The notes under the pieces: model-generated
Database searches by the model: none
The model's input: the letters and a program-made list of their open reading frames with translations, nothing else
Told to the model about the DNA's origin: nothing
Assembly: GCA_020427395.1 (NCBI GenBank)
Contig: JAGQON010000013.1
Coordinates: 1 to 64,000, forward strand
Length of the DNA stretch: 64,000 nucleotides
Reading direction: 5' to 3'
From: Phycisphaerales bacterium
GTDB lineage: Bacteria > Planctomycetota > Phycisphaerae > Phycisphaerales > UBA1924
Shown: positions 1 through 64,000 of the stretch, piece after piece
Position numbering within the stretch: position 1 is the first letter of the stretch
Layout of the letters: each line of letters begins with the position of its first letter
Program-made: the position numbers and the translations under genes

Positions 1-401
1 ATTTCGCAAACGATGAGAACGGCAACTTCTGGTCTGACTACAACGGCTTCGATCGTGACCACGACGGGCTCGGCGAGTTCGCCTACGAGCCCAAGAGCCT
101 CTTCCGCACGATGCTTGCCCGGGAGCCCAACCTGCGACTGTTCGTGCACAGCCCCGCCCAGCAGGCCATCGAGCTAACAGCACGGGCTTTCCCCGAGCTT
201 GATCCCGACCCGATGCTCACTGACCCCAAGCCGCTCGCCCTCCCTCCCCGCTTCGATCTCCCCTCTCTCGAAGCGGGGGCGGACGGCTTACGCATGGCGG
301 TGGTCTCGATCGGGCTCGTGCTGCTCAGCACAGTGGTCATGCTCAGGCTCAGCGTCGAGCGTCACATCACCCCCGCACCGGGAGAACAACGCCATGATTG
401 A
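1..401 (+). CDS. nosD: NosD, copper/N2O reductase maturation protein (C-terminal fragment)
   Basis: This is the last ~133 codons of a gene that starts before the window. The visible part begins with the NFWSDYNGFDRDHDG-like stretch typical of the end of the NosD right-handed beta-helix (CASH/NosD family). It continues through the usual SPAQQAIELTARAFPELD and L-DPKPL segments. NosD is a periplasmic protein needed to assemble the copper centre of nitrous oxide reductase. Near the end is a hydrophobic stretch (MAVVSIGLVLLSTVVML) that could anchor it in the membrane. The stop overlaps the start of the next gene (nosF), so the genes are translationally coupled. NosD identity is supported by the nosF-nosY-nosL context; nosZ would be expected upstream, outside the window. 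Confidence 0.9.
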   Translation, partial: FANDENGNFWSDYNGFDRDHDGLGEFAYEPKSLFRTMLAREPNLRLFVHSPAQQAIELTARAFPELDPDPMLTDPKPLALPPRFDLPSLEAGADGLRMAVVSIGLVLLSTVVMLRLSVERHITPAPGEQRHD

Positions 402-1314
402 AGCACGGCACATTACCAAGCAGTTCAAACGCGTGCTCGCGGTGAACGATCTAAGTTTCGACCTTGAGCCAGGCGGGTCGCTCGCCCTCTGGGGGAGCAA
501 TGGCGCGGGCAAGACCACGCTTATCCGCTGCCTGCTCGGCGTCTTCCCTTGCAAGGGCACCGTCCGCATCGACGGCATCGATGTCCGCAGGAGTGGTAAG
601 CACGCCCGCGCCCGCGTGGGCTATGTGCCCCAGGAGCTCGCGTTCCACGACGACGCGCGACTCGGATCGGCGATCCGCTTCTTCGCCGAGCTCCGCAGGG
701 TCGAGCTTATCCAGGCCGCACGCTCGCTAGAGGCCGTCGGGCTCCGCGGGCATGAATCCAAGCGCGTCCGGGATCTCTCGGGCGGCATGAAGCAGCGCCT
801 GGCGCTGGCGATCGCCATGATCGCTGACCCGCCCGTCATCGTCCTCGACGAGCCGACCTCGAACCTTGACTCGGCGGGGCGTGGCGAGGTGGTCGATACG
901 CTGCTCAAGCTCCGTGAGCAGGGCAAGACCCTGATCTTCGCTTCGCACCGCCCCGACGAGGTCATCACGCTCGCGGATCGGGTGCTCGTCATGGAACAGG
1001 GCCGGCTCGTGCAGCAGACCACGCCCGAGGCGCTCTGGCCCAGCCGATCATCCATCCGCTCGATGCGCCTGTACATCGAGCAGGGCGACGAGTACCGCGC
1101 GGCCGAGATCTTGCGCGAGGGCGGGTACGCCATCAACCATGGCAACAGCGGGCTCACCGTCGCGATCGAGCAGCACCGCAAGGCCGAGCCCATGAACCAC
1201 CTCGCCGAGCGAGGTATCGGCGTACGCGACTTTGAGCTGCTGCGCGATGTCCACGACGACGACGAACCCGAGATCGGTATCGCAACCGAACAACTCAGCG
1301 AGGTGCTGCCATGA
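394..1314 (+). CDS. nosF: NosF, ABC transporter ATP-binding protein
   Basis: This 306-residue ATPase is the energising subunit of the NosFY ABC transporter, which with NosD supports Cu-site maturation of nitrous oxide reductase. It has Walker A GSNGAGKTT (residues 34-42), signature LSGGMKQ (128-134), Walker B VIVLDEPTSNLD (148-159) and the H-loop in FASHR. The start at 394 was chosen because MIEARHITKQF is the normal ABC start and overlaps the nosD stop by a few bases; an upstream in-frame extension would read antisense-like sequence from within nosD. The stop overlaps nosY as ATGA. The ~80-residue C-terminal extension is usual for NosF-like ATPases. Confidence 0.93.
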   Translation: MIEARHITKQFKRVLAVNDLSFDLEPGGSLALWGSNGAGKTTLIRCLLGVFPCKGTVRIDGIDVRRSGKHARARVGYVPQELAFHDDARLGSAIRFFAELRRVELIQAARSLEAVGLRGHESKRVRDLSGGMKQRLALAIAMIADPPVIVLDEPTSNLDSAGRGEVVDTLLKLREQGKTLIFASHRPDEVITLADRVLVMEQGRLVQQTTPEALWPSRSSIRSMRLYIEQGDEYRAAEILREGGYAINHGNSGLTVAIEQHRKAEPMNHLAERGIGVRDFELLRDVHDDDEPEIGIATEQLSEVLP

Positions 1315-2210
1315 GCACGATCAACCTCAACGGCGCAGTGCAACAACGCGTCCGATCTGAGCGCCCTGCGGCGTGCCTCTCCTTCGCCCGCTCGATCATG
1401 CTCATCGCCCGTCGTGAGTTCCGCGATGCGCTCTCAAGCAAATGGTTCCTGCTCTACACCTTCGCGTTCACGACGCTGGCGATCGGGGTTTCATTCTTAT
1501 CGCTGGCTGGCTCGGGCGAGCACGGCTTCGCGGGGTTCGGGAAGACCGCCGCGGGGCTGCTGAACCTGATCATGCTCGTGGTCCCGCTGATGGCCCTGAC
1601 GGCGGGCGCGGGCTCCATCGCCGGGGAGCGTGAGCGCGGGACGCTGCTGTATCTGCTGGCCCAGCCACTCTCGCGCACTGAGCTGCTGCTGGGCAAGTTC
1701 GTCGGGCTGGCGATCGCGCTGATCTGTTCGCTGTGTATCGGATTCGGGCTCAGCGCCGGGCTGCTCGCGTGGCGGGCCGGCGGGGTTGGCGCGGGGGCGT
1801 TCCTGATGCTCGTTGTGTTCACCAGCGTTCTGGCGCTCTCGATGCTCTCGGTGGGCGTGCTGATCTCTGTGCAGTCTCGCAGGGCGGGCGTCGCCACGGG
1901 CATCTCGCTCTTCGTCTGGCTCGGGCTGGTGTTCCTCAGTGACCTGGGGCTCATGGCGGGGACGGTGCTTTTCAAGCTGCGTGTGCAGGAGGTATTCGCG
2001 CTGGCGATCATCAACCCGCTGCAGGCCTTCAAAATGAATGTGATCGTGAACCTCAACGCCTCGCTCGATGTGCTCGGGCCCGTGGGCATGTACGCCTCGA
2101 ATGAGTTCGGTGGCTCGCTCCCATGGCTGCTTACGAGTGTGATCACGCTCTGGTGCGTGCTCCCGCTGGCGCTGGCGATCCTGATCTTCCGCAAACGAGG
2201 AGGAATCTGA
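1311..2210 (+). CDS. nosY: NosY, ABC transporter permease
   Basis: This 299-residue integral membrane protein is the permease partner of NosF. After a ~30-residue cytoplasmic leader come about six hydrophobic segments, with the ABC-2/NosY-type motif GERERGTLLYLLAQPLSRTELLLGKF between the second and third. The start overlaps the nosF stop (ATGA), and the last base of its stop is the first base of the nosL start. The order D-F-Y-L is the standard nos accessory order. The transported substrate of NosFY is not settled in general; a sulfur compound or energy input for NosD are the usual proposals. Confidence 0.92.
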   Translation: MSTINLNGAVQQRVRSERPAACLSFARSIMLIARREFRDALSSKWFLLYTFAFTTLAIGVSFLSLAGSGEHGFAGFGKTAAGLLNLIMLVVPLMALTAGAGSIAGERERGTLLYLLAQPLSRTELLLGKFVGLAIALICSLCIGFGLSAGLLAWRAGGVGAGAFLMLVVFTSVLALSMLSVGVLISVQSRRAGVATGISLFVWLGLVFLSDLGLMAGTVLFKLRVQEVFALAIINPLQAFKMNVIVNLNASLDVLGPVGMYASNEFGGSLPWLLTSVITLWCVLPLALAILIFRKRGGI

Positions 2211-2665
2211 TGAACAAGTTCTCACTGTCAATGCTCGTGGCGTGGCTCATGATGCTCGGCGGGTGCGGCGAGGCCGACCCCGACGCGCCACCCCAGATCC
2301 TGCTGGGCGACTCGGTCTGTGCGGAGTGCGGCATGATCGTCAGCGACGAGCGATTCGGCACCGCCACCATCATCGAGGGTGAGCGTGGTTCGCAAGCCCT
2401 GATCTTCGACGACTTCAACTGCCAGAAGAAGTTCGAGCTCAAGCACCCGCAGCTCGGCGTCATTACCCGCTGGTCACGCGATTACAACACGCTCGGGTGG
2501 TTCCGCACCAGCGATGGGTATCTCGTCCAATCGCACCGGATCCGCTCGCCGATGGCCTCAAGGGTTGCGGGCTTCGCTGCTCGTGAGGACGCGACCGCGT
2601 TGGCGCACGCGCTGCTAGGCGTGATCATCACCTACGAATCGTACGACCCGTCTGGCGAGCCGTAA
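2210..2665 (+). CDS. nosL: NosL, copper-binding lipoprotein of N2O reductase maturation
   Basis: NosL (151 residues) is an outer/periplasmic-facing lipoprotein that delivers Cu(I) to nitrous oxide reductase. The sequence shows a lipoprotein signal with lipobox LGGC (Cys19) and the conserved CAECGM motif (37-42) followed by IVSDERFG, the hallmark of the NosL family. The start at 2210 was chosen because an AGGAGG-like ribosome site sits just upstream and the ATG overlaps the nosY stop by one base. Length and motif match family members. It ends the nos part of the locus. Confidence 0.93.
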   Translation: MNKFSLSMLVAWLMMLGGCGEADPDAPPQILLGDSVCAECGMIVSDERFGTATIIEGERGSQALIFDDFNCQKKFELKHPQLGVITRWSRDYNTLGWFRTSDGYLVQSHRIRSPMASRVAGFAAREDATALAHALLGVIITYESYDPSGEP

Positions 2666-2731
2666 ATCCGGATCAACGCGCAACGATCATCCACTATCGG
2701 GATAGGCAGCGGATATGCGGTACCATACACC

Positions 2732-3400
2732 ATGAACACAACACCAACACGACGCAGCACTTCATCGGTATCCGCACGTACAACCACCGCTTGTCTGGTG
2801 GCATGTCAGATCGCACTCGCATGCGGGCTGGTCGCCTGCGACGACGCGGCGGTCCAGGAACAGCAGATCGAGAAGGGCATCGAGAGTATCCCCGCGGCGG
2901 AACAGGCAACCGAATCCACCATTCAGCCCACCGCCGAGCCTACAGGCGAGCAGCCCGCTCAGACGGATACGCCCGCATCGAGCGATCCACGCTTCCCGTG
3001 GGCCGCGCCTGAGGGGTGGGTGCTCGATGAGACCCCGCGCCAGATGCGTATCGCGACTTACATGACCCCAACGGAAAGCGGCCAGCAGGAGATCGCGGTC
3101 ACCCGATTCGCCGGACGAGTCGGGGGCGAGCTTGCGAACATCAACCGCTGGCGCGGGCAGATGGGGCTTGCCCCGATCAGCGAGTCCCAGCTCGATGACA
3201 ACATCGAGCGGTTCACGGCCGAGGGCTTCGATGGGTACCAGCTCCGCATCGAGTCCGCCCAGGGTGTGATGCTGGCTGCGGCGGTGTACGACGGATCGAT
3301 CGACCAGACCTGGTTCGTGCGTGCAACGCTCCCCAACATCAGCATCGCCGACCAGATCGAAGCGGGCGTCTTCGGCATGGCCCGCTCCATCGCTCGATAG
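2732..3400 (+). CDS. Putative lipoprotein of unknown function next to ccsBA
   Basis: This is a 222-residue exported protein with a long basic N-terminus, a hydrophobic stretch and a lipobox-like LVAC (Cys36). A low-complexity Glu/Thr/Pro-rich linker (about 40-85) leads to a compact C-terminal domain that begins FPWAAPEGWV. The domain shows no motif I can name. It ends 11 bases before ccsBA and 67 bases after nosL, so it probably belongs to the same transcription unit. A role at the cell envelope linked to cytochrome c or N2O reductase maturation is inferred from position only. Confidence 0.75.
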   Translation: MNTTPTRRSTSSVSARTTTACLVACQIALACGLVACDDAAVQEQQIEKGIESIPAAEQATESTIQPTAEPTGEQPAQTDTPASSDPRFPWAAPEGWVLDETPRQMRIATYMTPTESGQQEIAVTRFAGRVGGELANINRWRGQMGLAPISESQLDDNIERFTAEGFDGYQLRIESAQGVMLAAAVYDGSIDQTWFVRATLPNISIADQIEAGVFGMARSIAR

Positions 3401-3411
3401 GACCTGTTCAT

Positions 3412-6312
3412 TTGATTCTCAAGCGAATCATCAAGGCACAGGCCTCACTCAAGCTCACGGTGCTGCTGCTTTCGCTCGCGATGATCCTGATCTTCGTGGG
3501 CACGCTCGCACAGACCCGGCTCGGGGTGTGGCAGGCGGTCGATACCTACTTCCGATCGTGGGTGGCGTTCATCGATTTCGGCTTGATCGCTGGCGGTGAG
3601 CCGCGCGGGGCGGGCATCCCTTTCCCGGGGGGGCTCTCGATCGCGGGCGTGATGATCGTCAATCTCGTGGCGGCCCACATCGTCCGTTTCAAGGCGACCC
3701 GCAAGCGGATCGGCATCCTCGTGCTGCACGCGGGGCTGATCATGCTGCTGCTCGGCGAGTTCGTGACGGGGTACTTCGCGAATGAGGGGCTCATGACCAT
3801 CGACGAGGGGCAGAGCAGCTCGTACCTTGAGGACATCCGCGAAGTGGAGATCGCGATCATCGATCCGAGCCATCAAGACCATGATCGGGTTGTCTCGATC
3901 CCGATGCGCATGATCGTCGCCGCTTCCCGAACGCAGCAACCGATCCATGATGAGCTCATGCCGTTCTCGATCCGGATTGATGAATGGATGCCCAACGCGC
4001 AGCTCTTCCGCATCGACTCGCCCCATCTGGCAACCAACGGCATCGGCCTTGAGGCGCGGGCCCAGGCAGCCCCTCAGGTCTCGGGCGTTGAGGGCGGCAA
4101 GACCGATGCGCCCGCCAGCTATGTCACCCTTTTCGATGGCAATGAACCCATCGGGACCTGGCTGCTCTCGTCGCAGCTCACCGATCTCCAGCGGGTTGAT
4201 CGCGACGACAAGGCGTACGGGATCGCCATGCGGTACACCCGCACCTATCTGCCTTATGAACTGAGCCTGATTGATTTCAGCCACGACACTTTCACCGGCA
4301 CCTCGATCGCCAAGAACTTCTCCAGTGATGTCCGCATTACCGACCCGGCGCGGGGCACCGATCGGGAGGTGCGCATCTGGATGAATAATCCTCTGCGATA
4401 CGGCGGGCGGACCTTCTATCAGGCGTCCTACAAGCCCGACGGGAGCGGCACGGTCCTGCAGGTCGTCCGAAATCCCGGCTGGCTCATGCCGTACCTCTCT
4501 TGCATCCTTGTGACGCTGGGCATGACCTGGCACTTTCTCCAGTCGATCACGGCGTTCCTGCGCCGGCGAATGCGTGAGGGTCCTGTTGCATTCGGTGCCG
4601 CGCCGGCGCCGAGGTCGCGCGTTGATTGTGCGCTGCCCATCGCCGCGGGATGCCTCGGCGTGCTCATCGCGTTCAGCGGATTGCTCCGCCCGATCCCCGC
4701 GAGCGACCTCGACACGAGCGGGTTTGCTCGCCTGCCGGTCTCCTCGGGCGGTCGCATCAAACCCATGGACACGGCCGCGCGTTCGATGCTGATGGTTGCC
4801 GGGGGGAAACAGAGCGTGGCGTCCGAGGAAGGCGAGGTGAGCGCCGTCCGGTTCCTGATCGATCTGATCGCCAAACCCGAGAACATCACGGGCATCCCGC
4901 TAGTGCGCGTGGATCATCCCGATGTGCTGGCGCTGCTCGGGAAGGACCCAACCCAGAGCGGGCGCGTTCCGCTGGGCGACCTTGAGCCGCATTGGGAGCA
5001 GATCACGCTGCAGGCCAGACACGCGTTGACGCAGGAACCGAAGCAACGCGACGGATTCCAACGTGCGATCATTCAGCTTCACGACCGGGTGAATCGGGTG
5101 CTCGAGCACGCGCAGATGCGTCAGCCCTACTCGATCCCCCCGCTCTCCGCAGATGGGCAATGGCAGCCGTTCCACGACGCCTTCCTCGATGACCAGGTCG
5201 CTGACACCCCGCATCCCAGCGTCGCGTACCTGACCACGATCATGAACGCGGCCAGCCGGGCTGACTCCGAGGGGTTCGCACAAGGGGTCGATTCGTATAC
5301 CCGCCTGCTCGAAGACTCCATGCCCGGTGTCATGCGCGAGATGCACATCGAGGTATGGTTCAACCGTGCCTCGCTCTTCACAGGCACCACCGCGGTCTAT
5401 CTCGCGGCCTTCATCAGCGTGTGCGCCTCGTTCATCGCCCGTGCGGGCTCGGGTGGCTCTGCGCTGGCGGAACGGCTCCGCTCGGTCTCATGGGTGCTGC
5501 TTGTCGTCGCTGTGCTGGTTCACACGCTGGCGATCGGGCTGCGGATCTACCTGCAGGATCGCCCACCGGTGACGAACCTGTACTCTTCGGCGATCTTCGT
5601 CGGCTGGGCCGCGGCGCTGGCCGGGATCTTCATCGAGCGTCTATTCCGTCTGGGCATCGCGGTGCTCGGCTCCGCGACGATCGGCGCGGCGACGCTGATC
5701 ATCGCGCACAACCTCGGAAACGACGGCGACACGATGCAGATGATGCAGGCGGTGCTCGACAGTAACTTCTGGCTGGCGACGCATGTCATCGCCATCACCC
5801 TCGGCTATTCCGCGACATTCCTCGCGGGCGCCATCGCCATGATCTACCTCCTCGCCCGGGCGATCACGCGGAAAATGACACCCGAGCGGGAGCGCTCGAT
5901 GATCCGCATGGTCTACGGCGTGGCGTGCTTCGCGCTGCTGCTGAGCTTTGTGGGCACCGTTTTAGGGGGCATCTGGGCGGATCAGTCGTGGGGCCGGTTC
6001 TGGGGGTGGGATCCCAAGGAGAACGGCGCGGCGCTGGTGGTGCTGATCAACGCGATCATCCTGCATGCGCGATGGGGCGGGATGATCCGAGCAAAGGGTA
6101 TCGCGATCCTGGCCGTCGCCGGGAACATTGTCACGGTTTGGAGCTGGTTCGGCACCAACATGCTCGGCGTGGGGCTTCATGCCTACGGCTTCATGGACTC
6201 CGCCTCGATGTGGCTGGCGATCTTTGTGGGCACGCAGCTGCTCGTGATGTCCACAGGTTTCATTCCCAAGCAACGGACGGGCTTATCCAGATCAATCGAG
6301 TCTTTGCAATAG
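3412..6312 (+). CDS. ccsBA: Fused ResB-CcsA cytochrome c synthase (CcsBA), system II
   Basis: This 966-residue membrane protein attaches heme to CxxCH apocytochromes on the periplasmic side. The N-terminal half is ResB/CcsB-like: membrane segments around residues 18-40 and 70-120, a large periplasmic domain, and the MNNPLRYGGRTFYQASY motif before another membrane segment. The C-terminal half is CcsA-like, with many membrane helices and the tryptophan-rich heme-handling motif WGRFWGWDPKENGA near residue 860. Fusion of the two halves is known from epsilonproteobacteria and Bacteroidetes. The start is TTG at 3412, 11 bases after the previous stop; the following residues (LKRIIKAQASLKLTVLLLS) form the expected first helix. 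It is followed three bases later by nrfH, its likely client. Confidence 0.93.
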   Translation: MILKRIIKAQASLKLTVLLLSLAMILIFVGTLAQTRLGVWQAVDTYFRSWVAFIDFGLIAGGEPRGAGIPFPGGLSIAGVMIVNLVAAHIVRFKATRKRIGILVLHAGLIMLLLGEFVTGYFANEGLMTIDEGQSSSYLEDIREVEIAIIDPSHQDHDRVVSIPMRMIVAASRTQQPIHDELMPFSIRIDEWMPNAQLFRIDSPHLATNGIGLEARAQAAPQVSGVEGGKTDAPASYVTLFDGNEPIGTWLLSSQLTDLQRVDRDDKAYGIAMRYTRTYLPYELSLIDFSHDTFTGTSIAKNFSSDVRITDPARGTDREVRIWMNNPLRYGGRTFYQASYKPDGSGTVLQVVRNPGWLMPYLSCILVTLGMTWHFLQSITAFLRRRMREGPVAFGAAPAPRSRVDCALPIAAGCLGVLIAFSGLLRPIPASDLDTSGFARLPVSSGGRIKPMDTAARSMLMVAGGKQSVASEEGEVSAVRFLIDLIAKPENITGIPLVRVDHPDVLALLGKDPTQSGRVPLGDLEPHWEQITLQARHALTQEPKQRDGFQRAIIQLHDRVNRVLEHAQMRQPYSIPPLSADGQWQPFHDAFLDDQVADTPHPSVAYLTTIMNAASRADSEGFAQGVDSYTRLLEDSMPGVMREMHIEVWFNRASLFTGTTAVYLAAFISVCASFIARAGSGGSALAERLRSVSWVLLVVAVLVHTLAIGLRIYLQDRPPVTNLYSSAIFVGWAAALAGIFIERLFRLGIAVLGSATIGAATLIIAHNLGNDGDTMQMMQAVLDSNFWLATHVIAITLGYSATFLAGAIAMIYLLARAITRKMTPERERSMIRMVYGVACFALLLSFVGTVLGGIWADQSWGRFWGWDPKENGAALVVLINAIILHARWGGMIRAKGIAILAVAGNIVTVWSWFGTNMLGVGLHAYGFMDSASMWLAIFVGTQLLVMSTGFIPKQRTGLSRSIESLQ

Positions 6313-6315
6313 ATC

Positions 6316-6876
6316 ATGCAACCTGATAGTGTGAAAAGAGCGATGCCAGATATACAGCGTGAACACATCGAGCAAACGCAAGACAAGCCAAATCGTCGTG
6401 GAATGATCTCTGCGCTCGCGTTGCTCTGCGCCATCGCCTTCGGGATTCTCGGCGGGCTCGGCGCATTCACATTCGGCTACGGTGAGGGCACGGCGTATCT
6501 GAAGAACGACCCCGCATCGTGCGCTAACTGCCATGTGATGCAGACGCATTACGATACATGGACCAAATCCAGCCACCACGGAGTCGCGACCTGCAACGAC
6601 TGCCACCTCCCTCACGACTTCGCGGGCAAGTGGCTGACCAAGGGCGACAACGGGTTCTTCCATTCCCTCGCGTTCACGACGGGCAACTTCCACGACCCAA
6701 TCCAGATCAAAGACCGTAATCGAGAGGTCACCCAGCACGCGTGCCTCTACTGCCACGGGGACTTCGTCGATCACATGCTCCCGGCCGAGCCCAACGGTGA
6801 GATGCAGTACTGCGTCCACTGCCACGGCGATGTCGGCCACGCCGGGCGAGAGTCCGGCTATGGAGAGCGAGACTGA
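6316..6876 (+). CDS. nrfH: NrfH, tetraheme quinol dehydrogenase subunit of nitrite reductase
   Basis: NrfH passes electrons from menaquinol to NrfA in nitrite ammonification. The 186-residue protein has one membrane anchor (about 31-52) and four CxxCH heme sites at 69-73, 93-97, 143-147 and 166-170. The first reads CANCHVM, matching the NapC/NirT/NrfH family first heme with the nearby methionine. An in-frame ATG at 6343 is a possible shorter start; both precede the anchor. It is packed between ccsBA (3 bp) and nrfA, so co-transcription is very likely. Confidence 0.94.
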   Translation: MQPDSVKRAMPDIQREHIEQTQDKPNRRGMISALALLCAIAFGILGGLGAFTFGYGEGTAYLKNDPASCANCHVMQTHYDTWTKSSHHGVATCNDCHLPHDFAGKWLTKGDNGFFHSLAFTTGNFHDPIQIKDRNREVTQHACLYCHGDFVDHMLPAEPNGEMQYCVHCHGDVGHAGRESGYGERD

Positions 6877-6908
6877 ACATGCCAACTATCCCGAGAGAGG
6901 ATTCACTG

Positions 6909-8606
6909 ATGTCAACCCGCAATCAGACCACGAAGCTGGCCAACCGGCTCCCGAAAACACGATCCGGTCGCGCGATGCTGCTGGTCTTGGTTTTCATCGT
7001 CGCGGTGGTCGCGACGCTGGTTGTGACTTGGGTGCTCGTGACCATGTTCGGGCACAAGCAGGAGGCACGCACGCCGTTCGTCCGTGTGACCGAGGTCACG
7101 GAGATCAGCACCGACCCTGAGCCGTGGGGTCAGAACTGGCCCCGTCAGTTCGAGGGGTGGAAGGCCACCGCGGGCGATAAGTTTTACGGCGGCTCCAGCG
7201 CCCTGACGCAGAGCAAGCTGGAAACCTATCCATGGCTCAAACGTCTCTACGCCGGCTACGCGTTCAGCATCGACTACCGCGAGGCGCGAGGGCATGCGTA
7301 CATGCTCTACGACCAGGGCGTGACTGAGCGGGTCACAAAGAAGTCACAGGCGGGCGCGTGCATCCACTGCCACGCATCCAATACGGTGATGTACCGGCGT
7401 ATCGGCATGGAGGCGATGGGTCAGGAGGTCACCGAGGAGTCTCTCGCTGCCGACTTCAACATGCCCGCGGTGATCCGTGGCTTTGAGGAAGTCAGCCGGA
7501 TGCCGTACGATGAGGTCCTCGCGCTGGTCATGCAATCGCCCGATGGTACGCCGGGAGAGAATGTCCCTGCTGTACCCCAGGCACCGATCGGTGGATTCAC
7601 CGGCGAGTTCAAGGGCCAGCCCGTTCCCGAGGATCACCCCGCAAAGACGGGCGGTGAGGCCCACCCGGTCTCATGCATCGATTGTCACAACCCGGACACC
7701 ATGTCGATCCGGGTCACACGCCCCGGCTTCGTGCTCGGCATGGCCGCGCTCGCGGAGAGCGACGAGCCGACCCCGCACCTCCCCAGTGTCGAGAAGTGGC
7801 GCCGCGGCGATCGAGCCGAGCCCTACGATCCCAATAAGGACGGAACACGCCAGGAGATGCGTTCGTTCGTCTGCGGGCAGTGCCATGTCGAGTACTACTG
7901 CGCCAACAAGGACACGCTCGAGTTCCCCTGGGGCAAGGGGCTTAAGATGGAGCAGCTTGAGGCCCACTGGGATGCGAAGAAGTTCCCCGACGGCTCGGAG
8001 TTTTACGACTACACCCACGGCGAGACCGGGGCCAAGGTGCTCAAAGTCCAGCACCCTGAGTTCGAGCTCTGGAGCCAAGGCATCCACGCCCGCAGCGGTG
8101 TGAGCTGTGCCGACTGCCATATGCCCTATCAGCGCGAGGGCGCGATGAAAGTCTCGAGCCACAATGTCCAGAGCCCGCTCGCGAACATCAACAACGCCTG
8201 CCAACAGTGCCACAACGACGACGAGATCACACTCAGAGAGAAGGTGGAGACGATCCAGGGCCGCACAATGGCGCACATGGACCGGGCCGCGATCGCGATG
8301 ACGGATATGCTCGACGCGATCCTCGAGGCCAAGGCCGCAGGAGCGAGCGAAGAGCAGCTCAAGCCGATCTATGACCTGCAGCGCAAGGCGATGTGGCGTT
8401 TGGACTACATCAGCAGCGAGAACTCCCGCGGGTTCCATGCCGATCAGGAAGCCATGCGCATCCTCGGCGAATCGATCGACTACAGCCGCCAAGCCCAGGC
8501 CCTCGCGGTGAGGCTGCGTGCACCGCAGGCACCCAGCACAGACAGCATTCCGACCGAACCTGTCCAGGGCGTCACACCGACGGAGAAGGCCCCTATCGAC
8601 GGCTGA
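6909..8606 (+). CDS. nrfA: NrfA, pentaheme ammonia-forming nitrite reductase
   Basis: NrfA reduces nitrite to ammonium with six electrons in the periplasm. The 565-residue protein has an N-terminal membrane segment (about 22-46) and five heme sites: CIHCH 151-155, CIDCH 256-260, CGQCHVEYY 322-330, CADCHMP 400-406 and CQQCH 431-435. The third carries the catalytic Tyr neighbourhood, and HPEFELWSQGIHARSG precedes the fourth, as in the family. The heme-1 position, normally CxxCK in enterobacterial NrfA, is CxxCH here, as in Campylobacter. I chose the ATG at 6909 because GAGAGG lies about 8 bases upstream; an ATG at 6879 is an alternative adding 10 residues. The N-terminal helix could be an uncleaved anchor. 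Confidence 0.94.
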   Translation: MSTRNQTTKLANRLPKTRSGRAMLLVLVFIVAVVATLVVTWVLVTMFGHKQEARTPFVRVTEVTEISTDPEPWGQNWPRQFEGWKATAGDKFYGGSSALTQSKLETYPWLKRLYAGYAFSIDYREARGHAYMLYDQGVTERVTKKSQAGACIHCHASNTVMYRRIGMEAMGQEVTEESLAADFNMPAVIRGFEEVSRMPYDEVLALVMQSPDGTPGENVPAVPQAPIGGFTGEFKGQPVPEDHPAKTGGEAHPVSCIDCHNPDTMSIRVTRPGFVLGMAALAESDEPTPHLPSVEKWRRGDRAEPYDPNKDGTRQEMRSFVCGQCHVEYYCANKDTLEFPWGKGLKMEQLEAHWDAKKFPDGSEFYDYTHGETGAKVLKVQHPEFELWSQGIHARSGVSCADCHMPYQREGAMKVSSHNVQSPLANINNACQQCHNDDEITLREKVETIQGRTMAHMDRAAIAMTDMLDAILEAKAAGASEEQLKPIYDLQRKAMWRLDYISSENSRGFHADQEAMRILGESIDYSRQAQALAVRLRAPQAPSTDSIPTEPVQGVTPTEKAPIDG

Positions 8607-8747
8607 CCCATACACCTGAACTCATCGATCTTTGTCCGATACTCACATGCTCCGAAACGCGTTCAACGCCCTGTGACCCCTTCTGTGCAGCTTTTCGTGA
8701 GTTCAATCATCCATAATCTGTGAAGTGCCCATATACTCATCTGCACC

Positions 8748-9125
8748 ATGCGTCTGTTCATCACCAACCTGCTTATTGCGACCATGCTCGTGATGCCGAT
8801 GCATGCGTGGGCTTCACACATGCGGTGCAGGTGTGATGATCAGCTGGTTTCGCAGCCTGAGGCAGATGCCACAGAATGCTGCTGCCCACCTGCGGCTGAT
8901 CAGGGAGACCGATCCGATGAGCCCGAGCCACGCCCAATGCCGTGCGATCAGCAGGACTGCCCCTCGAGCTGCTGCAGCATGACCCTCGTCAGCGCCTTCG
9001 TGCTCCCCATGGGTACCTCGCTCGTCACGATCGCATCCGAGCACCGGGCACAGGCGCAGATCGAAGAGTCGCCGTGCGCCTCCCCGCACCTGCTGCGTCT
9101 GAAGCGCCCTCCCAAGTCGGCATGA
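8748..9125 (+). CDS. Small Cys-rich exported protein, unknown function
   Basis: This 125-residue protein has a signal peptide (about 1-22, ending MHAWA/S) and ten cysteines in clusters: CRC, ECCCPP, PCDQQDCPSSCC and a final SPC. A second hydrophobic stretch (LVSAFVLPMGTSLV) follows the third cluster. It resembles the small Cys/His proteins often found beside metal-efflux genes in planctomycetes, but I cannot assign a family. It ends 60 bases before the adaptor gene at 9186 and may be the first gene of that operon. Metal binding or disulfide chemistry at the membrane is inference. Confidence 0.7.
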   Translation: MRLFITNLLIATMLVMPMHAWASHMRCRCDDQLVSQPEADATECCCPPAADQGDRSDEPEPRPMPCDQQDCPSSCCSMTLVSAFVLPMGTSLVTIASEHRAQAQIEESPCASPHLLRLKRPPKSA

Positions 9126-9185
9126 TCTGTCCGTGTGCGTCCCTGCGCACTCACCCGGCACATCATCGCTGATTCGGAGTCTTCA

Positions 9186-10739
9186 ATGAATCCCCAACCG
9201 AACACCGGCGGCTCGCGGGCGTTGCCCCGCCGGTCTCCCTTCACGATCATCATCCCGATCGCGGTGGTCGCGTGCATGATCGTCATCGTTGCGTGGAGCG
9301 CCTGGCCGCTGCTGCGCCCCGCACGCATCATCGAGATCGAGCAGGCCATCATCGCACCCACGAGCGACACCACCGAACCGGAACCATCGGCACCCACTAC
9401 CGAACCCGCCCGGAGCACCCGCATGGTCCAGGCCGCAGGGTGGCTCGAAGCCGAGCCCTACTTCGTTGCCGCCACCGCCCTCGCCGACGGGGTCATCGGG
9501 GAGATGCTCGTGCTCGAGGGCGACCGTGTCGAGCTTGGCCAACCCTTGGCACGCATGGTCGACGAGGACGCGTCCCTCCGTCTTGCGCGGGCCAAAGCGG
9601 GCGAGCAGGCAGCGCAGGCCGCTGCCGCGATCGCGCAGGCCCGGCTCGCAGCCGCCGAGCAGAACTGGCAGGAACCCTACGAGCTTGAGCGTGCCGTCGC
9701 CGGCAATCAGGCAAGGCTTGAAGAACTCCGCGCCCGCCTCGCCCAGCTCCCATCGCTGATCCGAACCGAGCAGGCGCTGCTCGTCAAGGTGCAGGAAGAG
9801 CTCAAGAGCATCGAGGCCGCGTACGCCAACGATGCGGCCTCCGAGATCGAGTTCATCGCCGCACGCGAAGCCGTCAACGCCCAGTCCGCTCGCCTCGACG
9901 CAACGCGGGCCCAGGAGGGCATCATCAACGCATCCATCGACCAGACCAGTGCCGATCTCCGCGCCGCGCAGCGGGCGCTGGAACTCCGCATCGACGACCG
10001 GGAACGCCTCGACAGCGCCCGGGCGCAGGTCCAACTCGCTCAAGCCGAGCTCGCTCACCGCAGCGCCGTGCGCGACGAGGCGAACCTGGAACTCGACCGG
10101 ATGACCATCCGCGCCCCGATCGCGGGCTTCGTGCAGCGCCGCCTCAAGGCACCGGGCGACAAGGTCCTCCGGGGCATGGACGACCCGTACTCCGCGCACA
10201 TCGCGCACATCTACGACCCGTCCAAGCTGCAGGTCCGCGTCGATGTCCCGCTCGCGGACGCGTCGCAGGTCTTCAAGGGGCAGCGATGCGAGGTCGTCGT
10301 CGAGGTGCTGCCGGACCGTGTGTTTCAGGGCGAGGTGCTGATCGTCACGCACGAAGCGGACCTGCAGAAGAACACGCTGCAGATCAAGGTGCGGGTGATC
10401 GACCCCGACCCCGAGCTCCGCCCGGAGATGCTCACTCGCGTCAAGTTCCTCCCGGAGCAAGCAACGACCGAGTCACAGGCGAGCACGAGCCAATCGGTCC
10501 GGGTGCCGAGCACCGTCCTAGACAGCAGCACCGGCAACGAGCGGGTGTGGATCGTCACCGAGCGTGCGAACGGACGCGGCGTGCTCCAACCGATCTCGGT
10601 CGAGCGCGTCGAAGAACAGAACGGGTGGGTCACACTGAGCGGAGATGTCCAACCCGGCGCGATCATGGCTGCGGATCCGAGGGCGTGCAGGGCCGGCGAG
10701 CGGGTGCGCTTCGTCGCGAAGAATGGAGGCGCGTCATGA
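9186..10739 (+). CDS. HlyD/MacA-type periplasmic adaptor (membrane fusion protein)
   Basis: This 517-residue adaptor would link an inner-membrane ABC exporter to an outer-membrane exit. It has one N-terminal membrane helix (about 19-42), an Ala/Gln/Glu-rich coiled-coil hairpin (about 130-300), a split lipoyl-like domain ending near the MTIRAPIAGFVQRR motif, and a beta-barrel region with VRVDVPLADASQVFKGQ. I chose ATG 9186 because GGAG sits six bases upstream; a GTG at 9135 would add a poor leader. The stop overlaps the ATPase start (ATGA). Arrangement adaptor-ATPase-permease-permease resembles DevBCA or MacAB exporters. Confidence 0.87.
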   Translation: MNPQPNTGGSRALPRRSPFTIIIPIAVVACMIVIVAWSAWPLLRPARIIEIEQAIIAPTSDTTEPEPSAPTTEPARSTRMVQAAGWLEAEPYFVAATALADGVIGEMLVLEGDRVELGQPLARMVDEDASLRLARAKAGEQAAQAAAAIAQARLAAAEQNWQEPYELERAVAGNQARLEELRARLAQLPSLIRTEQALLVKVQEELKSIEAAYANDAASEIEFIAAREAVNAQSARLDATRAQEGIINASIDQTSADLRAAQRALELRIDDRERLDSARAQVQLAQAELAHRSAVRDEANLELDRMTIRAPIAGFVQRRLKAPGDKVLRGMDDPYSAHIAHIYDPSKLQVRVDVPLADASQVFKGQRCEVVVEVLPDRVFQGEVLIVTHEADLQKNTLQIKVRVIDPDPELRPEMLTRVKFLPEQATTESQASTSQSVRVPSTVLDSSTGNERVWIVTERANGRGVLQPISVERVEEQNGWVTLSGDVQPGAIMAADPRACRAGERVRFVAKNGGAS

Positions 10740-11434
10740 GTCTCATCGTGTGCCAACGCCTGACCCGCGCGTACCGCAAGGGCGAGAACATCATCCGCCC
10801 GCTCGACGAGCTCACGCTCGAAGTGCCACGGGGCGACTTCCTCGCGCTCATGGGCCCGAGCGGGAGCGGGAAGACCACACTCCTCAATCTCATCGCCGGC
10901 ATCGACTCACCAACCACCGGCTCGCTCATCATCGACGGGACCGACATCGGCACCCTGTCCCGCAACCGCCTGGCCGCGTGGCGATCCGCGCATGTCGGGT
11001 ATGTGTTCCAGCTCTACAACCTCGTCCCTGTGCTCACCGCCTACGAGAATGTCGAGCTCCCATTGCTGTTGCACGGTCTGAGCCGGAAAGAGCGCCACGA
11101 GCGTGTCATGACGGCGCTGGAGCGCGTGGGGATCGCGGACCGCAGCGATCACTACCCACGCCAGATGTCCGGCGGGCAGGAGCAACGCGTCGCCATCGCG
11201 CGTGCCATCGTCACCGACCCCGAGATCCTCGTAGCCGACGAGCCGACGGGCGATCTCGACAAATCGTCCGCACACGCCGTGATGCAGCTCCTGCAGTCGC
11301 TCAACCGCGAGCTCGACAAGACGATCATCATGGTCACGCACGACCCGAAGACCACCGACTACGCGAAGCGGACGCTGCACCTCGATAAGGGGCAGCTCGT
11401 CGAGCAGGGCGCAGCAGAGGAGGCTTTGGCATGA
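10736..11434 (+). CDS. MacB/LolD-type ABC transporter ATPase
   Basis: This 232-residue ATPase energises the export module. It has Walker [10 protein letters not shown] (40-48), a Q-loop in [22 protein letters not shown]-type sequence, signature [14 protein letters not shown], and Walker [13 protein letters not shown] followed by the H-loop VTHD. The ADEPTGDLD wording is characteristic of the MacB/LolD/FtsE branch. It overlaps the adaptor stop upstream and the first permease start downstream by four bases each, so the four genes are translationally coupled. Confidence 0.93.
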
Positions 11435-12582
11435 CCATCATCCAGTGCATCCCCTATGTCCTCCGGCAGATCACCCGCAACCGCGTGCGTTCGCTCCTGA
11501 CGATCATGGGCATCGCGATCGCGATGTTCCTGTTCACTTCGGTGCAAGCCATGAACCACGGCGTGACCGTCGCCACGAGCGAGACCGCCAACGACACAAC
11601 GCTGGTCGTCTACCGCGAAGACCGGTTCTGCCCCGCGACGAGCCAGCTCCCGCAGGACTACCAGAGCCGCATCGAACGCATCGAAGGCGTGCGCACCGTC
11701 ACCCCAATGAAGATCGTGGTCACCAACTGCCGCACAAGCCTCGATGTGGTCACATTCCGAGGCGTGCCCAAGCAAGAGTTCATCGAAGGCCCCGGAGCAA
11801 AGTTTGACATCGTCTCCGGGTCGCTCGACGACTGGCTCTCCCGCACCGACGCAGCAATCCTCGGCGAGACCCTCGCCCAGCGCCGCGGGCTTAAGCCCGG
11901 CATGCGCTTCGATGCCGCGGGCATCACCGCGTATGTCGCCGCGGTGGTCCGGTCTCCAGACGCGCAGGATCAGAATGTCGCCTACACCGCACTGGAGTTT
12001 GTCCAGCTCGCTGGCAGGGACCAGCTGGGAATCGTCACCCAGTTCAATGTCAAGGTCGAGGACGCGTCGATGCTCGATCGCGTCGCCGACGACATCGACG
12101 AGTTGTTCCGCACCGCGCAAGAGCCGACCGCTACCTTTAGCGAGAAGGCGTTCATCGGGCGCGTGGCCGACGACATCATCGAGCTCGTCGGTTTCGCCCG
12201 CTGGCTGGGCATCGGGTGCCTCGCGGCCGTGCTCGCGCTGGTCGCCAACTCCATCGTGCTGGGCGTGCAGAGCCGGGTCTCAGAGCATGCCGTGCTCCAA
12301 ACGCTCGGGTTCTCCGCACGACTCGTCGCGCTGCTCATCATCGCTGAGGGCGTGCTCCTGTCATTGATCGGCGGCGCACTGGGCGCGCTGGGTGCCCTGA
12401 TCGTTGCGCGTGTCGGAAGCTTCGCCCTCTCCGTGGAGGGCACGAGCATCCCGATCACCGCCGGGCCCACGCTGCTGATCTCGGGCATCGCGATCTGTGG
12501 GATCATCGGGACGCTCGCGGGATTGCTGCCCGCGTGGCAGGCCTCACGCAAGGAGATCGCCGCGTGTTTCCGCGCCGCCTGA
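11431..12582 (+). CDS. FtsX-like ABC transporter permease
   Basis: This 383-residue permease starts with a cytoplasmic stretch ending RNRVRSLLTIMGIAIAMFLF, the first membrane helix of MacB/LolC-type permeases. A periplasmic domain (about 45-245) follows, then three helices in the last 130 residues, with the FtsX-domain pattern SEHAVLQTLGFSARLVALLIIAEG. The topology is one plus three helices with a large extracytoplasmic domain, so this is a mechanotransmission-type transporter rather than a channel importer. It overlaps the ATPase stop by ATGA and is followed seven bases later by a second permease. Confidence 0.9.
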   Translation: MTIIQCIPYVLRQITRNRVRSLLTIMGIAIAMFLFTSVQAMNHGVTVATSETANDTTLVVYREDRFCPATSQLPQDYQSRIERIEGVRTVTPMKIVVTNCRTSLDVVTFRGVPKQEFIEGPGAKFDIVSGSLDDWLSRTDAAILGETLAQRRGLKPGMRFDAAGITAYVAAVVRSPDAQDQNVAYTALEFVQLAGRDQLGIVTQFNVKVEDASMLDRVADDIDELFRTAQEPTATFSEKAFIGRVADDIIELVGFARWLGIGCLAAVLALVANSIVLGVQSRVSEHAVLQTLGFSARLVALLIIAEGVLLSLIGGALGALGALIVARVGSFALSVEGTSIPITAGPTLLISGIAICGIIGTLAGLLPAWQASRKEIAACFRAA

Positions 12583-12589
12583 GAACACC

Positions 12590-13762
12590 ATGAGACAGCT
12601 CCCATTCCAGTACGCCCTCCGCAACCTCGGCCGCTCGCGCGTGCGCCTGATCGCATCGCTGCTGGGCTCGACGCTGGTCGTTCTGCTCATCCTCGCCTCG
12701 GGCGGGTTCGTGCGCGGGATGCAGCGCACGCTGACGCAGGACCAATCGCTGAGCGAGAACATCATGATCCTCGGCACCGGCAGCGAGGAGGGTGTCGAAC
12801 GCTCGCAGATCGACGCGTCCGTCGCCGGTATCGCCGGCGCAAGCATCGCAGGGATCAAGCAGCGCGCCGGCGTGCTCTTCGTCTCGCCAGAGATCCACGC
12901 AGCGCTGCCCGTTCAGGAATCAGGCAACTCCGACGACGACCACCCCGCCGTCATGCGAGGCGTGCGCGATGTCGCCCTGCTCGTCCACCCCGAAGTCGAG
13001 ATCATCGATGGACGCTTCCCGCGTCAGGGGCACGAAGAACTCATGGTGGGCGCACTGGCCGCGACCCGGCTCGGCTTACCCGAGGACCGATTGCATGTCG
13101 GGCAGACGCTGCACTTCGACGATCGAGACTGGACGATCGTGGGGCGCTTCAATGCGCCCAACTCCGTCATGAACGCGGAGGTCTGGATCCCGCTCACAGA
13201 CCTGCAGATCGCGACCAATCGAGAGTCATCGCTCTCGTGCGTCGTGGTGACGCTCGAGGGTGGCACATTCGCCGACGCTGACCTGTTCGCCAAAAGCCGA
13301 TTGGATCTCGAGATCACCGCCATCCGCGAGCGCGAGTACTACGCATCCATCGCCGCCTTCTACGCCCCGATCCGAGTGATGATCCTCGTGACCGCGACGC
13401 TGATCGCAACGGGCGGGATCCTGGGCGGGCTCAACACGATGTACGCCGCCTTCGCCGCGCGTGTCCGCGAGGTGGGCATGCTCCAGGCGCTGGGATACAC
13501 CCGGGCCGCGATCGTGCTGAGTCTCACGGAGGAGTCCGTGTTCGCTGCCGCGTGCGGAGCGCTCATCGGGGCGGTGCTCGGGCTGGCGCTGCTCGACGGG
13601 CTGGCCGTGCGTTTCTCGATGGGTGCCTTCGCGCTCTCGATCGACCCGCCGGTGCTGCTCACGGGTCTGCTGGGTGGGCTGATCGTCGGGTGCATCGGCG
13701 CGATCCCGCCCGCGATCCGATGCCTCCGCCTCCCTATCACCGAAGCACTCAAATCACACTGA
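12590..13762 (+). CDS. FtsX-like ABC transporter permease (second subunit)
   Basis: This 390-residue protein has the same one-plus-three helix plan as its neighbour: first helix at LIASLLGSTLVVLLILASGGFV, a periplasmic domain, then VREVGMLQALGYTRAAIVLSL and two more helices. It is a paralogue of the upstream permease, so the transporter is probably heterodimeric with the single ATPase. I chose ATG 12590, seven bases after the first permease stop; longer in-frame readings lie inside the previous gene. Substrate unknown; the Cys-rich neighbours hint at metal or thiol-linked cargo, which is only inference. Confidence 0.9.
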   Translation: MRQLPFQYALRNLGRSRVRLIASLLGSTLVVLLILASGGFVRGMQRTLTQDQSLSENIMILGTGSEEGVERSQIDASVAGIAGASIAGIKQRAGVLFVSPEIHAALPVQESGNSDDDHPAVMRGVRDVALLVHPEVEIIDGRFPRQGHEELMVGALAATRLGLPEDRLHVGQTLHFDDRDWTIVGRFNAPNSVMNAEVWIPLTDLQIATNRESSLSCVVVTLEGGTFADADLFAKSRLDLEITAIREREYYASIAAFYAPIRVMILVTATLIATGGILGGLNTMYAAFAARVREVGMLQALGYTRAAIVLSLTEESVFAAACGALIGAVLGLALLDGLAVRFSMGAFALSIDPPVLLTGLLGGLIVGCIGAIPPAIRCLRLPITEALKSH

Positions 13763-13793
13763 CTGACCGTATCATCAACACAAGGAGTTTCAC

Positions 13794-14324
13794 ATGCTGA
13801 AAACAATCACCATCGCGATGACAACTTCCACGCTCCTCATGCTGAGCGGGTGCAGCGAATCATCCAGCTCGCCTCAGGCGCAGGCCCCATCAAACGAAAA
13901 CACAACTGAAACCACGCCGTACGCTTGGGTGCTGACCAGCGCCCCCGCGGGCGATGTGTCCATCACCGAGGCCAAGGCCAACGCGAAGGAAGGCGACCAG
14001 ATCGTCATCCGCGGACGCATCGGCGGACGTCACGAGCCGATCAGTGCTGATAGCCCGGTCTTCACCATCGTCGACCTCGGGCTCGAGTACTGTGGGCAAA
14101 CCACCGATGACCAGTGCGGCACGCCGTGGGATTACTGCTGCGAGACCCCGAGCACGATCGCCTCGAACTCCGCGACAGTACAGGTCCAAGGCGACGAGAT
14201 CGACCTCACCGGTGCCGGGCTCAAGCCGCTCGACGAGGTGGTCCTGATCGGAACCGTCGGCCCACGCCCCGACGAGCAGGTGCTCACGATCCGCGCAACG
14301 GGGGTCTACCCGGTCGGCGGGTAA
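13794..14324 (+). CDS. Cys-containing lipoprotein with possible OB-fold domain
   Basis: This 176-residue protein has a lipoprotein signal with lipobox LSGC (Cys20). After a Ser/Gln/Asn linker comes a domain beginning EAKANAKEGDQIVIRGRIGG, a pattern seen in OB-fold (tRNA_anti-like) domains, interrupted by an insert holding four cysteines in EYCGQTTDDQCGTPWDYCCETP-like order. An AAGGAG ribosome site sits before the ATG. It is the last gene of the export module, 31 bases after the second permease. Whether the four Cys bind metal or form disulfides cannot be told. OB-fold assignment is tentative. Confidence 0.72.
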   Translation: MLKTITIAMTTSTLLMLSGCSESSSSPQAQAPSNENTTETTPYAWVLTSAPAGDVSITEAKANAKEGDQIVIRGRIGGRHEPISADSPVFTIVDLGLEYCGQTTDDQCGTPWDYCCETPSTIASNSATVQVQGDEIDLTGAGLKPLDEVVLIGTVGPRPDEQVLTIRATGVYPVGG

Positions 14325-14391
14325 CGCGTCATCCCGAGGGCCTTGGAGCGGATGAACGGGACATGGCGTGGCAGAATCGGTGACCGGAACT

Positions 14392-14814
14392 CTAAGTGCT
14401 GATCTCGCCGGTACGATGACCCTGCCCAGTATCGTCATGCGATTCGTTGTGTTCACTTGGTTGTTGAGCAGATCGTGTTAGGATCGCGTTCCCGATGGCA
14501 CAATCCTCCATTCGCACGATGCGGCGCGCCAACTCGGCGAGGAGCTGGGCCGTGTCGGCATATCGGAGTGCCGTCGTCTGGTCTGGGCACGGGTGCCCGG
14601 TCAGGATCTGATTGGCGTCGAGCTTGAACTCGATGCAAACCTGACGGATGAAGTCCGCGCTCGCCCTCGAATCGGCGTTGAAATACCGGCGAACGGTCTC
14701 GGGATGAAACCCGGTCTGCGTGGCCACCTCGCGGAATGTCTTCCCCTCCAGGAAGGAGTTAAGCTGTGAGGCGATGAATCTAGTGGATGGGTCTGTGGCT
14801 GCATCAAATGACAT
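14392..14814 (-). CDS. Small helix-turn-helix DNA-binding protein
   Basis: This 140-residue protein has an XRE/lambda-repressor-like helix-turn-helix near residues 25-70: KTFREVATQTGFHPETVRRYFN is followed by DFIRQVCIEFKLDANQILTG. The rest is a short helical tail with a polar C-terminus. I chose the inner ATG at 14814 because AGGAA lies eight bases upstream; an ATG at 14829 would add five residues. Its start lies inside the end of the upstream membrane-anchored gene, overlapping by 11 bases, so translation is coupled and the two products probably work together. Convergent with the lipoprotein gene. Confidence 0.72.
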   Translation of the reverse strand: MSFDAATDPSTRFIASQLNSFLEGKTFREVATQTGFHPETVRRYFNADSRASADFIRQVCIEFKLDANQILTGHPCPDQTTALRYADTAQLLAELARRIVRMEDCAIGNAILTRSAQQPSEHNESHDDTGQGHRTGEIST

Positions 14815-15307
14815 TCGAAAGTTCCTCATGGATAGCTGAGATCGTCTGAATCAGTTCGGGGATCATGCCGGGTGTGATATCAAGCTCGACCCCGGGGTCG
14901 CTCAGCAGGTTCAGTGCGTCCTCGGTCACCTCAAGCCCGTCGAGAACTTCTTGACTGCTTAGCGTTGTGCGCAGCCCGATGATCGCGAAACTGGTCTTGA
15001 GTACCACCGCATCACTATCGAGCGTCTGGGACAGCTCGAAGGCACGCGTCTGCCCGGGATTGATGAGATCCATCATCGATTGGATCAGCATCTTGAGGAC
15101 GAGTGATTCATTGATCTGGGCGGCGCTGAGATCGATTGGATGAGCAGAATTACCTATACTCACCCCGGCACCCGCTGGGCGAGCCAAGGTCATCATCATG
15201 AGTAAAATGAGGATCAGGCCAGTTGCTCTGGCATGATTCCGGGGTGACCGTTCTCGCGAAGACCAGAATCTGGTAAAGTCTGTCCCTGAAGTAGTCTGTG
15301 AGCCCAT
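14804..15307 (-). CDS. Membrane-anchored or exported protein, unknown function
   Basis: This 167-residue protein has a basic N-terminus and one hydrophobic helix (about 29-46, LILILLMMMTLARPAGA) that may be a signal peptide or anchor. The remaining ~120 residues look alpha-helical and begin with GVSIGNSAHPIDLSAAQINE. The ATG at 15307 was chosen because AGGAG sits six bases upstream; an in-frame ATG at 15340 lacks that. It is divergent from the sigma factor gene, with under 100 bases between starts, and overlaps the HTH gene downstream. No family recognised. Confidence 0.6.
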   Translation of the reverse strand: MGSQTTSGTDFTRFWSSRERSPRNHARATGLILILLMMMTLARPAGAGVSIGNSAHPIDLSAAQINESLVLKMLIQSMMDLINPGQTRAFELSQTLDSDAVVLKTSFAIIGLRTTLSSQEVLDGLEVTEDALNLLSDPGVELDITPGMIPELIQTISAIHEELSNVI

Positions 15308-15399
15308 GCTTCGCTCCTGAATGCGGGGCATTCCGCGCATCCAGGTGGCCGCCGGCAGATGTCTTGTGACGGGATTCTCAAGTTTTCAGGAAGTTGGAT

Positions 15400-15990
15400 G
15401 TGACGAACGAACAGGGTGATCCACCAGCATGGACGCAGCAGCGGGAGCCAGATGCCGATCGAGCAAGACTCCGCGAACGGGCCGCGGAGCTGATTGAGCG
15501 CCAGCGTCCGGACATCTACCGTCGCATCCACAAGCTCATGCTCAATCAGGCACGGCGGATTACCGACACCGAAGAGATCCTCTCCACGGCGCTGCGTCGG
15601 GTAGACCACCTGATTGCCGATGGCTCGTTCGAGGGCACCGAGGACGCGCAGATCTACTCGGCCGTGCATCGGGTGATCGAACGCACCATCAAGGAGAAGG
15701 CCCGCAACGCCCGGCGTCTGCAGGCCCGCGAGCTGGCGGCCGCCCAGCTCGCAGACCCGGCCCATCTGGACCTCGTGCTACCCAGCCGATATCTCTGTGA
15801 GCAGCTCGGCTCACTCACGCAAGACCCGATCGATCGGGAGATCGCGCTCCTGCGCGGCAGGGGCATGAAGTTTCACGAGATCGCCGAAGCGATCGGGATG
15901 CAACCGTCTGGCGTTCGCAAGCGGTGGAGCCGTATGAAGGAAAAGGCCCGCGAGATCATGGGCCAGGAGCAGGATCATGCAGATTGTTAA
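15400..15990 (+). CDS. ECF-like RNA polymerase sigma factor
   Basis: This ~196-residue protein resembles an extracytoplasmic-function sigma factor. The helical middle (MLNQARRITDTEEILSTALRRVDHLI) stands where region 2 should be, and the C-terminal part LLRGRGMKFHEIAEAIGMQPSGVRKRWSRMKEKA is a region-4 helix-turn-helix. The GTG at 15400 has AGGAAG six bases upstream; a TTG at 15394 is too close to that site. It overlaps the kinase gene by 14 bases. Sigma-kinase pairs of this type are common in planctomycetes, where the kinase is thought to control the sigma factor. Confidence 0.8.
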   Translation: MTNEQGDPPAWTQQREPDADRARLRERAAELIERQRPDIYRRIHKLMLNQARRITDTEEILSTALRRVDHLIADGSFEGTEDAQIYSAVHRVIERTIKEKARNARRLQARELAAAQLADPAHLDLVLPSRYLCEQLGSLTQDPIDREIALLRGRGMKFHEIAEAIGMQPSGVRKRWSRMKEKAREIMGQEQDHADC

Positions 15991-17839
15991 CCGGTTCATC
16001 CAGAAAGCAGACCAGATGACCGAGCCAAAGGTCGATCTGAGCAAGGTCTTTTTTGATGCGACCGAGCACGAAATCGATCATGTGCTCCAGGCACTCTACG
16101 TCATCGCGAACAGGCGGGTGGATGCCGGGCACCCCGTCCAACTCGAAGAGATCGCCAGCGCGATCCCCGAGTTGATGGACGATGACTGCGTGCTCGAGGC
16201 GGCCGTTGAGATCAGCATCGACGGGATGATCGCCACCGGGCAGAAGCCCCCGAGGCGAACTGAGGAACTCTCTGCGCAGCTGCGTGAGATCGCCGAGGCG
16301 AAGCTGATGCAGACCCCGCAGCCCCGCCGAGCCGAGTCAGGGCTGACCGGGACGGCTCTGCCAAGATACTTCGGTCCGCTCGGACTGGACGGCAAGCCGC
16401 GATACGAGCTACGCCGCGTGCTGGGAAGCGGGAACCAGGGCATTGTCTATGAGGCCGTGGACCATGTCTTCACCGACGCGAATGAGCCCGTCTTCGTAGC
16501 AATCAAGGTTTTCTACGAGAACGCATCGAACAGTATGGGTTCGAGTGAGGGCAAGGTCGCACGAAAGATCCGCCATCGCCACATTGCGAGCGTGACCGAC
16601 CAGGGCGTAACCGATTCGGGTGAGTGCTATGTCGCATACGATCTCGTGCTGGGGTTACCACTCGATGATTGGATGCGGAAGAACAACAGCAGTTGCTCGC
16701 TGAGCGACCGCCTTCGGATCGCGATCAAGATCGCTCAGGGTGTCCAGGCCGCCCACGCGGCGGGCGTGGTTCACCGTGATCTCAAGCCATCGAACATCCT
16801 GATCGATGCAGAGGGCGAGCCGGTCGTGACCGACTTTGGAATCGCCTCGACAAAGCACAGCGATCCGACCATGATCGGCAGGTACGGCACGCGTGGCTCG
16901 CTCGCGTTCATGGCCCCGGAGCAGTATCAGGGCGAGGCGGCACGAGCCGCGCCTCTGGTGGATGTCTATGCGATCGGCGGGATCCTGTACTGGATGCTCT
17001 CCAGTCGATTCCCAAACGGCGACAAGGTTGCTGATGCGGTGGATTGGCTCGAACACCATGATCAGGGCGGCCCGCAACGGATCGGAGGCCACTTTGAGGA
17101 TAAAAAGATCCGAGCGGTGCTTATGCGTTGCCTTGCGCTGGACCCCGCCGAGCGTTACCAGAGCGCCGAGGCGATCGCAATCAACCTTAGCAACATCCTC
17201 GACAGGGTCCCGATCGCCGGGGTAGACGACGATGCCTGGTCGCGAGCACGGCTCTTCGCGCGACGCAACAAGCTGCTCACGACGATGTACGCGGTGCTGC
17301 TTCTCTTCATCACCGGCTTTGTCGCGCTGATCATCCACAACCAGTACAAGCAGCGGTTCATTGTGAAATCTATGAACTTCGCCGCCGAGATCGAGGCCCT
17401 CAACAGCCAAGTCGAAGTCGAGCAGGCCAGATTGGCGGCGTATATGGAGCGTATGGACCTTGCTCGCACCATGCTCGGTTCGTGGATGAAAACCCTCGAC
17501 GCGGAGGCCAGCGAGACCGCCGTCCTCTTCAACCTGCTCTTCCTCCACTCGCAGGCCACCGACAACCCGCTGGTCGACACGCAGGAGTTCCGCGTTGAGC
17601 TCATGGACAGGCGACTGGAAGTTGCGATCGCTCACGCAGAGTCTCTGGACCCAGCAACCACCTCGCCGATCGAGCGGGCGCTGTGGTTCGAGATGATCGC
17701 CGGCTGGCTTCGCCCATCCAACCCCGAGCGAGCGGATTCCTATCAGCAGCGAGCGCACGCCATCGTGGAACAGTTCGCGCCCGAAGATTCCCTCTGGCTG
17801 TCGGAACTCAGCGGCACGGCGTCAGCACGCTCTGAGTGA
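15977..17839 (+). CDS. Membrane Ser/Thr protein kinase linked to the sigma factor
   Basis: This 620-residue protein has a ~130-residue N-terminal region, a Hanks-type kinase domain (about 144-410) and a membrane helix (about 432-453) followed by a ~165-residue outside part with coiled-coil character. Kinase landmarks are the glycine loop LGSGNQGIVYEA, the catalytic lysine in VAIKVF (177), HRDLKPSNIL (266 onward), DFG (286-288) and FMAPEQ. An AGGAG lies seven bases before ATG 15977. It overlaps the sigma gene, so a sensor-kinase to sigma-factor pathway is the natural reading; the extracellular signal is unknown. Confidence 0.9.
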   Translation: MQIVNRFIQKADQMTEPKVDLSKVFFDATEHEIDHVLQALYVIANRRVDAGHPVQLEEIASAIPELMDDDCVLEAAVEISIDGMIATGQKPPRRTEELSAQLREIAEAKLMQTPQPRRAESGLTGTALPRYFGPLGLDGKPRYELRRVLGSGNQGIVYEAVDHVFTDANEPVFVAIKVFYENASNSMGSSEGKVARKIRHRHIASVTDQGVTDSGECYVAYDLVLGLPLDDWMRKNNSSCSLSDRLRIAIKIAQGVQAAHAAGVVHRDLKPSNILIDAEGEPVVTDFGIASTKHSDPTMIGRYGTRGSLAFMAPEQYQGEAARAAPLVDVYAIGGILYWMLSSRFPNGDKVADAVDWLEHHDQGGPQRIGGHFEDKKIRAVLMRCLALDPAERYQSAEAIAINLSNILDRVPIAGVDDDAWSRARLFARRNKLLTTMYAVLLLFITGFVALIIHNQYKQRFIVKSMNFAAEIEALNSQVEVEQARLAAYMERMDLARTMLGSWMKTLDAEASETAVLFNLLFLHSQATDNPLVDTQEFRVELMDRRLEVAIAHAESLDPATTSPIERALWFEMIAGWLRPSNPERADSYQQRAHAIVEQFAPEDSLWLSELSGTASARSE

Positions 17840-17937
17840 CTCAGCGCGGCACCATCCGCACGGATCACTCTCCGGGAGCGAACTCGTGTTTCCCACCACC
17901 CCCACTTGAGCACCACAATCCAGACGACAGATGAACT

Positions 17938-17962
17938 AAAAAACCCGGCAGAATGCCGGGCT
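17938..17962 (-). terminator. Rho-independent terminator of the lamin-tail/dockerin gene
   Basis: Read on the minus strand, a 7-bp GC-rich stem (CCCGGCA / TGCCGGG, three-base loop) is followed by six T. It lies 25 bases beyond the stop of the gene at 17987. Confidence 0.88.
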
Positions 17963-17986
17963 TGAGTTGAAACTAAATCGATTCGG

Positions 17987-19483
17987 TCAGGGGCAGCCGT
18001 TGCTGTAGGCGCTGAGGAACAGCGATACATCGAAGAAGTTGAAGCTGCCATCTCCGTTGAGATCCGCCGCGGAGTCCGCTGCGTTGTACAGGCTCAGGAA
18101 CGCGCTGACATCGAAGAAGTTCAGCTCGCCCAAGGGCTCGGCATAGTCCGCTGCATTGCACATCACCGGGCCAACGAGCCCGGCGAGCACCATACGATCC
18201 GCGGCGCTGGGCGAGTCACTGCCATCGGACGGATCAAGCGAGCGTGCCGAGAGGTAGGCATTCGCCAGCCGGTTCTGGAAGACATACGACTGGAAGTTCA
18301 TGCCCGGATTATTCGGGTCAGCGATGGGCATGCCCGAATCCGGGTCGATGTAATCCTCGGTCGCGTCGAAGTCCGCTTCAAGCAGCTGGGCATCGAAGAG
18401 TGCCAAGTCGTCGGCATCGGCGTCGCCGTCGAAGTCCAGATCGCCGGGCACGAAGCGGAACTGCGTGATGCCGGTCGGAGCATGATCGTTGAAATCACCC
18501 GGGGTGATCTTGAACACATCGCCGGCGCTCTCGATCGAGATATCCATAAACCCGTCGCCGCCCTGATCGGTCGGCGCGCCCACGAGGGTGGGGTCGTAGG
18601 TAAAGTCGATCGAGGCCCCCATGACCTCGCCGTAGATCCATGACTCATCGGCCACACGCGTCGGAACGGTCTCACCATCGCTGTTGATCCGCAGCCCGAG
18701 CATCGGATTCGCGCCGAAGTAACGAAGTCGGGACGCTGCGTCGGGGTTGAAGCCCTCGGTCGAGGAGATCTCGTGCTGCGAGGTGCGGACATACTCCTTG
18801 CCGCCGGCATTCGACCAAGCGATCTCGTCGATGATCTGCATCGGGTCCATCTGCGCTGGTGGTGGCGCGGCCGGGATACCCAGGTCGCGATTCAGCGGGA
18901 TCTCGATGCCGAAGTCCAGCTTGCCGTCGAAATCAACATCCGGGTTCTCGTCTTTCCAGATCGCGTAGCCCGGTTCGTAGACGCTCACACCATCGACGAT
19001 GCTGTGATGCGGACGCCGACGCATGAGCAGGTAAGTCGATGAGTAGTCGTTCTGAAGGTTGCCGTTGATGTCGTTGGGATTCTGAATGTGGGCATCGAAA
19101 AACGACACGCCGGTTGTCTGACCCGGGATGAACAGCGGGATCAGCGACTGGGAATCGGTCCCGTTGTACAGCACGAGGAAACCGTTGGACCCAAGTGAAA
19201 GACCATCGAGTGTAAAGGCTTCGTCGAGTTCCGCGTACACATCGGGGATGTCGTTTGGCGGATTGAACTCGCCGTCGCTGCCGCCCTTGAACACGCCGAT
19301 GGCGTAGCCCGTCAGGTCCATGCCCGGCTCGCCGTAGAGCTCGATGAACTCGAGCACATTGTCGTTGCCCTGGGCGTCGCCGGGGGGATTCTCGTAGACC
19401 TCATTGATGACAACCTGCGCCTGGCTCGCGCCGGCGTACAGCCCCAGCCCAGCAAGGGCGATCAGCGTGTTCTTGATGCTCAT
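17987..19483 (-). CDS. Secreted lamin-tail-domain protein with C-terminal dockerin-like domain
   Basis: This 498-residue exported protein has a signal peptide (about 1-23, ending ASQAQ), then a lamin-tail (LTD) domain opening VVINEVYENPPGD and including VLEFIELYG and LTGYAIGVF. A middle region carries Asp-rich Ca-binding-like stretches (DLDFDGDADADD). The C-terminus has two near-repeats, LNFFDVSAFLSLYNA and FNFFDVSLFLSAYSN, each after DLN/Glu, ending GCP: the GC-type dockerin-like anchor seen in Phycisphaerae. The start at 19483 follows GGAGAGAG. Likely attached to the cell surface or an extracellular matrix. Function otherwise unknown. Confidence 0.85.
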   Translation of the reverse strand: MSIKNTLIALAGLGLYAGASQAQVVINEVYENPPGDAQGNDNVLEFIELYGEPGMDLTGYAIGVFKGGSDGEFNPPNDIPDVYAELDEAFTLDGLSLGSNGFLVLYNGTDSQSLIPLFIPGQTTGVSFFDAHIQNPNDINGNLQNDYSSTYLLMRRRPHHSIVDGVSVYEPGYAIWKDENPDVDFDGKLDFGIEIPLNRDLGIPAAPPPAQMDPMQIIDEIAWSNAGGKEYVRTSQHEISSTEGFNPDAASRLRYFGANPMLGLRINSDGETVPTRVADESWIYGEVMGASIDFTYDPTLVGAPTDQGGDGFMDISIESAGDVFKITPGDFNDHAPTGITQFRFVPGDLDFDGDADADDLALFDAQLLEADFDATEDYIDPDSGMPIADPNNPGMNFQSYVFQNRLANAYLSARSLDPSDGSDSPSAADRMVLAGLVGPVMCNAADYAEPLGELNFFDVSAFLSLYNAADSAADLNGDGSFNFFDVSLFLSAYSNGCP

Positions 19484-19517
19484 ATCTGCTCTCTCCAATG
19501 CGTATCACGGCGAACAC

Positions 19518-20561
19518 TCAGCGGTACCGACCGCTCAGAAGTTCACCCGTAAATACCTCGTTGTTGTTGAAATCAGGGAACAGCGGCAGCCCGTTGTCCC
19601 GAAGGGTCGGGCTGGGCGAGTCTTCCTCGTAGCTGAAGAACTTGTCGCCGTTGGTGTCTGTCAGCGTCGAGACATGCCCGTCGGCGAAGAGCATGTTGCC
19701 CTCGGTGCGGTCGTGTCCACGATTGAAAAACGAGCGGCTCCCGCCGTGCGCCGGGCCGAAGTCGGCGAAGCTGTGCGAGGTCAGCCGGAAGCCAACACGC
19801 CACGAGGGCCCGTCGGTGAGTGCCTTGGTCGCCGGGAGGAACTCTCCATCGATGGTGATGGTGTCGTTGATATCGTTTGAGTCGCCGTCGATCCGCGCGT
19901 CGGCGAGCAAAGGCACGATGGATGACGAGACGACCTGCGTCGCCTGCTCTCGCAGGGGCCCGTGCACGCCATTCGCCTTGTCCGCCGGCTGCCCGGTGCG
20001 CCCCACTCGCGGATCCTTCCACTGCGTGTAGGCCATGTACCAGGACTGGGTGTAGTTGGTGTTGTACCCGCGATCGATCAGCTGGTCCCGCGTCTCGTAG
20101 GTGAACGGATCGCCGTAGCCGCCGTCGTTCATCCGGAGCACATTGAGGTTCTGGTTATACTGCGCGGGCGCTGTCGGGCACAGAAAATCACTCGCTCGAA
20201 CATCCGCAATCTCAACCAGGTCCCTCAACCATCCGATCCGCTCAACGGTGCTTCGCCGATCGCTCGGGTTCCGTGCCCACTCCGCTTCCAAGGCATACCC
20301 GTTCGCGTGCTTGCGGACACGGTTGTCGAACGGGCCGGAGCTGAGATAACCCTTATTCCCGGCCGAGTAGGTGCTGAACGAGATACCCATCTGGCGCAGG
20401 TTGGACATGCACTGCACTTTCTTGGCGGTATCGCGTGCTTTACCCAGCGAGGGCAGCAGGATGCCGATCAGCAACGCGATGATCGCGATCACGACGAGCA
20501 GCTCGATGAGCGTGAACCCGCGCGGGGGCACCGTGGAAGAACCTGTGGTCATGTTCCGCAT
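19518..20561 (-). CDS. Prepilin-type N-terminal protein with H-x9-DG-like C-terminus
   Basis: The protein carries a type IV prepilin leader, [25 protein letters not shown], cut before the Phe, and a globular part ending with [14 protein letters not shown]. This belongs to the large planctomycete pseudopilin-like family with the H-x9-DG box. I chose the start at 20561 (347 residues) to give a short basic leader; an in-frame ATG upstream (20585) would add eight residues, and no clear ribosome site decides. Such proteins are likely processed by prepilin peptidase and exported through a type II-like system. It faces a divergent surface-protein gene. Confidence 0.85.
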
Positions 20562-20614
20562 GCGCGGACTGTATCGCAGCGCCATCTGAACAATCAGTCC
20601 GTGGTATATAAACA

Positions 20615-20640
20615 TTGCGCAAAGGAACTCCTTAGCGCAA
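20615..20640. promoter_or_regulatory. 26-bp palindrome between divergent genes
   Basis: Arms TTGCGCAAAGG and CCTTAGCGCAA are complementary except for one position, separated by four bases. It lies in the ~200-bp region between the pseudopilin gene (minus) and the surface protein gene (plus), about 55 bases from the former start. It could be an operator for a dimeric regulator or a hairpin in the leader; no T-run follows. Confidence 0.5.
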
Positions 20641-20764
20641 CACTCATGCATTCATAACAAAACGGCAAAGCTTGCGCACTACCCCCCCACCTACTCTTCT
20701 CCCGATTCAGCACGCCCGTGCGCGTGCGAGAGAAAACGCACCACACGAGAAAGAGAGAGCAACC

Positions 20765-21439
20765 ATGAACAAGGCACTCGCCATCGTGGCCATCGCAGGC
20801 CTCAGCACCATCGCCAATGCCGGCACCGCCAGCATCGCCATCACCGAGGCCTTCGTCGGGCTTTCCGGCGAAGACGGAACCCAGGACTGGTTCGAGATCA
20901 CCAACATCGGCAACAGCGCGATCGACACCGGGCTCTACATCTACGACGACGACAGCGCCGACCCCGCATCGGGCGGTCAGCTCGATTCATTCATCCTCGG
21001 CGCCGGACAGTCGATGGTCTTCCTGATCTCCGACGACAACGCTGCGGTTGACGATGTCACCTATGGCAGCGCAATCGCCGAGTTCCAGTCCATCTGGAAC
21101 TACAACGGGCTCATCGGGCTCACCAACGGCGGCGGCGCACTCGGTCAGAGCGGCGACATCATCAACCTCTTCCTCGCCAGCGACAGCAGCTTTGTGACCC
21201 TCGCAGAAACCCCCGGCGCCCTCTCGGGTGGGCTCTCCACCATTGACTATGTCAACGGCACCGCCCTCTCGATGCTCGGCGTCAACGGCGCCTACGAGTC
21301 CAACGCCTTCTTCAACGACAACCTCGGGCTTCCCAACGACTCCGCGACCCTCATCGGTTCGCCGGGTACCGTGCCCGCCCCCGGCGCACTGGCCCTGCTG
21401 GGCCTCGGTGGCCTCATGGGCGCCCGTCGCCGCCGCTGA
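20765..21439 (+). CDS. Secreted lamin-tail-domain protein with PEP-CTERM-like sorting tail
   Basis: This 224-residue protein has a signal peptide (about 1-19, ending IANA) and a lamin-tail-like beta domain starting ASIAITEAFVG with DWFEITNIGNSAID. The C-terminus PAPGALALLGLGGLMGARRRR is a tripartite sorting signal: short Pro motif, hydrophobic helix, Arg cluster, in the PEP-CTERM style frequent in Phycisphaerae. An exosortase-like enzyme would process it; none is in this window. Start at 20765 follows a GAGAAAGAGAGAG purine run. A terminator lies 25 bases after the stop. Confidence 0.87.
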   Translation: MNKALAIVAIAGLSTIANAGTASIAITEAFVGLSGEDGTQDWFEITNIGNSAIDTGLYIYDDDSADPASGGQLDSFILGAGQSMVFLISDDNAAVDDVTYGSAIAEFQSIWNYNGLIGLTNGGGALGQSGDIINLFLASDSSFVTLAETPGALSGGLSTIDYVNGTALSMLGVNGAYESNAFFNDNLGLPNDSATLIGSPGTVPAPGALALLGLGGLMGARRRR

Positions 21440-21463
21440 TCAGAGTGAAACCACAACACGCGA

Positions 21464-21489
21464 AACCCGCTCGTCTGAGCGGGTTTTTT
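21464..21489 (+). terminator. Rho-independent terminator
   Basis: A 9-bp stem AACCCGCTC / GAGCGGGTT with a four-base loop is followed by a T-run. It sits between convergent genes and may serve both, though the T-run is longer on the plus strand. Confidence 0.9.
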
Positions 21490-21509
21490 CGTGTCTCAGC
21501 CCAGTTGTA

Positions 21510-23021
21510 TTACTCGGAAACAACCTCGTAGATGCTCAGGCACCCACCCAGCTCGGCCGCGACACAAAGGTATAACCGATCATCGTGCTGATAGAAGCAC
21601 ATGCCCTCGGGGCCGAGGCAGCCGGACTCGATCACAATGACATCCAGTAGCTCGGGCGCCATCGGGTTGGCGATGTCGTAGAGCATCACACCATTGGTGC
21701 GCTCAAGCCCCACCGCGAGCAGGATCCGCTCACCATCCTGATACAACGCGAGACCCTCGGGCTCTGGGCCCGCCCGGTCGCTCCGGGAATCACCGGAGTT
21801 GTACTGCTCAGGAAAAAGCATCGCCGTCATCAGCTCAATCTGCGGCCCGGAGTTCCACACCGTCACACCTGTCTCGGTATCCACAATCGAAACACTCCGC
21901 CCCCCCTGCGGGCAGAGCACATCGAGATCACCATCGCCGTCGATATCCCCGTCAATCGTGCTGATGTAGAGCCGATCCAGTCCGCTCTGGTGAAGATCAC
22001 CGTATGTGGCTGTGAGTCGTTCGATCGCCGCGGCATCGATCAAGCCACGCTCGATCGCCTCTCCCAAACGCAGCTCATGGATCGCGGACTTCTCGCCTTC
22101 GTTCGCCAGGATCAGGTAGCCGTGGTCAGCGATCTCGACATACTCGATCGTATCGGGCATGGGCAGCAGCCCGAAGCCCTCACCCGATCGAACGCGCGGC
22201 CCGTCGGTCTCCGAGCCATCGAAGGGAAAACTCAGAGGCACAAGTGGCAGCACACGCGTCCAAGTCCGCGATCCGAGATCAAAGTAGCCCAGCCCGTTGT
22301 TTTCCTGCAGCGACACCCACGCACCGGTCATCGTCGGTGCGATGTACTCAGGCTCGATGTTTACGCCGGGTGTGTCGATCAACTCGGAAACGATCCGCAG
22401 GGTGGTCAGATCGATGCCCTCCGCGAGATACTCGTCGGTCAGGGTGTAGGTGTTCGCGTCATTGAATCCCAGCCTCGCAAAGTCACTGGGCATCTCGATC
22501 GCCGAGAGATCGAGGACGGTGATGCCTCCCGGGCGATCGATCGTGCCGGGCTCACACTCATTCGCGGCGTACAGGTACTGCCCATCATCGCTGAACATCA
22601 GGCAATCAGGGTGATACCCAATACCAAGCTGCCACACCGGGTCACCCGTGCGCAGGTCAATGACCTGGGCCATGCCGGGCATGGAATCCGGCGGCGAAGG
22701 GATCCACGACACGACCGCGAAGCCGCGCCCCGCGGGGTCGATGGCCAGCGAGGTCGCGTCCCACTGCTGCGTGCCCGAGAAGGTCTGTGTACGCAGCAAG
22801 GCCGCGCTGCCGGAGTCATCGAGCCCGAAGATCATCCGTCCGCTCGCGCCGATCGCGTGCAGGCGGCGCGTGGACTGATCGTACTGCACGATCTCCACGC
22901 CACCCTCGATCTGGATGTTCTGTAATAGACGCAGCGATCGCCCCGGCTGCGAAGCCGCGAAGCCGACCTGCGCCACTGACGCAACCAGACCGAGTTGGAT
23001 CATAATCAATCGAGGGCTCAC
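21510..23021 (-). CDS. Exported beta-propeller protein, choice-of-anchor-I-like
   Basis: This 503-residue protein has a signal peptide (about 1-24, ending GFAAS) and repeated propeller-like blades such as YHPDCLMFSDDGQYLYAANECEPG and EPEGLALYQDGERILLAVGLE. The pattern matches the choice-of-anchor I family of LVIVD/YVTN-like propellers, often annotated as phytase-like or alkaline-phosphatase-like. A DIDGDGDLDVL stretch looks like a Ca-binding loop. I chose GTG 23021 because GGAGG is five bases upstream; an ATG six codons on (23003) would shorten the signal. Role unknown; likely periplasmic or surface. Confidence 0.8.
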   Translation of the reverse strand: MSPRLIMIQLGLVASVAQVGFAASQPGRSLRLLQNIQIEGGVEIVQYDQSTRRLHAIGASGRMIFGLDDSGSAALLRTQTFSGTQQWDATSLAIDPAGRGFAVVSWIPSPPDSMPGMAQVIDLRTGDPVWQLGIGYHPDCLMFSDDGQYLYAANECEPGTIDRPGGITVLDLSAIEMPSDFARLGFNDANTYTLTDEYLAEGIDLTTLRIVSELIDTPGVNIEPEYIAPTMTGAWVSLQENNGLGYFDLGSRTWTRVLPLVPLSFPFDGSETDGPRVRSGEGFGLLPMPDTIEYVEIADHGYLILANEGEKSAIHELRLGEAIERGLIDAAAIERLTATYGDLHQSGLDRLYISTIDGDIDGDGDLDVLCPQGGRSVSIVDTETGVTVWNSGPQIELMTAMLFPEQYNSGDSRSDRAGPEPEGLALYQDGERILLAVGLERTNGVMLYDIANPMAPELLDVIVIESGCLGPEGMCFYQHDDRLYLCVAAELGGCLSIYEVVSE

Positions 23022-23157
23022 CGATGCCTCCAGCCCCACTGATCGGCGAAAACTCACCGACGATCGAGCGGCAGGGGCAATCTTACCAGCACACCGGAGG
23101 AATCCAAACCCGCTGTGAAACTCGAAAGAAGCCCACCGGCGGTCAGATTGCCCAGTT

Positions 23158-24276
23158 TTACTCTTCGACGGCGAGATCAGGGATTGCGTCTTCGGCGGGC
23201 ATCTCAAGCTTCTGGGCGATGTCGTTGATGATCACCGCGAAATCGACCCCCGGATCGATGTACTCACGGTCCTCACCGATCACATCGCGGATCGCAAAGC
23301 CCTCGAGCACATTCGGATCGATGAACAGCTGATAGAACCCAGTGAAGTCGTGGCCTTCGATATCTGACAAGGTGGCGAGCTGAAAATCGTGGCGAGCACC
23401 ATCGCTGAATCCCTCGACGACCCAGGGCTCCACGATCCCGTCGCCCAACCCGATATCGAGCAGGCGTCGCTTCGGACCGCCAAGCGTGGTCCACCAGTCG
23501 TCTTCCACACGCTGGATCACCTCTGATTCAACCTCTTCATCGACCGCGCCCAGTTCATCCAGCGCGCGATCAAGACCAAGGGTCATTTCCTGGTCGTAAT
23601 CACCACCCGATCGCAGCGCCGCCGCCGCCAGCTGCACGCCAAGCGCATGGCTTGGAACATCGTCGTAGGTAAACGCCGAGTTCTTCTCCGGGATCACCAG
23701 CGTGCTCTTGTAGCCGTACCAGGTCAGGATCTCGTGCCAGGTCATGACATCGAACGCGATCCGCTCGGCGAGTCGGATCGCGAGCTCCTTGCCAACGCGT
23801 TCCCGTGAGTCCGGGTCCATGCGCTCCCATTCGTCAGGGTAGCAAAGCAGCACTCGGTAGGTGCTCGGCTCCTTGCCCTTGAACGCGAACTCATCCCACT
23901 CCATCGAGATCGCCAGCTTGGCTCGCGCGTACACATACGCCGTCATATCTGCGCTGTTGCGGATGTGGGCGATATCGAGGAATCCGGCCCTTTGCGTGTA
24001 CACGATCCCGCGCTCCCGCTCGTTGTCGATGCCCAGCACCATATCTGATTGATAGGTATGCGTCCCGAGCTCACCCACACGGGCGTGTTCATACAGCGTG
24101 AACGGTCCAAAGAACGGCAACGCCCCCAGACGTGGGCGGGGGAGCTGATCGAACGGCTCAAGCCGATCGTCATACGAATGCACATCACCGGGGCGTGGCG
24201 CGACGGTGCCAGCACATCCGCCGAGCATCGCCAATGTGAGCACCAGTGGAACAGGTCGCAGAATTTTGGTCATCAT
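23158..24276 (-). CDS. DUF4056 family lipoprotein
   Basis: This 372-residue protein has a lipoprotein signal with lipobox LGGC (Cys21). The family hallmark is YTQRAGFLDIAHIRNSADMTAY near residue 95, followed by AERIAFDVMTWHEILTWYGYKS. DUF4056 proteins are exported and of unknown function. The start at 24276 follows GGAGG; upstream in-frame codons lack a ribosome site. It stands alone, 136 bases from the propeller gene on the same strand. Confidence 0.87.
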   Translation of the reverse strand: MMTKILRPVPLVLTLAMLGGCAGTVAPRPGDVHSYDDRLEPFDQLPRPRLGALPFFGPFTLYEHARVGELGTHTYQSDMVLGIDNERERGIVYTQRAGFLDIAHIRNSADMTAYVYARAKLAISMEWDEFAFKGKEPSTYRVLLCYPDEWERMDPDSRERVGKELAIRLAERIAFDVMTWHEILTWYGYKSTLVIPEKNSAFTYDDVPSHALGVQLAAAALRSGGDYDQEMTLGLDRALDELGAVDEEVESEVIQRVEDDWWTTLGGPKRRLLDIGLGDGIVEPWVVEGFSDGARHDFQLATLSDIEGHDFTGFYQLFIDPNVLEGFAIRDVIGEDREYIDPGVDFAVIINDIAQKLEMPAEDAIPDLAVEE

Positions 24277-24488
24277 GATTCGCCTCCATGGTCCATCTTC
24301 GACCCGCGATGCTCCAACCCCATGAACCGGGAATGAATCTTTCTTGATCTGCGGTGCCATGCCCACGAGCGATTCCCAAAGCATCGAACCGCCGCAGTAA
24401 TCATATTTTCATGCGCGATTCACGAGTACTCCAGACTGATCCCTCATCATGCTCACTGGATCACATCAATCAAGACAGGAGGTAGCCC

Positions 24489-24803
24489 ATGTCTGTGTAT
24501 AGAGAAAACGAGCATAACCCTATCAAGACCTGCGACTTCGACGGCTGCGGCTGCACGAGTGATCAGTATGGTGGGGTCGACAAAGGCGATAGCTGGTTCT
24601 GTTCGCAGGGCTGCGCCGAGGGCAGCGGTTGCGATCACGCGGATTGCCACTGCAGCCGGATCAGCAACCACAACCCTGACCAGCGAAAGATCTCCCCGGC
24701 CATCCCCGGCTCGACGACCAAACCGGTCCCCGGCGATAACCCTGGGCATTTCACCGATCACAACCCAGCTCAAGGCTCCCCGGCCACCCGCCGCCAGCCC
24801 TGA
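24489..24803 (+). CDS. Bacterial metallothionein-like protein
   Basis: The N-terminal ~56 residues match the SmtA/BmtA metallothionein layout: Cys at 15, 20, 22, 38, 42, 48, 53 and 55, with His50 and His54. Key segments are CDFDGCGC, then WFCSQGCAEGSGC and HADCHC, equivalent to the family's YYCSEACA-GH-x-GC-CxC core. The ~48-residue tail is Pro/Gly/Asn-rich and probably disordered. Such proteins bind Zn, Cd or Cu in the cytoplasm. AGGAGG precedes the ATG by about eight bases. It is followed 23 bases later by a Rho-N-like gene. No ArsR-type regulator is adjacent. Confidence 0.8.
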   Translation: MSVYRENEHNPIKTCDFDGCGCTSDQYGGVDKGDSWFCSQGCAEGSGCDHADCHCSRISNHNPDQRKISPAIPGSTTKPVPGDNPGHFTDHNPAQGSPATRRQP

Positions 24804-24826
24804 GCCACCATCAATGGAGGCACATC

Positions 24827-25093
24827 ATGCCAGGAAAATCCATGCCGCACATCAAGAACGAAGAGCAGTACGAAGCACTCCGCGACAAGGGCTACAACAA
24901 GGAGACGGCCGCCCGCATCGCCAACAGCGATTCAAGTGGGCAGCCGACCGACCGGCCAAACGCATATGAGGACTGGACCAAGGAGCAGTTGCTTGAGCGC
25001 GCGAAGGAACTCGATCTCGAGGGCCGATCCGACATGGACAAGCAGGCCCTCATCGCCGCACTTCGCGGGAGCCGCTACGGCGATCAGGAATAA
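24827..25093 (+). CDS. Small Rho-N / DUF7218-like protein
   Basis: This 88-residue protein has an N-terminal part (HIKNEEQYEALRDKGYNKETAARIANS) resembling the DUF7218/ChaB-like helical motif. Its C-terminal part (WTKEQLLERAKELDLEGRSDMDKQALIAALRG) is a Rho N-terminal/SAP-like fold common in small stress-associated proteins. GGAGG lies six to seven bases before the ATG. It follows the metallothionein in the same direction and may share its transcript. Nucleic-acid binding is inferred. Confidence 0.75.
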   Translation: MPGKSMPHIKNEEQYEALRDKGYNKETAARIANSDSSGQPTDRPNAYEDWTKEQLLERAKELDLEGRSDMDKQALIAALRGSRYGDQE

Positions 25094-25100
25094 TCACGGC

Positions 25101-25964
25101 TTACGCTTCGGTCTCATCCGAAGGCCTTGCCTTGGCCTGCCTCGCGAGTTCTGTCATCGCGGGGTCTTCCTCGCTGGGCATATCGCCCGGCGCCAGCACG
25201 CCTGCGGTAATTACGAACCGCAGGGCCTCCTCGATCGTCATCGAGATCTCCTGCACCTTGCTCCTGGGCATGTTGATCGTGAACCCGGTGAACGGCGTCG
25301 GGCTTGTGGGAATGAAGACCGACACCACCCGATCGCCCGCGAACTCATCGATCTGACGCAGCGAGTTGCCGGTCAGAAAGCCCACTGTCCAGATCCCGTT
25401 CTTGGGATACTCAACTACGACGACCTTTGAGAATGCCATCTTCTTCTCGCCGATCACCATGTCAACGACTTGCTTGACATGGGGATAGACCTGCTTGAAG
25501 CCAGGGATCCGGGTGATCAGCCGCTCAACACGCGAGTAGAGCGACTTGCCCACGATGTTCCCCAGCAGCACGCCCGCGAGGTAGATCAGCATGATCGCGA
25601 TGAACAGGCCTGTCAGGTTGAGGTACGGGTGCTCTCGCCAGAACTTCTGCAGGTACTCGCGCCGCAGTGTGAGACGGACGGCCGCGTCCGAGACATTCTC
25701 CCGTATCTCCGGTCGATTCGCCCGCGCCTCGGCAATCTCGGCCTGAGTCACCTGGAACCACTCGGGCAGCGATTCCTCGTCCATGACCTTGGGAACAACC
25801 CAGATTACGGTGATCCGGGTGGCCTTGTTGATCGGCTGGGCCACGGTGTTATAGACAAACCCGAACGCCTGCCACAGCAGCCACAACGTCACCGCCGTGG
25901 GCAGCAAGATCGCTAAACCGCGTGAGAAGAAGCGTTTAAAATCGGATGAAAAGGAATCTGCCAT
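25101..25964 (-). CDS. DUF502 family membrane protein
   Basis: This 287-residue protein has two main membrane segments (about 13-38 and 118-142) joined by a charged ~80-residue loop, then a soluble C-terminal domain. The conserved family pattern is LITRIPGFKQVYPHVKQVVDMV, then FSKVVVVEYPKNGIWTVGFLTG and VFIPTSPTPFTGFTINMPRSKV. DUF502 proteins are widespread and functionally unknown. Length fits, with a larger loop than usual. Convergent with the small gene at 24827; only seven bases separate the stops. Confidence 0.9.
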   Translation of the reverse strand: MADSFSSDFKRFFSRGLAILLPTAVTLWLLWQAFGFVYNTVAQPINKATRITVIWVVPKVMDEESLPEWFQVTQAEIAEARANRPEIRENVSDAAVRLTLRREYLQKFWREHPYLNLTGLFIAIMLIYLAGVLLGNIVGKSLYSRVERLITRIPGFKQVYPHVKQVVDMVIGEKKMAFSKVVVVEYPKNGIWTVGFLTGNSLRQIDEFAGDRVVSVFIPTSPTPFTGFTINMPRSKVQEISMTIEEALRFVITAGVLAPGDMPSEEDPAMTELARQAKARPSDETEA

Positions 25965-26156
25965 TGCGTGTCGCGTCCGTGTCTACGCCCAGAGCACCAT
26001 TGTACGGAATCAAAGCGAGCCGCGTTCAGTCAGATCGGCAACGATCCGAACTCTCCCAAGCCCCGCCTCGTAAAATCGGCCCAAAGACGGGCTCTTCGCC
26101 GATCAATAACGACGCGGACCTGATCAGAGTTCAGAAGACATCCCGAAAGGGGCACC

Positions 26157-27206
26157 ATGCGCATTCTCGTGACCGGCGGTGCCGGCTACATCGGATCCCA
26201 CGCCTGCCAACGCCTGCTGCGTGACGGTCACCATGTCGTCGCTCTCGATAACCTCTTCCGGGGGCACGTCACCCCGATGAACCTGCTCGCCTCCCAGTAT
26301 CCATCCAGCTTTGCCTTTGTCCACTCCGATCTGGGTGACACCGCCGCTGTCCTTCAAGCCATCAACGAGCACCAGCTCGACACCGTCATGCACTTTGGTG
26401 CCCTGGCCTATGTCGGCGAGTCGGTCGAGAACCCGCTCTGGTACTACCGCAACAACATCGCCAGCGGCATCGGACTGCTCGATGCGTGTGATGCCGCCCA
26501 CGACGGACGGGGTATCTCCCGCTTTATCTTCTCATCGTCCTGCGCCACCTACGGCGACCCGCCCGAGGGCATGATCCCCGTCCCTGAGCACTGCCCCCAG
26601 TCCCCCACCTCGCCCTACGGCTCTACCAAGCTCCACTTCGAGCACATCCTCAAGGAGTACGCCACCAAGCGCCAGCGTGAGGACAACCCCATTGCCCTGA
26701 CCATGCTCCGCTACTTCAATGTCGCCGGCTCGGACCGCACAGGGCTGCTGGGAGAAGATCACGACCCCGAGACTCACTTGATCCCGGTGGCGCTCAACAC
26801 GGCACTAGGCAAGCGCGATTCCATGTCGATCTTCGGCACTGACTATCCCACGCCCGACGGCACCAACATCCGCGACTATGTCCATGTCGAGGACCTTGTC
26901 GATGCCCATGTCCGCGCGATGGACCGTATCGAGATCGGACAGACCGAGGCCTTCAATGTCGGCATCGGCAGGGGCTACTCGGTGCGTGAGATCCTCGATT
27001 CAGTGCGACGCGTCTCGGGTGTCGACTTCCCGGTGCACGAAGCCGAGCGCCGCGCGGGCGACGCGATTGCGCTGTACAACGATCCCACCCGCATCAAGTC
27101 GAAGCTCGGGTGGGACGCGCAAATCACAGATATCGATGAGGTCGTCGGTACCGCGTGGGACTGGTTCAAGGCCAACCCCAGGGGGTATCGCGATAAGCAG
27201 GGCTGA
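26157..27206 (+). CDS. galE: UDP-glucose 4-epimerase
   Basis: GalE interconverts UDP-glucose and UDP-galactose in the cytoplasm, supplying sugars for the cell envelope and polysaccharide. The 349-residue protein has the NAD-binding GGAGYIGSH (7-15), the catalytic Ser region FSSSCATYG and the YGSTK (YxxxK) catalytic pair, plus RYFNVAGSD and GTNIRDYVHVEDL, all typical. An AAGGGG precedes the ATG. It stands alone and meets the pilin operon tail to tail with no gap. Confidence 0.95.
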   Translation: MRILVTGGAGYIGSHACQRLLRDGHHVVALDNLFRGHVTPMNLLASQYPSSFAFVHSDLGDTAAVLQAINEHQLDTVMHFGALAYVGESVENPLWYYRNNIASGIGLLDACDAAHDGRGISRFIFSSSCATYGDPPEGMIPVPEHCPQSPTSPYGSTKLHFEHILKEYATKRQREDNPIALTMLRYFNVAGSDRTGLLGEDHDPETHLIPVALNTALGKRDSMSIFGTDYPTPDGTNIRDYVHVEDLVDAHVRAMDRIEIGQTEAFNVGIGRGYSVREILDSVRRVSGVDFPVHEAERRAGDAIALYNDPTRIKSKLGWDAQITDIDEVVGTAWDWFKANPRGYRDKQG

Positions 27207-27815
27207 TCAGTCGTCCGTCCGCGGCGAGGCGCTTGCGACCAGCCGGATCGTCGGTGCCTCGAGTTTCGAGCCCACCGCCAGGTCCTGCATGTCGTCGGGC
27301 TGGATGATCAGGTCCACCGTGGCACGTTTGAGGCGCGGGCCCACATCGAACTCCATCGTGAAAACAACATCGTTGAGCCCGACCAGCAGCGGGGCCTCAT
27401 CCTCGCCCTGAAACTCGCCGTTCACATAGGTCGAGAGCGTGTACCACAGCTCGAATGGCCCTGTTTCTGCATCGCCATCACGCTTCTCGAGACGGGTGAT
27501 CCGCTCGGTGCCCGTGCTGGGTTCGCGGAAGGAAACAAACTCGATGTAGTCCGATGTCAGCTCGGGGGTCAGGATCGGGTTGACCGGGTAGGGCCCGAAA
27601 GAGTCGCCCGTGCGGATCATGGCCGTGAGGCGTTGCATGACGATGCGGGCCACCACATTGGTCGAGGCGCCCTCGCTCGTGACCTGATAGCTCTTGAACG
27701 AGGTGTTCAGGGCCGCCATGGTCGCGGTCAGCAGCGTCGCGGTGATCGTGAGCGAGATCAGCACTTCGATCATGCTGAACCCGCGTCGGGTTGTCTTGCG
27801 TGCGCGTCGCATCAA
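27207..27815 (-). CDS. GspJ/PilW-like minor pseudopilin
   Basis: This 202-residue protein begins with a basic leader and the prepilin motif GFSMIEVLISLTITATLLTATMAAL, cleaved after the Gly. The rest is a globular beta-rich domain. By size and last position among the pilin genes it resembles GspJ/PulJ or PilW minor pilins. It overlaps the end of the large PilX-like gene by four bases (ATGA). Confidence 0.83.
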   Translation of the reverse strand: MMRRARKTTRRGFSMIEVLISLTITATLLTATMAALNTSFKSYQVTSEGASTNVVARIVMQRLTAMIRTGDSFGPYPVNPILTPELTSDYIEFVSFREPSTGTERITRLEKRDGDAETGPFELWYTLSTYVNGEFQGEDEAPLLVGLNDVVFTMEFDVGPRLKRATVDLIIQPDDMQDLAVGSKLEAPTIRLVASASPRTDD

Positions 27816-30739
27816 TAGCGGCCCTCCTGGTAGGAACCCGATACGGGCGGCATCGAGAGCGGGAGCATCAGCCCCGAGGGCAGACGCATGTTGGGGTTGT
27901 GACGCACGCGGATCTTGCCGAACCCGTTGAAGGGGACGGGGACCGATCCGGGCGGCTGAGGCTCGTTGTATGGCGCGTCCGCGAGCCCGTCGCCGTTGGT
28001 GTCGTAGCCGATGATCCGCACGCCGCCCACGACGGGCAGGTCGTTCGGATCGATCGACTCGTAATCGCCATCGGCGCTGCCGAAGTAGCCAAGCGAGGCG
28101 TTGAAGCCCGCGGGGTTACCGATCGGATTGCCCATGACATCCAGCAGCGGGCCCTCGCCGTGCTCTGGGTCGAAGGTGAGCAGCAGCGCACCGTCGATGG
28201 TCGTGTTGCCACGCGCATCGAGCACGCCCGCGATGATTGCGCCCTGCAGCGCGATGTTCTGCTCGGGCGGCGAGTTGAACGACCCGAGATCCACCGAGTA
28301 GTTCGGCAGCATCATCGAGCTCGTCAGGATGGTGTCCATGTCGTTCTCGTCGGGATTCAGATTCGGGTTCTCGGGCTCATCTGGGTGGACCGTCGTAAAA
28401 CGGGTCGCGCCGGTGAACTGGAGCTTGTTGCGTACCTGGGTGTACTCCGTGGGCGTGTCGGACACGATCGAGCCGACGAAGAGGCAGTCGTGGAACCGTA
28501 GGTTGTTCGAGAGTTCCTTGGTGTCCACGAACCGCTTGCCTTCGATCACGATCGGCTCGGGGAGCAGGTTATAGCTCTCGCCGAAGGTCGCGATCTCGCT
28601 CTGGGGCACATCGCCCGTATCCAGCGGAGAGATCGACAGCTCGGTCATCAGGATCATCTGATCCGGCGGCACGGCCGTACTCGGCAGCATCGGTGGCGCG
28701 TTGCTCGCGTCCTCGCCGGCGTCGTCGCCGTACACGAAACGCGGGAACTTGGGCTCAGGGTAATCGTCCGAACCCATGACATTCACACCATACTCCGACC
28801 AGAGCGGGTGCGTGTTCTGGGCGTAGGTGCGAACATGCGTGGAGCCCACGAAGGTGCAGTTGACGAACAGCGCGTTGAGCCCCATCGGAACCTTTACATT
28901 CCGGAAGACCATGTTCTCAAACACGGGGCGCCAGTAGATATCCGAGAAGCTCGGTGAGTTGTACGGCGCGTTCTCGTAGTACGCCCAGGTGTAGTTATCG
29001 GGGCGGCCGTCGTAGTCCGCGTCGTCCCACACCGGGAACAGGTGCGGCTCATCATCGGCGCTGGGGTTCATGTCCAGCGTCCAGGTGCTCAGGGTGCTCA
29101 CGCTCGTGCCGAGCTGGTCCGCCACCTGCTGCCAGAACTCGTCGCCGTCCGCGGCGGCGATCAGCGCGTTCTCCGTATCGGCAAAGCTGCTCGCGTTGAT
29201 ATCCGGGAGCGTGAGATCATCGGCACCGAACTCCAGCGCCGACTCGTCGTCGTCCGGATCGATCGGGCCCTGCAGACGCTCATAGATCGGGCCCTGCCCG
29301 TTCTCCCAGTCACTGGCGCTCACCTTGAACACCAGACGCCCGCTTACCTTCGCGTACCTGTCCATCGCATCGATATAGCCGTCGCGCCAGCCCAGCTCCG
29401 TGTCGGGGTAAGAGCTGTGGAACGCGTCGTAGTCGATCGGATCCTCGTCGAGGGGCTGGTAGATCCGGTCGTTGTTGACATCGAGGAACCCGAAGACACC
29501 GTTCTCGTTCCGGTCCGGGCGTCCGCCGTCGATCAGGAGCGCCAGATCCTCGTCGATCGCCTCACCACCCGAGCCAACAAACTCGGGTGCACTGCCATCG
29601 AGCCCGGCGCGGGTGCCGGCGATCAGATCCGCAGAGAGTGTCACGCGGTTATCGCCGTTGGTGTCGTAGTGGCGGATGAAGATATCGATCTCGTCGATGT
29701 ACCCATCCTGCGTCGCGTCATTGAACGCGCCGTCCATGTCACCGTCGCCGTCGAAGTCGTCGTCAGAGGGGATGCCCGCACCCTCGATGGGGTGCCCGAC
29801 ACGCAGGCGGTTATCGCCGTCGATGTCGCTGGTGCTCAGACTCGTGAAGAAATCCTGGATCTTGGCGTCCAGCACGGGGTCCAGGCCCAGGAAGTCCGAG
29901 CGCATGACGATCGGATCGCCCGCGTCGAAATCGACCTCATCGAAGCGCGCACCAAGCTCGCCCTCGATCTGCACATTCTTGCCGATCAGGATCTTGGAAT
30001 GCGAGATGATCGCCTGATCCACCGTCTTGATGATCTGGTAGTCGCGTGTGATGATGCGACGGATCGGGCGATTGTTGCGTTGGAAGTCGTAGACGATGCC
30101 CTCCACGATCACGCGGATCGTGTGCCCGCCGGCCAGCGGGGCGTACCGGATCTGGTATGCGGGGGGCGGGTTGCTGTTGTCCGGGTCGTCCCATTCGGTC
30201 AGCAGGACTGCTGGCGTGTTCACCCAGTAGCTGCTCTCGTAGATCGAGCCGGTGACATCGGTCGGTGCTGTGGAGATCTCGGGCGTCTCGATGTAATCGA
30301 ATCCCGCCAGGATGTTCTCATCCGCGGCGTGCGCGTTGACCAGCGCCTCGGCGATGCCCGCCGGGTCGGCACCCTCGGGGTAGCCATCCTGGGACGGCGC
30401 GACCTGGTACACGCCGATCAGCGACGAATCGCCTTTCCACAGCGCCCAGGTGATATCCGCATCAAGATCGCTCTCGGCGACAATGAAACGCGACGAGGCC
30501 TCATTGAGCCGATGCTCGGCCACCGCCAGCCCGGTCTCTGCAGCGCTCATCGCCCTCATCACATGCAGGTGCATGTTGGCCGTGCGGATATTGCCCGTCG
30601 AGGCGACGGCCATGGCCGCCACCAGCGAGCCGAAGATGATCAGGAACATCATCGCGAGCACCGAAGCGACACCACGACGCGAGAGGCGCAGCCCCTTGCG
30701 ACGGCGGTCCTGCCTGGATTTGTTACGATTCATCGCCAT
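27812..30739 (-). CDS. Giant PilX/GspK-like pilus-associated protein
   Basis: This 975-residue protein has a basic N-terminus and one membrane helix (about 24-47, VASVLAMMFLIIFGSLVAAMA), followed by RAMSAAETGLAVAEHRLNE, the AET-type signature of PilX-N/GspK-like pilus proteins. It lacks the usual Phe-Thr-Leu-Ile-Glu prepilin site. The long outside part holds several acidic loops of EF-hand style (DDDFDGDGDMDG, DTNGDNRVTL, DTNGDGLADAP) and a probable polymer-like beta region at the C-terminal third. Family members are normally 150-350 residues, so this is an expanded version. It lies between the PilV-like and GspJ-like genes. Confidence 0.8.
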   Translation of the reverse strand: MAMNRNKSRQDRRRKGLRLSRRGVASVLAMMFLIIFGSLVAAMAVASTGNIRTANMHLHVMRAMSAAETGLAVAEHRLNEASSRFIVAESDLDADITWALWKGDSSLIGVYQVAPSQDGYPEGADPAGIAEALVNAHAADENILAGFDYIETPEISTAPTDVTGSIYESSYWVNTPAVLLTEWDDPDNSNPPPAYQIRYAPLAGGHTIRVIVEGIVYDFQRNNRPIRRIITRDYQIIKTVDQAIISHSKILIGKNVQIEGELGARFDEVDFDAGDPIVMRSDFLGLDPVLDAKIQDFFTSLSTSDIDGDNRLRVGHPIEGAGIPSDDDFDGDGDMDGAFNDATQDGYIDEIDIFIRHYDTNGDNRVTLSADLIAGTRAGLDGSAPEFVGSGGEAIDEDLALLIDGGRPDRNENGVFGFLDVNNDRIYQPLDEDPIDYDAFHSSYPDTELGWRDGYIDAMDRYAKVSGRLVFKVSASDWENGQGPIYERLQGPIDPDDDESALEFGADDLTLPDINASSFADTENALIAAADGDEFWQQVADQLGTSVSTLSTWTLDMNPSADDEPHLFPVWDDADYDGRPDNYTWAYYENAPYNSPSFSDIYWRPVFENMVFRNVKVPMGLNALFVNCTFVGSTHVRTYAQNTHPLWSEYGVNVMGSDDYPEPKFPRFVYGDDAGEDASNAPPMLPSTAVPPDQMILMTELSISPLDTGDVPQSEIATFGESYNLLPEPIVIEGKRFVDTKELSNNLRFHDCLFVGSIVSDTPTEYTQVRNKLQFTGATRFTTVHPDEPENPNLNPDENDMDTILTSSMMLPNYSVDLGSFNSPPEQNIALQGAIIAGVLDARGNTTIDGALLLTFDPEHGEGPLLDVMGNPIGNPAGFNASLGYFGSADGDYESIDPNDLPVVGGVRIIGYDTNGDGLADAPYNEPQPPGSVPVPFNGFGKIRVRHNPNMRLPSGLMLPLSMPPVSGSYQEGRY

Positions 30740-30753
30740 GACGCCAACCTCCC

Positions 30754-31476
30754 TCAGGGCACGATCCAGGTGACCGTGGTCACCAGGGTCGCCTCGATGT
30801 CGTTGACCCCCTGGTAATACACCTCAACACTCACGCGGAGCGGGTACTCGTCGATCTCTCGTCCGGGGAACGACCCGTTGGGCAGTTCCGAGTACGAGTC
30901 CTCGTGCACGACCGAGGTATTGAACGGGTCGACTTTTTCGACGACGACGGTCTGGAACCACCCCTGCATCGCCTGCCCGCTGAAGCCGTTCTCATCGGTA
31001 TCACCCAGCTCGTTGCCGACGAGGTCGATCTCGGGGATGACCTCACCAAACGAGTTGATCGGTCCGGGCAGATCGAAATCGTCAAGGCCCGCGGTCCCGA
31101 TGTATGAGAAGGTAATGCCGTCAAAGTCGTCGATATCGTCGAAATCGCCCACGACGACCTCACCCGCGTTGACGCCCCAGCCGTTCACGATCATGTTGCC
31201 GCTGCCGTCATCAACCATCGCGATGCCGGTCACGGGGTCGTGCTTGGGGAGGTTGCGGGTCAGCTCGCGAATCTCATTGGCCAGGAATGTGGCGCTGGCC
31301 GCGTGCGAGGACCACTGGTTCGAGACGATGAACGACGACTGCGCGTCGACCATCGCCAGCACCCCGATGCCCACGATCAGCGTCGCGAGTGAGGTCTCGA
31401 TCAGGGTGAAGCCCTGCGCTGAGGTGCGCGATGGGCGTCGTACGCCTCGGGATTTTTTGGTGGGACCGGTCATCAA
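30754..31476 (-). CDS. PilV/GspI-like minor pseudopilin
   Basis: This 240-residue protein has a basic leader of ~21 residues and the prepilin site QGFTLIETSLATLIVGIGVLAMV. The domain after the helix contains an acidic GDFDDIDDFDG stretch. The ETSLATLIVGIG wording is typical of PilV/GspI-type minor pilins. It sits 13 bases after the PilC/GspF gene and 14 bases before the PilX-like gene in one operon. Confidence 0.85.
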   Translation of the reverse strand: MMTGPTKKSRGVRRPSRTSAQGFTLIETSLATLIVGIGVLAMVDAQSSFIVSNQWSSHAASATFLANEIRELTRNLPKHDPVTGIAMVDDGSGNMIVNGWGVNAGEVVVGDFDDIDDFDGITFSYIGTAGLDDFDLPGPINSFGEVIPEIDLVGNELGDTDENGFSGQAMQGWFQTVVVEKVDPFNTSVVHEDSYSELPNGSFPGREIDEYPLRVSVEVYYQGVNDIEATLVTTVTWIVP

Positions 31477-31489
31477 CCCATACCTTCCA

Positions 31490-32716
31490 TTACGAGACGA
31501 TCTGACTCATCTTGAAGATGGGAAGGATGATCGCCATGGCGATAAAACCGACGATTGAACCCATTATGATGATCATGATGGGCTCGATCATTCCGGTAAC
31601 CGCCTTGATGTGATCCTTGAGTTGCTTGGCATAGAAGACCGAGATCTCGTCGAGCACCTCGCCGAGCTTACCGGACTCCTCGCCCGCGGCGATCATCTGC
31701 ACCACCGCCTTGGGCAGGATCGAGTTGCCCTGCAGCGGCTCGGCGATCTTGCGGCCCTGCTTCACCGAGCCGTGCACCTTGCGCCACAGGCCCTCGAAGA
31801 TCTTGTTACCCGAGATCTCACCCGTGATCGTCAGCGTGTCGAGCATTGGCACGCCTGCGTTGATCAGCTGACCCATGGTCTGCAGCGAGCGGGTGATGTA
31901 AAGCGAGCGGAACATGGACTTGACGATCGGGATCGTCAGCTTCATCTTGTCGATCCAGAACGCGCCGACATCGGTCTTGGCGAACGCGAAGAACGCACCG
32001 CCGACCACCGCGATACCGCCGAGGATGAACGGCCACTGCTTCATCAGGGTCTGCGAGAGCATCATCAGGAAGTTCGTGGCCCAGGGGAGCACATCCTCCT
32101 TGCCCTCGAAGATGGTGTAGAACTTGGGCAGCACGAAGGTCAGCAGGAAGATCGTCACCGTCACAGCCATCAGCCCGATGATCGCGGGGTAGATCGACGC
32201 ACCGACGACCATCTTCTTGGTCTCGATCTGCTGGGCGATATACCCACTGATCCGATCGAGCATCTGCGAGAACGATCCCGACATTTCCGATGCGCGGACC
32301 ATGTTGATGTACAGCGGCCCGAACAGCTTGGGGTGTCGCGCCAGTGCCTCGGAGAACTGCTTACCGCTCTCCACATCGGCCTTGAGATCGTTGATCACCT
32401 TCTTGAACGCCCGGTGCTCGGTCTGATCCGCGATGCCGTCGAGCGCCGCGCGGAGGTTGATGCCCGCGCGGATCATGACGGAGAGCTGGGTCGTAAAATC
32501 CAGCACCTGCTTCTGCGTGGGCTTCTTGTTGTTGAGCGCAGACAGGGCATCGAGCACGCTCGATCCCTCCGCCTTGCGTTTGTCCTGATCGACCGCGATG
32601 ACGTGCACGCCCTGATTGCGCAGGATGGCCGCGGCAGCGGTCGCGCTGTCCGCAGCGATCGTTCCCGACTGGACCTTCCCGTCCTGCGCACGAACCTGAA
32701 AACGGTAGTTGGGCAT
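31490..32716 (-). CDS. PilC/GspF inner-membrane assembly platform protein
   Basis: This 408-residue protein is the polytopic platform of type IV pili or type II secretion. It begins MPNYRFQVRAQDGK, has two repeated GspF domains (about 70-195 and 275-400) with motifs FTTQLSVMIRAGINL and ARHPKLFGPLYINMVRASEMSG, and three membrane helices. The C-terminus GMIEPIMIIIMGSIVGFIAMAIILPIFKMSQIV is diagnostic. It follows pilT by 39 bases and precedes the minor pilins. Confidence 0.94.
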   Translation of the reverse strand: MPNYRFQVRAQDGKVQSGTIAADSATAAAAILRNQGVHVIAVDQDKRKAEGSSVLDALSALNNKKPTQKQVLDFTTQLSVMIRAGINLRAALDGIADQTEHRAFKKVINDLKADVESGKQFSEALARHPKLFGPLYINMVRASEMSGSFSQMLDRISGYIAQQIETKKMVVGASIYPAIIGLMAVTVTIFLLTFVLPKFYTIFEGKEDVLPWATNFLMMLSQTLMKQWPFILGGIAVVGGAFFAFAKTDVGAFWIDKMKLTIPIVKSMFRSLYITRSLQTMGQLINAGVPMLDTLTITGEISGNKIFEGLWRKVHGSVKQGRKIAEPLQGNSILPKAVVQMIAAGEESGKLGEVLDEISVFYAKQLKDHIKAVTGMIEPIMIIIMGSIVGFIAMAIILPIFKMSQIVS

Positions 32717-32755
32717 GTCAGCTCCTCATCTCGATCGAACACACGGACACAATCA

Positions 32756-33811
32756 TCAGGCCACGAGCTGACGCTCGAGCTTGTCGGGGAAGACCGCCTT
32801 GGCGATCGCGTCCTCCTTGGAGATCGTGCCGTTGAAGTACAGCTCCGCGATCGAAGCGTCGAGCGAGCACATACCGATCGCTCGGCTGGTCTCGATCACG
32901 TTGGGGATTTCGAAGATCTTGTTCTCGCGGATCAGGTTTCGAACCGCCGGCGTGCACAGCAGCGTTTCGACCGCGGGAACCATGCCCGGACGATCACTGC
33001 GGGTGAACAGTGTCTGCGAGACGACCGCCTGCAGCGTCGTCGAGAGCATCGAGCGGATCTGGTTCTGCTGCCCGCCCGGGTACATATCGATGATACGAGA
33101 GACAGTCTGCGAAGCGTTGACGGTGTGCAGCGTCGAGAGCACCAGGTGACCCGTTTCCGCTGCGCTGATCGCCAGCGAGGTGGTCTCCAGGTCACGCATT
33201 TCGCCCACCAGGATGATGTCCGGGTCCTGACGCAACGCGTGCTTGAGGCCCGAGGAGAAACTGATCATGTCACGCCCGAGCTCACGCTGCTCGATCAGAC
33301 ACTGGTCCGACTCGAACATGTACTCGACCGGGTCCTCAAGCGTGATGATGTGCTTGCGGTAACGCTGGTTCATCGCCTGGATCATGGCCGCCAGCGTGGT
33401 CGACTTACCCGAGCCGGTATCACCCGTGACCAGCACGAGCCCGCGGGGCAGGTAGGTCAGGCGTGCGATGACCTCTGGCAGCGCCAGGGCGCTCAGGGGC
33501 GGAACCTTGGTCTTGATCGCACGAAGCGCCAGGCCGACCACGCCCTTCTGCCGGTGAGCATTCACACGGTAACGGGCCAGACCGGGGACCTCGTACGAGA
33601 AGTCCGCGTCCTTCTCGCGGGCGAAGATCTCCTGCGTCTCCTTCGACGACATCTTCTCGAACATGCTTGCAACGAGCTCGGGCGACATGGGCTCCTCGCT
33701 CATCGGGGTCATCACCTGATGGACACGAAGCGACGCGGGCTCACCCGCGACGATGTGAATATCAGAGGCGTCTGATTCATGAGCGTGACGAAGAATGGCA
33801 TCAAGATCCAC
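32756..33811 (-). CDS. pilT: PilT-family twitching/retraction ATPase
   Basis: This 351-residue hexameric ATPase powers pilus retraction. It has the N-terminal PAS-like part with ASDIHIVAGEPASLRVHQ, Walker A GDTGSGKST, Asp box ITLEDPVEYMFE, Walker B IILVGEMRDLET and the His box HLVLSTLHT. GEMRD followed by AGEESGK-like usage elsewhere marks PilT rather than PilB/GspE, and the protein lacks the PilB zinc Cys and N-terminal domains. I chose GTG 33811, preceded by GGAGA at about six bases; an ATG at 33877 would add an unusual 22-residue leader. First gene of the pilus operon. Confidence 0.9.
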   Translation of the reverse strand: MDLDAILRHAHESDASDIHIVAGEPASLRVHQVMTPMSEEPMSPELVASMFEKMSSKETQEIFAREKDADFSYEVPGLARYRVNAHRQKGVVGLALRAIKTKVPPLSALALPEVIARLTYLPRGLVLVTGDTGSGKSTTLAAMIQAMNQRYRKHIITLEDPVEYMFESDQCLIEQRELGRDMISFSSGLKHALRQDPDIILVGEMRDLETTSLAISAAETGHLVLSTLHTVNASQTVSRIIDMYPGGQQNQIRSMLSTTLQAVVSQTLFTRSDRPGMVPAVETLLCTPAVRNLIRENKIFEIPNVIETSRAIGMCSLDASIAELYFNGTISKEDAIAKAVFPDKLERQLVA

Positions 33812-34031
33812 GGCTGTCTCCCGGGTGCGAACCAAGGGCGACGCGGGCAACCGGCTGCCCACATCCTCCCAGTTCATCGACGCTTCCGGGCAATGGATTG
33901 ACGCCCGAGCCGTGTGAGTGTGCGAAATGCGTGCGGGTCGTGCGGGCTGCGCCCCGGCATCAAATCAACGCACCGACGACACCGCCCGCACAACCGGTAC
34001 AGGCAGCGCACCCGGGTCCGATACGACTGAT

Positions 34032-34517
34032 TCAGCGTTTGGCGTAGCGATCGCGCTCGATCACCGCCAGCTCATCCACCCGCTCGTTCTCGGGATGACC
34101 GGCGTGGCCCTTGACCCAGTGAAAATGGATCTGGTGCTCATCCTTGAGGGTGTCGAGCTGCTTCCACAGGTCGACATTCTTCACCGGCTGCTTGCTGGCC
34201 GTCCGCCAGCCCTTCTTTTTCCACCCCGGCATCCACTCGTTGAGCCCCTTGAGCACATACTGTGAGTCCGAATACAGCTCGACAACGCTGTGGCGTGTCA
34301 GGGCCGTCAGTCCTTCTATAACCGCCGTCAGTTCCATGCGGTTGTTCGTCGTCTCGTGCTCGCCCCCACTCCGCTCAACGGCCTTGCCCGAGCTGGGGTG
34401 CCGCAGCAGGAACGCCCAGCCCCCAGGCCCGGGGTTGCCCGAGCAGGCGCCATCGGTGAACAGCTCGACGATGGGAGCTTTGGAGTCCTGAGAATTCGCG
34501 TCCTTGCGGGTCATCAT
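34032..34517 (-). CDS. rnhA: Ribonuclease HI
   Basis: RNase HI removes RNA from RNA-DNA hybrids. The 161-residue protein has [15 protein letters not shown] (first catalytic Asp), NRMELTAVI (Glu), [11 protein letters not shown] (Asp) and NERVDELA (Asp), the full DEDD set, plus the basic handle region [15 protein letters not shown] and [11 protein letters not shown]. Length is typical. It is divergent from purL with 57 bases between starts. Confidence 0.95.
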
Positions 34518-34574
34518 CGGGCATCATACCCCGCGCAGCGCGACCCCATGCGCCGCTGGGTCTACGATCTCCCC

Positions 34575-37500
34575 ATGAGCACGCCCGCTACCGCCGCCGA
34601 CGCCGCCCGCTCCATTTCCAGCACCCAAAGCCCGCGCGTCCACCGCGTCGAGATCCACCCGACGGCCCACGCCGGCGACCCCCGCGCCGACACACTGCTC
34701 AGCCGCGCCGCGTCGCTCGGCTTCGGGCTCGAAGGCGCTCATTCCAGCCGCATCTATCTCATTGAGGCGGACCTCAGCGACGCCCAGCTCGACCTGATCG
34801 TCTCCCAGTTGCTCTGCAACCCTGTTGTCGAGCACGCCGAGATCGGTGCCAGCGAACCACGGGGCTCGATCGTTGAGATCCACCCGCTCCCGGGCGTCAT
34901 GGACCCGCCCGCCCAGTCCGTCGCCGACGCCATCCAGTCGCTCACTGGCGTGCGGGCCGTGGTCTCCACCGGCTACCGCTACGACCTCATCGGTGTCAGC
35001 GATGCCCAGGCCCAGAACATGGCCGCCCGCCTGCTGGCCAACCCCGTCGTTGCGGGAGTCCACGCACTCCCCTTTCACCCCGAGCAACTCCCCAAGGGCC
35101 ACAGCCACGAGTTCAAGCTCACCCATGTGAACATCCGCGACCTCGACGACGCCGGGCTCGAGAAGCTCTCGCGTGAGGGACACCTCTTCCTCTCGCTCGA
35201 AGAGATGCAGGCTATTCAGAACGAGTATCGGACCCTCAACCGCGAGCCAACCGACATCGAGCTCGAAACCCTCGCCCAGACCTGGTCCGAGCACTGCGTC
35301 CACAAAACCCTCAAGGCCACCATCAACTACACCGGCCCGGCTATAGAAGGTATCGACTTCGCCTCACGCCCCCACCACGAGGTCAACGCCGACGGTAGCG
35401 TGACCATCAACAACCTGCTCAAGGCCACCGTCGCCGCCGCCACCTTCGAGCTGATCGACGAGGGCATCGACTGGACACAGTCCGTGTTCGTCGACAACGC
35501 CGGCATCATCAAGTTTGATGACAAGCACTCCGTCTGCATCAAGGTCGAGACCCACAACCACCCCTCCGCCCTCGAGCCCTACGGCGGTGCCGCCACCGGA
35601 ATCGGCGGCTGCATCCGCGACATCATCGGCACCGGGCTCGCCGCCAAGCCCATCGCCTCCACCGATGTCTTCTGCGTCGCCCACCCGGATACCAGAGACC
35701 GAGTGTTCGTACCCGAAACGGGAGATCTGAAACCCTCAGGCGATTGTGTCTTGAGTATTGTCGATCTACTTCATGGCGATAAGGTGTACACAGCACGATA
35801 CGGCGAGCGTGCCTCAAACGGCTGGCGTGAGCTCCTTGTGTACCGCGGCCTCCGCGCTGAAGATGGTCACAAAGAGTTCGAGGAGAATCCGCTTCCAGCC
35901 GAGGAGTGGTATCCCAAGCACCTCCAGCGTGTGAAAGAACGCGAACGTACACAGCCTGATGGCGGTTGGGGATTTGAGCACCGATACGAAAAAGGAATCC
36001 CCGCCGGCTGCCTCCCACCACGCCAGATTCTGACCCAGGTCGTCGCCGGCGTGCGCGACTACGGCAACCGCATGGGCATCCCCACTATCAACGGGGCCGT
36101 CTCATTCGACCAGCGCTACATCGGCAACCCGCTCGTCTACTGCGGCTGCATTGGCATCATGCCCAGCAACCTGATCTCCGGCTCCGCCAAGCCAGGCGAC
36201 CGAATCATTGCCCTTGGCGGACGCACCGGGCGAGATGGCATCCACGGCGCGACCTTCAGCTCCGCCGAGCTCACCGACACCCACGCCGACGAGTTCTCCC
36301 ACGCCGTGCAGATCGGCAACGCGATTGAAGAAAAACGAACCCTCGACGCCATCCTGCGTGCTCGCGACGCTGTGGGCGGCCCGCTCTTCAGCGCCATTAC
36401 CGACTGCGGCGCCGGTGGCTTCAGTTCCGCCGTAGGCGAGATGGGCGAAAAGATCGGCGCCTTCGTCGAGCTCGACAAGGCCCCGCTCAAGTACGCCGGG
36501 CTCAGCTACACCGAGATCTGGATCTCCGAGGCCCAGGAACGCATCGTCATCGCCGTCCCCGAGAAGAACCTCCCTGCGCTGCAGCAGATCTGCGACGAGG
36601 AGCATGTCGAACTCGCCAACCTCGGCTACTTCGGCACCGACGGCGCCCAGCTCATCCTCAACTACAACAACCACGAAGTCGGACGCCTGCCGATGCACTT
36701 CATGCACGACGGCATCCCCATGTCGACCCGCACAGCCGTCTGGCAGCCCAAGGCCACTCAACCCACGACACCCACAGGCACAGCAACATCCGCCAACGAA
36801 CAGGTCCTCGCGCTGCTGGCCCACCCCAACATCGCCTCCAAGCATTGGATCGTCCGCCAGTACGACCATCAGGTGCAGGGCAACACGGTCATCAAGCCGC
36901 TCAACGGCCCACGCGGTATCGGCCCCTCCGACGCCTCCGTCATCGAACCAGTCCCGGGCACGGGCCAGGGCCTCGCGGTCGCCTGCGGCTTGGCCACCGG
37001 GCTCAGCGACGATCCATACGCCATGACCTTGGCGGCGATCGACGAGTGCGTCCGTAACCTTGTCTGCACCGGCACCGACCCCGACCGCATCGCCATCCTC
37101 GACAACTTCTGCTGGCCCAGCTGCAAGAAGCCGGAGAACCTCGGCTCGCTCGTCCGGGCCGCCCACGCCTGCTACGACGGCGCCAAGGCCTACAGGACCC
37201 CCTTCGTCTCCGGCAAGGACTCGCTCAACAACCAGTTCACCACCGAGTCGGGCGAGACGATCGAGATCCCCCCCACCCTGCTCATCACCGGCATGGGCAT
37301 CGTCCACGACCTCGACACCTGCATCACCTCCGATGCAAAGTCACCGGGCAACACGCTCGTCCTTGTTGGGCAGCCTCAGAGCAAGCTCTCGGGCTCGCAC
37401 GCCCACCAGCTCGGCTTCGTCCAGAGCAACGGCATGCCCAGCGTCGACCTTCACGCTGGACCCGCGATCGCCCGCGCTGTGTATGGGCTCATCCAGCAGG

Positions 37501-37820
37501 GCCTCGTCCGCAGCGCCCACGATGTTTCCGACGGCGGCGTCGCCTGTGCCATCGCAGAGATGCTTATCGCCGCCTCAACCGCGGACGCGCCCATCGGATT
37601 CAGCGCCGACCCCTCACTCGACTGGTCGATCGCCTTTGATGAATCACCATCGTGCTATGTGCTTGAAGTCGAAGAGATCGACGCCATCCGCGCTGCGCTC
37701 GGCGACATGCCGCTGCGCACCCTGGGCACGCTCAACGACACCGGACGCATGCACTGGGACCAGCTGCACGCGGGCGTGGACGAGCTCACCGACGCGTGGC
37801 GTTCGCCGCTCGACTGGTAA
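34575..37820 (+). CDS. purL: FGAM synthase PurL with two fused N-terminal PurS-like domains and a unique insert
   Basis: PurL makes FGAM from FGAR in purine synthesis, using ammonia from PurQ, which is not in this window. The 1081-residue protein starts with two PurS-like units (about 21-92 and 98-166), each with a V-EIHP strand and a C-terminal LLxNPVV motif. The PurL core has [34 protein letters not shown] and [12 protein letters not shown]. No glutaminase domain follows. Between FCVAHPD (372) and [12 protein letters not shown] (474) lies an extra ~100 residues with codon use unlike the rest. Start at 34575 chosen as the ATG before the first PurS unit. Confidence 0.92.
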   Translation: [1081 protein letters not shown]

Positions 37821-37846
37821 GCAAAGTTGGAATCAGAGATCGCGGA

Positions 37847-39787
37847 TCAGGCCGCGCAGCTGCTGTTGCCGATGACCTCGTTGAGCCAGCGGTTGATGTC
37901 CGAGCAGAACTGATCCTTGTGGATGAACTGCGACGCGCCGCGCCGGAAGGACTCATCCTTCATGTGCGAATCGTTCGTGCCTGTGAGCATGAAGAAAGGC
38001 ACCTCGCGTGTGTCCTCGCTGCACTTGGCGACACGAAGCACCTCGTGCCCGTTGCATCCCGGCAGGTTGAAATCACACAGGATCAGGCACGGATGCCGAT
38101 CGCCCTTGAGCTCGCCCGCTTCGATAATCGAGCAGGCGCGAGTGCCTGTCTTCACCCACTCGACCTCGACTTTGCCGCGTCGCTTGAGCAGCGAGATCAC
38201 AAGCGTCGCCGCGAGCGCGTCGTCCTCGACAAGCAGGATGCGGGGGCCCTTGGTCCCAACCGTCCCGGTGCCTTTATTAACCTGAACAGACTTCACATCG
38301 CCCTGATTGAGCGTGAGCTGACTGAACCGTCCGAAGACTTTGACATTGTTGCGGCCGTCCGATTTGGCTGCGTACACACACTCGTCGGCCTCGTGCACTA
38401 CCTGCTCGCCGCTCGACAGCCGCGAATCGCTCGCTGCATCTGTGCTGGACACGCCGATGCTCGCCGTCACATGCAGCGAATCCGGTGCGCCATCGACCCC
38501 GCTGAGATCAAAGTCCTTGCTATCGAAAGAAGCGCGGATGCGTTCTGCGATCTCGCCGCAGGCACTCAGGTCAAGGCCCTCGACAATGACCGCGAACTCC
38601 TCGCCGCCATAGCGGAAAACGACGCCCCGGTCACCCACCGCATCACTGGCTCGCTTGGCGATCTCGATGAGCACCGCATCGCCCGCGGCGTGCCCGTAGG
38701 TATCGTTTACACCCTTGAAGCGGTCCGCGTCGAAGAAGATGATCCCGAACGGGACCTTGTCACTCACATATGAGCCGTACACCCGCTTGAGCTCGGCGTT
38801 GAACCGCTTGCGATTCGCGATCTGCGTCAGACCATCAACCATCGCCTCACGCGCCAGCTCATCGGCCTCGCGCTGCATGCTCAGCTGGTGCTCGAGCCCC
38901 TTCTCCTGCGCCTTGGCCATCAGCTCGTCGGTGCCGGGCATCTCGCCGATATCCTGTGAGAAGAACTTGGCGAGCATCTTGGCCGTATCGCGTACCTCGT
39001 CGAGGAGCGGGCAGACCTTGTCGTTGCTGAGCCTGAACCACTGGTTCGCAAGCCGTTCCAGTGTCCTGATCGCCGAGCTAGGCGCCTCAGGATCGAGGCA
39101 GTCACAGATGCGTGAGCCTATCGCGACAAGGCGGACCAGCTGCTTGTTCTCTGTATTGCACTCTTCCGGTATATGGTGATACTCGATGGATTCGCGGATC
39201 TCGGGTGGCAGCTTCCACATCCGGGCCAGCTCAGTGCCAACCGTCGCGTGATCGAAGCCGAACACATCGCGTTCCTGCTTGCACAGACTCCGGTGCGGCA
39301 CGCCGGCAATCGCCCCGCCATAATCGCTCTTGAGCGACATAAACATCGCGAGCATGCCAAGGTCTTGGAACAGCGACGCGGTAAACGCTTCCTCGGGATC
39401 AAAGCCGCCCATCGTCTTGGCCACGAGGCGAGCACCCGTCGCGCCGATCAGAGCACGCCGCCAGTGCTGCTCGAGATCAAACCCATCAGAGATCTGCGAG
39501 GTCGTATCCACAAGGCAGAAGCCGAGAACCAGAGACTTGACCGTGTTCAGACCCAGGTAGCCCATGGCGCGATCGATCGAGCTGCACGGGCTCGACAACC
39601 CATAAAAACTCGAGTTAACCGTTTTGAGTACCTTGGCCGCCAGCGCCTGGTCCTGCTGCACCTCACGCGCGATATCGCTCATGGAGACATCAGGGTCGCT
39701 CGTGAGCTCAAGGATCCGCACTGCGATGGCTGGTAGCGACGGTAGATTTGGGCAGTTGAGTATCTTTTCAAGACTCGCCTGTGACAT
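37847..39787 (-). CDS. HDOD-GGDEF-REC signalling protein
   Basis: This 646-residue cytoplasmic protein has an HDOD domain (about 12-215; LPSLPAIAVRILELT, VNSSFYGL, LFQDLGMLAMF), a linker, a GGDEF diguanylate cyclase domain (about 335-500) with intact active site YGGEEFAV and DGLTQIANRKRF, and a C-terminal receiver domain (about 525-640) with Asp pair LVEDD and phospho-acceptor LCDFNLPG. It could make c-di-GMP in response to phosphorylation. The start at 39787 follows GGGAGAG. Convergent with purL. Confidence 0.9.
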   Translation of the reverse strand: MSQASLEKILNCPNLPSLPAIAVRILELTSDPDVSMSDIAREVQQDQALAAKVLKTVNSSFYGLSSPCSSIDRAMGYLGLNTVKSLVLGFCLVDTTSQISDGFDLEQHWRRALIGATGARLVAKTMGGFDPEEAFTASLFQDLGMLAMFMSLKSDYGGAIAGVPHRSLCKQERDVFGFDHATVGTELARMWKLPPEIRESIEYHHIPEECNTENKQLVRLVAIGSRICDCLDPEAPSSAIRTLERLANQWFRLSNDKVCPLLDEVRDTAKMLAKFFSQDIGEMPGTDELMAKAQEKGLEHQLSMQREADELAREAMVDGLTQIANRKRFNAELKRVYGSYVSDKVPFGIIFFDADRFKGVNDTYGHAAGDAVLIEIAKRASDAVGDRGVVFRYGGEEFAVIVEGLDLSACGEIAERIRASFDSKDFDLSGVDGAPDSLHVTASIGVSSTDAASDSRLSSGEQVVHEADECVYAAKSDGRNNVKVFGRFSQLTLNQGDVKSVQVNKGTGTVGTKGPRILLVEDDALAATLVISLLKRRGKVEVEWVKTGTRACSIIEAGELKGDRHPCLILCDFNLPGCNGHEVLRVAKCSEDTREVPFFMLTGTNDSHMKDESFRRGASQFIHKDQFCSDINRWLNEVIGNSSCAA

Positions 39788-39999
39788 ATAGCTCTCCCGG
39801 CTGCGTAGGCGCAACCTCAGGATCCCCCCTCGAGAATCCAGTACCTTGATCTCCTGATTCGAGATCGGGTACATCGCCACACACGTCCAGTTCAGGGGGC
39901 ATCTTCCCCCCAATTTTGTGCAGGTTCTGCCAGCAAGCACAGCACAACTTCAGCGCCGAGTCAGTATCAAAACTCCCAGAGACCGATAACGCCTCACGC

Positions 40000-41460
40000 T
40001 CAGCGGAGCCCGTACTCTTTGAGCTTGCGATAGAGCGTCCGCTCGCCGATCCCCAGCAGTTTGGCCGTCTGCTCTCGGTTGCCCCCGGTGAGCTTGAGCG
40101 TCTCACGGATCGCCTGCTTCTCCAGCTGCTCCAGGCTTGTGCCCGCCAGCGTACCCGCTTGCGTCGTCGACGCCTCCGATTGCCCGTCCGCATCGCCGCT
40201 GATGATCTCCGCGGGGATGTGCTCCGTGCCGATCCGCACCGCACCGGAGCCGTCTTCGTGATCGCCGATCGCCATCACGACCATGTTCTCGACCACATTG
40301 ATGAGCTGGCGCACATTGCCCGGCCACGCGTACCCCGTCAGACGCATCAACGCCGCATCGCTGATCTCCGGAGAGGGCTGCCCAGCCAGCAGCTCGCCCC
40401 CGAACTTGGCGATCGCATGACGCACAATCCGCGGGATATCCTCGCGCCGCTCGCGAAGTGGCGGCAGGTGGACATGGGCACCGTTGATCCGGAAAAACAG
40501 GTCCTGACGGAAGGAGCCGTCCGCGGTCATGCTGCCAAAGTCCCGGTTGGTCGCGCTGACGAAGCGCACATCGACATGCTTGGTCTCGTTGGCACCCAGT
40601 CGCACCACCTCGCCGCTCTCGAGCACGCGTAGCAGCTTGGCTTGCATCGCCAGCGGCATGTCGCCGATCTCATCGAGGAATACCGTCCCACCGTCCGCGT
40701 ATTCGAACACGCCATCACGGTCTTTCTCGGCCCCGGTGAACGCGCCCTTCACATGCCCGAACAGCTGGTCCTCGAGCAGACTCTCCGCCTGACCGGCGCA
40801 GTTCATCGTCACAAATCGCTTAGCACTCCTCGGCGAGTTGTTATGCACGGCCTGCGCGATCAGCTCCTTGCCAGTCCCGCTCTCGCCCGTGATCAGCACC
40901 GGGATCTTCGAGTTCGCGACCGTCTTCACCGTTTTGAGGATCCTGCGCATCGCCTCGCTGCCCGCGACGATCCCCTCGAACCCGTCGTGCTGCACCAGAT
41001 CACGCAGCTCGCCCGACTCGCTCCGCAGCACCGCCTGGTCCGCGGCCCGGTTGACGGCCGAGCGGAACACCACAAGATCGAGCGGTTTCTCCACAAAGTC
41101 GAACGCCCCGTGCTTGAACGCATCGCGAGCAGTCGGCACATCGCCGTGCGCCGTGACCATGATCGTCTCGGCATCGGGCTGCAGTTCTCCCGCCAAGGCA
41201 AGCACCCGCATCCCAGCGTTACTCCCATCGGCGTTGACGCCCTCCCTGCCAGCGCTCTCGGGCATCCGCAGGTCCGTCACGATGACATCGAACGACCCAT
41301 GCCGCAGTTCGTTCGCCGCGTCCTCGATCCCATGCACGATCGTGCAGATATGCCCCGGGCGACGCAAGGCCTCAGCCATCACATCCGCGTGCTCGGGCTC
41401 GTCCTCGACAATCAGGACCTGGGCGACGACCTGTTCCGATGCCTTCGTATCGCTCATCAA
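40000..41460 (-). CDS. NtrC-family sigma-54-dependent response regulator
   Basis: This 486-residue regulator has a receiver domain (about 13-135; [35 protein letters not shown]), an AAA+ sigma-54 activation domain (about 165-400; [27 protein letters not shown]) and a Fis-like helix-turn-helix ([23 protein letters not shown]). The receiver has an [16 protein letters not shown] insertion after the phospho-Asp loop. GAFTGA is intact, so it should activate sigma-54 promoters. No histidine kinase is adjacent. The second codon (41457) is also a possible start. Confidence 0.94.
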
Positions 41461-41482
41461 TCGATTCTATGCCCGCTTTGCA

Positions 41483-41572
41483 GGGTGCCACTACTCGCGG
41501 CTTGCCGCGCAGTAGTGTCTTCTGAATCACCCAAGAGCACTACTGCGCCCAAGACGGCGAGTAGTGGCACCC
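41483..41572. repeat. REP/BIME-like pair of inverted hairpins
   Basis: Outer arms GGGTGCCACTACTCGC and GCGAGTAGTGGCACCC are exact reverse complements (41483-41498, 41557-41572). Inner arms GCGCAGTAGTG and CACTACTGCGC are also exact complements. Each half folds alone too (CACTACT...AGTAGTG). The layout of two inverted REP units in an intergenic gap resembles the GGGTGCCACTGC-type palindromes common in planctomycete genomes. The gap lies between the NtrC-type regulator (start at 41460) and the 3' end of ruvC. Confidence 0.85.
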
Positions 41573-41582
41573 GGAACCCAAC

Positions 41583-42086
41583 TCACCGCGTCATGGACTC
41601 AACCCGAAACCGCCGCAGCGCGCATGCCGCGATCGCCAAGGCATCCGCGAGATCCGCCGGTTGAGGCAGCTCAGGCAGATTGAACATCTCCTGCACGCTC
41701 AGCTGCATCTGCTCCTTGGTCGCCCGCCCCGAGCCCGTGGCCGCCTTCTTCACCTCTGCGGGCTTGAGCTCGCATACCTCGACCCCGGCCCGGCGCGCCA
41801 CCAGCAGGATCACCCCGCGAGCGTGCGCCATCTTCACGACCGTCCCCGGGTGGTCCTTGTGCGCGAACATCCCCTCGATCGCGATCAGATCGGGCTTGAC
41901 CCGCTCAACCAACTGTTGCACATCCGACTCCAGCTCGACAAGACGATCCCCGATCGACTCCACCGGTTCGCCCCGCTTCGTGAGACGGAAGACCCCCGCC
42001 TCGATAATCCCCGGACGAATGATGTCGCCCGCCACACAGCCGTAGCCGGTGATCGAGAGACCGGGATCGAAGCCGAGGACTCGCAT
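41583..42086 (-). CDS. ruvC: Crossover junction endodeoxyribonuclease RuvC
   Basis: RuvC resolves Holliday junctions. The 167-residue protein begins MRVLGFDPGLSITGYGC, with catalytic Asp7, Glu in LIAIEGMFA, and the C-terminal acidic pair in ADLADALAIA, plus HARGVILLVARRAGV and KKAATGSGRATKEQM. Earlier in-frame codons have no RuvC character. No ruvA or ruvB in the window. Confidence 0.94.
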   Translation of the reverse strand: MRVLGFDPGLSITGYGCVAGDIIRPGIIEAGVFRLTKRGEPVESIGDRLVELESDVQQLVERVKPDLIAIEGMFAHKDHPGTVVKMAHARGVILLVARRAGVEVCELKPAEVKKAATGSGRATKEQMQLSVQEMFNLPELPQPADLADALAIAACALRRFRVESMTR

Positions 42087-42103
42087 GGGTTCAGTGTACC
42101 GGG

Positions 42104-42472
42104 TCAGAGGAACCGACGCCGAAATCGCTGGGCGCTTGGGTGTCGCATTAGAATGGGAAAGAAGACATACCTCCCCAGCAGCACCCATGCCGATGCGATA
42201 AAGATCAGCCAAGTCCAAATCGTCGCCTGGCCATCAATAATCATGAACAACGAGATGGGAGCCGCGAAAATGCTTGCGACGATAATCAATGCTCCGACGA
42301 TCTCCAGCAGTTCAATCAAAATGAACAGAGGCATCAATGGGAGCATGAGCACCCAAATCACCATGATCAGGATCGGGAACCCAACCGTCGCATCTTTGAC
42401 CGTTACTCGATGAATATGTTCCGGCTCTGTATCGAACCCCTTGGCGAACTGCCGCACGAGCCACCGGATCAT
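42104..42472 (-). CDS. Small membrane protein coupled to ribE
   Basis: This 122-residue protein has a short amphipathic start and about three hydrophobic segments between residues 30 and 110 (VGFPILIMVIWVLMLPLMPLFI; GALIIVASIFAAPISLFMI; WTWLIFIASAWVLLGRYVFF), with a basic C-terminus. No family recognised. Its ATG overlaps the ribE stop (ATGA), so it is translationally coupled and probably co-transcribed. ruvC begins 18 bases further on. Confidence 0.75.
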   Translation of the reverse strand: MIRWLVRQFAKGFDTEPEHIHRVTVKDATVGFPILIMVIWVLMLPLMPLFILIELLEIVGALIIVASIFAAPISLFMIIDGQATIWTWLIFIASAWVLLGRYVFFPILMRHPSAQRFRRRFL

Positions 42473-43083
42473 TTCACGATCCCCATCCGCGATATCGTGT
42501 GCACGATCGTCTTCACCAGCACATCGCACTCGATATTCACCCGATCCCCCACCGCCCGTTCTCGCAGGTTCGTCCGCTCCAGCGTCTCGGGGATCAGCGC
42601 CACCTCGATCCAGCCCGCTCCCGCGTCCATCGCCGCGATCGTCAGCGAGACGCCATCGAGGCACACCGAGCCCTTGGGAACCATGTACCGCATCAACTCC
42701 TCGCCCAAGCCGACACGCACGCGCCAGCCATCATCGGTGAATACGCCAAGCACGCTGCCCGTGCCGTCCACATGCCCCTGCACCTGATGCCCATCGAGCG
42801 TGTCACCCATCCGCAGCGCCCGCTCGAGATTGACCCGCTCACCCTGTTTCCACGACCCCAGCGTCGTCTTCGCCAGCGTCTCAGGGATCGCATCGAAGCT
42901 CAGCATTCCGCCTTGGCGATCCACCGGATCCACCAGCGTGAGGCAACACCCGTTGTTGGCGATCGACTCGCCTGGGCGTGGCGTGTGCTCCCAGCCGCGC
43001 GGATCAACCACGATCCGAACACCGCTCGGGGTTCGCTCGATCGACTCCACACGCCCAACTTGCTGAATAATGCCCGTGAACAT
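42469..43083 (-). CDS. ribE: Riboflavin synthase alpha chain
   Basis: Riboflavin synthase dismutates two 6,7-dimethyl-8-ribityllumazine molecules. The 204-residue protein begins MFTGIIQQVGRV and holds two lumazine-binding repeats (about 1-95 and 96-200), with NNGCCLTLVD and KGSVCLDGVSLTI at matching places. HQVQGHVDGTG is also characteristic. Length is usual. No FMN riboswitch or other rib genes are adjacent. Confidence 0.95.
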   Translation of the reverse strand: MFTGIIQQVGRVESIERTPSGVRIVVDPRGWEHTPRPGESIANNGCCLTLVDPVDRQGGMLSFDAIPETLAKTTLGSWKQGERVNLERALRMGDTLDGHQVQGHVDGTGSVLGVFTDDGWRVRVGLGEELMRYMVPKGSVCLDGVSLTIAAMDAGAGWIEVALIPETLERTNLRERAVGDRVNIECDVLVKTIVHTISRMGIVK

Positions 43084-43245
43084 GCCCGAACCCTACGCGA
43101 TCGGGTGCGAACAGTCGCCCGCGAGCCCGTCCCAGCCCAGAAATCGCCCGTCCGGGCAACATCGTTCCGGCCCGGCTCGCTATCATCCCTGACCCACCCG
43201 CCCCGCGTTCAGGGGGCGCTGTCCCAGCACACCGGAGATCGCTCG

Positions 43246-44397
43246 ATGTTCGAGAAGTCGGCCCTGTCCAAGCACACCGCCCTCACGCTCACCCTCGCGC
43301 TCGCGATGGGCTCGCTCAGCGCCTGCTCGAGCACGCAGAGCACCAACGACGACGCCCAGAGCGAATCCCAACCCGTCGCCAGGTCCGAGTGGAAAATTGA
43401 CCACGCCGGATGGAGCGAACTGGGCTACCAGTGGGAATGGACCGGCTACCCGCCGATGCAGCCCGGCGCCTACATCGAGCACGCCACAGCCTACGAGGAC
43501 CTGCTGACCTTCGTCGGCTCGGGCTCCACGCTCTCCGTCCTCGACAGCGGCACCGGCAAGGTCCGCTGGTCACGCCAGCTCGACCGGGCCACCACACGAT
43601 TTGTCGAGCCCGTCCGGCGCGACAACACCCTGTTCGCCGCATCGGACACCGAGCTCTGGGAGCTCAACCTCAGCAACGGCAACACCATCGACCGCGACTC
43701 GCTGGGCACACTTGTCAACACCTCCCCGCTGATTGTCGACAACCTCGCCATCTTCGGCACCCTGGCCGGCGAGCTCTTCGCCTTCCAGATGGACAACGAT
43801 TTCAAGCTCTGGTCCTACAAGCTCGACGGCCCGATCCACCAGCCCGCCATTCAGGTCAGCGACGGCTTTATCGCCGCCCTCTCTCAGAACGGCGAGCTCC
43901 GCACCCTCGAGACCATCAACGCCCACTCCGGCATGCACACCCGCATCGCCGGCGGCACCGACGCCACACTCCTGACCGACGGTGTCGGCGTCTATGTCGC
44001 GTCGCTCGACCAGTCGATCTATGCCTTCGACATCAACGACGGCTACCGCTTCTGGCGCGTCCGCTCCAGCGCCCCCGTTACCGTCCAGCACACCCTGCAT
44101 GAGGGCGTCGTCTACGCCTCCACACAGGACCTCGGGCTGGCGGCCATCGACAGCGCCACCGGGAGCGTCGTCTGGAACAACCGCGAGATCAGCGGCTGGG
44201 TCCTCACCGACATCGACTCCCGCGAGCTGATCGTCTTCACCGGGCTTGAGATGCTCGCTGTCGACAAGGAACGCGGCGATATCATCGCCCGCATGCCGCT
44301 GCGGAACATCGCAGGCGTGCGGACCGACTCGATCAACGACGGCAACATCTATGTCATCACGCTCGACGGCGGCGTCGCCAAGTTCGGGCTCCGCTAA
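43246..44397 (+). CDS. Lipoprotein with PQQ/BamB-like beta-propeller
   Basis: This 383-residue protein has a lipoprotein signal with lipobox LSAC (Cys27). About six to seven blades follow, with the PQQ-repeat pattern: VLDSGTGKVRWSRQL, ELNLSNGNTIDRDSLG, AFDINDGYRFWRVRS, AIDSATGSVVWNNRE. BamB-like propellers of this kind often serve envelope protein assembly, but no Bam partner is nearby and the assignment to a role is not made. The start at 43246 follows CCGGAG-like bases. purH follows 31 bases later. Confidence 0.82.
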   Translation: MFEKSALSKHTALTLTLALAMGSLSACSSTQSTNDDAQSESQPVARSEWKIDHAGWSELGYQWEWTGYPPMQPGAYIEHATAYEDLLTFVGSGSTLSVLDSGTGKVRWSRQLDRATTRFVEPVRRDNTLFAASDTELWELNLSNGNTIDRDSLGTLVNTSPLIVDNLAIFGTLAGELFAFQMDNDFKLWSYKLDGPIHQPAIQVSDGFIAALSQNGELRTLETINAHSGMHTRIAGGTDATLLTDGVGVYVASLDQSIYAFDINDGYRFWRVRSSAPVTVQHTLHEGVVYASTQDLGLAAIDSATGSVVWNNREISGWVLTDIDSRELIVFTGLEMLAVDKERGDIIARMPLRNIAGVRTDSINDGNIYVITLDGGVAKFGLR

Positions 44398-44428
44398 ACA
44401 CCCCCACAACGCACATCGCGAGCACATC

Positions 44429-46069
44429 ATGAACTCCACAGCAGACGCTGCGGCCAGCGCCCCCACCGCCTCGACGAGCACCCTCGTCAAGGTCACACGG
44501 GCGCTGATCTCCGTTTCAGACAAGACCGGGATCATCGATCTCGCCCGCAAGCTCCATGAGCTGGGCGCTGAGATCGTCTCCACCGGCGGCACCGCCAAGG
44601 CCATCCTCGACGCAGGCATCCCCGTCGTCTCGATCGATGAGCTCACCGGCTTCCCTGAGATGATGGACGGGCGCGTCAAGACCCTGCACCCCAAAGTCCA
44701 TGGCGGGCTGCTCGCCCGGCGCGACCTGCAGACGCACCTCGACTCGATGAACGAGCACGGCATCAAGCCCATCGACCTCGTCGTCGTCAACCTCTACCCC
44801 TTCGAGGCCACCATCGCCAAGCCCGGCGTCACCGAACCCGAGGCTATCGAGCAGATCGACATCGGCGGCCCTTCCATGGTCCGCTCGGCCGCCAAGAACC
44901 ACGCCAGCGTCGCCATCGTCACCGACCCCGCCCAGTATGACGAACTGCTGAGCGAACTCGAAACCAACAACGGCGCAACCACCCTCGCCCTCCGCAAGAA
45001 GCTGGCCGCCCAGGCCTTTACCCAGACCGGGGCCTACGACGCCATGATCTCGCAGTGGCTGCTGCGAAACGAGACAGAAGCTCCCGCACTCATGCCCATC
45101 GCCTTCCGCAGGCACGACGAGCTTCGCTACGGCGAGAACCCCCACCAGCCCGCCAGCGTCTACAAGCAGATCGGCGCCCCCGCGGGCACGCTGCTCGACG
45201 CCGAGCAACTGCACGGCAAGCCGCTGAGCTACAACAACATCAACGACGCCTCCGCGGCCCTCGAGCTCGTGCGTGCCATGGCCCGCACCGCCCCCGACGC
45301 GTTCAACACCTGCGTCGTCAAGCACACCAACCCCTGCGGGGCAGCCAGCGCGAGCACCTGCGCCCACGCGATCGACCGCGCCATCGCCGGCGACCCCATG
45401 GCCGCCTTCGGCGGCATCCTCGCCACCACCAGCCCCATCGACAAGGCCGGTGCCGAACGCATCACCGCCGACGGTACCTTCTTCGAGATTGTCATCGCAC
45501 CAGCGTACGACGACGACGCGCTCGCGATGCTGCGTGAGCGCTGGCAGAACCTGCGAATCCTCAAGGTCGCCAAGGAAACGCCGGACATCACCCGCGAGCT
45601 CAAGTTCCTTCCGGGCGGCGCGCTCATGCAGGAGCGAGACCTCATCGTGCCCAACCCCATCGACTGGGTCCACGCCGCCGGCCCGCAAGCGACATCGCAG
45701 CGCATCGCCGCAGCCGCCATGCTCGAGAATATCTGCCGAGCACTGAGCTCCAACGCCGTGCTCATCGGCGGCATCGATCCCGAATCCGAAACCGGTGCTG
45801 TCAGACTCATCGGAGCCGGCGCTGGTCAGATGGACCGCGTCGCCTCGTGCCGGGGAGCTGTGCACAAAGCCGGCGAGCTCGCCAAGGGCGCGATCGCGTT
45901 CTCCGACGCGTTCTTCCCCTTCAGCGACGGCCCGCAGGTGCTCATTGATGCCGGCGTCACCATGATCGTGCACCCGGGCGGCTCGAAGCGCGATCAGGAC
46001 ACATTCGACCTGTGCAACCAGCATGGCGTGACCTGCATGACCACCGGCATCCGCCACTTCCGGCACTGA
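44429..46069 (+). CDS. purH: Bifunctional AICAR transformylase / IMP cyclohydrolase
   Basis: PurH catalyses the last two steps of IMP synthesis. The 546-residue protein has an N-terminal IMP cyclohydrolase domain (about 25-165; ALISVSDKTGI, LISTGGTA-like VSTGGTAKAI, VKTLHPKVHGGLL, VVVNLYPFEAT, DIGGPSMVRSAAKNH) and the AICAR transformylase domain with RYGENPHQPASVY and the KHTNPCGAA catalytic motif. The first ~22 residues are an Ala/Ser/Thr-rich leader; the start could be debated. A terminator-like hairpin follows. Confidence 0.95.
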   Translation: MNSTADAAASAPTASTSTLVKVTRALISVSDKTGIIDLARKLHELGAEIVSTGGTAKAILDAGIPVVSIDELTGFPEMMDGRVKTLHPKVHGGLLARRDLQTHLDSMNEHGIKPIDLVVVNLYPFEATIAKPGVTEPEAIEQIDIGGPSMVRSAAKNHASVAIVTDPAQYDELLSELETNNGATTLALRKKLAAQAFTQTGAYDAMISQWLLRNETEAPALMPIAFRRHDELRYGENPHQPASVYKQIGAPAGTLLDAEQLHGKPLSYNNINDASAALELVRAMARTAPDAFNTCVVKHTNPCGAASASTCAHAIDRAIAGDPMAAFGGILATTSPIDKAGAERITADGTFFEIVIAPAYDDDALAMLRERWQNLRILKVAKETPDITRELKFLPGGALMQERDLIVPNPIDWVHAAGPQATSQRIAAAAMLENICRALSSNAVLIGGIDPESETGAVRLIGAGAGQMDRVASCRGAVHKAGELAKGAIAFSDAFFPFSDGPQVLIDAGVTMIVHPGGSKRDQDTFDLCNQHGVTCMTTGIRHFRH

Positions 46070-46101
46070 TCAACGCATCGGCAAACCAAACACGAACGAA
46101 C

Positions 46102-46131
46102 ACGCCCGATGGCCTCGCTATCGGGCGTTTG
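46102..46131 (+). terminator. Probable terminator after purH
   Basis: A 9-bp stem ACGCCCGAT / ATCGGGCGT with a nine-base loop is followed by only a short T stretch. It sits about 33 bases past the purH stop. Confidence 0.6.
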
Positions 46132-46171
46132 TGCATTTCCGGCACGCCCAGCACGATCTTTGCTGATCCTT

Positions 46172-46189
46172 TATGCCCATATGGGCGTA
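46172..46189. promoter_or_regulatory. Near-perfect 18-bp palindrome upstream of the HNH gene
   Basis: The perfect core GCCCATATGGGC (46175-46186) extends to 18 bases with one mismatched pair. It lies about 65 bases upstream of the HNH gene start, in a spot fit for an operator. No regulator gene is adjacent. Confidence 0.4.
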
Positions 46190-46253
46190 TGCAGTTGAAG
46201 AATCACCCAAAAACTGGTAGATATAGACGGGGCGTTGACACAAACGCAAAGCC

Positions 46254-47039
46254 ATGTCCAAGAAGAACCGCTCATCCCGGACCCGCTCATCGGCGCGATC
46301 GCTGCGCTCAGGCACCAGAGGGATCGAGCAGCTCAGCGTGGACGAGGGCGTCGATCACATACCCGGCGTCGGTGCCGACACCGATGCCTGCACCGACGCC
46401 AACACCCTCAGCATCGACTTCAGTGACGGGCTCGGGGCCAAGGTGCTCGTGCTCAACCGACACTACCTCGCCACCCGCGTCATCAGCGCCAAGCGGGCGT
46501 TTATCCTGCTGGCGCGCGAGGCCGCCGAGGTCATCCACGCCGACGACGGCTCGTATGCCAACTACGACTTCGCGACCTGGGCCGAGCTCAGCGAGCTCCG
46601 CAAGCAGTTCGAGCCCGACCAGTACGACTGGGTCAAGACCGTCCGGTTCGATATCGCCGTGCCCCGGATCATCCGCCTGGTCTCGTGCGACAAACTGCCC
46701 GCCCAGCGCGTCAAGCTCAACCGGCGCAACCTCTTCGCCCGCGATCACAACCAGTGCCAGTACTGCGGCAACCGCTTCCCCACCAGCGAACTATCGATCG
46801 ACCATGTGCTCCCCCGCTCGCAGAACGGGCCGGACACCTGGGAGAACCTCGTCTGCGCCTGCGTGAAGTGCAACAGCCGCAAGGGCGGGCGCACGCCCGA
46901 CCAGGCGCACATGAAGCTGATCCGCAAGCCGGTGCAGCCGCGCCGCAACCCGCTGATCTCCATCCGCCTCAACAGCGACAAGTACGCGTCATGGAAGGCA
47001 TTCTTGGACGACGCCTACTGGTCGGTTGAGCTGCGCTGA
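46254..47039 (+). CDS. HNH endonuclease family protein
   Basis: This 261-residue protein has an N-terminal Ser/Arg-rich tail, a middle domain beginning ALVLNRHYLATRVIS-like (KVLVLNRHYLATRVISAKRA), and a C-terminal HNH fold: CQYCG, then LSIDHVLPRSQNGPDTW, ENLVCACVKCNSRKGGRTP. The His-Asn-His and Cys pairs for structural zinc are present. This is the common 'HNH endonuclease' family seen alone in many genomes; its target is unknown. Start at 46254 (ATG) with weak ribosome site. Convergent with a GNAT gene, one base apart. Confidence 0.88.
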   Translation: MSKKNRSSRTRSSARSLRSGTRGIEQLSVDEGVDHIPGVGADTDACTDANTLSIDFSDGLGAKVLVLNRHYLATRVISAKRAFILLAREAAEVIHADDGSYANYDFATWAELSELRKQFEPDQYDWVKTVRFDIAVPRIIRLVSCDKLPAQRVKLNRRNLFARDHNQCQYCGNRFPTSELSIDHVLPRSQNGPDTWENLVCACVKCNSRKGGRTPDQAHMKLIRKPVQPRRNPLISIRLNSDKYASWKAFLDDAYWSVELR

Positions 47040-47555
47040 TCACCGGGAAGGCTCAAACCCGAAGACCAGTGTCTCGGATCCATCCTCATTCGTACGAGTC
47101 TCGATCAAACGGTACCCGCACCGCTTAAGCACTCGCGCTGAGGCCGTGTTTTCAGGATGCACCGTGGCGATGATGCGATCCATCCCAAGGTGTGTGATCC
47201 CGTGCGAAGTGAGACCGGCAACCAGTTCGCTCGCATAACCCCGCCCCCACCATTGTGGGCGCAGCGCGTACTTGATCTCGGGAACTTCCTGCCCACCGGG
47301 GTGCACCAGTCCGATGAACCCAATCAGCTCGTGGGACTCTCGGCATCGCACGATGCACATGCCGTAGCCTCGAGTTCGAACATTCGCTTCCGTGACCTCG
47401 ACCCATCGCACACAGCCCGCCCGATCCAGCGGTTCGCCATTGTCGACAAACCGAACGACGAGTGGATCGCCGTACACCAGATGCATGTCCTCGACATCAC
47501 GGGGGCCGATCTGCTCGATCCGGGCCCGATGGGTTTCACAGACCAGTGATGTCAT
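47040..47555 (-). CDS. GNAT N-acetyltransferase (RimJ/RimL-like)
   Basis: This 171-residue enzyme would transfer an acetyl group from acetyl-CoA. It has ELIGFIGLVHPGG, EIKYALRPQWWGRGYASELVAGL (acetyl-CoA-binding motif A, RGYASE) and IIATVHPENTASARVLKRCGYRLIE (motif B), the RimJ/RimL-type order. The substrate is unknown. It sits ten bases downstream of the pterin dehydratase gene on the same strand, likely one operon. Confidence 0.88.
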   Translation of the reverse strand: MTSLVCETHRARIEQIGPRDVEDMHLVYGDPLVVRFVDNGEPLDRAGCVRWVEVTEANVRTRGYGMCIVRCRESHELIGFIGLVHPGGQEVPEIKYALRPQWWGRGYASELVAGLTSHGITHLGMDRIIATVHPENTASARVLKRCGYRLIETRTNEDGSETLVFGFEPSR

Positions 47556-47565
47556 ATCTCATTGC

Positions 47566-47862
47566 TCAGCCGACCATGCTGTCCGTCGCGTCCGCCAGAT
47601 CAAAGTCCTTCTGCGTGATTCCGCCCGCGTCGTGCGTCGAGACGCTCAGGGTCACCTTGTTATAGCGGACAAGGATGTCGGGATGGTGCTGCTCGCGCTC
47701 GGCGTACTCCGCAACCTGATTCACAAACTTCATGGCCTTGATGAAGTCCTCGAACTCGAAGGTCCGCTGGATCTCGCCGTTGAGCTCGACCCACGCCGGG
47801 TGGGACTCAAGCCCCTCGGCAATCTGGGCCTCGCTGCACTTCTCCACGGCTTGCTCGGTCAT
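47566..47862 (-). CDS. 4a-hydroxytetrahydrobiopterin dehydratase (PCD/DCoH family)
   Basis: This 98-residue protein matches the pterin-4a-carbinolamine dehydratase family, with IQRTFEFEDFIKAMKFVNQVAEYAE, REQHHPDILVRYNKVTLSVSTHDAGGIT and DFDLA at the usual spacing; the HHP and H-D pair are the active-site histidines. It normally recycles pterin cofactor, but no phenylalanine hydroxylase is nearby. The start at 47862 follows AGGAGGAG. Upstream in-frame sequence is antisense to the neighbouring gene. Confidence 0.93.
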   Translation of the reverse strand: MTEQAVEKCSEAQIAEGLESHPAWVELNGEIQRTFEFEDFIKAMKFVNQVAEYAEREQHHPDILVRYNKVTLSVSTHDAGGITQKDFDLADATDSMVG

Positions 47863-47959
47863 GGCTCCTCCTGATCCGCCCGGCACACACCCCCGTTGCG
47901 AGCACACTTTTCGCACCGCTCTGGGTTGCCGAACGATTGCAGTGTACCCACAATCCCGC

Positions 47960-48913
47960 GTGCGTGAACCCCCTATCTCCCCAATCCCGCTGACCCGGCT
48001 CGCCCCATCCCCTACCGGGGCCCTGCACCTGGGCAACGCGTTCAGCTTTCTGATCAACTGGGCCATTGCACGCAAACTCAGCTGGAATATCATTTTACGA
48101 ATCGAAGATCTTGACGTTTCCCGTGTCCACGAGGGCATGATCGAGGACTGCCTGAACACCCTCAAATGGCTCGGGATTGATTGGGACGGGCAACCCATTC
48201 TGCAAAGCAGCGACATGAACCGGTTCCACACGGGCATGCAGGCCCTGGCAAAGGCCCGCCGCGTCTACCCCTGCGATCTGAGCCACAAGCAGATCCAGGA
48301 GGCCCTCAACGCCCCCCAACTGGGCGACCAACCCGATGCTGCGGGCTACGAGGCCATCCGCCCCGACCCGATCCCCGATCGCTTCGACAACCCCGAGACC
48401 AGCTGGCGATTCATCCCCGACGACAATCCCATCCGCTTTCACGACCACAACATGGGCCCGCAGGCGTTTTCGAAGACCGATCTGGGCGAGGACTTCATTG
48501 TCTGGACCAAACGCCAGGCCCCCAGCTACCAGCTCGCCGTCGTCATCGACGACCACGCCTCAGGCATCAATCGGGTTGTGCGAGGGAGAGACCTGATCGA
48601 TTCCACGCCCCGCCAGCTCATGCTCTACCGAGCGCTGGGTTTCACCCCCGAGCCAGAGTACACCCATCTGCCTCTCATCCTCAGCCCGGACGGCCGCCGC
48701 CTTGCCAAACGCGATCTGGACACCCACATCGGCAGCTACAGCGCCCTGGGCGGCCCGGAAAGGGTCATCGGGCTCATCGCACATTGGGTGGGGATCACCC
48801 CTGAACCGACCCCGATGTCAACTTCCGAGTTTCTCGACACGTTCGATCCCCATACACTCCCTAAGAACGACATCGTGTTCCGCGAAGAGGATGCCCAATG
48901 GCTCAGATCCTGA
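47960..48913 (+). CDS. gluQ: Glutamyl-Q tRNA(Asp) synthetase-like protein
   Basis: This ~317-residue protein is the catalytic core of a class I Glu-tRNA synthetase without the anticodon domain, as in GluQ, which loads Glu onto queuosine of tRNA(Asp). It has the HIGH-like APSPTGALHLGNA (about 15-27), IILRIEDLDVSR, VVRGRDLIDSTPRQ and the KMSKS-like GRRLAKRD. The zinc-binding Cys set seen in E. coli GluQ is not conserved (one Cys in VYPCDLSHKQ). The start is GTG 47960 with a weak ribosome site; other starts a few codons earlier are possible. The end overlaps the next gene by 16 bases. Confidence 0.85.
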   Translation: MREPPISPIPLTRLAPSPTGALHLGNAFSFLINWAIARKLSWNIILRIEDLDVSRVHEGMIEDCLNTLKWLGIDWDGQPILQSSDMNRFHTGMQALAKARRVYPCDLSHKQIQEALNAPQLGDQPDAAGYEAIRPDPIPDRFDNPETSWRFIPDDNPIRFHDHNMGPQAFSKTDLGEDFIVWTKRQAPSYQLAVVIDDHASGINRVVRGRDLIDSTPRQLMLYRALGFTPEPEYTHLPLILSPDGRRLAKRDLDTHIGSYSALGGPERVIGLIAHWVGITPEPTPMSTSEFLDTFDPHTLPKNDIVFREEDAQWLRS

Positions 48914-49425
48914 ACAACCCCGCCCGCTCGCTTCTGCTGCTGCTGACGATGCTTGTCAGCGTCTTGGTCTGCACGGGCTGCAGCAACCCCCAGCCGCTCG
49001 TCGATGGAAAACTCCCCGTCGAGATCTCGGGCAAGACCTTTCAGCTCGAGATCGTCGCCGACGACGCGACCCGCACCAAAGGCCTGGGCGACCGACGCGA
49101 GCTGGCACCGGGCGAGGGTATGCTTTTTTCCTTCCCCGACTCACGCATCCGCACCTTTGTCATGCGGGACTGCTACATCGACATCGACATCATCTTCTTG
49201 GATAGCTACGGCAACATCGTGGCGATGCACCAGATGAAAGTCGAGGAGCCCAAACGCCCCGATGAAACGCAGTCGCAGTACGAGGACCGCCTCAAGAAAT
49301 ACCCGTCCCGCTTTAACGCCCAGTACGCGATCGAGCTGGCCGGGGGTACCCTGAATCAGCTCGATCTGGCCGTGGACGACCGCATCGACCTAAACACAGG
49401 CTACCTCGAATCCGTGACGAAGTAG
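48898..49425 (+). CDS. DUF192 family lipoprotein
   Basis: This 175-residue protein has a lipoprotein signal with lipobox CTGC (Cys28). The DUF192 domain follows: RTKGLGDRRELAPGEGMLFSFPD, FVMRDCYIDIDIIFLDSYGNIVAMHQM, then AIELAGGTLNQL, at the usual spacing. DUF192 function is unknown. A charged ~25-residue insertion (ETQSQYEDRLKKYPSRFN) splits the domain before the last strand. It overlaps the end of the gluQ-like gene. Confidence 0.9.
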   Translation: MAQILNNPARSLLLLLTMLVSVLVCTGCSNPQPLVDGKLPVEISGKTFQLEIVADDATRTKGLGDRRELAPGEGMLFSFPDSRIRTFVMRDCYIDIDIIFLDSYGNIVAMHQMKVEEPKRPDETQSQYEDRLKKYPSRFNAQYAIELAGGTLNQLDLAVDDRIDLNTGYLESVTK

Positions 49426-49600
49426 CCCGGCAGGTCCGATCAGTCGCGCCCGCGTGGCGCGGCTAGGCGCTCTATCTGGCGTGTGCGCCACAACGCATCG
49501 CCCATAACCCGGATGCGTCCAATCCCCCAAGCTCCGACTGCAGCCGCCCGCAAAACCGCCCGAATCTGCCCCTGTTCACACCGAACGGGAGACGACGCCG

Positions 49601-50884
49601 ATGGCACTTCGCATCGCATCCACGACGCACCAGGGGCCCTGCGTGCTCGTCGCCACCACCAGCGACGAGACTAGCGACCGCACCGAATCGCTCGTCGCCC
49701 GTATCACTCAGCAACTGCAACCACGCGGCCTGGGCGTGCAACGCATCGACCTGACCACCCTGCTGGGCGCCACGCCCAAGCACCGTGCATCGCAAGCACC
49801 CATCCTCATCATCGCCGGCGAGCAGGACAGCGACTCCGCCCTCAACCGCCTCGGCGATGCCCTCAGCGCGAACCTTTGCCCAGCCCTGATCCTCGTCCCC
49901 GATGGCAACTCGCACGCGAGCATGATGCTCCAGAGTGCCGGCATCATGTGCGAAGCCGACACCATCGACCCCGCGCAGGCCGCCATCATCCTCTGGACCC
50001 TTGCCCAGCGTCAGCCTGCCATCCAGCAGCTGGCCAATGAGCTGCGCATCACCGAGATGTCGATCAGCTCCGTCAACAACGAGATGCTCAAGCTCCACGA
50101 GGAGCTCGCCAGCGCCGCCTCGATCCAGCGTGAGTACATGCCCAAGGCGCTCCCCCAGATCGACGCGCTGGACATGGGCATCGTCTACCGCCCGGCCTCG
50201 TATGTCTCGGGCGATATCTACGACATCGTCGAGCTCGACGAGCACCACACCGGCTTCTTCCTCGCAGACGCAGTTGGGCACGGCGTCCCGGCCGCGCTCA
50301 TGACCATGGTCATCACGCAGGGGCTTCACAAGACCGAGGGCAAGGGCAAGAACCTGCGCATCGTCGAGCCCGCCGAGGCGCTGCGCAAGCTCAATGTCAC
50401 CATGACCAAGAACGCGGGCGAGCAGGCCCGCTTCGCCACGGCCGTCTACGCGATTCACGATAAGCGCGACAACACCATCACCGTTGCCGGCGCGGGGCAC
50501 CCGCCTGTCCTGCTCGTGCGGGCCGAGACCGGCGAGGTCGAGCAGATCGAGTCGCAGGGGCCCTTGCTCGGCGTCTTTGCGGATCTGGAGTTCGCCCAGA
50601 GCACCCACCAGCTCAACCCGGGAGATGTGCTCATTATCTACTCCGACGGATTCGAGGTCGCCTTCCCCAAGGCCGGTGCACAGGGAGACGAGTGCAAACG
50701 CCCCACGCTCACCTACCTCAAGGAGCTCGCCGACGCGGGCTCGGGCGTTGGCACGCTGGAGCAAGCGATCGCCACGCTCGAATCGCACCTCGACGCCCAG
50801 ACCGGCTCGCTGCATCAGCCCGACGATGTCACGGCCCTTTTCGTGTCGTGTGCAGGCTCGCTGGAAACCTCGGCAGCCGCCTGA
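49601..50884 (+). CDS. PP2C/SpoIIE-type protein phosphatase with receiver-like N-terminus
   Basis: This 427-residue protein has a ~125-residue N-terminal domain resembling a degenerate receiver (no clear phospho-Asp), a coiled linker (about 140-185, ending ASIQREYMPKALPQ) and a SpoIIE/PP2C domain with VSGDIYDIVELDEHHTGFFLADAVGHG, HPPVLLVRAETGEV and IIYSDGFEVAF; metal-binding acidic residues are intact. Such phosphatases dephosphorylate STAS-domain antagonists. A STAS gene lies just beyond the convergent neighbour. ATG 49601 follows GGGAGACG. Confidence 0.9.
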   Translation: MALRIASTTHQGPCVLVATTSDETSDRTESLVARITQQLQPRGLGVQRIDLTTLLGATPKHRASQAPILIIAGEQDSDSALNRLGDALSANLCPALILVPDGNSHASMMLQSAGIMCEADTIDPAQAAIILWTLAQRQPAIQQLANELRITEMSISSVNNEMLKLHEELASAASIQREYMPKALPQIDALDMGIVYRPASYVSGDIYDIVELDEHHTGFFLADAVGHGVPAALMTMVITQGLHKTEGKGKNLRIVEPAEALRKLNVTMTKNAGEQARFATAVYAIHDKRDNTITVAGAGHPPVLLVRAETGEVEQIESQGPLLGVFADLEFAQSTHQLNPGDVLIIYSDGFEVAFPKAGAQGDECKRPTLTYLKELADAGSGVGTLEQAIATLESHLDAQTGSLHQPDDVTALFVSCAGSLETSAAA

Positions 50885-50889
50885 ATCTC

Positions 50890-51618
50890 TCAGATCGCCG
50901 GCTTGTCGTCCCGTCCTGCCTCCAGCACGAGCGGGATCAACTCTTCAAGCCCATACACCGTCAGCAGGTCGCCCGCGCGGAGCTCGGTCGTTGGGTGCGG
51001 CGTGCCGATGATCTCGCCGTCGGCTCGCTTGATGTTGAGAATCAGTACACCCCGGCTGCCCAGGGCCGCCCCGGCGAGGGTTGAGCCGATCAGCTCGTTG
51101 CCCGCCTCGATCTCGACCTGCATCACCGAGAACCCGGCACCCGAACGCAGAACCGTCTCGTAATCGATCGCCCGCACGCCCTGAAACCGCTGGAGCGTGT
51201 ACTCGATGATCATGTCCAGCAGCGTCTTGATGAACGGCAGCCTAAAGAACGCGCTGATGATCAAGATCCCCGCGAGGATCACGCCGAGCTTGATGAAGAA
51301 CCCGCCCGAGCCGTGGATCGGGATGAACTCATCGATCCAGTCCGGCTCGTTCTGCACGAAGGCCACGATCAGCGTGCTCAGTGCGCCGGTGAGCCCGATG
51401 TTGCCCGCGATGATCAGGTGCGAGGCGATTTTGCGTCGCGCGGGGTGCCCCACGATCATCTCGGACTCGCTGGTCGTGAAGCCCACGCCGAAGAAGCACG
51501 ACATGGCCTGAAACTCGGCCACATCCCTTGAGAGCCCGGTCATCATCAGCGCCTTGGCACCGATACGCACGATCACCAGCGCGATCACGATGATGATCAG
51601 CAACGCCAGCAGCGGCAT
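50890..51618 (-). CDS. Membrane protein with C-terminal TrkA_C (RCK_C) domain
   Basis: This 242-residue protein has about three to four membrane segments (1-22, 70-90, 110-128) and a soluble C-terminal domain (about 160-235) with VMQVEIEAGNELIGSTLAGAALGSRGVLILNIKR and AGDLLTVYGLEELIPLV, the TrkA_C pattern that binds ligands in ion channels and transporters. No pore motif is obvious, so it may be a regulatory protein. It lies 27 bases after the STAS gene on the same strand, so probably the end of a gyrA-STAS-TrkA_C operon. Confidence 0.85.
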   Translation of the reverse strand: MPLLALLIIIVIALVIVRIGAKALMMTGLSRDVAEFQAMSCFFGVGFTTSESEMIVGHPARRKIASHLIIAGNIGLTGALSTLIVAFVQNEPDWIDEFIPIHGSGGFFIKLGVILAGILIISAFFRLPFIKTLLDMIIEYTLQRFQGVRAIDYETVLRSGAGFSVMQVEIEAGNELIGSTLAGAALGSRGVLILNIKRADGEIIGTPHPTTELRAGDLLTVYGLEELIPLVLEAGRDDKPAI

Positions 51619-51645
51619 ATGGCCCCTCCCTAATGTGTAAGAGGA

Positions 51646-52008
51646 TCAGTCCTCGTCGTCGCCCGGATCGGCGATCTGGATCGAGGCGATCGCCGTGAGC
51701 ATGTCCGGCGTGAATGTGAACACCTTGTTGAGACCCGTGACCACCAGCACGCTCATCACCTCGTCGCTTACGCCAGCGAGGATGAGCTGACGGTTGCGCG
51801 CGTCGAGGTTCTTGCGGAGACGCAGCAGCTGCGCGATGTTCGACGAGTTGACATAGCTCACCTCGTGAAAATCGAGCACTGCGTGCGGGATCGGGTCCCG
51901 CTCGCCGGCGGTCTCGACACGCTCACAGATCATCGAGAGTTCGTCGCTGAGCGCGGGCTCGTCGGCGAGATTCGCGATCACGATGTTGTCCGACCAGTCG
52001 ATGGCCAT
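51646..52008 (-). CDS. STAS-domain anti-anti-sigma-factor-like protein
   Basis: This 120-residue protein is a STAS domain like SpoIIAA: VIANLADEPALSDEL, AVLDFHEVSYVNSSNIAQLLRLRKNL, LILAGVSDEVMSVLVVTGLNKVFTF. The VNSSNI serine pair aligns with the phosphorylation site. It starts nine bases after gyrA stops, and the ATG lies right behind an AAGGAC site. The PP2C phosphatase at 49601 is the probable partner; no anti-sigma kinase is seen nearby. Confidence 0.9.
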   Translation of the reverse strand: MAIDWSDNIVIANLADEPALSDELSMICERVETAGERDPIPHAVLDFHEVSYVNSSNIAQLLRLRKNLDARNRQLILAGVSDEVMSVLVVTGLNKVFTFTPDMLTAIASIQIADPGDDED

Positions 52009-52017
52009 AACACGTCC

Positions 52018-54777
<2,760 letters not shown>

Positions 54778-54980
54778 GCAGGGTCTCCGGGCGAGTCGTC
54801 TCCCCGCGGTGCTCGGCACCGCGCGGCCGCCTTTGGGCCGCGATTCAGGGACGCTTCTATTCTAGGCGCACAGGTAATTTTCCGCCTGATTCGACGCCCG
54901 TTTTCAGCACCAATTATCCGCGTTATTGACTCAAAAACCGGGCTTTGAGGCCGCTCAGTGACCGCTGATCGATTGATCGT

Positions 54981-56801
54981 TCATCGGGCCATGATCTGCT
55001 CGAAGCTCGTCTGCGTTTCGCACAGCAGCAGCAGCGCCATCGCGCTGGATTCGATGGGCATCCGCTGGTCCCAGAGGGCCATCCGAACGCCCCAGTCTGC
55101 CGACTCCGCGTCCGCGTACATGTGCAGCGTTTCGCCCTCCGCGACCAACTGACGCACGAAACGGATCGAGTCGACGAGGCGACCGATCTGCATCGGGACT
55201 TCGCCGGAGCCCATATCGCCCTCGGTCAGTCGCTCGTCGCCGAGCATCGTCGCAATAGCCGCCAGCGGGCGCAGGCACGACCAACTCGGCAGCGGCGCAC
55301 TGGCACGGGTGAAGACAATGCCGCCCGCGAGGTCGCGATCAATCAGCTCCAGGTCCGCCCGGCGGAGCTGGTGCTCCCATACCAGATCACGCATCTGGCG
55401 GAGCACGCTCGCTGAGGCGATATCGCCCGTGCTGCCGATCTGCTCCATCTGCGCCCACGCGAGGAAGGGCATCTGGGACACCAGCAACTCGGTTGGGGTT
55501 TCGAGGAAAACCCGCGAGATCGCATCATCGGCCATCGCCGTGCGATCACGCGGGTCCAGCGTGGCGCTGACAACCAGCGCGTGCGCCACCAGCCCGCGTG
55601 CCGGCTGAGGGATTGAATCGCTAAACCCTTCGCTCTTGGAATACAGCGTGTCCAGCGTCTCGAGGCTCCGCAGGCGCAGCTCGTTGAGATCGCGATCACC
55701 CAGGATGAGCTCCAGCGGGATCTCGCCCAGCGCCACCACGCTCATGCACGCACCCAAGGCATCGTCCCACGGCGCGATCTCGTTGCGTTCCACGGCTCCC
55801 AGCTCGCGGAGCACATCGCGCCCCGCCTCGACGGCCTCGCGCTTCAGGGGTGTGTCGGCATCCTCACCGAAGCGGAGCAGCGCGTAGGCACCCATGGCCT
55901 GCTCGAACGGTGCCGAGGACGAGGAGGCGTTTTTCCCTGTCACCGGGTCCAGCGCGCCCACGAATCCGTACTTCTCGACGCCGTCCCATCGCCGCTTCAT
56001 CAGGTTCGATGCGATCCGCTCACTCATGGTGCGGATCGAGCGGACGCTGACCTCATCCTGCTCAATGACCCGTCCGCCACGATCGAGAAACGCGCCGCCA
56101 AGGCCGGGAGCGGGCTGAGCGATCGCCATGGGCTGCCAGCGGTAGAACACGAACCCCTGCTCATTGAGGGTCGAAGGAGTCTCGAGGACCAGTGTGCTGT
56201 CCTCACTGAGTGTCAGGGCTTCGGCGACGATCGAGCGGGCCGGATCGCCCCGTCGTGTCAGCAGCGATTCGGGCCCCAAGGCCTCGTTCTTGTCGCCCAG
56301 ACGCACCGCCAGCCCGATCGAGCCGGGGCTGTAGCCAAACCCGGGCAGCACCAGTTCGCTGGGCGAGATCGGGGTCAGCTCACCACCGAGTTCCAGGGTG
56401 ATCGTGATGCGTTCTGCGAGCTGGCGGATAAACGCCTCCCACATCGCGTCCCGCTCCTGAGTCAGCTTGCTGTTGGCGGCGTTGAAGGCCTCGCTGGCCG
56501 CCCGCCAGAGCAGCATGCGATCGGGGTCGGGCGAAGACGCGGCCCCGCGTCCGAAAACATGCCCATCGAGGCGGAGGGTGACCACGGCCGCGCAAAGCGG
56601 TTCGCTGAGCGCCTCGGGCGTATCGACGCTGGGGACATCCCAGCCCCGCACCCATCCTTCAAGCTGCTCAAAGACCTTCAGGCCCGTCTCGGGCTCGATC
56701 CGCGATTGTGCCCAGCCTCTCGGCGTGAGCACCGCGAGGAGCATCACCAAGGCGAGCGTTATCGGGCGGGCATTGAATCGAAGTGTGTGTGTTTCAGTCA
56801 T
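54981..56801 (-). CDS. Exported protein of unknown function, planctomycete type
   Basis: This 606-residue protein has a signal peptide (about 1-32, ending GWAQS). The rest is soluble: an alpha/beta part (about 40-260; ELVLPGFGYSPGS) and a helical second half (about 270-600) reminiscent of an alpha-barrel or solenoid (FEQAMGAYALLRFGED, PWDDALGACMSVVALGEI). No catalytic motif is recognised. The start at 56801 was chosen as the ATG in front of the signal. It is transcribed away from the tiny ORF at 56982. Confidence 0.7.
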   Translation of the reverse strand: MTETHTLRFNARPITLALVMLLAVLTPRGWAQSRIEPETGLKVFEQLEGWVRGWDVPSVDTPEALSEPLCAAVVTLRLDGHVFGRGAASSPDPDRMLLWRAASEAFNAANSKLTQERDAMWEAFIRQLAERITITLELGGELTPISPSELVLPGFGYSPGSIGLAVRLGDKNEALGPESLLTRRGDPARSIVAEALTLSEDSTLVLETPSTLNEQGFVFYRWQPMAIAQPAPGLGGAFLDRGGRVIEQDEVSVRSIRTMSERIASNLMKRRWDGVEKYGFVGALDPVTGKNASSSSAPFEQAMGAYALLRFGEDADTPLKREAVEAGRDVLRELGAVERNEIAPWDDALGACMSVVALGEIPLELILGDRDLNELRLRSLETLDTLYSKSEGFSDSIPQPARGLVAHALVVSATLDPRDRTAMADDAISRVFLETPTELLVSQMPFLAWAQMEQIGSTGDIASASVLRQMRDLVWEHQLRRADLELIDRDLAGGIVFTRASAPLPSWSCLRPLAAIATMLGDERLTEGDMGSGEVPMQIGRLVDSIRFVRQLVAEGETLHMYADAESADWGVRMALWDQRMPIESSAMALLLLCETQTSFEQIMAR

Positions 56802-56981
56802 CGGTGTTGACTCCCGCTGTGGTATTCGGGCAACATGTTGCGTGGGATCCACACCGGCAACCCCTTTCAGGGGCACCGGAGGGGGTTCTGGGCCTTCCAG
56901 GGCGGTGGCACGCCTCAGAATCTGCGTTTGGCACGCGGGTTGTATCTCTCTCCGTGACAACCAAAGACAGGAGCACCCCAA

Positions 56982-57071
56982 ATGGCCACAATGCAGCAGA
57001 TCTTCGTGATGACCGCCGTCCGCCGTCGCATCCTCGTGCTCACCATGCTGAGCTTCGTCGCGATGTGCTGA
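56982..57071 (+). CDS. Candidate 29-residue small protein
   Basis: A 30-codon ORF starting ATGGCCACAATG has AGGAG eight bases upstream. The product MATMQQIFVMTAVRRRILV... has a basic RRR then a hydrophobic stretch ending VAMC, so it could be a tiny membrane peptide or the remains of a leader. It is read divergently from the exported-protein gene. A chance ORF cannot be excluded. Confidence 0.35.
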   Translation: MATMQQIFVMTAVRRRILVLTMLSFVAMC

Positions 57072-57242
57072 ACGGGACCATCACCCCCAGAGCATAGCGC
57101 TCGTTTACAACTCAACGGTTTGGGCACTGGTGTGTGTGTTGTGGGTGCCCAGCCCCGCCCCGGCGACGAAGCGTGACGCTCCGCCGCGAACTTGCGTTCG
57201 CAGCGTCCCCCTTCTCAGAGTATCGTCCGCACTTGCCGGGAC

Positions 57243-57281
57243 AACAAAAGACGCCCCGACCTGGTCCTCGGTCGGGGCGTC
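57243..57281 (-). terminator. Rho-independent terminator of rpsA
   Basis: A 12-bp perfect stem GACGCCCCGACC / GGTCGGGGCGTC with an eight-base loop is followed on the minus strand by TTTTGTTG. It lies about 33 bases past the rpsA stop. Confidence 0.93.
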
Positions 57282-57314
57282 TGCGGTTTTGCGTTGAATC
57301 AATGGGCGATCAGA

Positions 57315-59096
57315 TCAGAGTTCGATCTTGTCGGTACCCATCGAGCCGTGGTCGTCCATGCCGCCTCGGCTGGGCAGGTCCATGCCGCCGCCGAAGTTGC
57401 CCGAGCTGCCGCTCGACGAGCCGCCGGTGTCGCCGCCACCCGATGCGTCGCCCCACTGGGCACGCTTGAGCGAGAGCCCGATCTTGCGGTCGTCGATATC
57501 GACACGCAGGATCTTGACATCGACCTCTTCGTCCACGGACACGACATCCTGCGGGTTCTCGACCTTGTGGTCGGCGAGCTCGGAGATGTGCAGCAGGCCC
57601 TCGAGATCGTCTTCAAGCTCGACGAAGACGCCGAAGTTGGTGATCTTGGTGACCTTGCCACGCACGACCATGCCGGGCTGGTAGGCGCCGGGGATGGCGT
57701 CGACCCAGGGGTCCTCGGTGAGCTGCTTGACGCCAAGCGAGATGCGCTGCTTGTCGCGATCGACATCGAGCACCACGCACTGGACCTCGTCGCCCTTTTT
57801 GTAGAGCTCGTTGGGGTGCGTGACCTTCTTGGTCCACGACATGTCGCTGATGTGCAGCAGCCCGTCGATGCCCGGCTCGATCTCCACGAACGCGCCGTAG
57901 TTGGCGAGGTTGCGGATGGTGCCGGTGATGATCGTCCCGTTGGGGTACTTCTCGCTGACGAGCTCCCAGGGGTTGACCTCGGTCTGCTTCATGCCCAGCG
58001 AGATCTCCTGCTTGTTCTTGTCGATCTCGAGGACAACCACTTCGATCTCGTCGCCGGGGTTGACGATCTCGCTGGGGTGGTTGACGCGCCGGGTCCACGA
58101 CATCTCGGAGATGTGGACCAGACCTTCGATGCCGTCTTCCAGGCGGATGAACGCGCCGTAGGACATGATGTTGACGACCTCGCCCTTGACGCGAGCGCCG
58201 ACGGGGTACTTCGCCTCGATCTCTTCCCAGGGCGATGACTCGGTCTGCTTGAGACCCAGCGCGATCTTCTCCTTGTCGCGGTCGATGTTGAGGACCTTGA
58301 CCTCGACCTTGTCGTCGATGCGGAGAAGCTCGCTCGGGTGGTTGATGCGGCCCCACGACATGTCGGTGATGTGAAGCAGGCCGTCGATGCCGCCCAGGTC
58401 GACAAACGCGCCGAAGTCGGCGATGTTCTTGACCGTGCCGGTGACGACCTGGCCTTCGCTGAGGTTGGCCATGAGGTGCTGCTTGGCCGCCGAGCGCTCA
58501 CGCTCGACGAGCTTGCGACGCGAGATCACGATGTTGCGGCGGTCCGTGTCGATCTTGAGGATCTCTGCGCGGACCTTGCGGCCGATGAACTCGTCGAGGT
58601 TGTGCGGGCGACGGATGTCGACCTGCGACGCGGGCAGGAACACCGGGACGCCGATGTCGACCAGAAGACCACCCTTGATCTTCCGCATGACGGTGCCCTC
58701 GACGATGTCCTCTTCCTTGGTTGTATCAACGATGCGCTGCCAGGCGATCTGACGATCAGCCTTACGCTTGGAGAGCTCGATGAGCCCGTCGTCGCCCTCG
58801 ATCGATTCGAGCAGCACATCGACCTCGTCACCGATCTTCAGGTCGCTCATCGCGGCGAACTCTTCACGCGGGATCAGGCCTTCGCTCTTGAGCCCCACTT
58901 CGACGACGACATCGTCGCCCGCGAAGCCGATGACCTTGCCCTTGATGAGCTTGCCGGGCTTGAGGTCCGCGGCCTGGTCCGACAGGATCGAATCCATGCG
59001 CGTTTCTTCGGCGGCGTTGCCGAAGGCCTCGTCCAGGAGCTGCATCGTCTCGTCGTCAGCGATACCCAGCGACGCGATCAGGTTCTCGTCGATCAT
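57315..59096 (-). CDS. rpsA: 30S ribosomal protein S1
   Basis: S1 binds mRNA at the small ribosomal subunit. The 593-residue protein has six S1 repeats: GKLIKGKVIGFAGDDVVVEV, EGTVMRKIKGGLLVDIG, GTVKNIADFGAFVDLG, GEVVNIMSYGAFIRLEDG, GTIRNLANYGAFVEIEPG and GKVTKITNFGVFVELEDD, the last four followed by HIxxMSW or HISEL. A ~45-residue Gly/Ser-rich C-terminal tail is extra. The start at 59096 follows GGAAGGAAG at ~10 bases. Its terminator is at 57243-57281. Confidence 0.95.
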   Translation of the reverse strand: MIDENLIASLGIADDETMQLLDEAFGNAAEETRMDSILSDQAADLKPGKLIKGKVIGFAGDDVVVEVGLKSEGLIPREEFAAMSDLKIGDEVDVLLESIEGDDGLIELSKRKADRQIAWQRIVDTTKEEDIVEGTVMRKIKGGLLVDIGVPVFLPASQVDIRRPHNLDEFIGRKVRAEILKIDTDRRNIVISRRKLVERERSAAKQHLMANLSEGQVVTGTVKNIADFGAFVDLGGIDGLLHITDMSWGRINHPSELLRIDDKVEVKVLNIDRDKEKIALGLKQTESSPWEEIEAKYPVGARVKGEVVNIMSYGAFIRLEDGIEGLVHISEMSWTRRVNHPSEIVNPGDEIEVVVLEIDKNKQEISLGMKQTEVNPWELVSEKYPNGTIITGTIRNLANYGAFVEIEPGIDGLLHISDMSWTKKVTHPNELYKKGDEVQCVVLDVDRDKQRISLGVKQLTEDPWVDAIPGAYQPGMVVRGKVTKITNFGVFVELEDDLEGLLHISELADHKVENPQDVVSVDEEVDVKILRVDIDDRKIGLSLKRAQWGDASGGGDTGGSSSGSSGNFGGGMDLPSRGGMDDHGSMGTDKIEL

Positions 59097-59635
59097 GCGT
59101 TGTTCTTCCTTCCATACGCTCTCGCGTATTCCAAGGGCGCTCCCGCGCTCGGGCTCGGCCATGCCCGTCGCGTGTGCCCTCGAACCGGTGCCCGAAGATC
59201 GGGCGTAGCGGCTGCGCCCGGGTGGGCGCGGTTGAGGTTCATCGATCGCCGCGGTCTGGACCATCCAGACCAGGCGGCTCGGCCGATCCCGCACATCAGC
59301 ACGGGAAAAGAAGCGTAGTACGGAACCCTGCTTCAGAAAAGCAGGAAACCAAAGGATTTACCCTTCCCTGACGATTGTTGCCCCCCGATCTCGCCCCGAG
59401 GGAAAAAATATGCCGATAGGGAAGCATGGCAATTACTTTCCGTTTCTATCCAAGTTGGGCTTGAACCGACCTGCTGGATACGATTCACCCCTGCACTCGG
59501 CTTTATTGGGAAGCCGAGCGCCCGCCCCTGTGCAGCAGAGCGGGCGACCCCCGGGGCCCCTGCGGGTCCCAGAATGGGTTGTATGTGCTGCAATCTCACA
59601 GGCGGGATCCCCCGCCCATGAAACGGGTGCAACGC
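59097..59635. other. Divergent intergenic region rpsA / glutamate dehydrogenase
   Basis: This ~540-bp gap carries the leaders of rpsA (minus) and the dehydrogenase (plus). Visible structures are a 7-bp hairpin CCTGCTT/AAGCAGG at 59327-59345, a CGCCCGC/GCGGGCG hairpin at 59521-59548 and a short GGCGGG/CCCGCC hairpin near 59602-59617. I see no convincing gene or known riboswitch. Confidence 0.5.
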
Positions 59636-60958
59636 ATGAGTGCAACAGCCACCGCGACCGAACTCCCCCGCGGAGCGGTCACCGAAGAACTCGGATTCCC
59701 GAACGATCCGAACAACCTGTACCTGCAGACCGTCAACACCATGCTTGACGCCGCGGAGCTGATCAACCTCAAGCACCGCACCCGCATCATCCTTGCCCAG
59801 CCCAAGAACGAATACATGGTCCACTTCCCCGTGAAGATGGACGACGGGCACCACAAGCTCTTCAAGGGCTACCGCATCCAGCACAACAACGCGGCGGGCC
59901 CCTACAAGGGCGGCTTCCGCTTCCACCACGATGTCCACCTCGACGATGTCAAGTCGCTCGCCTTCCTTATGACCATGAAGTGTGCGGTCGTCCGCATCCC
60001 CTTCGGCGGCGGCAAGGGCGGCGTCAAGGTCAACCCGCGTGAGCTCTCCGAGGGCGAGCTGCAACGCGTGACCCGTCGCTACTGCAGCGCCATCATGGAC
60101 ATGATCGGCCCGGATGTCGATATCCCCGCACCCGATGTCGGCACCAACGCCCAGATCATGGCCTGGTTCGCCGATACCTACATGATGTCCTCCAAGCACG
60201 AGCACCACGACGCCCTCCGCGTCGTCACCGGCAAGCCCGTCGAGTACGGCGGGTCGGCCGGGCGTGAGAAGGCCACCGGGCAGGGCGTCGCCGACACCAT
60301 GGCCGAGATGCTCCCCGGCATCGGCATCCCGCTGCAGGGCATGAAGATCTCGCTGCTGGGCTTCGGCAACGTGAACGGCTGGGGCGGACAGATCCTGCAG
60401 GACATGGGCGCCAAGATCGTCGCCGTCGGTGACCACACCGGCTTCATCCGCAACGACAACGGCATCGACTGTAAGGACCTCTACGCCTACAACATGAAGA
60501 CCGGCGGCATCGGCGGCTACAGCAAGGCCGATGTCATCAACGAGGAAGAGTTCTACCGCACCCCGGTCGATGTCTTCATCCCCGGTGCGCTCGAGCAGAT
60601 GATCAAGGAGAAGCAGGCCGACTGGCTGGACTGCAAGGTCATGGTCGAGGCTGCCAACGCCCCGTGTGACCCCTCCGGCGACCGTCGCGCCACCGAGAAG
60701 GGCATCGAGGTCATCCCCGCCATCCTCGCCAACGCGGGCGGCGTGACCGTGTCCTACTTCGAGTGGGTCCAGAACAAGAACGCCGTCACCTGGTCGGCCG
60801 AGCAGGTCGACCGCGAGCTCAACCGCCACATGGTCGTGGCCGCTCAGCGCGTCATGGAGCGTCGCAACGAGCTCAAGTGCTCGCTGCGTGAGGCCGCCTT
60901 CGCCTCGGCCCTCGACCACATCGGCAGCATCTACCGCGTCCGCGGCATCTTCCCGTAA
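59636..60958 (+). CDS. gdhA: Glu/Leu/Phe/Val dehydrogenase family protein
   Basis: This ~440-residue enzyme would deaminate glutamate (or a branched amino acid) with NAD(P). It has the catalytic lysine in RIPFGGGKGGVKVNP, KGGFRFHHDVHLDDVKSLAFLMTMKCAV, GPDVDIPAPDVGTN and the Rossmann GFGNVNGWGGQIL, plus ANAGGVTVSYFEWVQN near the end. The pattern is of the GDH branch. Several starts are possible: I took ATG 59636; ATG 59618 would add six residues. A strong terminator follows 42 bases after the stop. Confidence 0.93.
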   Translation: MSATATATELPRGAVTEELGFPNDPNNLYLQTVNTMLDAAELINLKHRTRIILAQPKNEYMVHFPVKMDDGHHKLFKGYRIQHNNAAGPYKGGFRFHHDVHLDDVKSLAFLMTMKCAVVRIPFGGGKGGVKVNPRELSEGELQRVTRRYCSAIMDMIGPDVDIPAPDVGTNAQIMAWFADTYMMSSKHEHHDALRVVTGKPVEYGGSAGREKATGQGVADTMAEMLPGIGIPLQGMKISLLGFGNVNGWGGQILQDMGAKIVAVGDHTGFIRNDNGIDCKDLYAYNMKTGGIGGYSKADVINEEEFYRTPVDVFIPGALEQMIKEKQADWLDCKVMVEAANAPCDPSGDRRATEKGIEVIPAILANAGGVTVSYFEWVQNKNAVTWSAEQVDRELNRHMVVAAQRVMERRNELKCSLREAAFASALDHIGSIYRVRGIFP

Positions 60959-60960
60959 AG

Positions 60961-60982
60961 CTCGACTCAAACTCGACTCAAA
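60961..60982. repeat. Two tandem copies of an 11-bp repeat
   Basis: CTCGACTCAAA occurs twice in direct tandem just after the dehydrogenase stop codon. Short, probably a slippage duplication. Confidence 0.5.
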
Positions 60983-60999
60983 AATGCAACTATACAAAC

Positions 61000-61032
61000 A
61001 AGAACACCACAATTTTGTGGATGTTCTTTTTT
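61000..61032 (+). terminator. Rho-independent terminator of the dehydrogenase gene
   Basis: Stem AAGAACACCACAA / TTGTGGATGTTCTT with one bulged base and a two-base loop, followed by TTTTTT. It lies about 40 bases downstream of the stop. Confidence 0.9.
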
Positions 61033-61055
61033 GCCCGTTGTTCGGCAATCATCGA

Positions 61056-61082
61056 TTGACAGGGGGGGGATGGCGGTATTGT
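61056..61082 (+). promoter_or_regulatory. Possible sigma-70 promoter of the AT-rich island
   Basis: A perfect TTGACA (61056-61061) and TATTGT (61077-61082) are 15 bases apart, shorter than usual. If used, transcription would begin at about the ATG at 61089, making a leaderless mRNA; no ribosome site precedes that ATG. Confidence 0.35.
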
Positions 61083-61088
61083 GTATTC

Positions 61089-61793
61089 ATGAATAAATAC
61101 GCATGTTTATTGACAATAACTGTCTTGGTCTGCAAATCCGCATTTGGACAAACTCCAATTAACCGTCCAGTGCATTTATTTGCCCACTGCTGGCCAGAGC
61201 ACATGAGCCAGCTTCCTTCGCTTGATGATGCAAGTTGCGTGCACTTAGGCACAGCAGCGAATGTGCTCATCATGACGCCGATCACAACAAGTACTACTGA
61301 GAGTCAGTTCGAAACGGATATCGAAGGCGAATGCGGCACATGGGCCTGTGGCCAAGCACCCCCAGTAACCATAGGACTTTGTGGACATGGACACACTTCA
61401 CAATTTTGCTGGAGTGTCAATGGATCTCTGGAAATTGAAGCCAAGTGGGCCCTATTGGCCCGCTTAGGTGCTGTAGTCGACTTCGGCGGAGAACTTTCCA
61501 ACTGTACCGACACAACATACAATGCCGGCTCCCAACAAACCATCGATCATTGTATGGAAAAGACTTGCATCGTTGAAGAAACGACCACTATAAGAAGAAT
61601 CACAGGCACTCAGTATGCAGAGGTCGCTGAGTTCGACTGCACATTCAATAACGGAATGGTCCTCACTGTGGGTACTACCTGCGGGGAATACGCATCAGGG
61701 ACCGCCGAAACAAGTCGCGAGGTGCGAGGGCGAGTCCGCTATTCTCTTCCACGCCCCATCGAAAACTGTCACCCATGCGGCGAAGAGTGCTGA
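61089..61793 (+). CDS. Exported Cys-rich protein, unknown function
   Basis: This 234-residue protein has a signal peptide (about 1-20, LLTITVLVCKSAFG) and roughly fifteen cysteines spread through the mature part, including GECGTWACGQ, GLCGHGHTSQFCW, EKTCIVEE and the ending ENCHPCGEEC. This suggests a disulfide-stabilised extracellular protein. It is clearly less GC-rich than its neighbours, with many AAT, ATA and AGA codons. No family recognised. It is followed 27 bases later by another exported unknown. Confidence 0.7.
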   Translation: MNKYACLLTITVLVCKSAFGQTPINRPVHLFAHCWPEHMSQLPSLDDASCVHLGTAANVLIMTPITTSTTESQFETDIEGECGTWACGQAPPVTIGLCGHGHTSQFCWSVNGSLEIEAKWALLARLGAVVDFGGELSNCTDTTYNAGSQQTIDHCMEKTCIVEETTTIRRITGTQYAEVAEFDCTFNNGMVLTVGTTCGEYASGTAETSREVRGRVRYSLPRPIENCHPCGEEC

Positions 61794-61820
61794 TGCGCTT
61801 TGATAACTGAGGAGATACCC

Positions 61821-62921
61821 ATGAATATTGCCGTAATCGTAACTTCCCTTTTGACAATGCTCCCCGCGATGAATCACTCACAGCCTGATGACGTTGTCTC
61901 TATCGACAATGATCAAGTTGAAACCACTGATAATGTCTCAAGCACCCTACTGACAAAGGCTCGGCACCTAAAGACCACAATCAAACCTGGCTATGGCGAG
62001 TTCTATCGAAGATCGGCCTGGGCATCATTAGACGAAAACCAACCTGCAACCGCACTAAGCACTCTCGAAGAACTCTCCCAAAGCTACGAGACGCTCTTCG
62101 ATCAATGGGACTCATACCGAATAGCTGGGCGTATTTACTCCTCGATGGAGAACCATGAGCAAGCGGCCGCAAAGCTCTCCCTCGCAGAGGATATTGCGAC
62201 AGCGACACCCAGTCTCGTTTCGTCACACCCACGAGTGTTTACAGAAATTATGCAGCAACAATCCGCAGCATTTGCCATGGTTGGATCGCATGCAAGCGCA
62301 GCTGAATGCGCGGAGAGGCTGAGAGACCACTCGAACTCCCGAATCGCATCAGACCACAAGCTCTTAGCCGCCCAAACGGCTTGTATATACTGGCTCGCCG
62401 AAGCCAACAAAGACAAGTACATCGATGCATGGGATAGACAAATCGAACTTTTCCCTTCTTCAGTTGCTGGCAATCAAGGAATCTGGATACAACTTGAACA
62501 CGCCAGCAACTTGGCCTCTTTGGGCGAGAGTCTCACTGAGACCTTAGAGAGCCTATTCGCGAACTCCAATCTTGAAGAACACAGCAACTACATCGAGATA
62601 GGCAAGTCACTCACGGACGCCTGGCTCTCGAGCACTGAGGATCCCCAAATTGCTTCGGATCACGCTTTTAGTGTGATGACGCAAACATGGAATACCGTCT
62701 TAGCAAAGCACGATGATTGGCTGAGCTTGGTGAATGATGATGCCCCAAAACAAGCGGCGATAAATAGACAAGTCAAAACTTTTCTCCAGTGGTACGCAGC
62801 CATGTCTTATGAACGAGGAGACCTGACAACATTGGAGTCGCTTGGCGCAAGTTACGGCGAAAAGTTTGGATACGAAGATGGTGAGGCTGAAAACATGCTG
62901 CGACTAAGCGCAAACCCGTAA
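61821..62921 (+). CDS. Exported helical-repeat protein, unknown function
   Basis: This 366-residue protein has a short hydrophobic N-terminus (IAVIVTSLLTMLPAM), probably a signal peptide, then an all-helical body with TPR-like spacing (ARHLKTTIKPGYGEFYRRSAW; ALSTLEELSQSYETLFDQWD; AAAKLSLAEDIATATPSLV). It shares the lower-GC composition of the gene at 61089. GGAG precedes ATG 61821. The two may form an exported pair. A terminator-like hairpin follows. Confidence 0.7.
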   Translation: MNIAVIVTSLLTMLPAMNHSQPDDVVSIDNDQVETTDNVSSTLLTKARHLKTTIKPGYGEFYRRSAWASLDENQPATALSTLEELSQSYETLFDQWDSYRIAGRIYSSMENHEQAAAKLSLAEDIATATPSLVSSHPRVFTEIMQQQSAAFAMVGSHASAAECAERLRDHSNSRIASDHKLLAAQTACIYWLAEANKDKYIDAWDRQIELFPSSVAGNQGIWIQLEHASNLASLGESLTETLESLFANSNLEEHSNYIEIGKSLTDAWLSSTEDPQIASDHAFSVMTQTWNTVLAKHDDWLSLVNDDAPKQAAINRQVKTFLQWYAAMSYERGDLTTLESLGASYGEKFGYEDGEAENMLRLSANP

Positions 62922-62945
62922 TGTTTCTCTTGGATTCTGAACCCT

Positions 62946-62973
62946 AACCGCTTGCTATCTGCAGGCGGTTTTT
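62946..62973 (+). terminator. Probable terminator at the end of the AT-rich island
   Basis: Stem AACCGC / GCGGTT with a 13-base loop, followed by TTTTT. It lies between convergent genes. Confidence 0.65.
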
Positions 62974-62986
62974 CATCAACCAGCAC

Positions 62987-64000
62987 TCATCCCTCGCGCC
63001 CGCTCGGGTCCTTGTATCGCCGCAGCAACTCGACGATGCGGGGCTGCTCGCGATTGATCCGCAGCGACTGGCGCATCGCCTCGGCCGCGTTCTCACGCGC
63101 CGCCCCGTCGGTCTTGGACGACCAGAGGTACTGGTTGAGCTCGCACACCGCGATGCCGTTGTAGGCCGGGTAGTGCTCCGGATCGAGCTTGGCGGACTCA
63201 CTGAACGCGACCAGCGATTCGTCGTAGCGTTTGAGACGGAACAGGCCCGAGCCGAGGCGCTCATACGCGATCGCGCTGGGCTCGATGCGGACTAGTTGAT
63301 CCAGGGCCCCCACCATCTCCGCGTAGCGCTGGAGCTGGTTGAGCGACTCGGCCATGTTGAGCAGCAGCCCGGGCGTGGGCGCTTCCATCATCTCGGCCGC
63401 CTGCTGATACTCAACCACCGCTTCTTCGTGGCGATCGAGGGCGGCATAGAGCGTGCCCAGGTGCATCCGGGCACGACCGCTGGGCGGCTCGCTCCGCACC
63501 GCGCGCTGACCATAGGGCAGGGCCTGCTCGGCACGCCCCAGCTCCAGCAGCACGATCGAGATGCCGAGGTTCGCATCGAACGAGCTCGGGCGGATCGACA
63601 ACGCACGCAGGTACGCGCGATTCGATTCCTCCAGCGAGCCAAGCTTGTGAAGCACCTGGGCGTGGCGGTACTGGGCGAGGTAGTTGCGCGGCTCGTTGCG
63701 GACGGCGTTGGCGTACTCGCGCTCCGCACGCTCGTACTGGGCCAGCTCCATATAAATGTCGCCCGACTCGAGGTACGCCAGCGTGAACTGCGGGTTGAAC
63801 GCGATCGCCCGCTCCAGCTCACGCAGGGCCGCCTGCAGGTCGCCCGACGCGTGCAGCTGCACGGCCTGGGCGTAGCTCGCCTCCTCGCGCGACTTGGGCT
63901 TGGCGATCGGGGTGCTCACATCCTCGACCCGGATCTCGGGCTCGGGGGCATCGACCGGGTTGGCCCGCTCGTCGACCACGCGCATGCCCGAGTCGGTCTC
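62987..64000 (-). CDS. TPR-repeat protein (5' end outside window)
   Basis: The frame stays open to the window edge, so the start is outside; the in-frame ATG at 63985 may not be the real start. About seven tetratricopeptide units are visible, e.g. AAL-RELERAIAFNPQFTLAYLESGDIY, AERE-YANAVRNEPRNYLAQYRHAQ, SLVAFSESAKLDPEHYPAYNGIA. TPR proteins mediate protein contacts; no other domain is seen in this part. Convergent with the AT-rich island. Confidence 0.85.
   Translation of the reverse strand, partial: ETDSGMRVVDERANPVDAPEPEIRVEDVSTPIAKPKSREEASYAQAVQLHASGDLQAALRELERAIAFNPQFTLAYLESGDIYMELAQYERAEREYANAVRNEPRNYLAQYRHAQVLHKLGSLEESNRAYLRALSIRPSSFDANLGISIVLLELGRAEQALPYGQRAVRSEPPSGRARMHLGTLYAALDRHEEAVVEYQQAAEMMEAPTPGLLLNMAESLNQLQRYAEMVGALDQLVRIEPSAIAYERLGSGLFRLKRYDESLVAFSESAKLDPEHYPAYNGIAVCELNQYLWSSKTDGAARENAAEAMRQSLRINREQPRIVELLRRYKDPSGREG

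Follow-up and report, generated by a model that had tools for sequence, protein, structure and literature searches.

The first genes of the 64,000-nucleotide stretch of Phycisphaerales DNA analyzed here (the window) form, with a probability of about two in three, the distal end of a composite cluster for respiration, in which a clade II N2O-reductase module and a nitrite-ammonification module would work together. The observations that bear on this reading concern the gene content and order, the clade of the reductase, the absent denitrification genes, the recurrent linkage of the two modules among relatives, the exchange of the nrf module and a dyad in the promoter. Eight genes, all on the + strand between positions 3 and 8606, follow each other in precisely the order and direction of the original prediction, which had read nosD-nosF-nosY-nosL and then a lipoprotein gene, ccsBA and nrfH-nrfA:

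3..401, + strand: nosD, 3' end, as the contig begins inside the gene (TIGR04247, E 2e-21, profile positions 301-375 of 377)
394..1314, + strand: nosF, ABC ATPase (PF00005, E 6e-30)
1311..2210, + strand: nosY, ABC-2 permease (PF12679, E 4e-33)
2210..2665, + strand: nosL, lipoprotein of the Cu-chaperone family (PF05573, 28.2 bits, cut-off 24)
2732..3400, + strand: lipoprotein of the nrf module, with a predicted PsbP/LpqN/DcrB/Mog1-like fold at about residues 80-222 (predicted structure; co-located with ccsBA-nrfHA in relatives)
3412..6312, + strand: ccsBA, fused System II cytochrome c synthase (PF01578 and PF05140)
6316..6876, + strand: nrfH, tetrahaem menaquinol dehydrogenase subunit (TIGR03153, 162 bits, cut-off 134.2)
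6903..8606, + strand: nrfA, pentahaem nitrite reductase of the CXXCH type (PF02335, E 1e-113; matches to NrfA in the PDB; alignment)

The reading frame of nrfA is open from an ATG at 6879, and an in-frame ATG at 6909 is a possible alternative start. Consecutive genes overlap or are separated by less than 30 bp, with a single wider gap of 66 bp that divides nosL from the lipoprotein gene; in this gap TACCAT a few bases 5' of the ATG could mark an internal promoter, so that the nos and nrf modules may be transcribed separately. Folding of the stretch 3' of nrfA showed no clear stem with a T-run that would indicate a terminator. UBA1910 and UBA3190, two named MAGs of the same genus as the window organism, have the same gene order, which is therefore not due to chance; nosF shares 84-88% identity with the gene in the same place in these two genomes, and nosY 90% in both. 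Base 1 of the window is the end of contig C44 (97,079 bases), hence the truncation of nosD is a cut of the assembly and not of the window.

The source genome is a bin of 203 contigs (3.45 Mb, 91.8% complete, 3.71% contamination), whose nearest relatives are Phycisphaerales MAGs, in agreement with the planctomycete origin suggested earlier. The heading of the original prediction, N2O reductase maturation, describes the genes of the window well, but nosZ itself is located elsewhere in the bin, on contig C129. This contig carries a gene for a dihaem cytochrome c, nosZ (514-2502) and nosB, which is cut short by the contig end at base 1; facing away from these three are a gene of the Rrf2 family (3624-4088) and one of the RIC type (4037-4906), the latter encoding ScdA_N and hemerythrin domains. 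In UBA1910 and UBA3190 the series Rrf2, cytochrome c, nosZ, nosB, nosD, nosF, nosY, nosL, lipoprotein, ccsBA, nrfH, nrfA is contiguous. It could be argued that the nosZ of C129 and the nos-nrf block of C44 derive from different organisms and were brought together by the binning, as the bin contains two genes each for nosZ, nrfA and the cbb3 subunit ccoN, in addition to the contamination given above. This is very improbable, since both contigs match the single contiguous locus of the two relatives, with base 1 of C129 and the start of C44 mapping about 1.2 kb apart in each of them, and since the tetranucleotide distance between C44 and C129 (0.167) equals that within each contig, while contig C135, which carries the second nosZ, is at 0.216-0.221 from the two. 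In C135 nrfA lies upstream of nosZ, which is the other of the common arrangements, and its globin-like gene has no match in the other nos-nrf loci examined (E 1e-6). A true paralogous locus was considered for C135 but is less likely: none of the 12 other nosZ-bearing genomes of the genus has two copies, and its tetranucleotide make-up is set apart. Judged by composition and copy number, C135 is probably foreign, i.e. from another organism.

The NosZ protein of C129 is a clade II (Sec-dependent) N2O reductase. It scores 818.1 bits against the Sec-type model TIGR04246, above the cut-off of 625, and 365.9 against the TAT-type model TIGR04244, below the cut-off of 625, and its N-terminus (MSHATRHATPMLLAAITAIAAPATIACSQ) lacks the RR motif of a twin-arginine signal. 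A membrane ORF resembling nosB, a gene that goes with clade II, follows nosZ in C129, C135 and relatives. The original prediction had left nosZ and its signal peptide to be sought upstream, and would have been contradicted by a TAT-type clade I enzyme together with complete denitrification genes, or by the lack of any nosZ; the gene found is of the Sec type.

NrfA possesses five CxxCH haem motifs, including CIHCH at haem 1 in place of CXXCK, and CxxCH is found at haem 1 in all 22 aligned NrfA sequences that cover the site (23 were aligned, one of them truncated). The calcium-type motif is K-x-Q-H and not x-x-R-H, with K381, Q383 and H384 invariant in the alignment. The three catalytic residues R, Y and H, assigned on the alignment by reference to NrfA structures, are also in place. 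The haem 1 and K-x-Q-H motifs put the NrfA of the window in the CXXCH clade as defined in the accessible part of PMC10716430, a definition that also includes a His between haems 3 and 4. Haems 1 and 2 of this protein are separated by a segment of about 40 residues that is missing from the second NrfA type of the family. NrfH scores above the cut-off of its equivalog model. CcsBA combines the ResB and CcsA domains in a single protein, with both Pfam models above their cut-offs and the NCBIfam CcsB model at 123.3, below its cut-off of 187.6.

Even at E 1, no Pfam family matches the lipoprotein that opens the nrf module. A structure model built from five sequences (mean pLDDT 70) contains one confident domain (aa 80-222, pLDDT about 90), for which Foldseek returned a best E of 9.6e-5, and VIA matches to PsbP, LpqN, Mog1 and DcrB gave Z-scores of 7.6-9.9 over 104-136 residues (LpqN: Z 9.9, 128 residues, rmsd 3.2; Mog1: Z 9.9; PsbP: Z 9.5). 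Thus, the modeled domain is assigned to a PsbP/Mog1-like fold, an assignment of fold and not of sequence family, from which no firm conclusion on function follows. In relatives the lipoprotein gene co-occurs with ccsBA-nrfHA.

The original prediction noted no nirK, nirS or nor genes in the window and proposed to search the rest of the genome, with a complete set of denitrification genes as part of the outcome that would speak against it. No such set was found: NirK is absent from all 163 genomes of the family and NirS from all 21 genomes of the genus, while the three COX1-family genes of the window's own genome encode one aa3 and two cbb3 oxidases and no NO reductase. The pair that characterizes a denitrifier, an NO-forming nitrite reductase and an NO reductase, was accordingly not found in this genome, nor was Nar or Nap (91.8% completeness), as the sole match to a molybdopterin oxidoreductase is weak and lies inside a protein that we judge from its sequence to be NuoG-like. 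All these absences in the own genome are provisional, as it is an incomplete bin of many contigs. Given that none of these enzymes was found, we read the genome as that of an organism that reduces N2O without denitrifying and ammonifies nitrite, and which would depend on external nitrite for want of Nar and Nap; its way of life would be aerobic or microaerophilic, with the added ability to use external nitrite and N2O. The suggestion that the pairing of nosZ with nrfA is characteristic of clade II non-denitrifiers holds in so far as the pairing is common, but according to the accessible part of PMC10716430 it is no defining mark.

Among the 163 genomes of the family, nosZ is present in 96 and nrfA in 81. 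When we divided the family's nrfA matches into two types, type 1, to which the gene of the window belongs, was present in 36 genomes and type 2 in 46, with one genome having both. Of the 25 genomes that contain both nosZ and type-1 nrfA, 15, from 11 genera, have the two within 20 kb of each other, compared with about 0.3 of 25 expected by chance (plain arithmetic, 20 kb on each side in 3.5 Mb), and the corresponding figure for type-2 nrfA is 1 of 34. The nrf module is downstream in 3 of the 15 linked genomes, upstream in 5, divergent in 4 and convergent in 3. As for the remainder of the 25, one (G104) has the two genes on the same contig but 1.4 Mb apart and nine have them on different contigs; the nine include the window's own genome, which is resolved as linked, and at least two (G122 and G140) with the genes at contig ends, which leaves about six type-1 genomes in which linkage seems to be truly absent. 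Outside this set, the flanks of 57 more distant NosZ loci (L031-L087; 32 of them with more than 15 kb of flank) contain an NrfA-like gene in one case, L047, which turned out to be a family member on the same contig as G162. A recurrent linkage in several arrangements among relatives suggests that the two reactions may work together.

Phylogenetic analysis indicates that the modules move INDEPENDENTLY, one module being exchanged while the neighborhood is kept. In the NosZ tree, G064, G063, G090, G061, G153 and G049 together with G071 form one well-supported side (100/100). In the NrfA tree G064 and G090 group instead with the window's group, and in the CcsBA tree, which includes one long and oddly composed row (G104), the CcsBA of G064 and G090 is found with that of G146 from the window's group. 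When the five NosZ-grouped rows were held together, leaving out G049 (long branch) and G071 (type-2 NrfA), the AU test rejected the constraint for NrfA (p 4e-55) and for CcsBA (p 8e-86), and inclusion of G049 had the same outcome for NrfA (p 8e-73); the tested group was chosen from the NosZ tree after the first NrfA tree had already been seen. G063 and G064, two genomes of a single genus, are sisters by NosZ and share the divergent arrangement, but their nrf modules are of different lineages. Together with the conflict of the NrfA and CcsBA trees with the NosZ tree, this pair implies that the nrf module has been exchanged with its adjacency to nos retained. Our argument on the history of the linkage is based on the AU tests and not on the count of arrangement changes along the NosZ tree, which is 8 for five labels with 7 of 19 branches left open.

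A dyad precedes the cytochrome c gene, AAGTGGAGTTGACTGTCCACTT in UBA1910 and UBA3190 and TAGTGGATTTGACTATCCATTT in the own genome; read by eye, it overlaps a -35 element (TTGACT/TTGACC), with TAnnnT 16-17 bases further on. With up to 2 mismatches, AGTGGA-N8-TCCACT occurs in 13 of the 37 nos promoters and, among the 18 nrf promoters, in 3 (G146, G162, G064), against 1.07% of random 270-base stretches, counts that are partly circular because the motif was first read off the same promoters. The first scans were less specific. With up to 1 mismatch, 30 sites occur in six whole genomes, 11 of them at a nos, rrf2 or nrf promoter, and the reversed motif yields 25, i.e. the dyad is barely enriched genome-wide; it stands out by its location and not by its number. 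In UBA1910, UBA3190 and G139 the sole perfect match is the one at the nos promoter; G146 and G064 also have a single perfect match, but in another place, and the own genome lacks one. G146 exhibits the dyad at both its nos and its nrf promoter. The linked Rrf2 protein is proposed as the putative binder of the dyad. It is a member of the Rrf2 superfamily (101.6, above the cut-off of 73.3) and not NsrR, for which the score against model NF008240 is 49.5, far below the cut-off of 182; the dyad is likewise unlike the NsrR consensus gATGyAT-N5-ATrCATc, as given in the accessible part of PMC1274295. A gene for a RIC-type repair protein adjoins rrf2 or nosL.

For the working of the cluster, we infer the electron routes, the signal sensed, the co-expression and the benefit. 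By analogy with known families, NrfH would pass electrons from menaquinol to NrfA for the reduction of nitrite to ammonium, and the dihaem cytochrome would supply NosZ for the reduction of N2O to N2, where the N2O might be external or leak from nitrite and NO chemistry. CcsBA could attach haem to the cytochromes of both modules, NosDFYL would supply copper and sulfur to NosZ, and RIC would repair nitrosative damage. Through a repressor of the Rrf2 type acting on the nos promoter, N-oxide or Fe-S stress may switch the block on, and with the modules joined N2O would be cleared while ammonification starts. In Bacillus sp. DNRA2, once NosZ was blocked, N2O delayed the ammonification of nitrite that follows oxic-anoxic shifts, and the block also affected nrfA transcription, according to the accessible part of PMC10653820. 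Coupling of this kind, in which NosZ removes N2O that hinders ammonification, may apply here by analogy, and the gene linkage fits it. In a more far-reaching reading, which is less likely than not, nos and nrf in this Phycisphaerales family are one selected unit, with a shared Rrf2-type repressor that would control both modules through the common AGTGGA-N8-TCCACT operator; NosZ would clear the N2O that blocks the onset of NrfA respiration, and selection would have joined or re-joined the modules several times, even after foreign replacement of one of them.

Two other explanations deserve consideration. The linkage might be passive and the two reactions physiologically uncoupled, if respiratory islands with shared needs for c-type haem and quinol-pool electrons were transferred together or inserted at a hot spot. 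The exchange of modules is plain, ccsBA could serve the cytochromes of both, and in several genomes the modules are apart, all of which is compatible with passive linkage; nonetheless, four orientations in 11 genera would require repeated rearrangement without separation, linkage is very rare for the family's type-2 nrfA, and G146 shares the dyad between both promoters, which makes this explanation unlikely. Somewhat unlikely, too, is a cluster against nitrosative stress, in which NrfA would be mainly a scavenger of NO and hydroxylamine, Rrf2 an NO sensor and RIC an Fe-S repair protein, with NosZ removing N2O derived from NO. The Rrf2 and RIC genes do adjoin, Rrf2-type NsrR regulons elsewhere include dnrN/ytfE (in the accessible part of PMC1274295), and neither a nitrate reductase to feed nitrite nor an NO reductase was found; on the other hand, a full nos module beside an NrfHA that comes with a cytochrome c synthase of its own looks respiratory, and the NsrR score and consensus given above do not fit the linked regulator or its dyad.

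The linkage bears on the question of why so many ammonifying bacteria have an N2O reductase. A linkage that is recurrent, rearranged and re-assembled in a widespread uncultured group is independent genetic support for joint action; it also names a testable regulator and operator, and the gene pair marks organisms that could retain nitrogen as ammonium while removing N2O.

Parts of this picture have been published before, namely the co-occurrence of nosZ and nrfA, also in Phycisphaerae (accessible part of PMC9083452), and an Rrf2 gene beside clade II nos (accessible part of PMC6264515). In the open-licence literature we found no report of recurrent physical linkage of nos and nrf, in planctomycetes or otherwise, of module exchange in place or of a shared dyad. 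The same pair of activities in one organism is known from Bacillus sp. DNRA2, a Bacillus, and from a Phycisphaerae MAG with narH, nrfAH and nosZ, with no gene linkage described in the accessible parts of the respective sources (PMC10653820 and PMC9083452). Metagenome scaffolds have Rrf2 and a c-type cytochrome beside nosZDFYL, as is the case here, and the accessible part of PMC6264515 describes neither nrf genes nor an operator on them.

The joining of a nitrite reductase to haem-attachment machinery has precedents, among them nrfHA-ccsA of Wolinella. Another is Bacillus azotoformans, in which nrfAH lies beside the ccm genes of System I (accessible part of PMC3475470). According to the same part of that source, the clade II nos clusters of B. 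azotoformans and Geobacillus have the order nosC-nosZ-ORF-nosDYF, and the planctomycete locus resembles them in its cytochrome c gene, nosZ, ORF and maturation genes, and in that no nosR was seen. Unlike in B. azotoformans, where nrfHA is on a contig of its own beside ccm (PMC3475470, accessible part), the planctomycete nos genes continue into lipoprotein-ccsBA-nrfHA. Compared with the nrf loci of B. azotoformans and Wolinella, the window is set apart by a System II CcsBA fusion, a PsbP-like lipoprotein, an NrfA of the CXXCH type and the attachment to nos.

The nrf module (lipoprotein, ccsBA, nrfH and nrfA) opens with a gene that matches no Pfam family, and the features considered here are as follows:

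Window 2700-2732: TAnnnT element, found also in the nrf promoters of relatives
Window 2732-3400: nrf-module lipoprotein whose predicted fold is PsbP/Mog1-like
Window 8748-9125: small Cys-rich protein, exported-looking, between nrfA and an HlyD/ABC efflux set
L005:4037-4906 (on the own-bin nosZ contig C129): RIC-type gene (ScdA_N plus hemerythrin), adjoining rrf2
L003:1-10172 (contig C135 of the own bin): second nos-nrf locus, in which nosZ lies downstream of the nrf module

The lipoprotein is co-located with ccsBA-nrfHA in the majority of the relatives examined. In many genomes the TAnnnT element lies only a few bases 5' of its ATG, a proximity which suggests that transcription of the nrf module is near-leaderless. 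The Cys-rich protein downstream of nrfA, for which the Pfam search returned no match, is possibly metal-binding.

The nos-nrf genes of C135 share 73–78% DNA identity with those of the window; the locus probably derives from a contaminating relative and is possibly a true second copy instead. A globin-like gene, whose PF01152 score falls slightly below the cut-off, separates its nrf module from nosZ. Two differing ccoN genes (cbb3 oxidase), both at contig ends (L105, start of C120; L106, end of C129), are a further sign that the bin may be a mixture of two related organisms.

Within one family NrfA occurs as two types, which differ by a stretch of ~40 residues in the segment linking haem 1 to haem 2 and are both present in one genome (G090); linkage to nos is common only for the longer type. 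The RIC-type gene is part of the wider nos cluster, since it directly follows nosL in several relatives.
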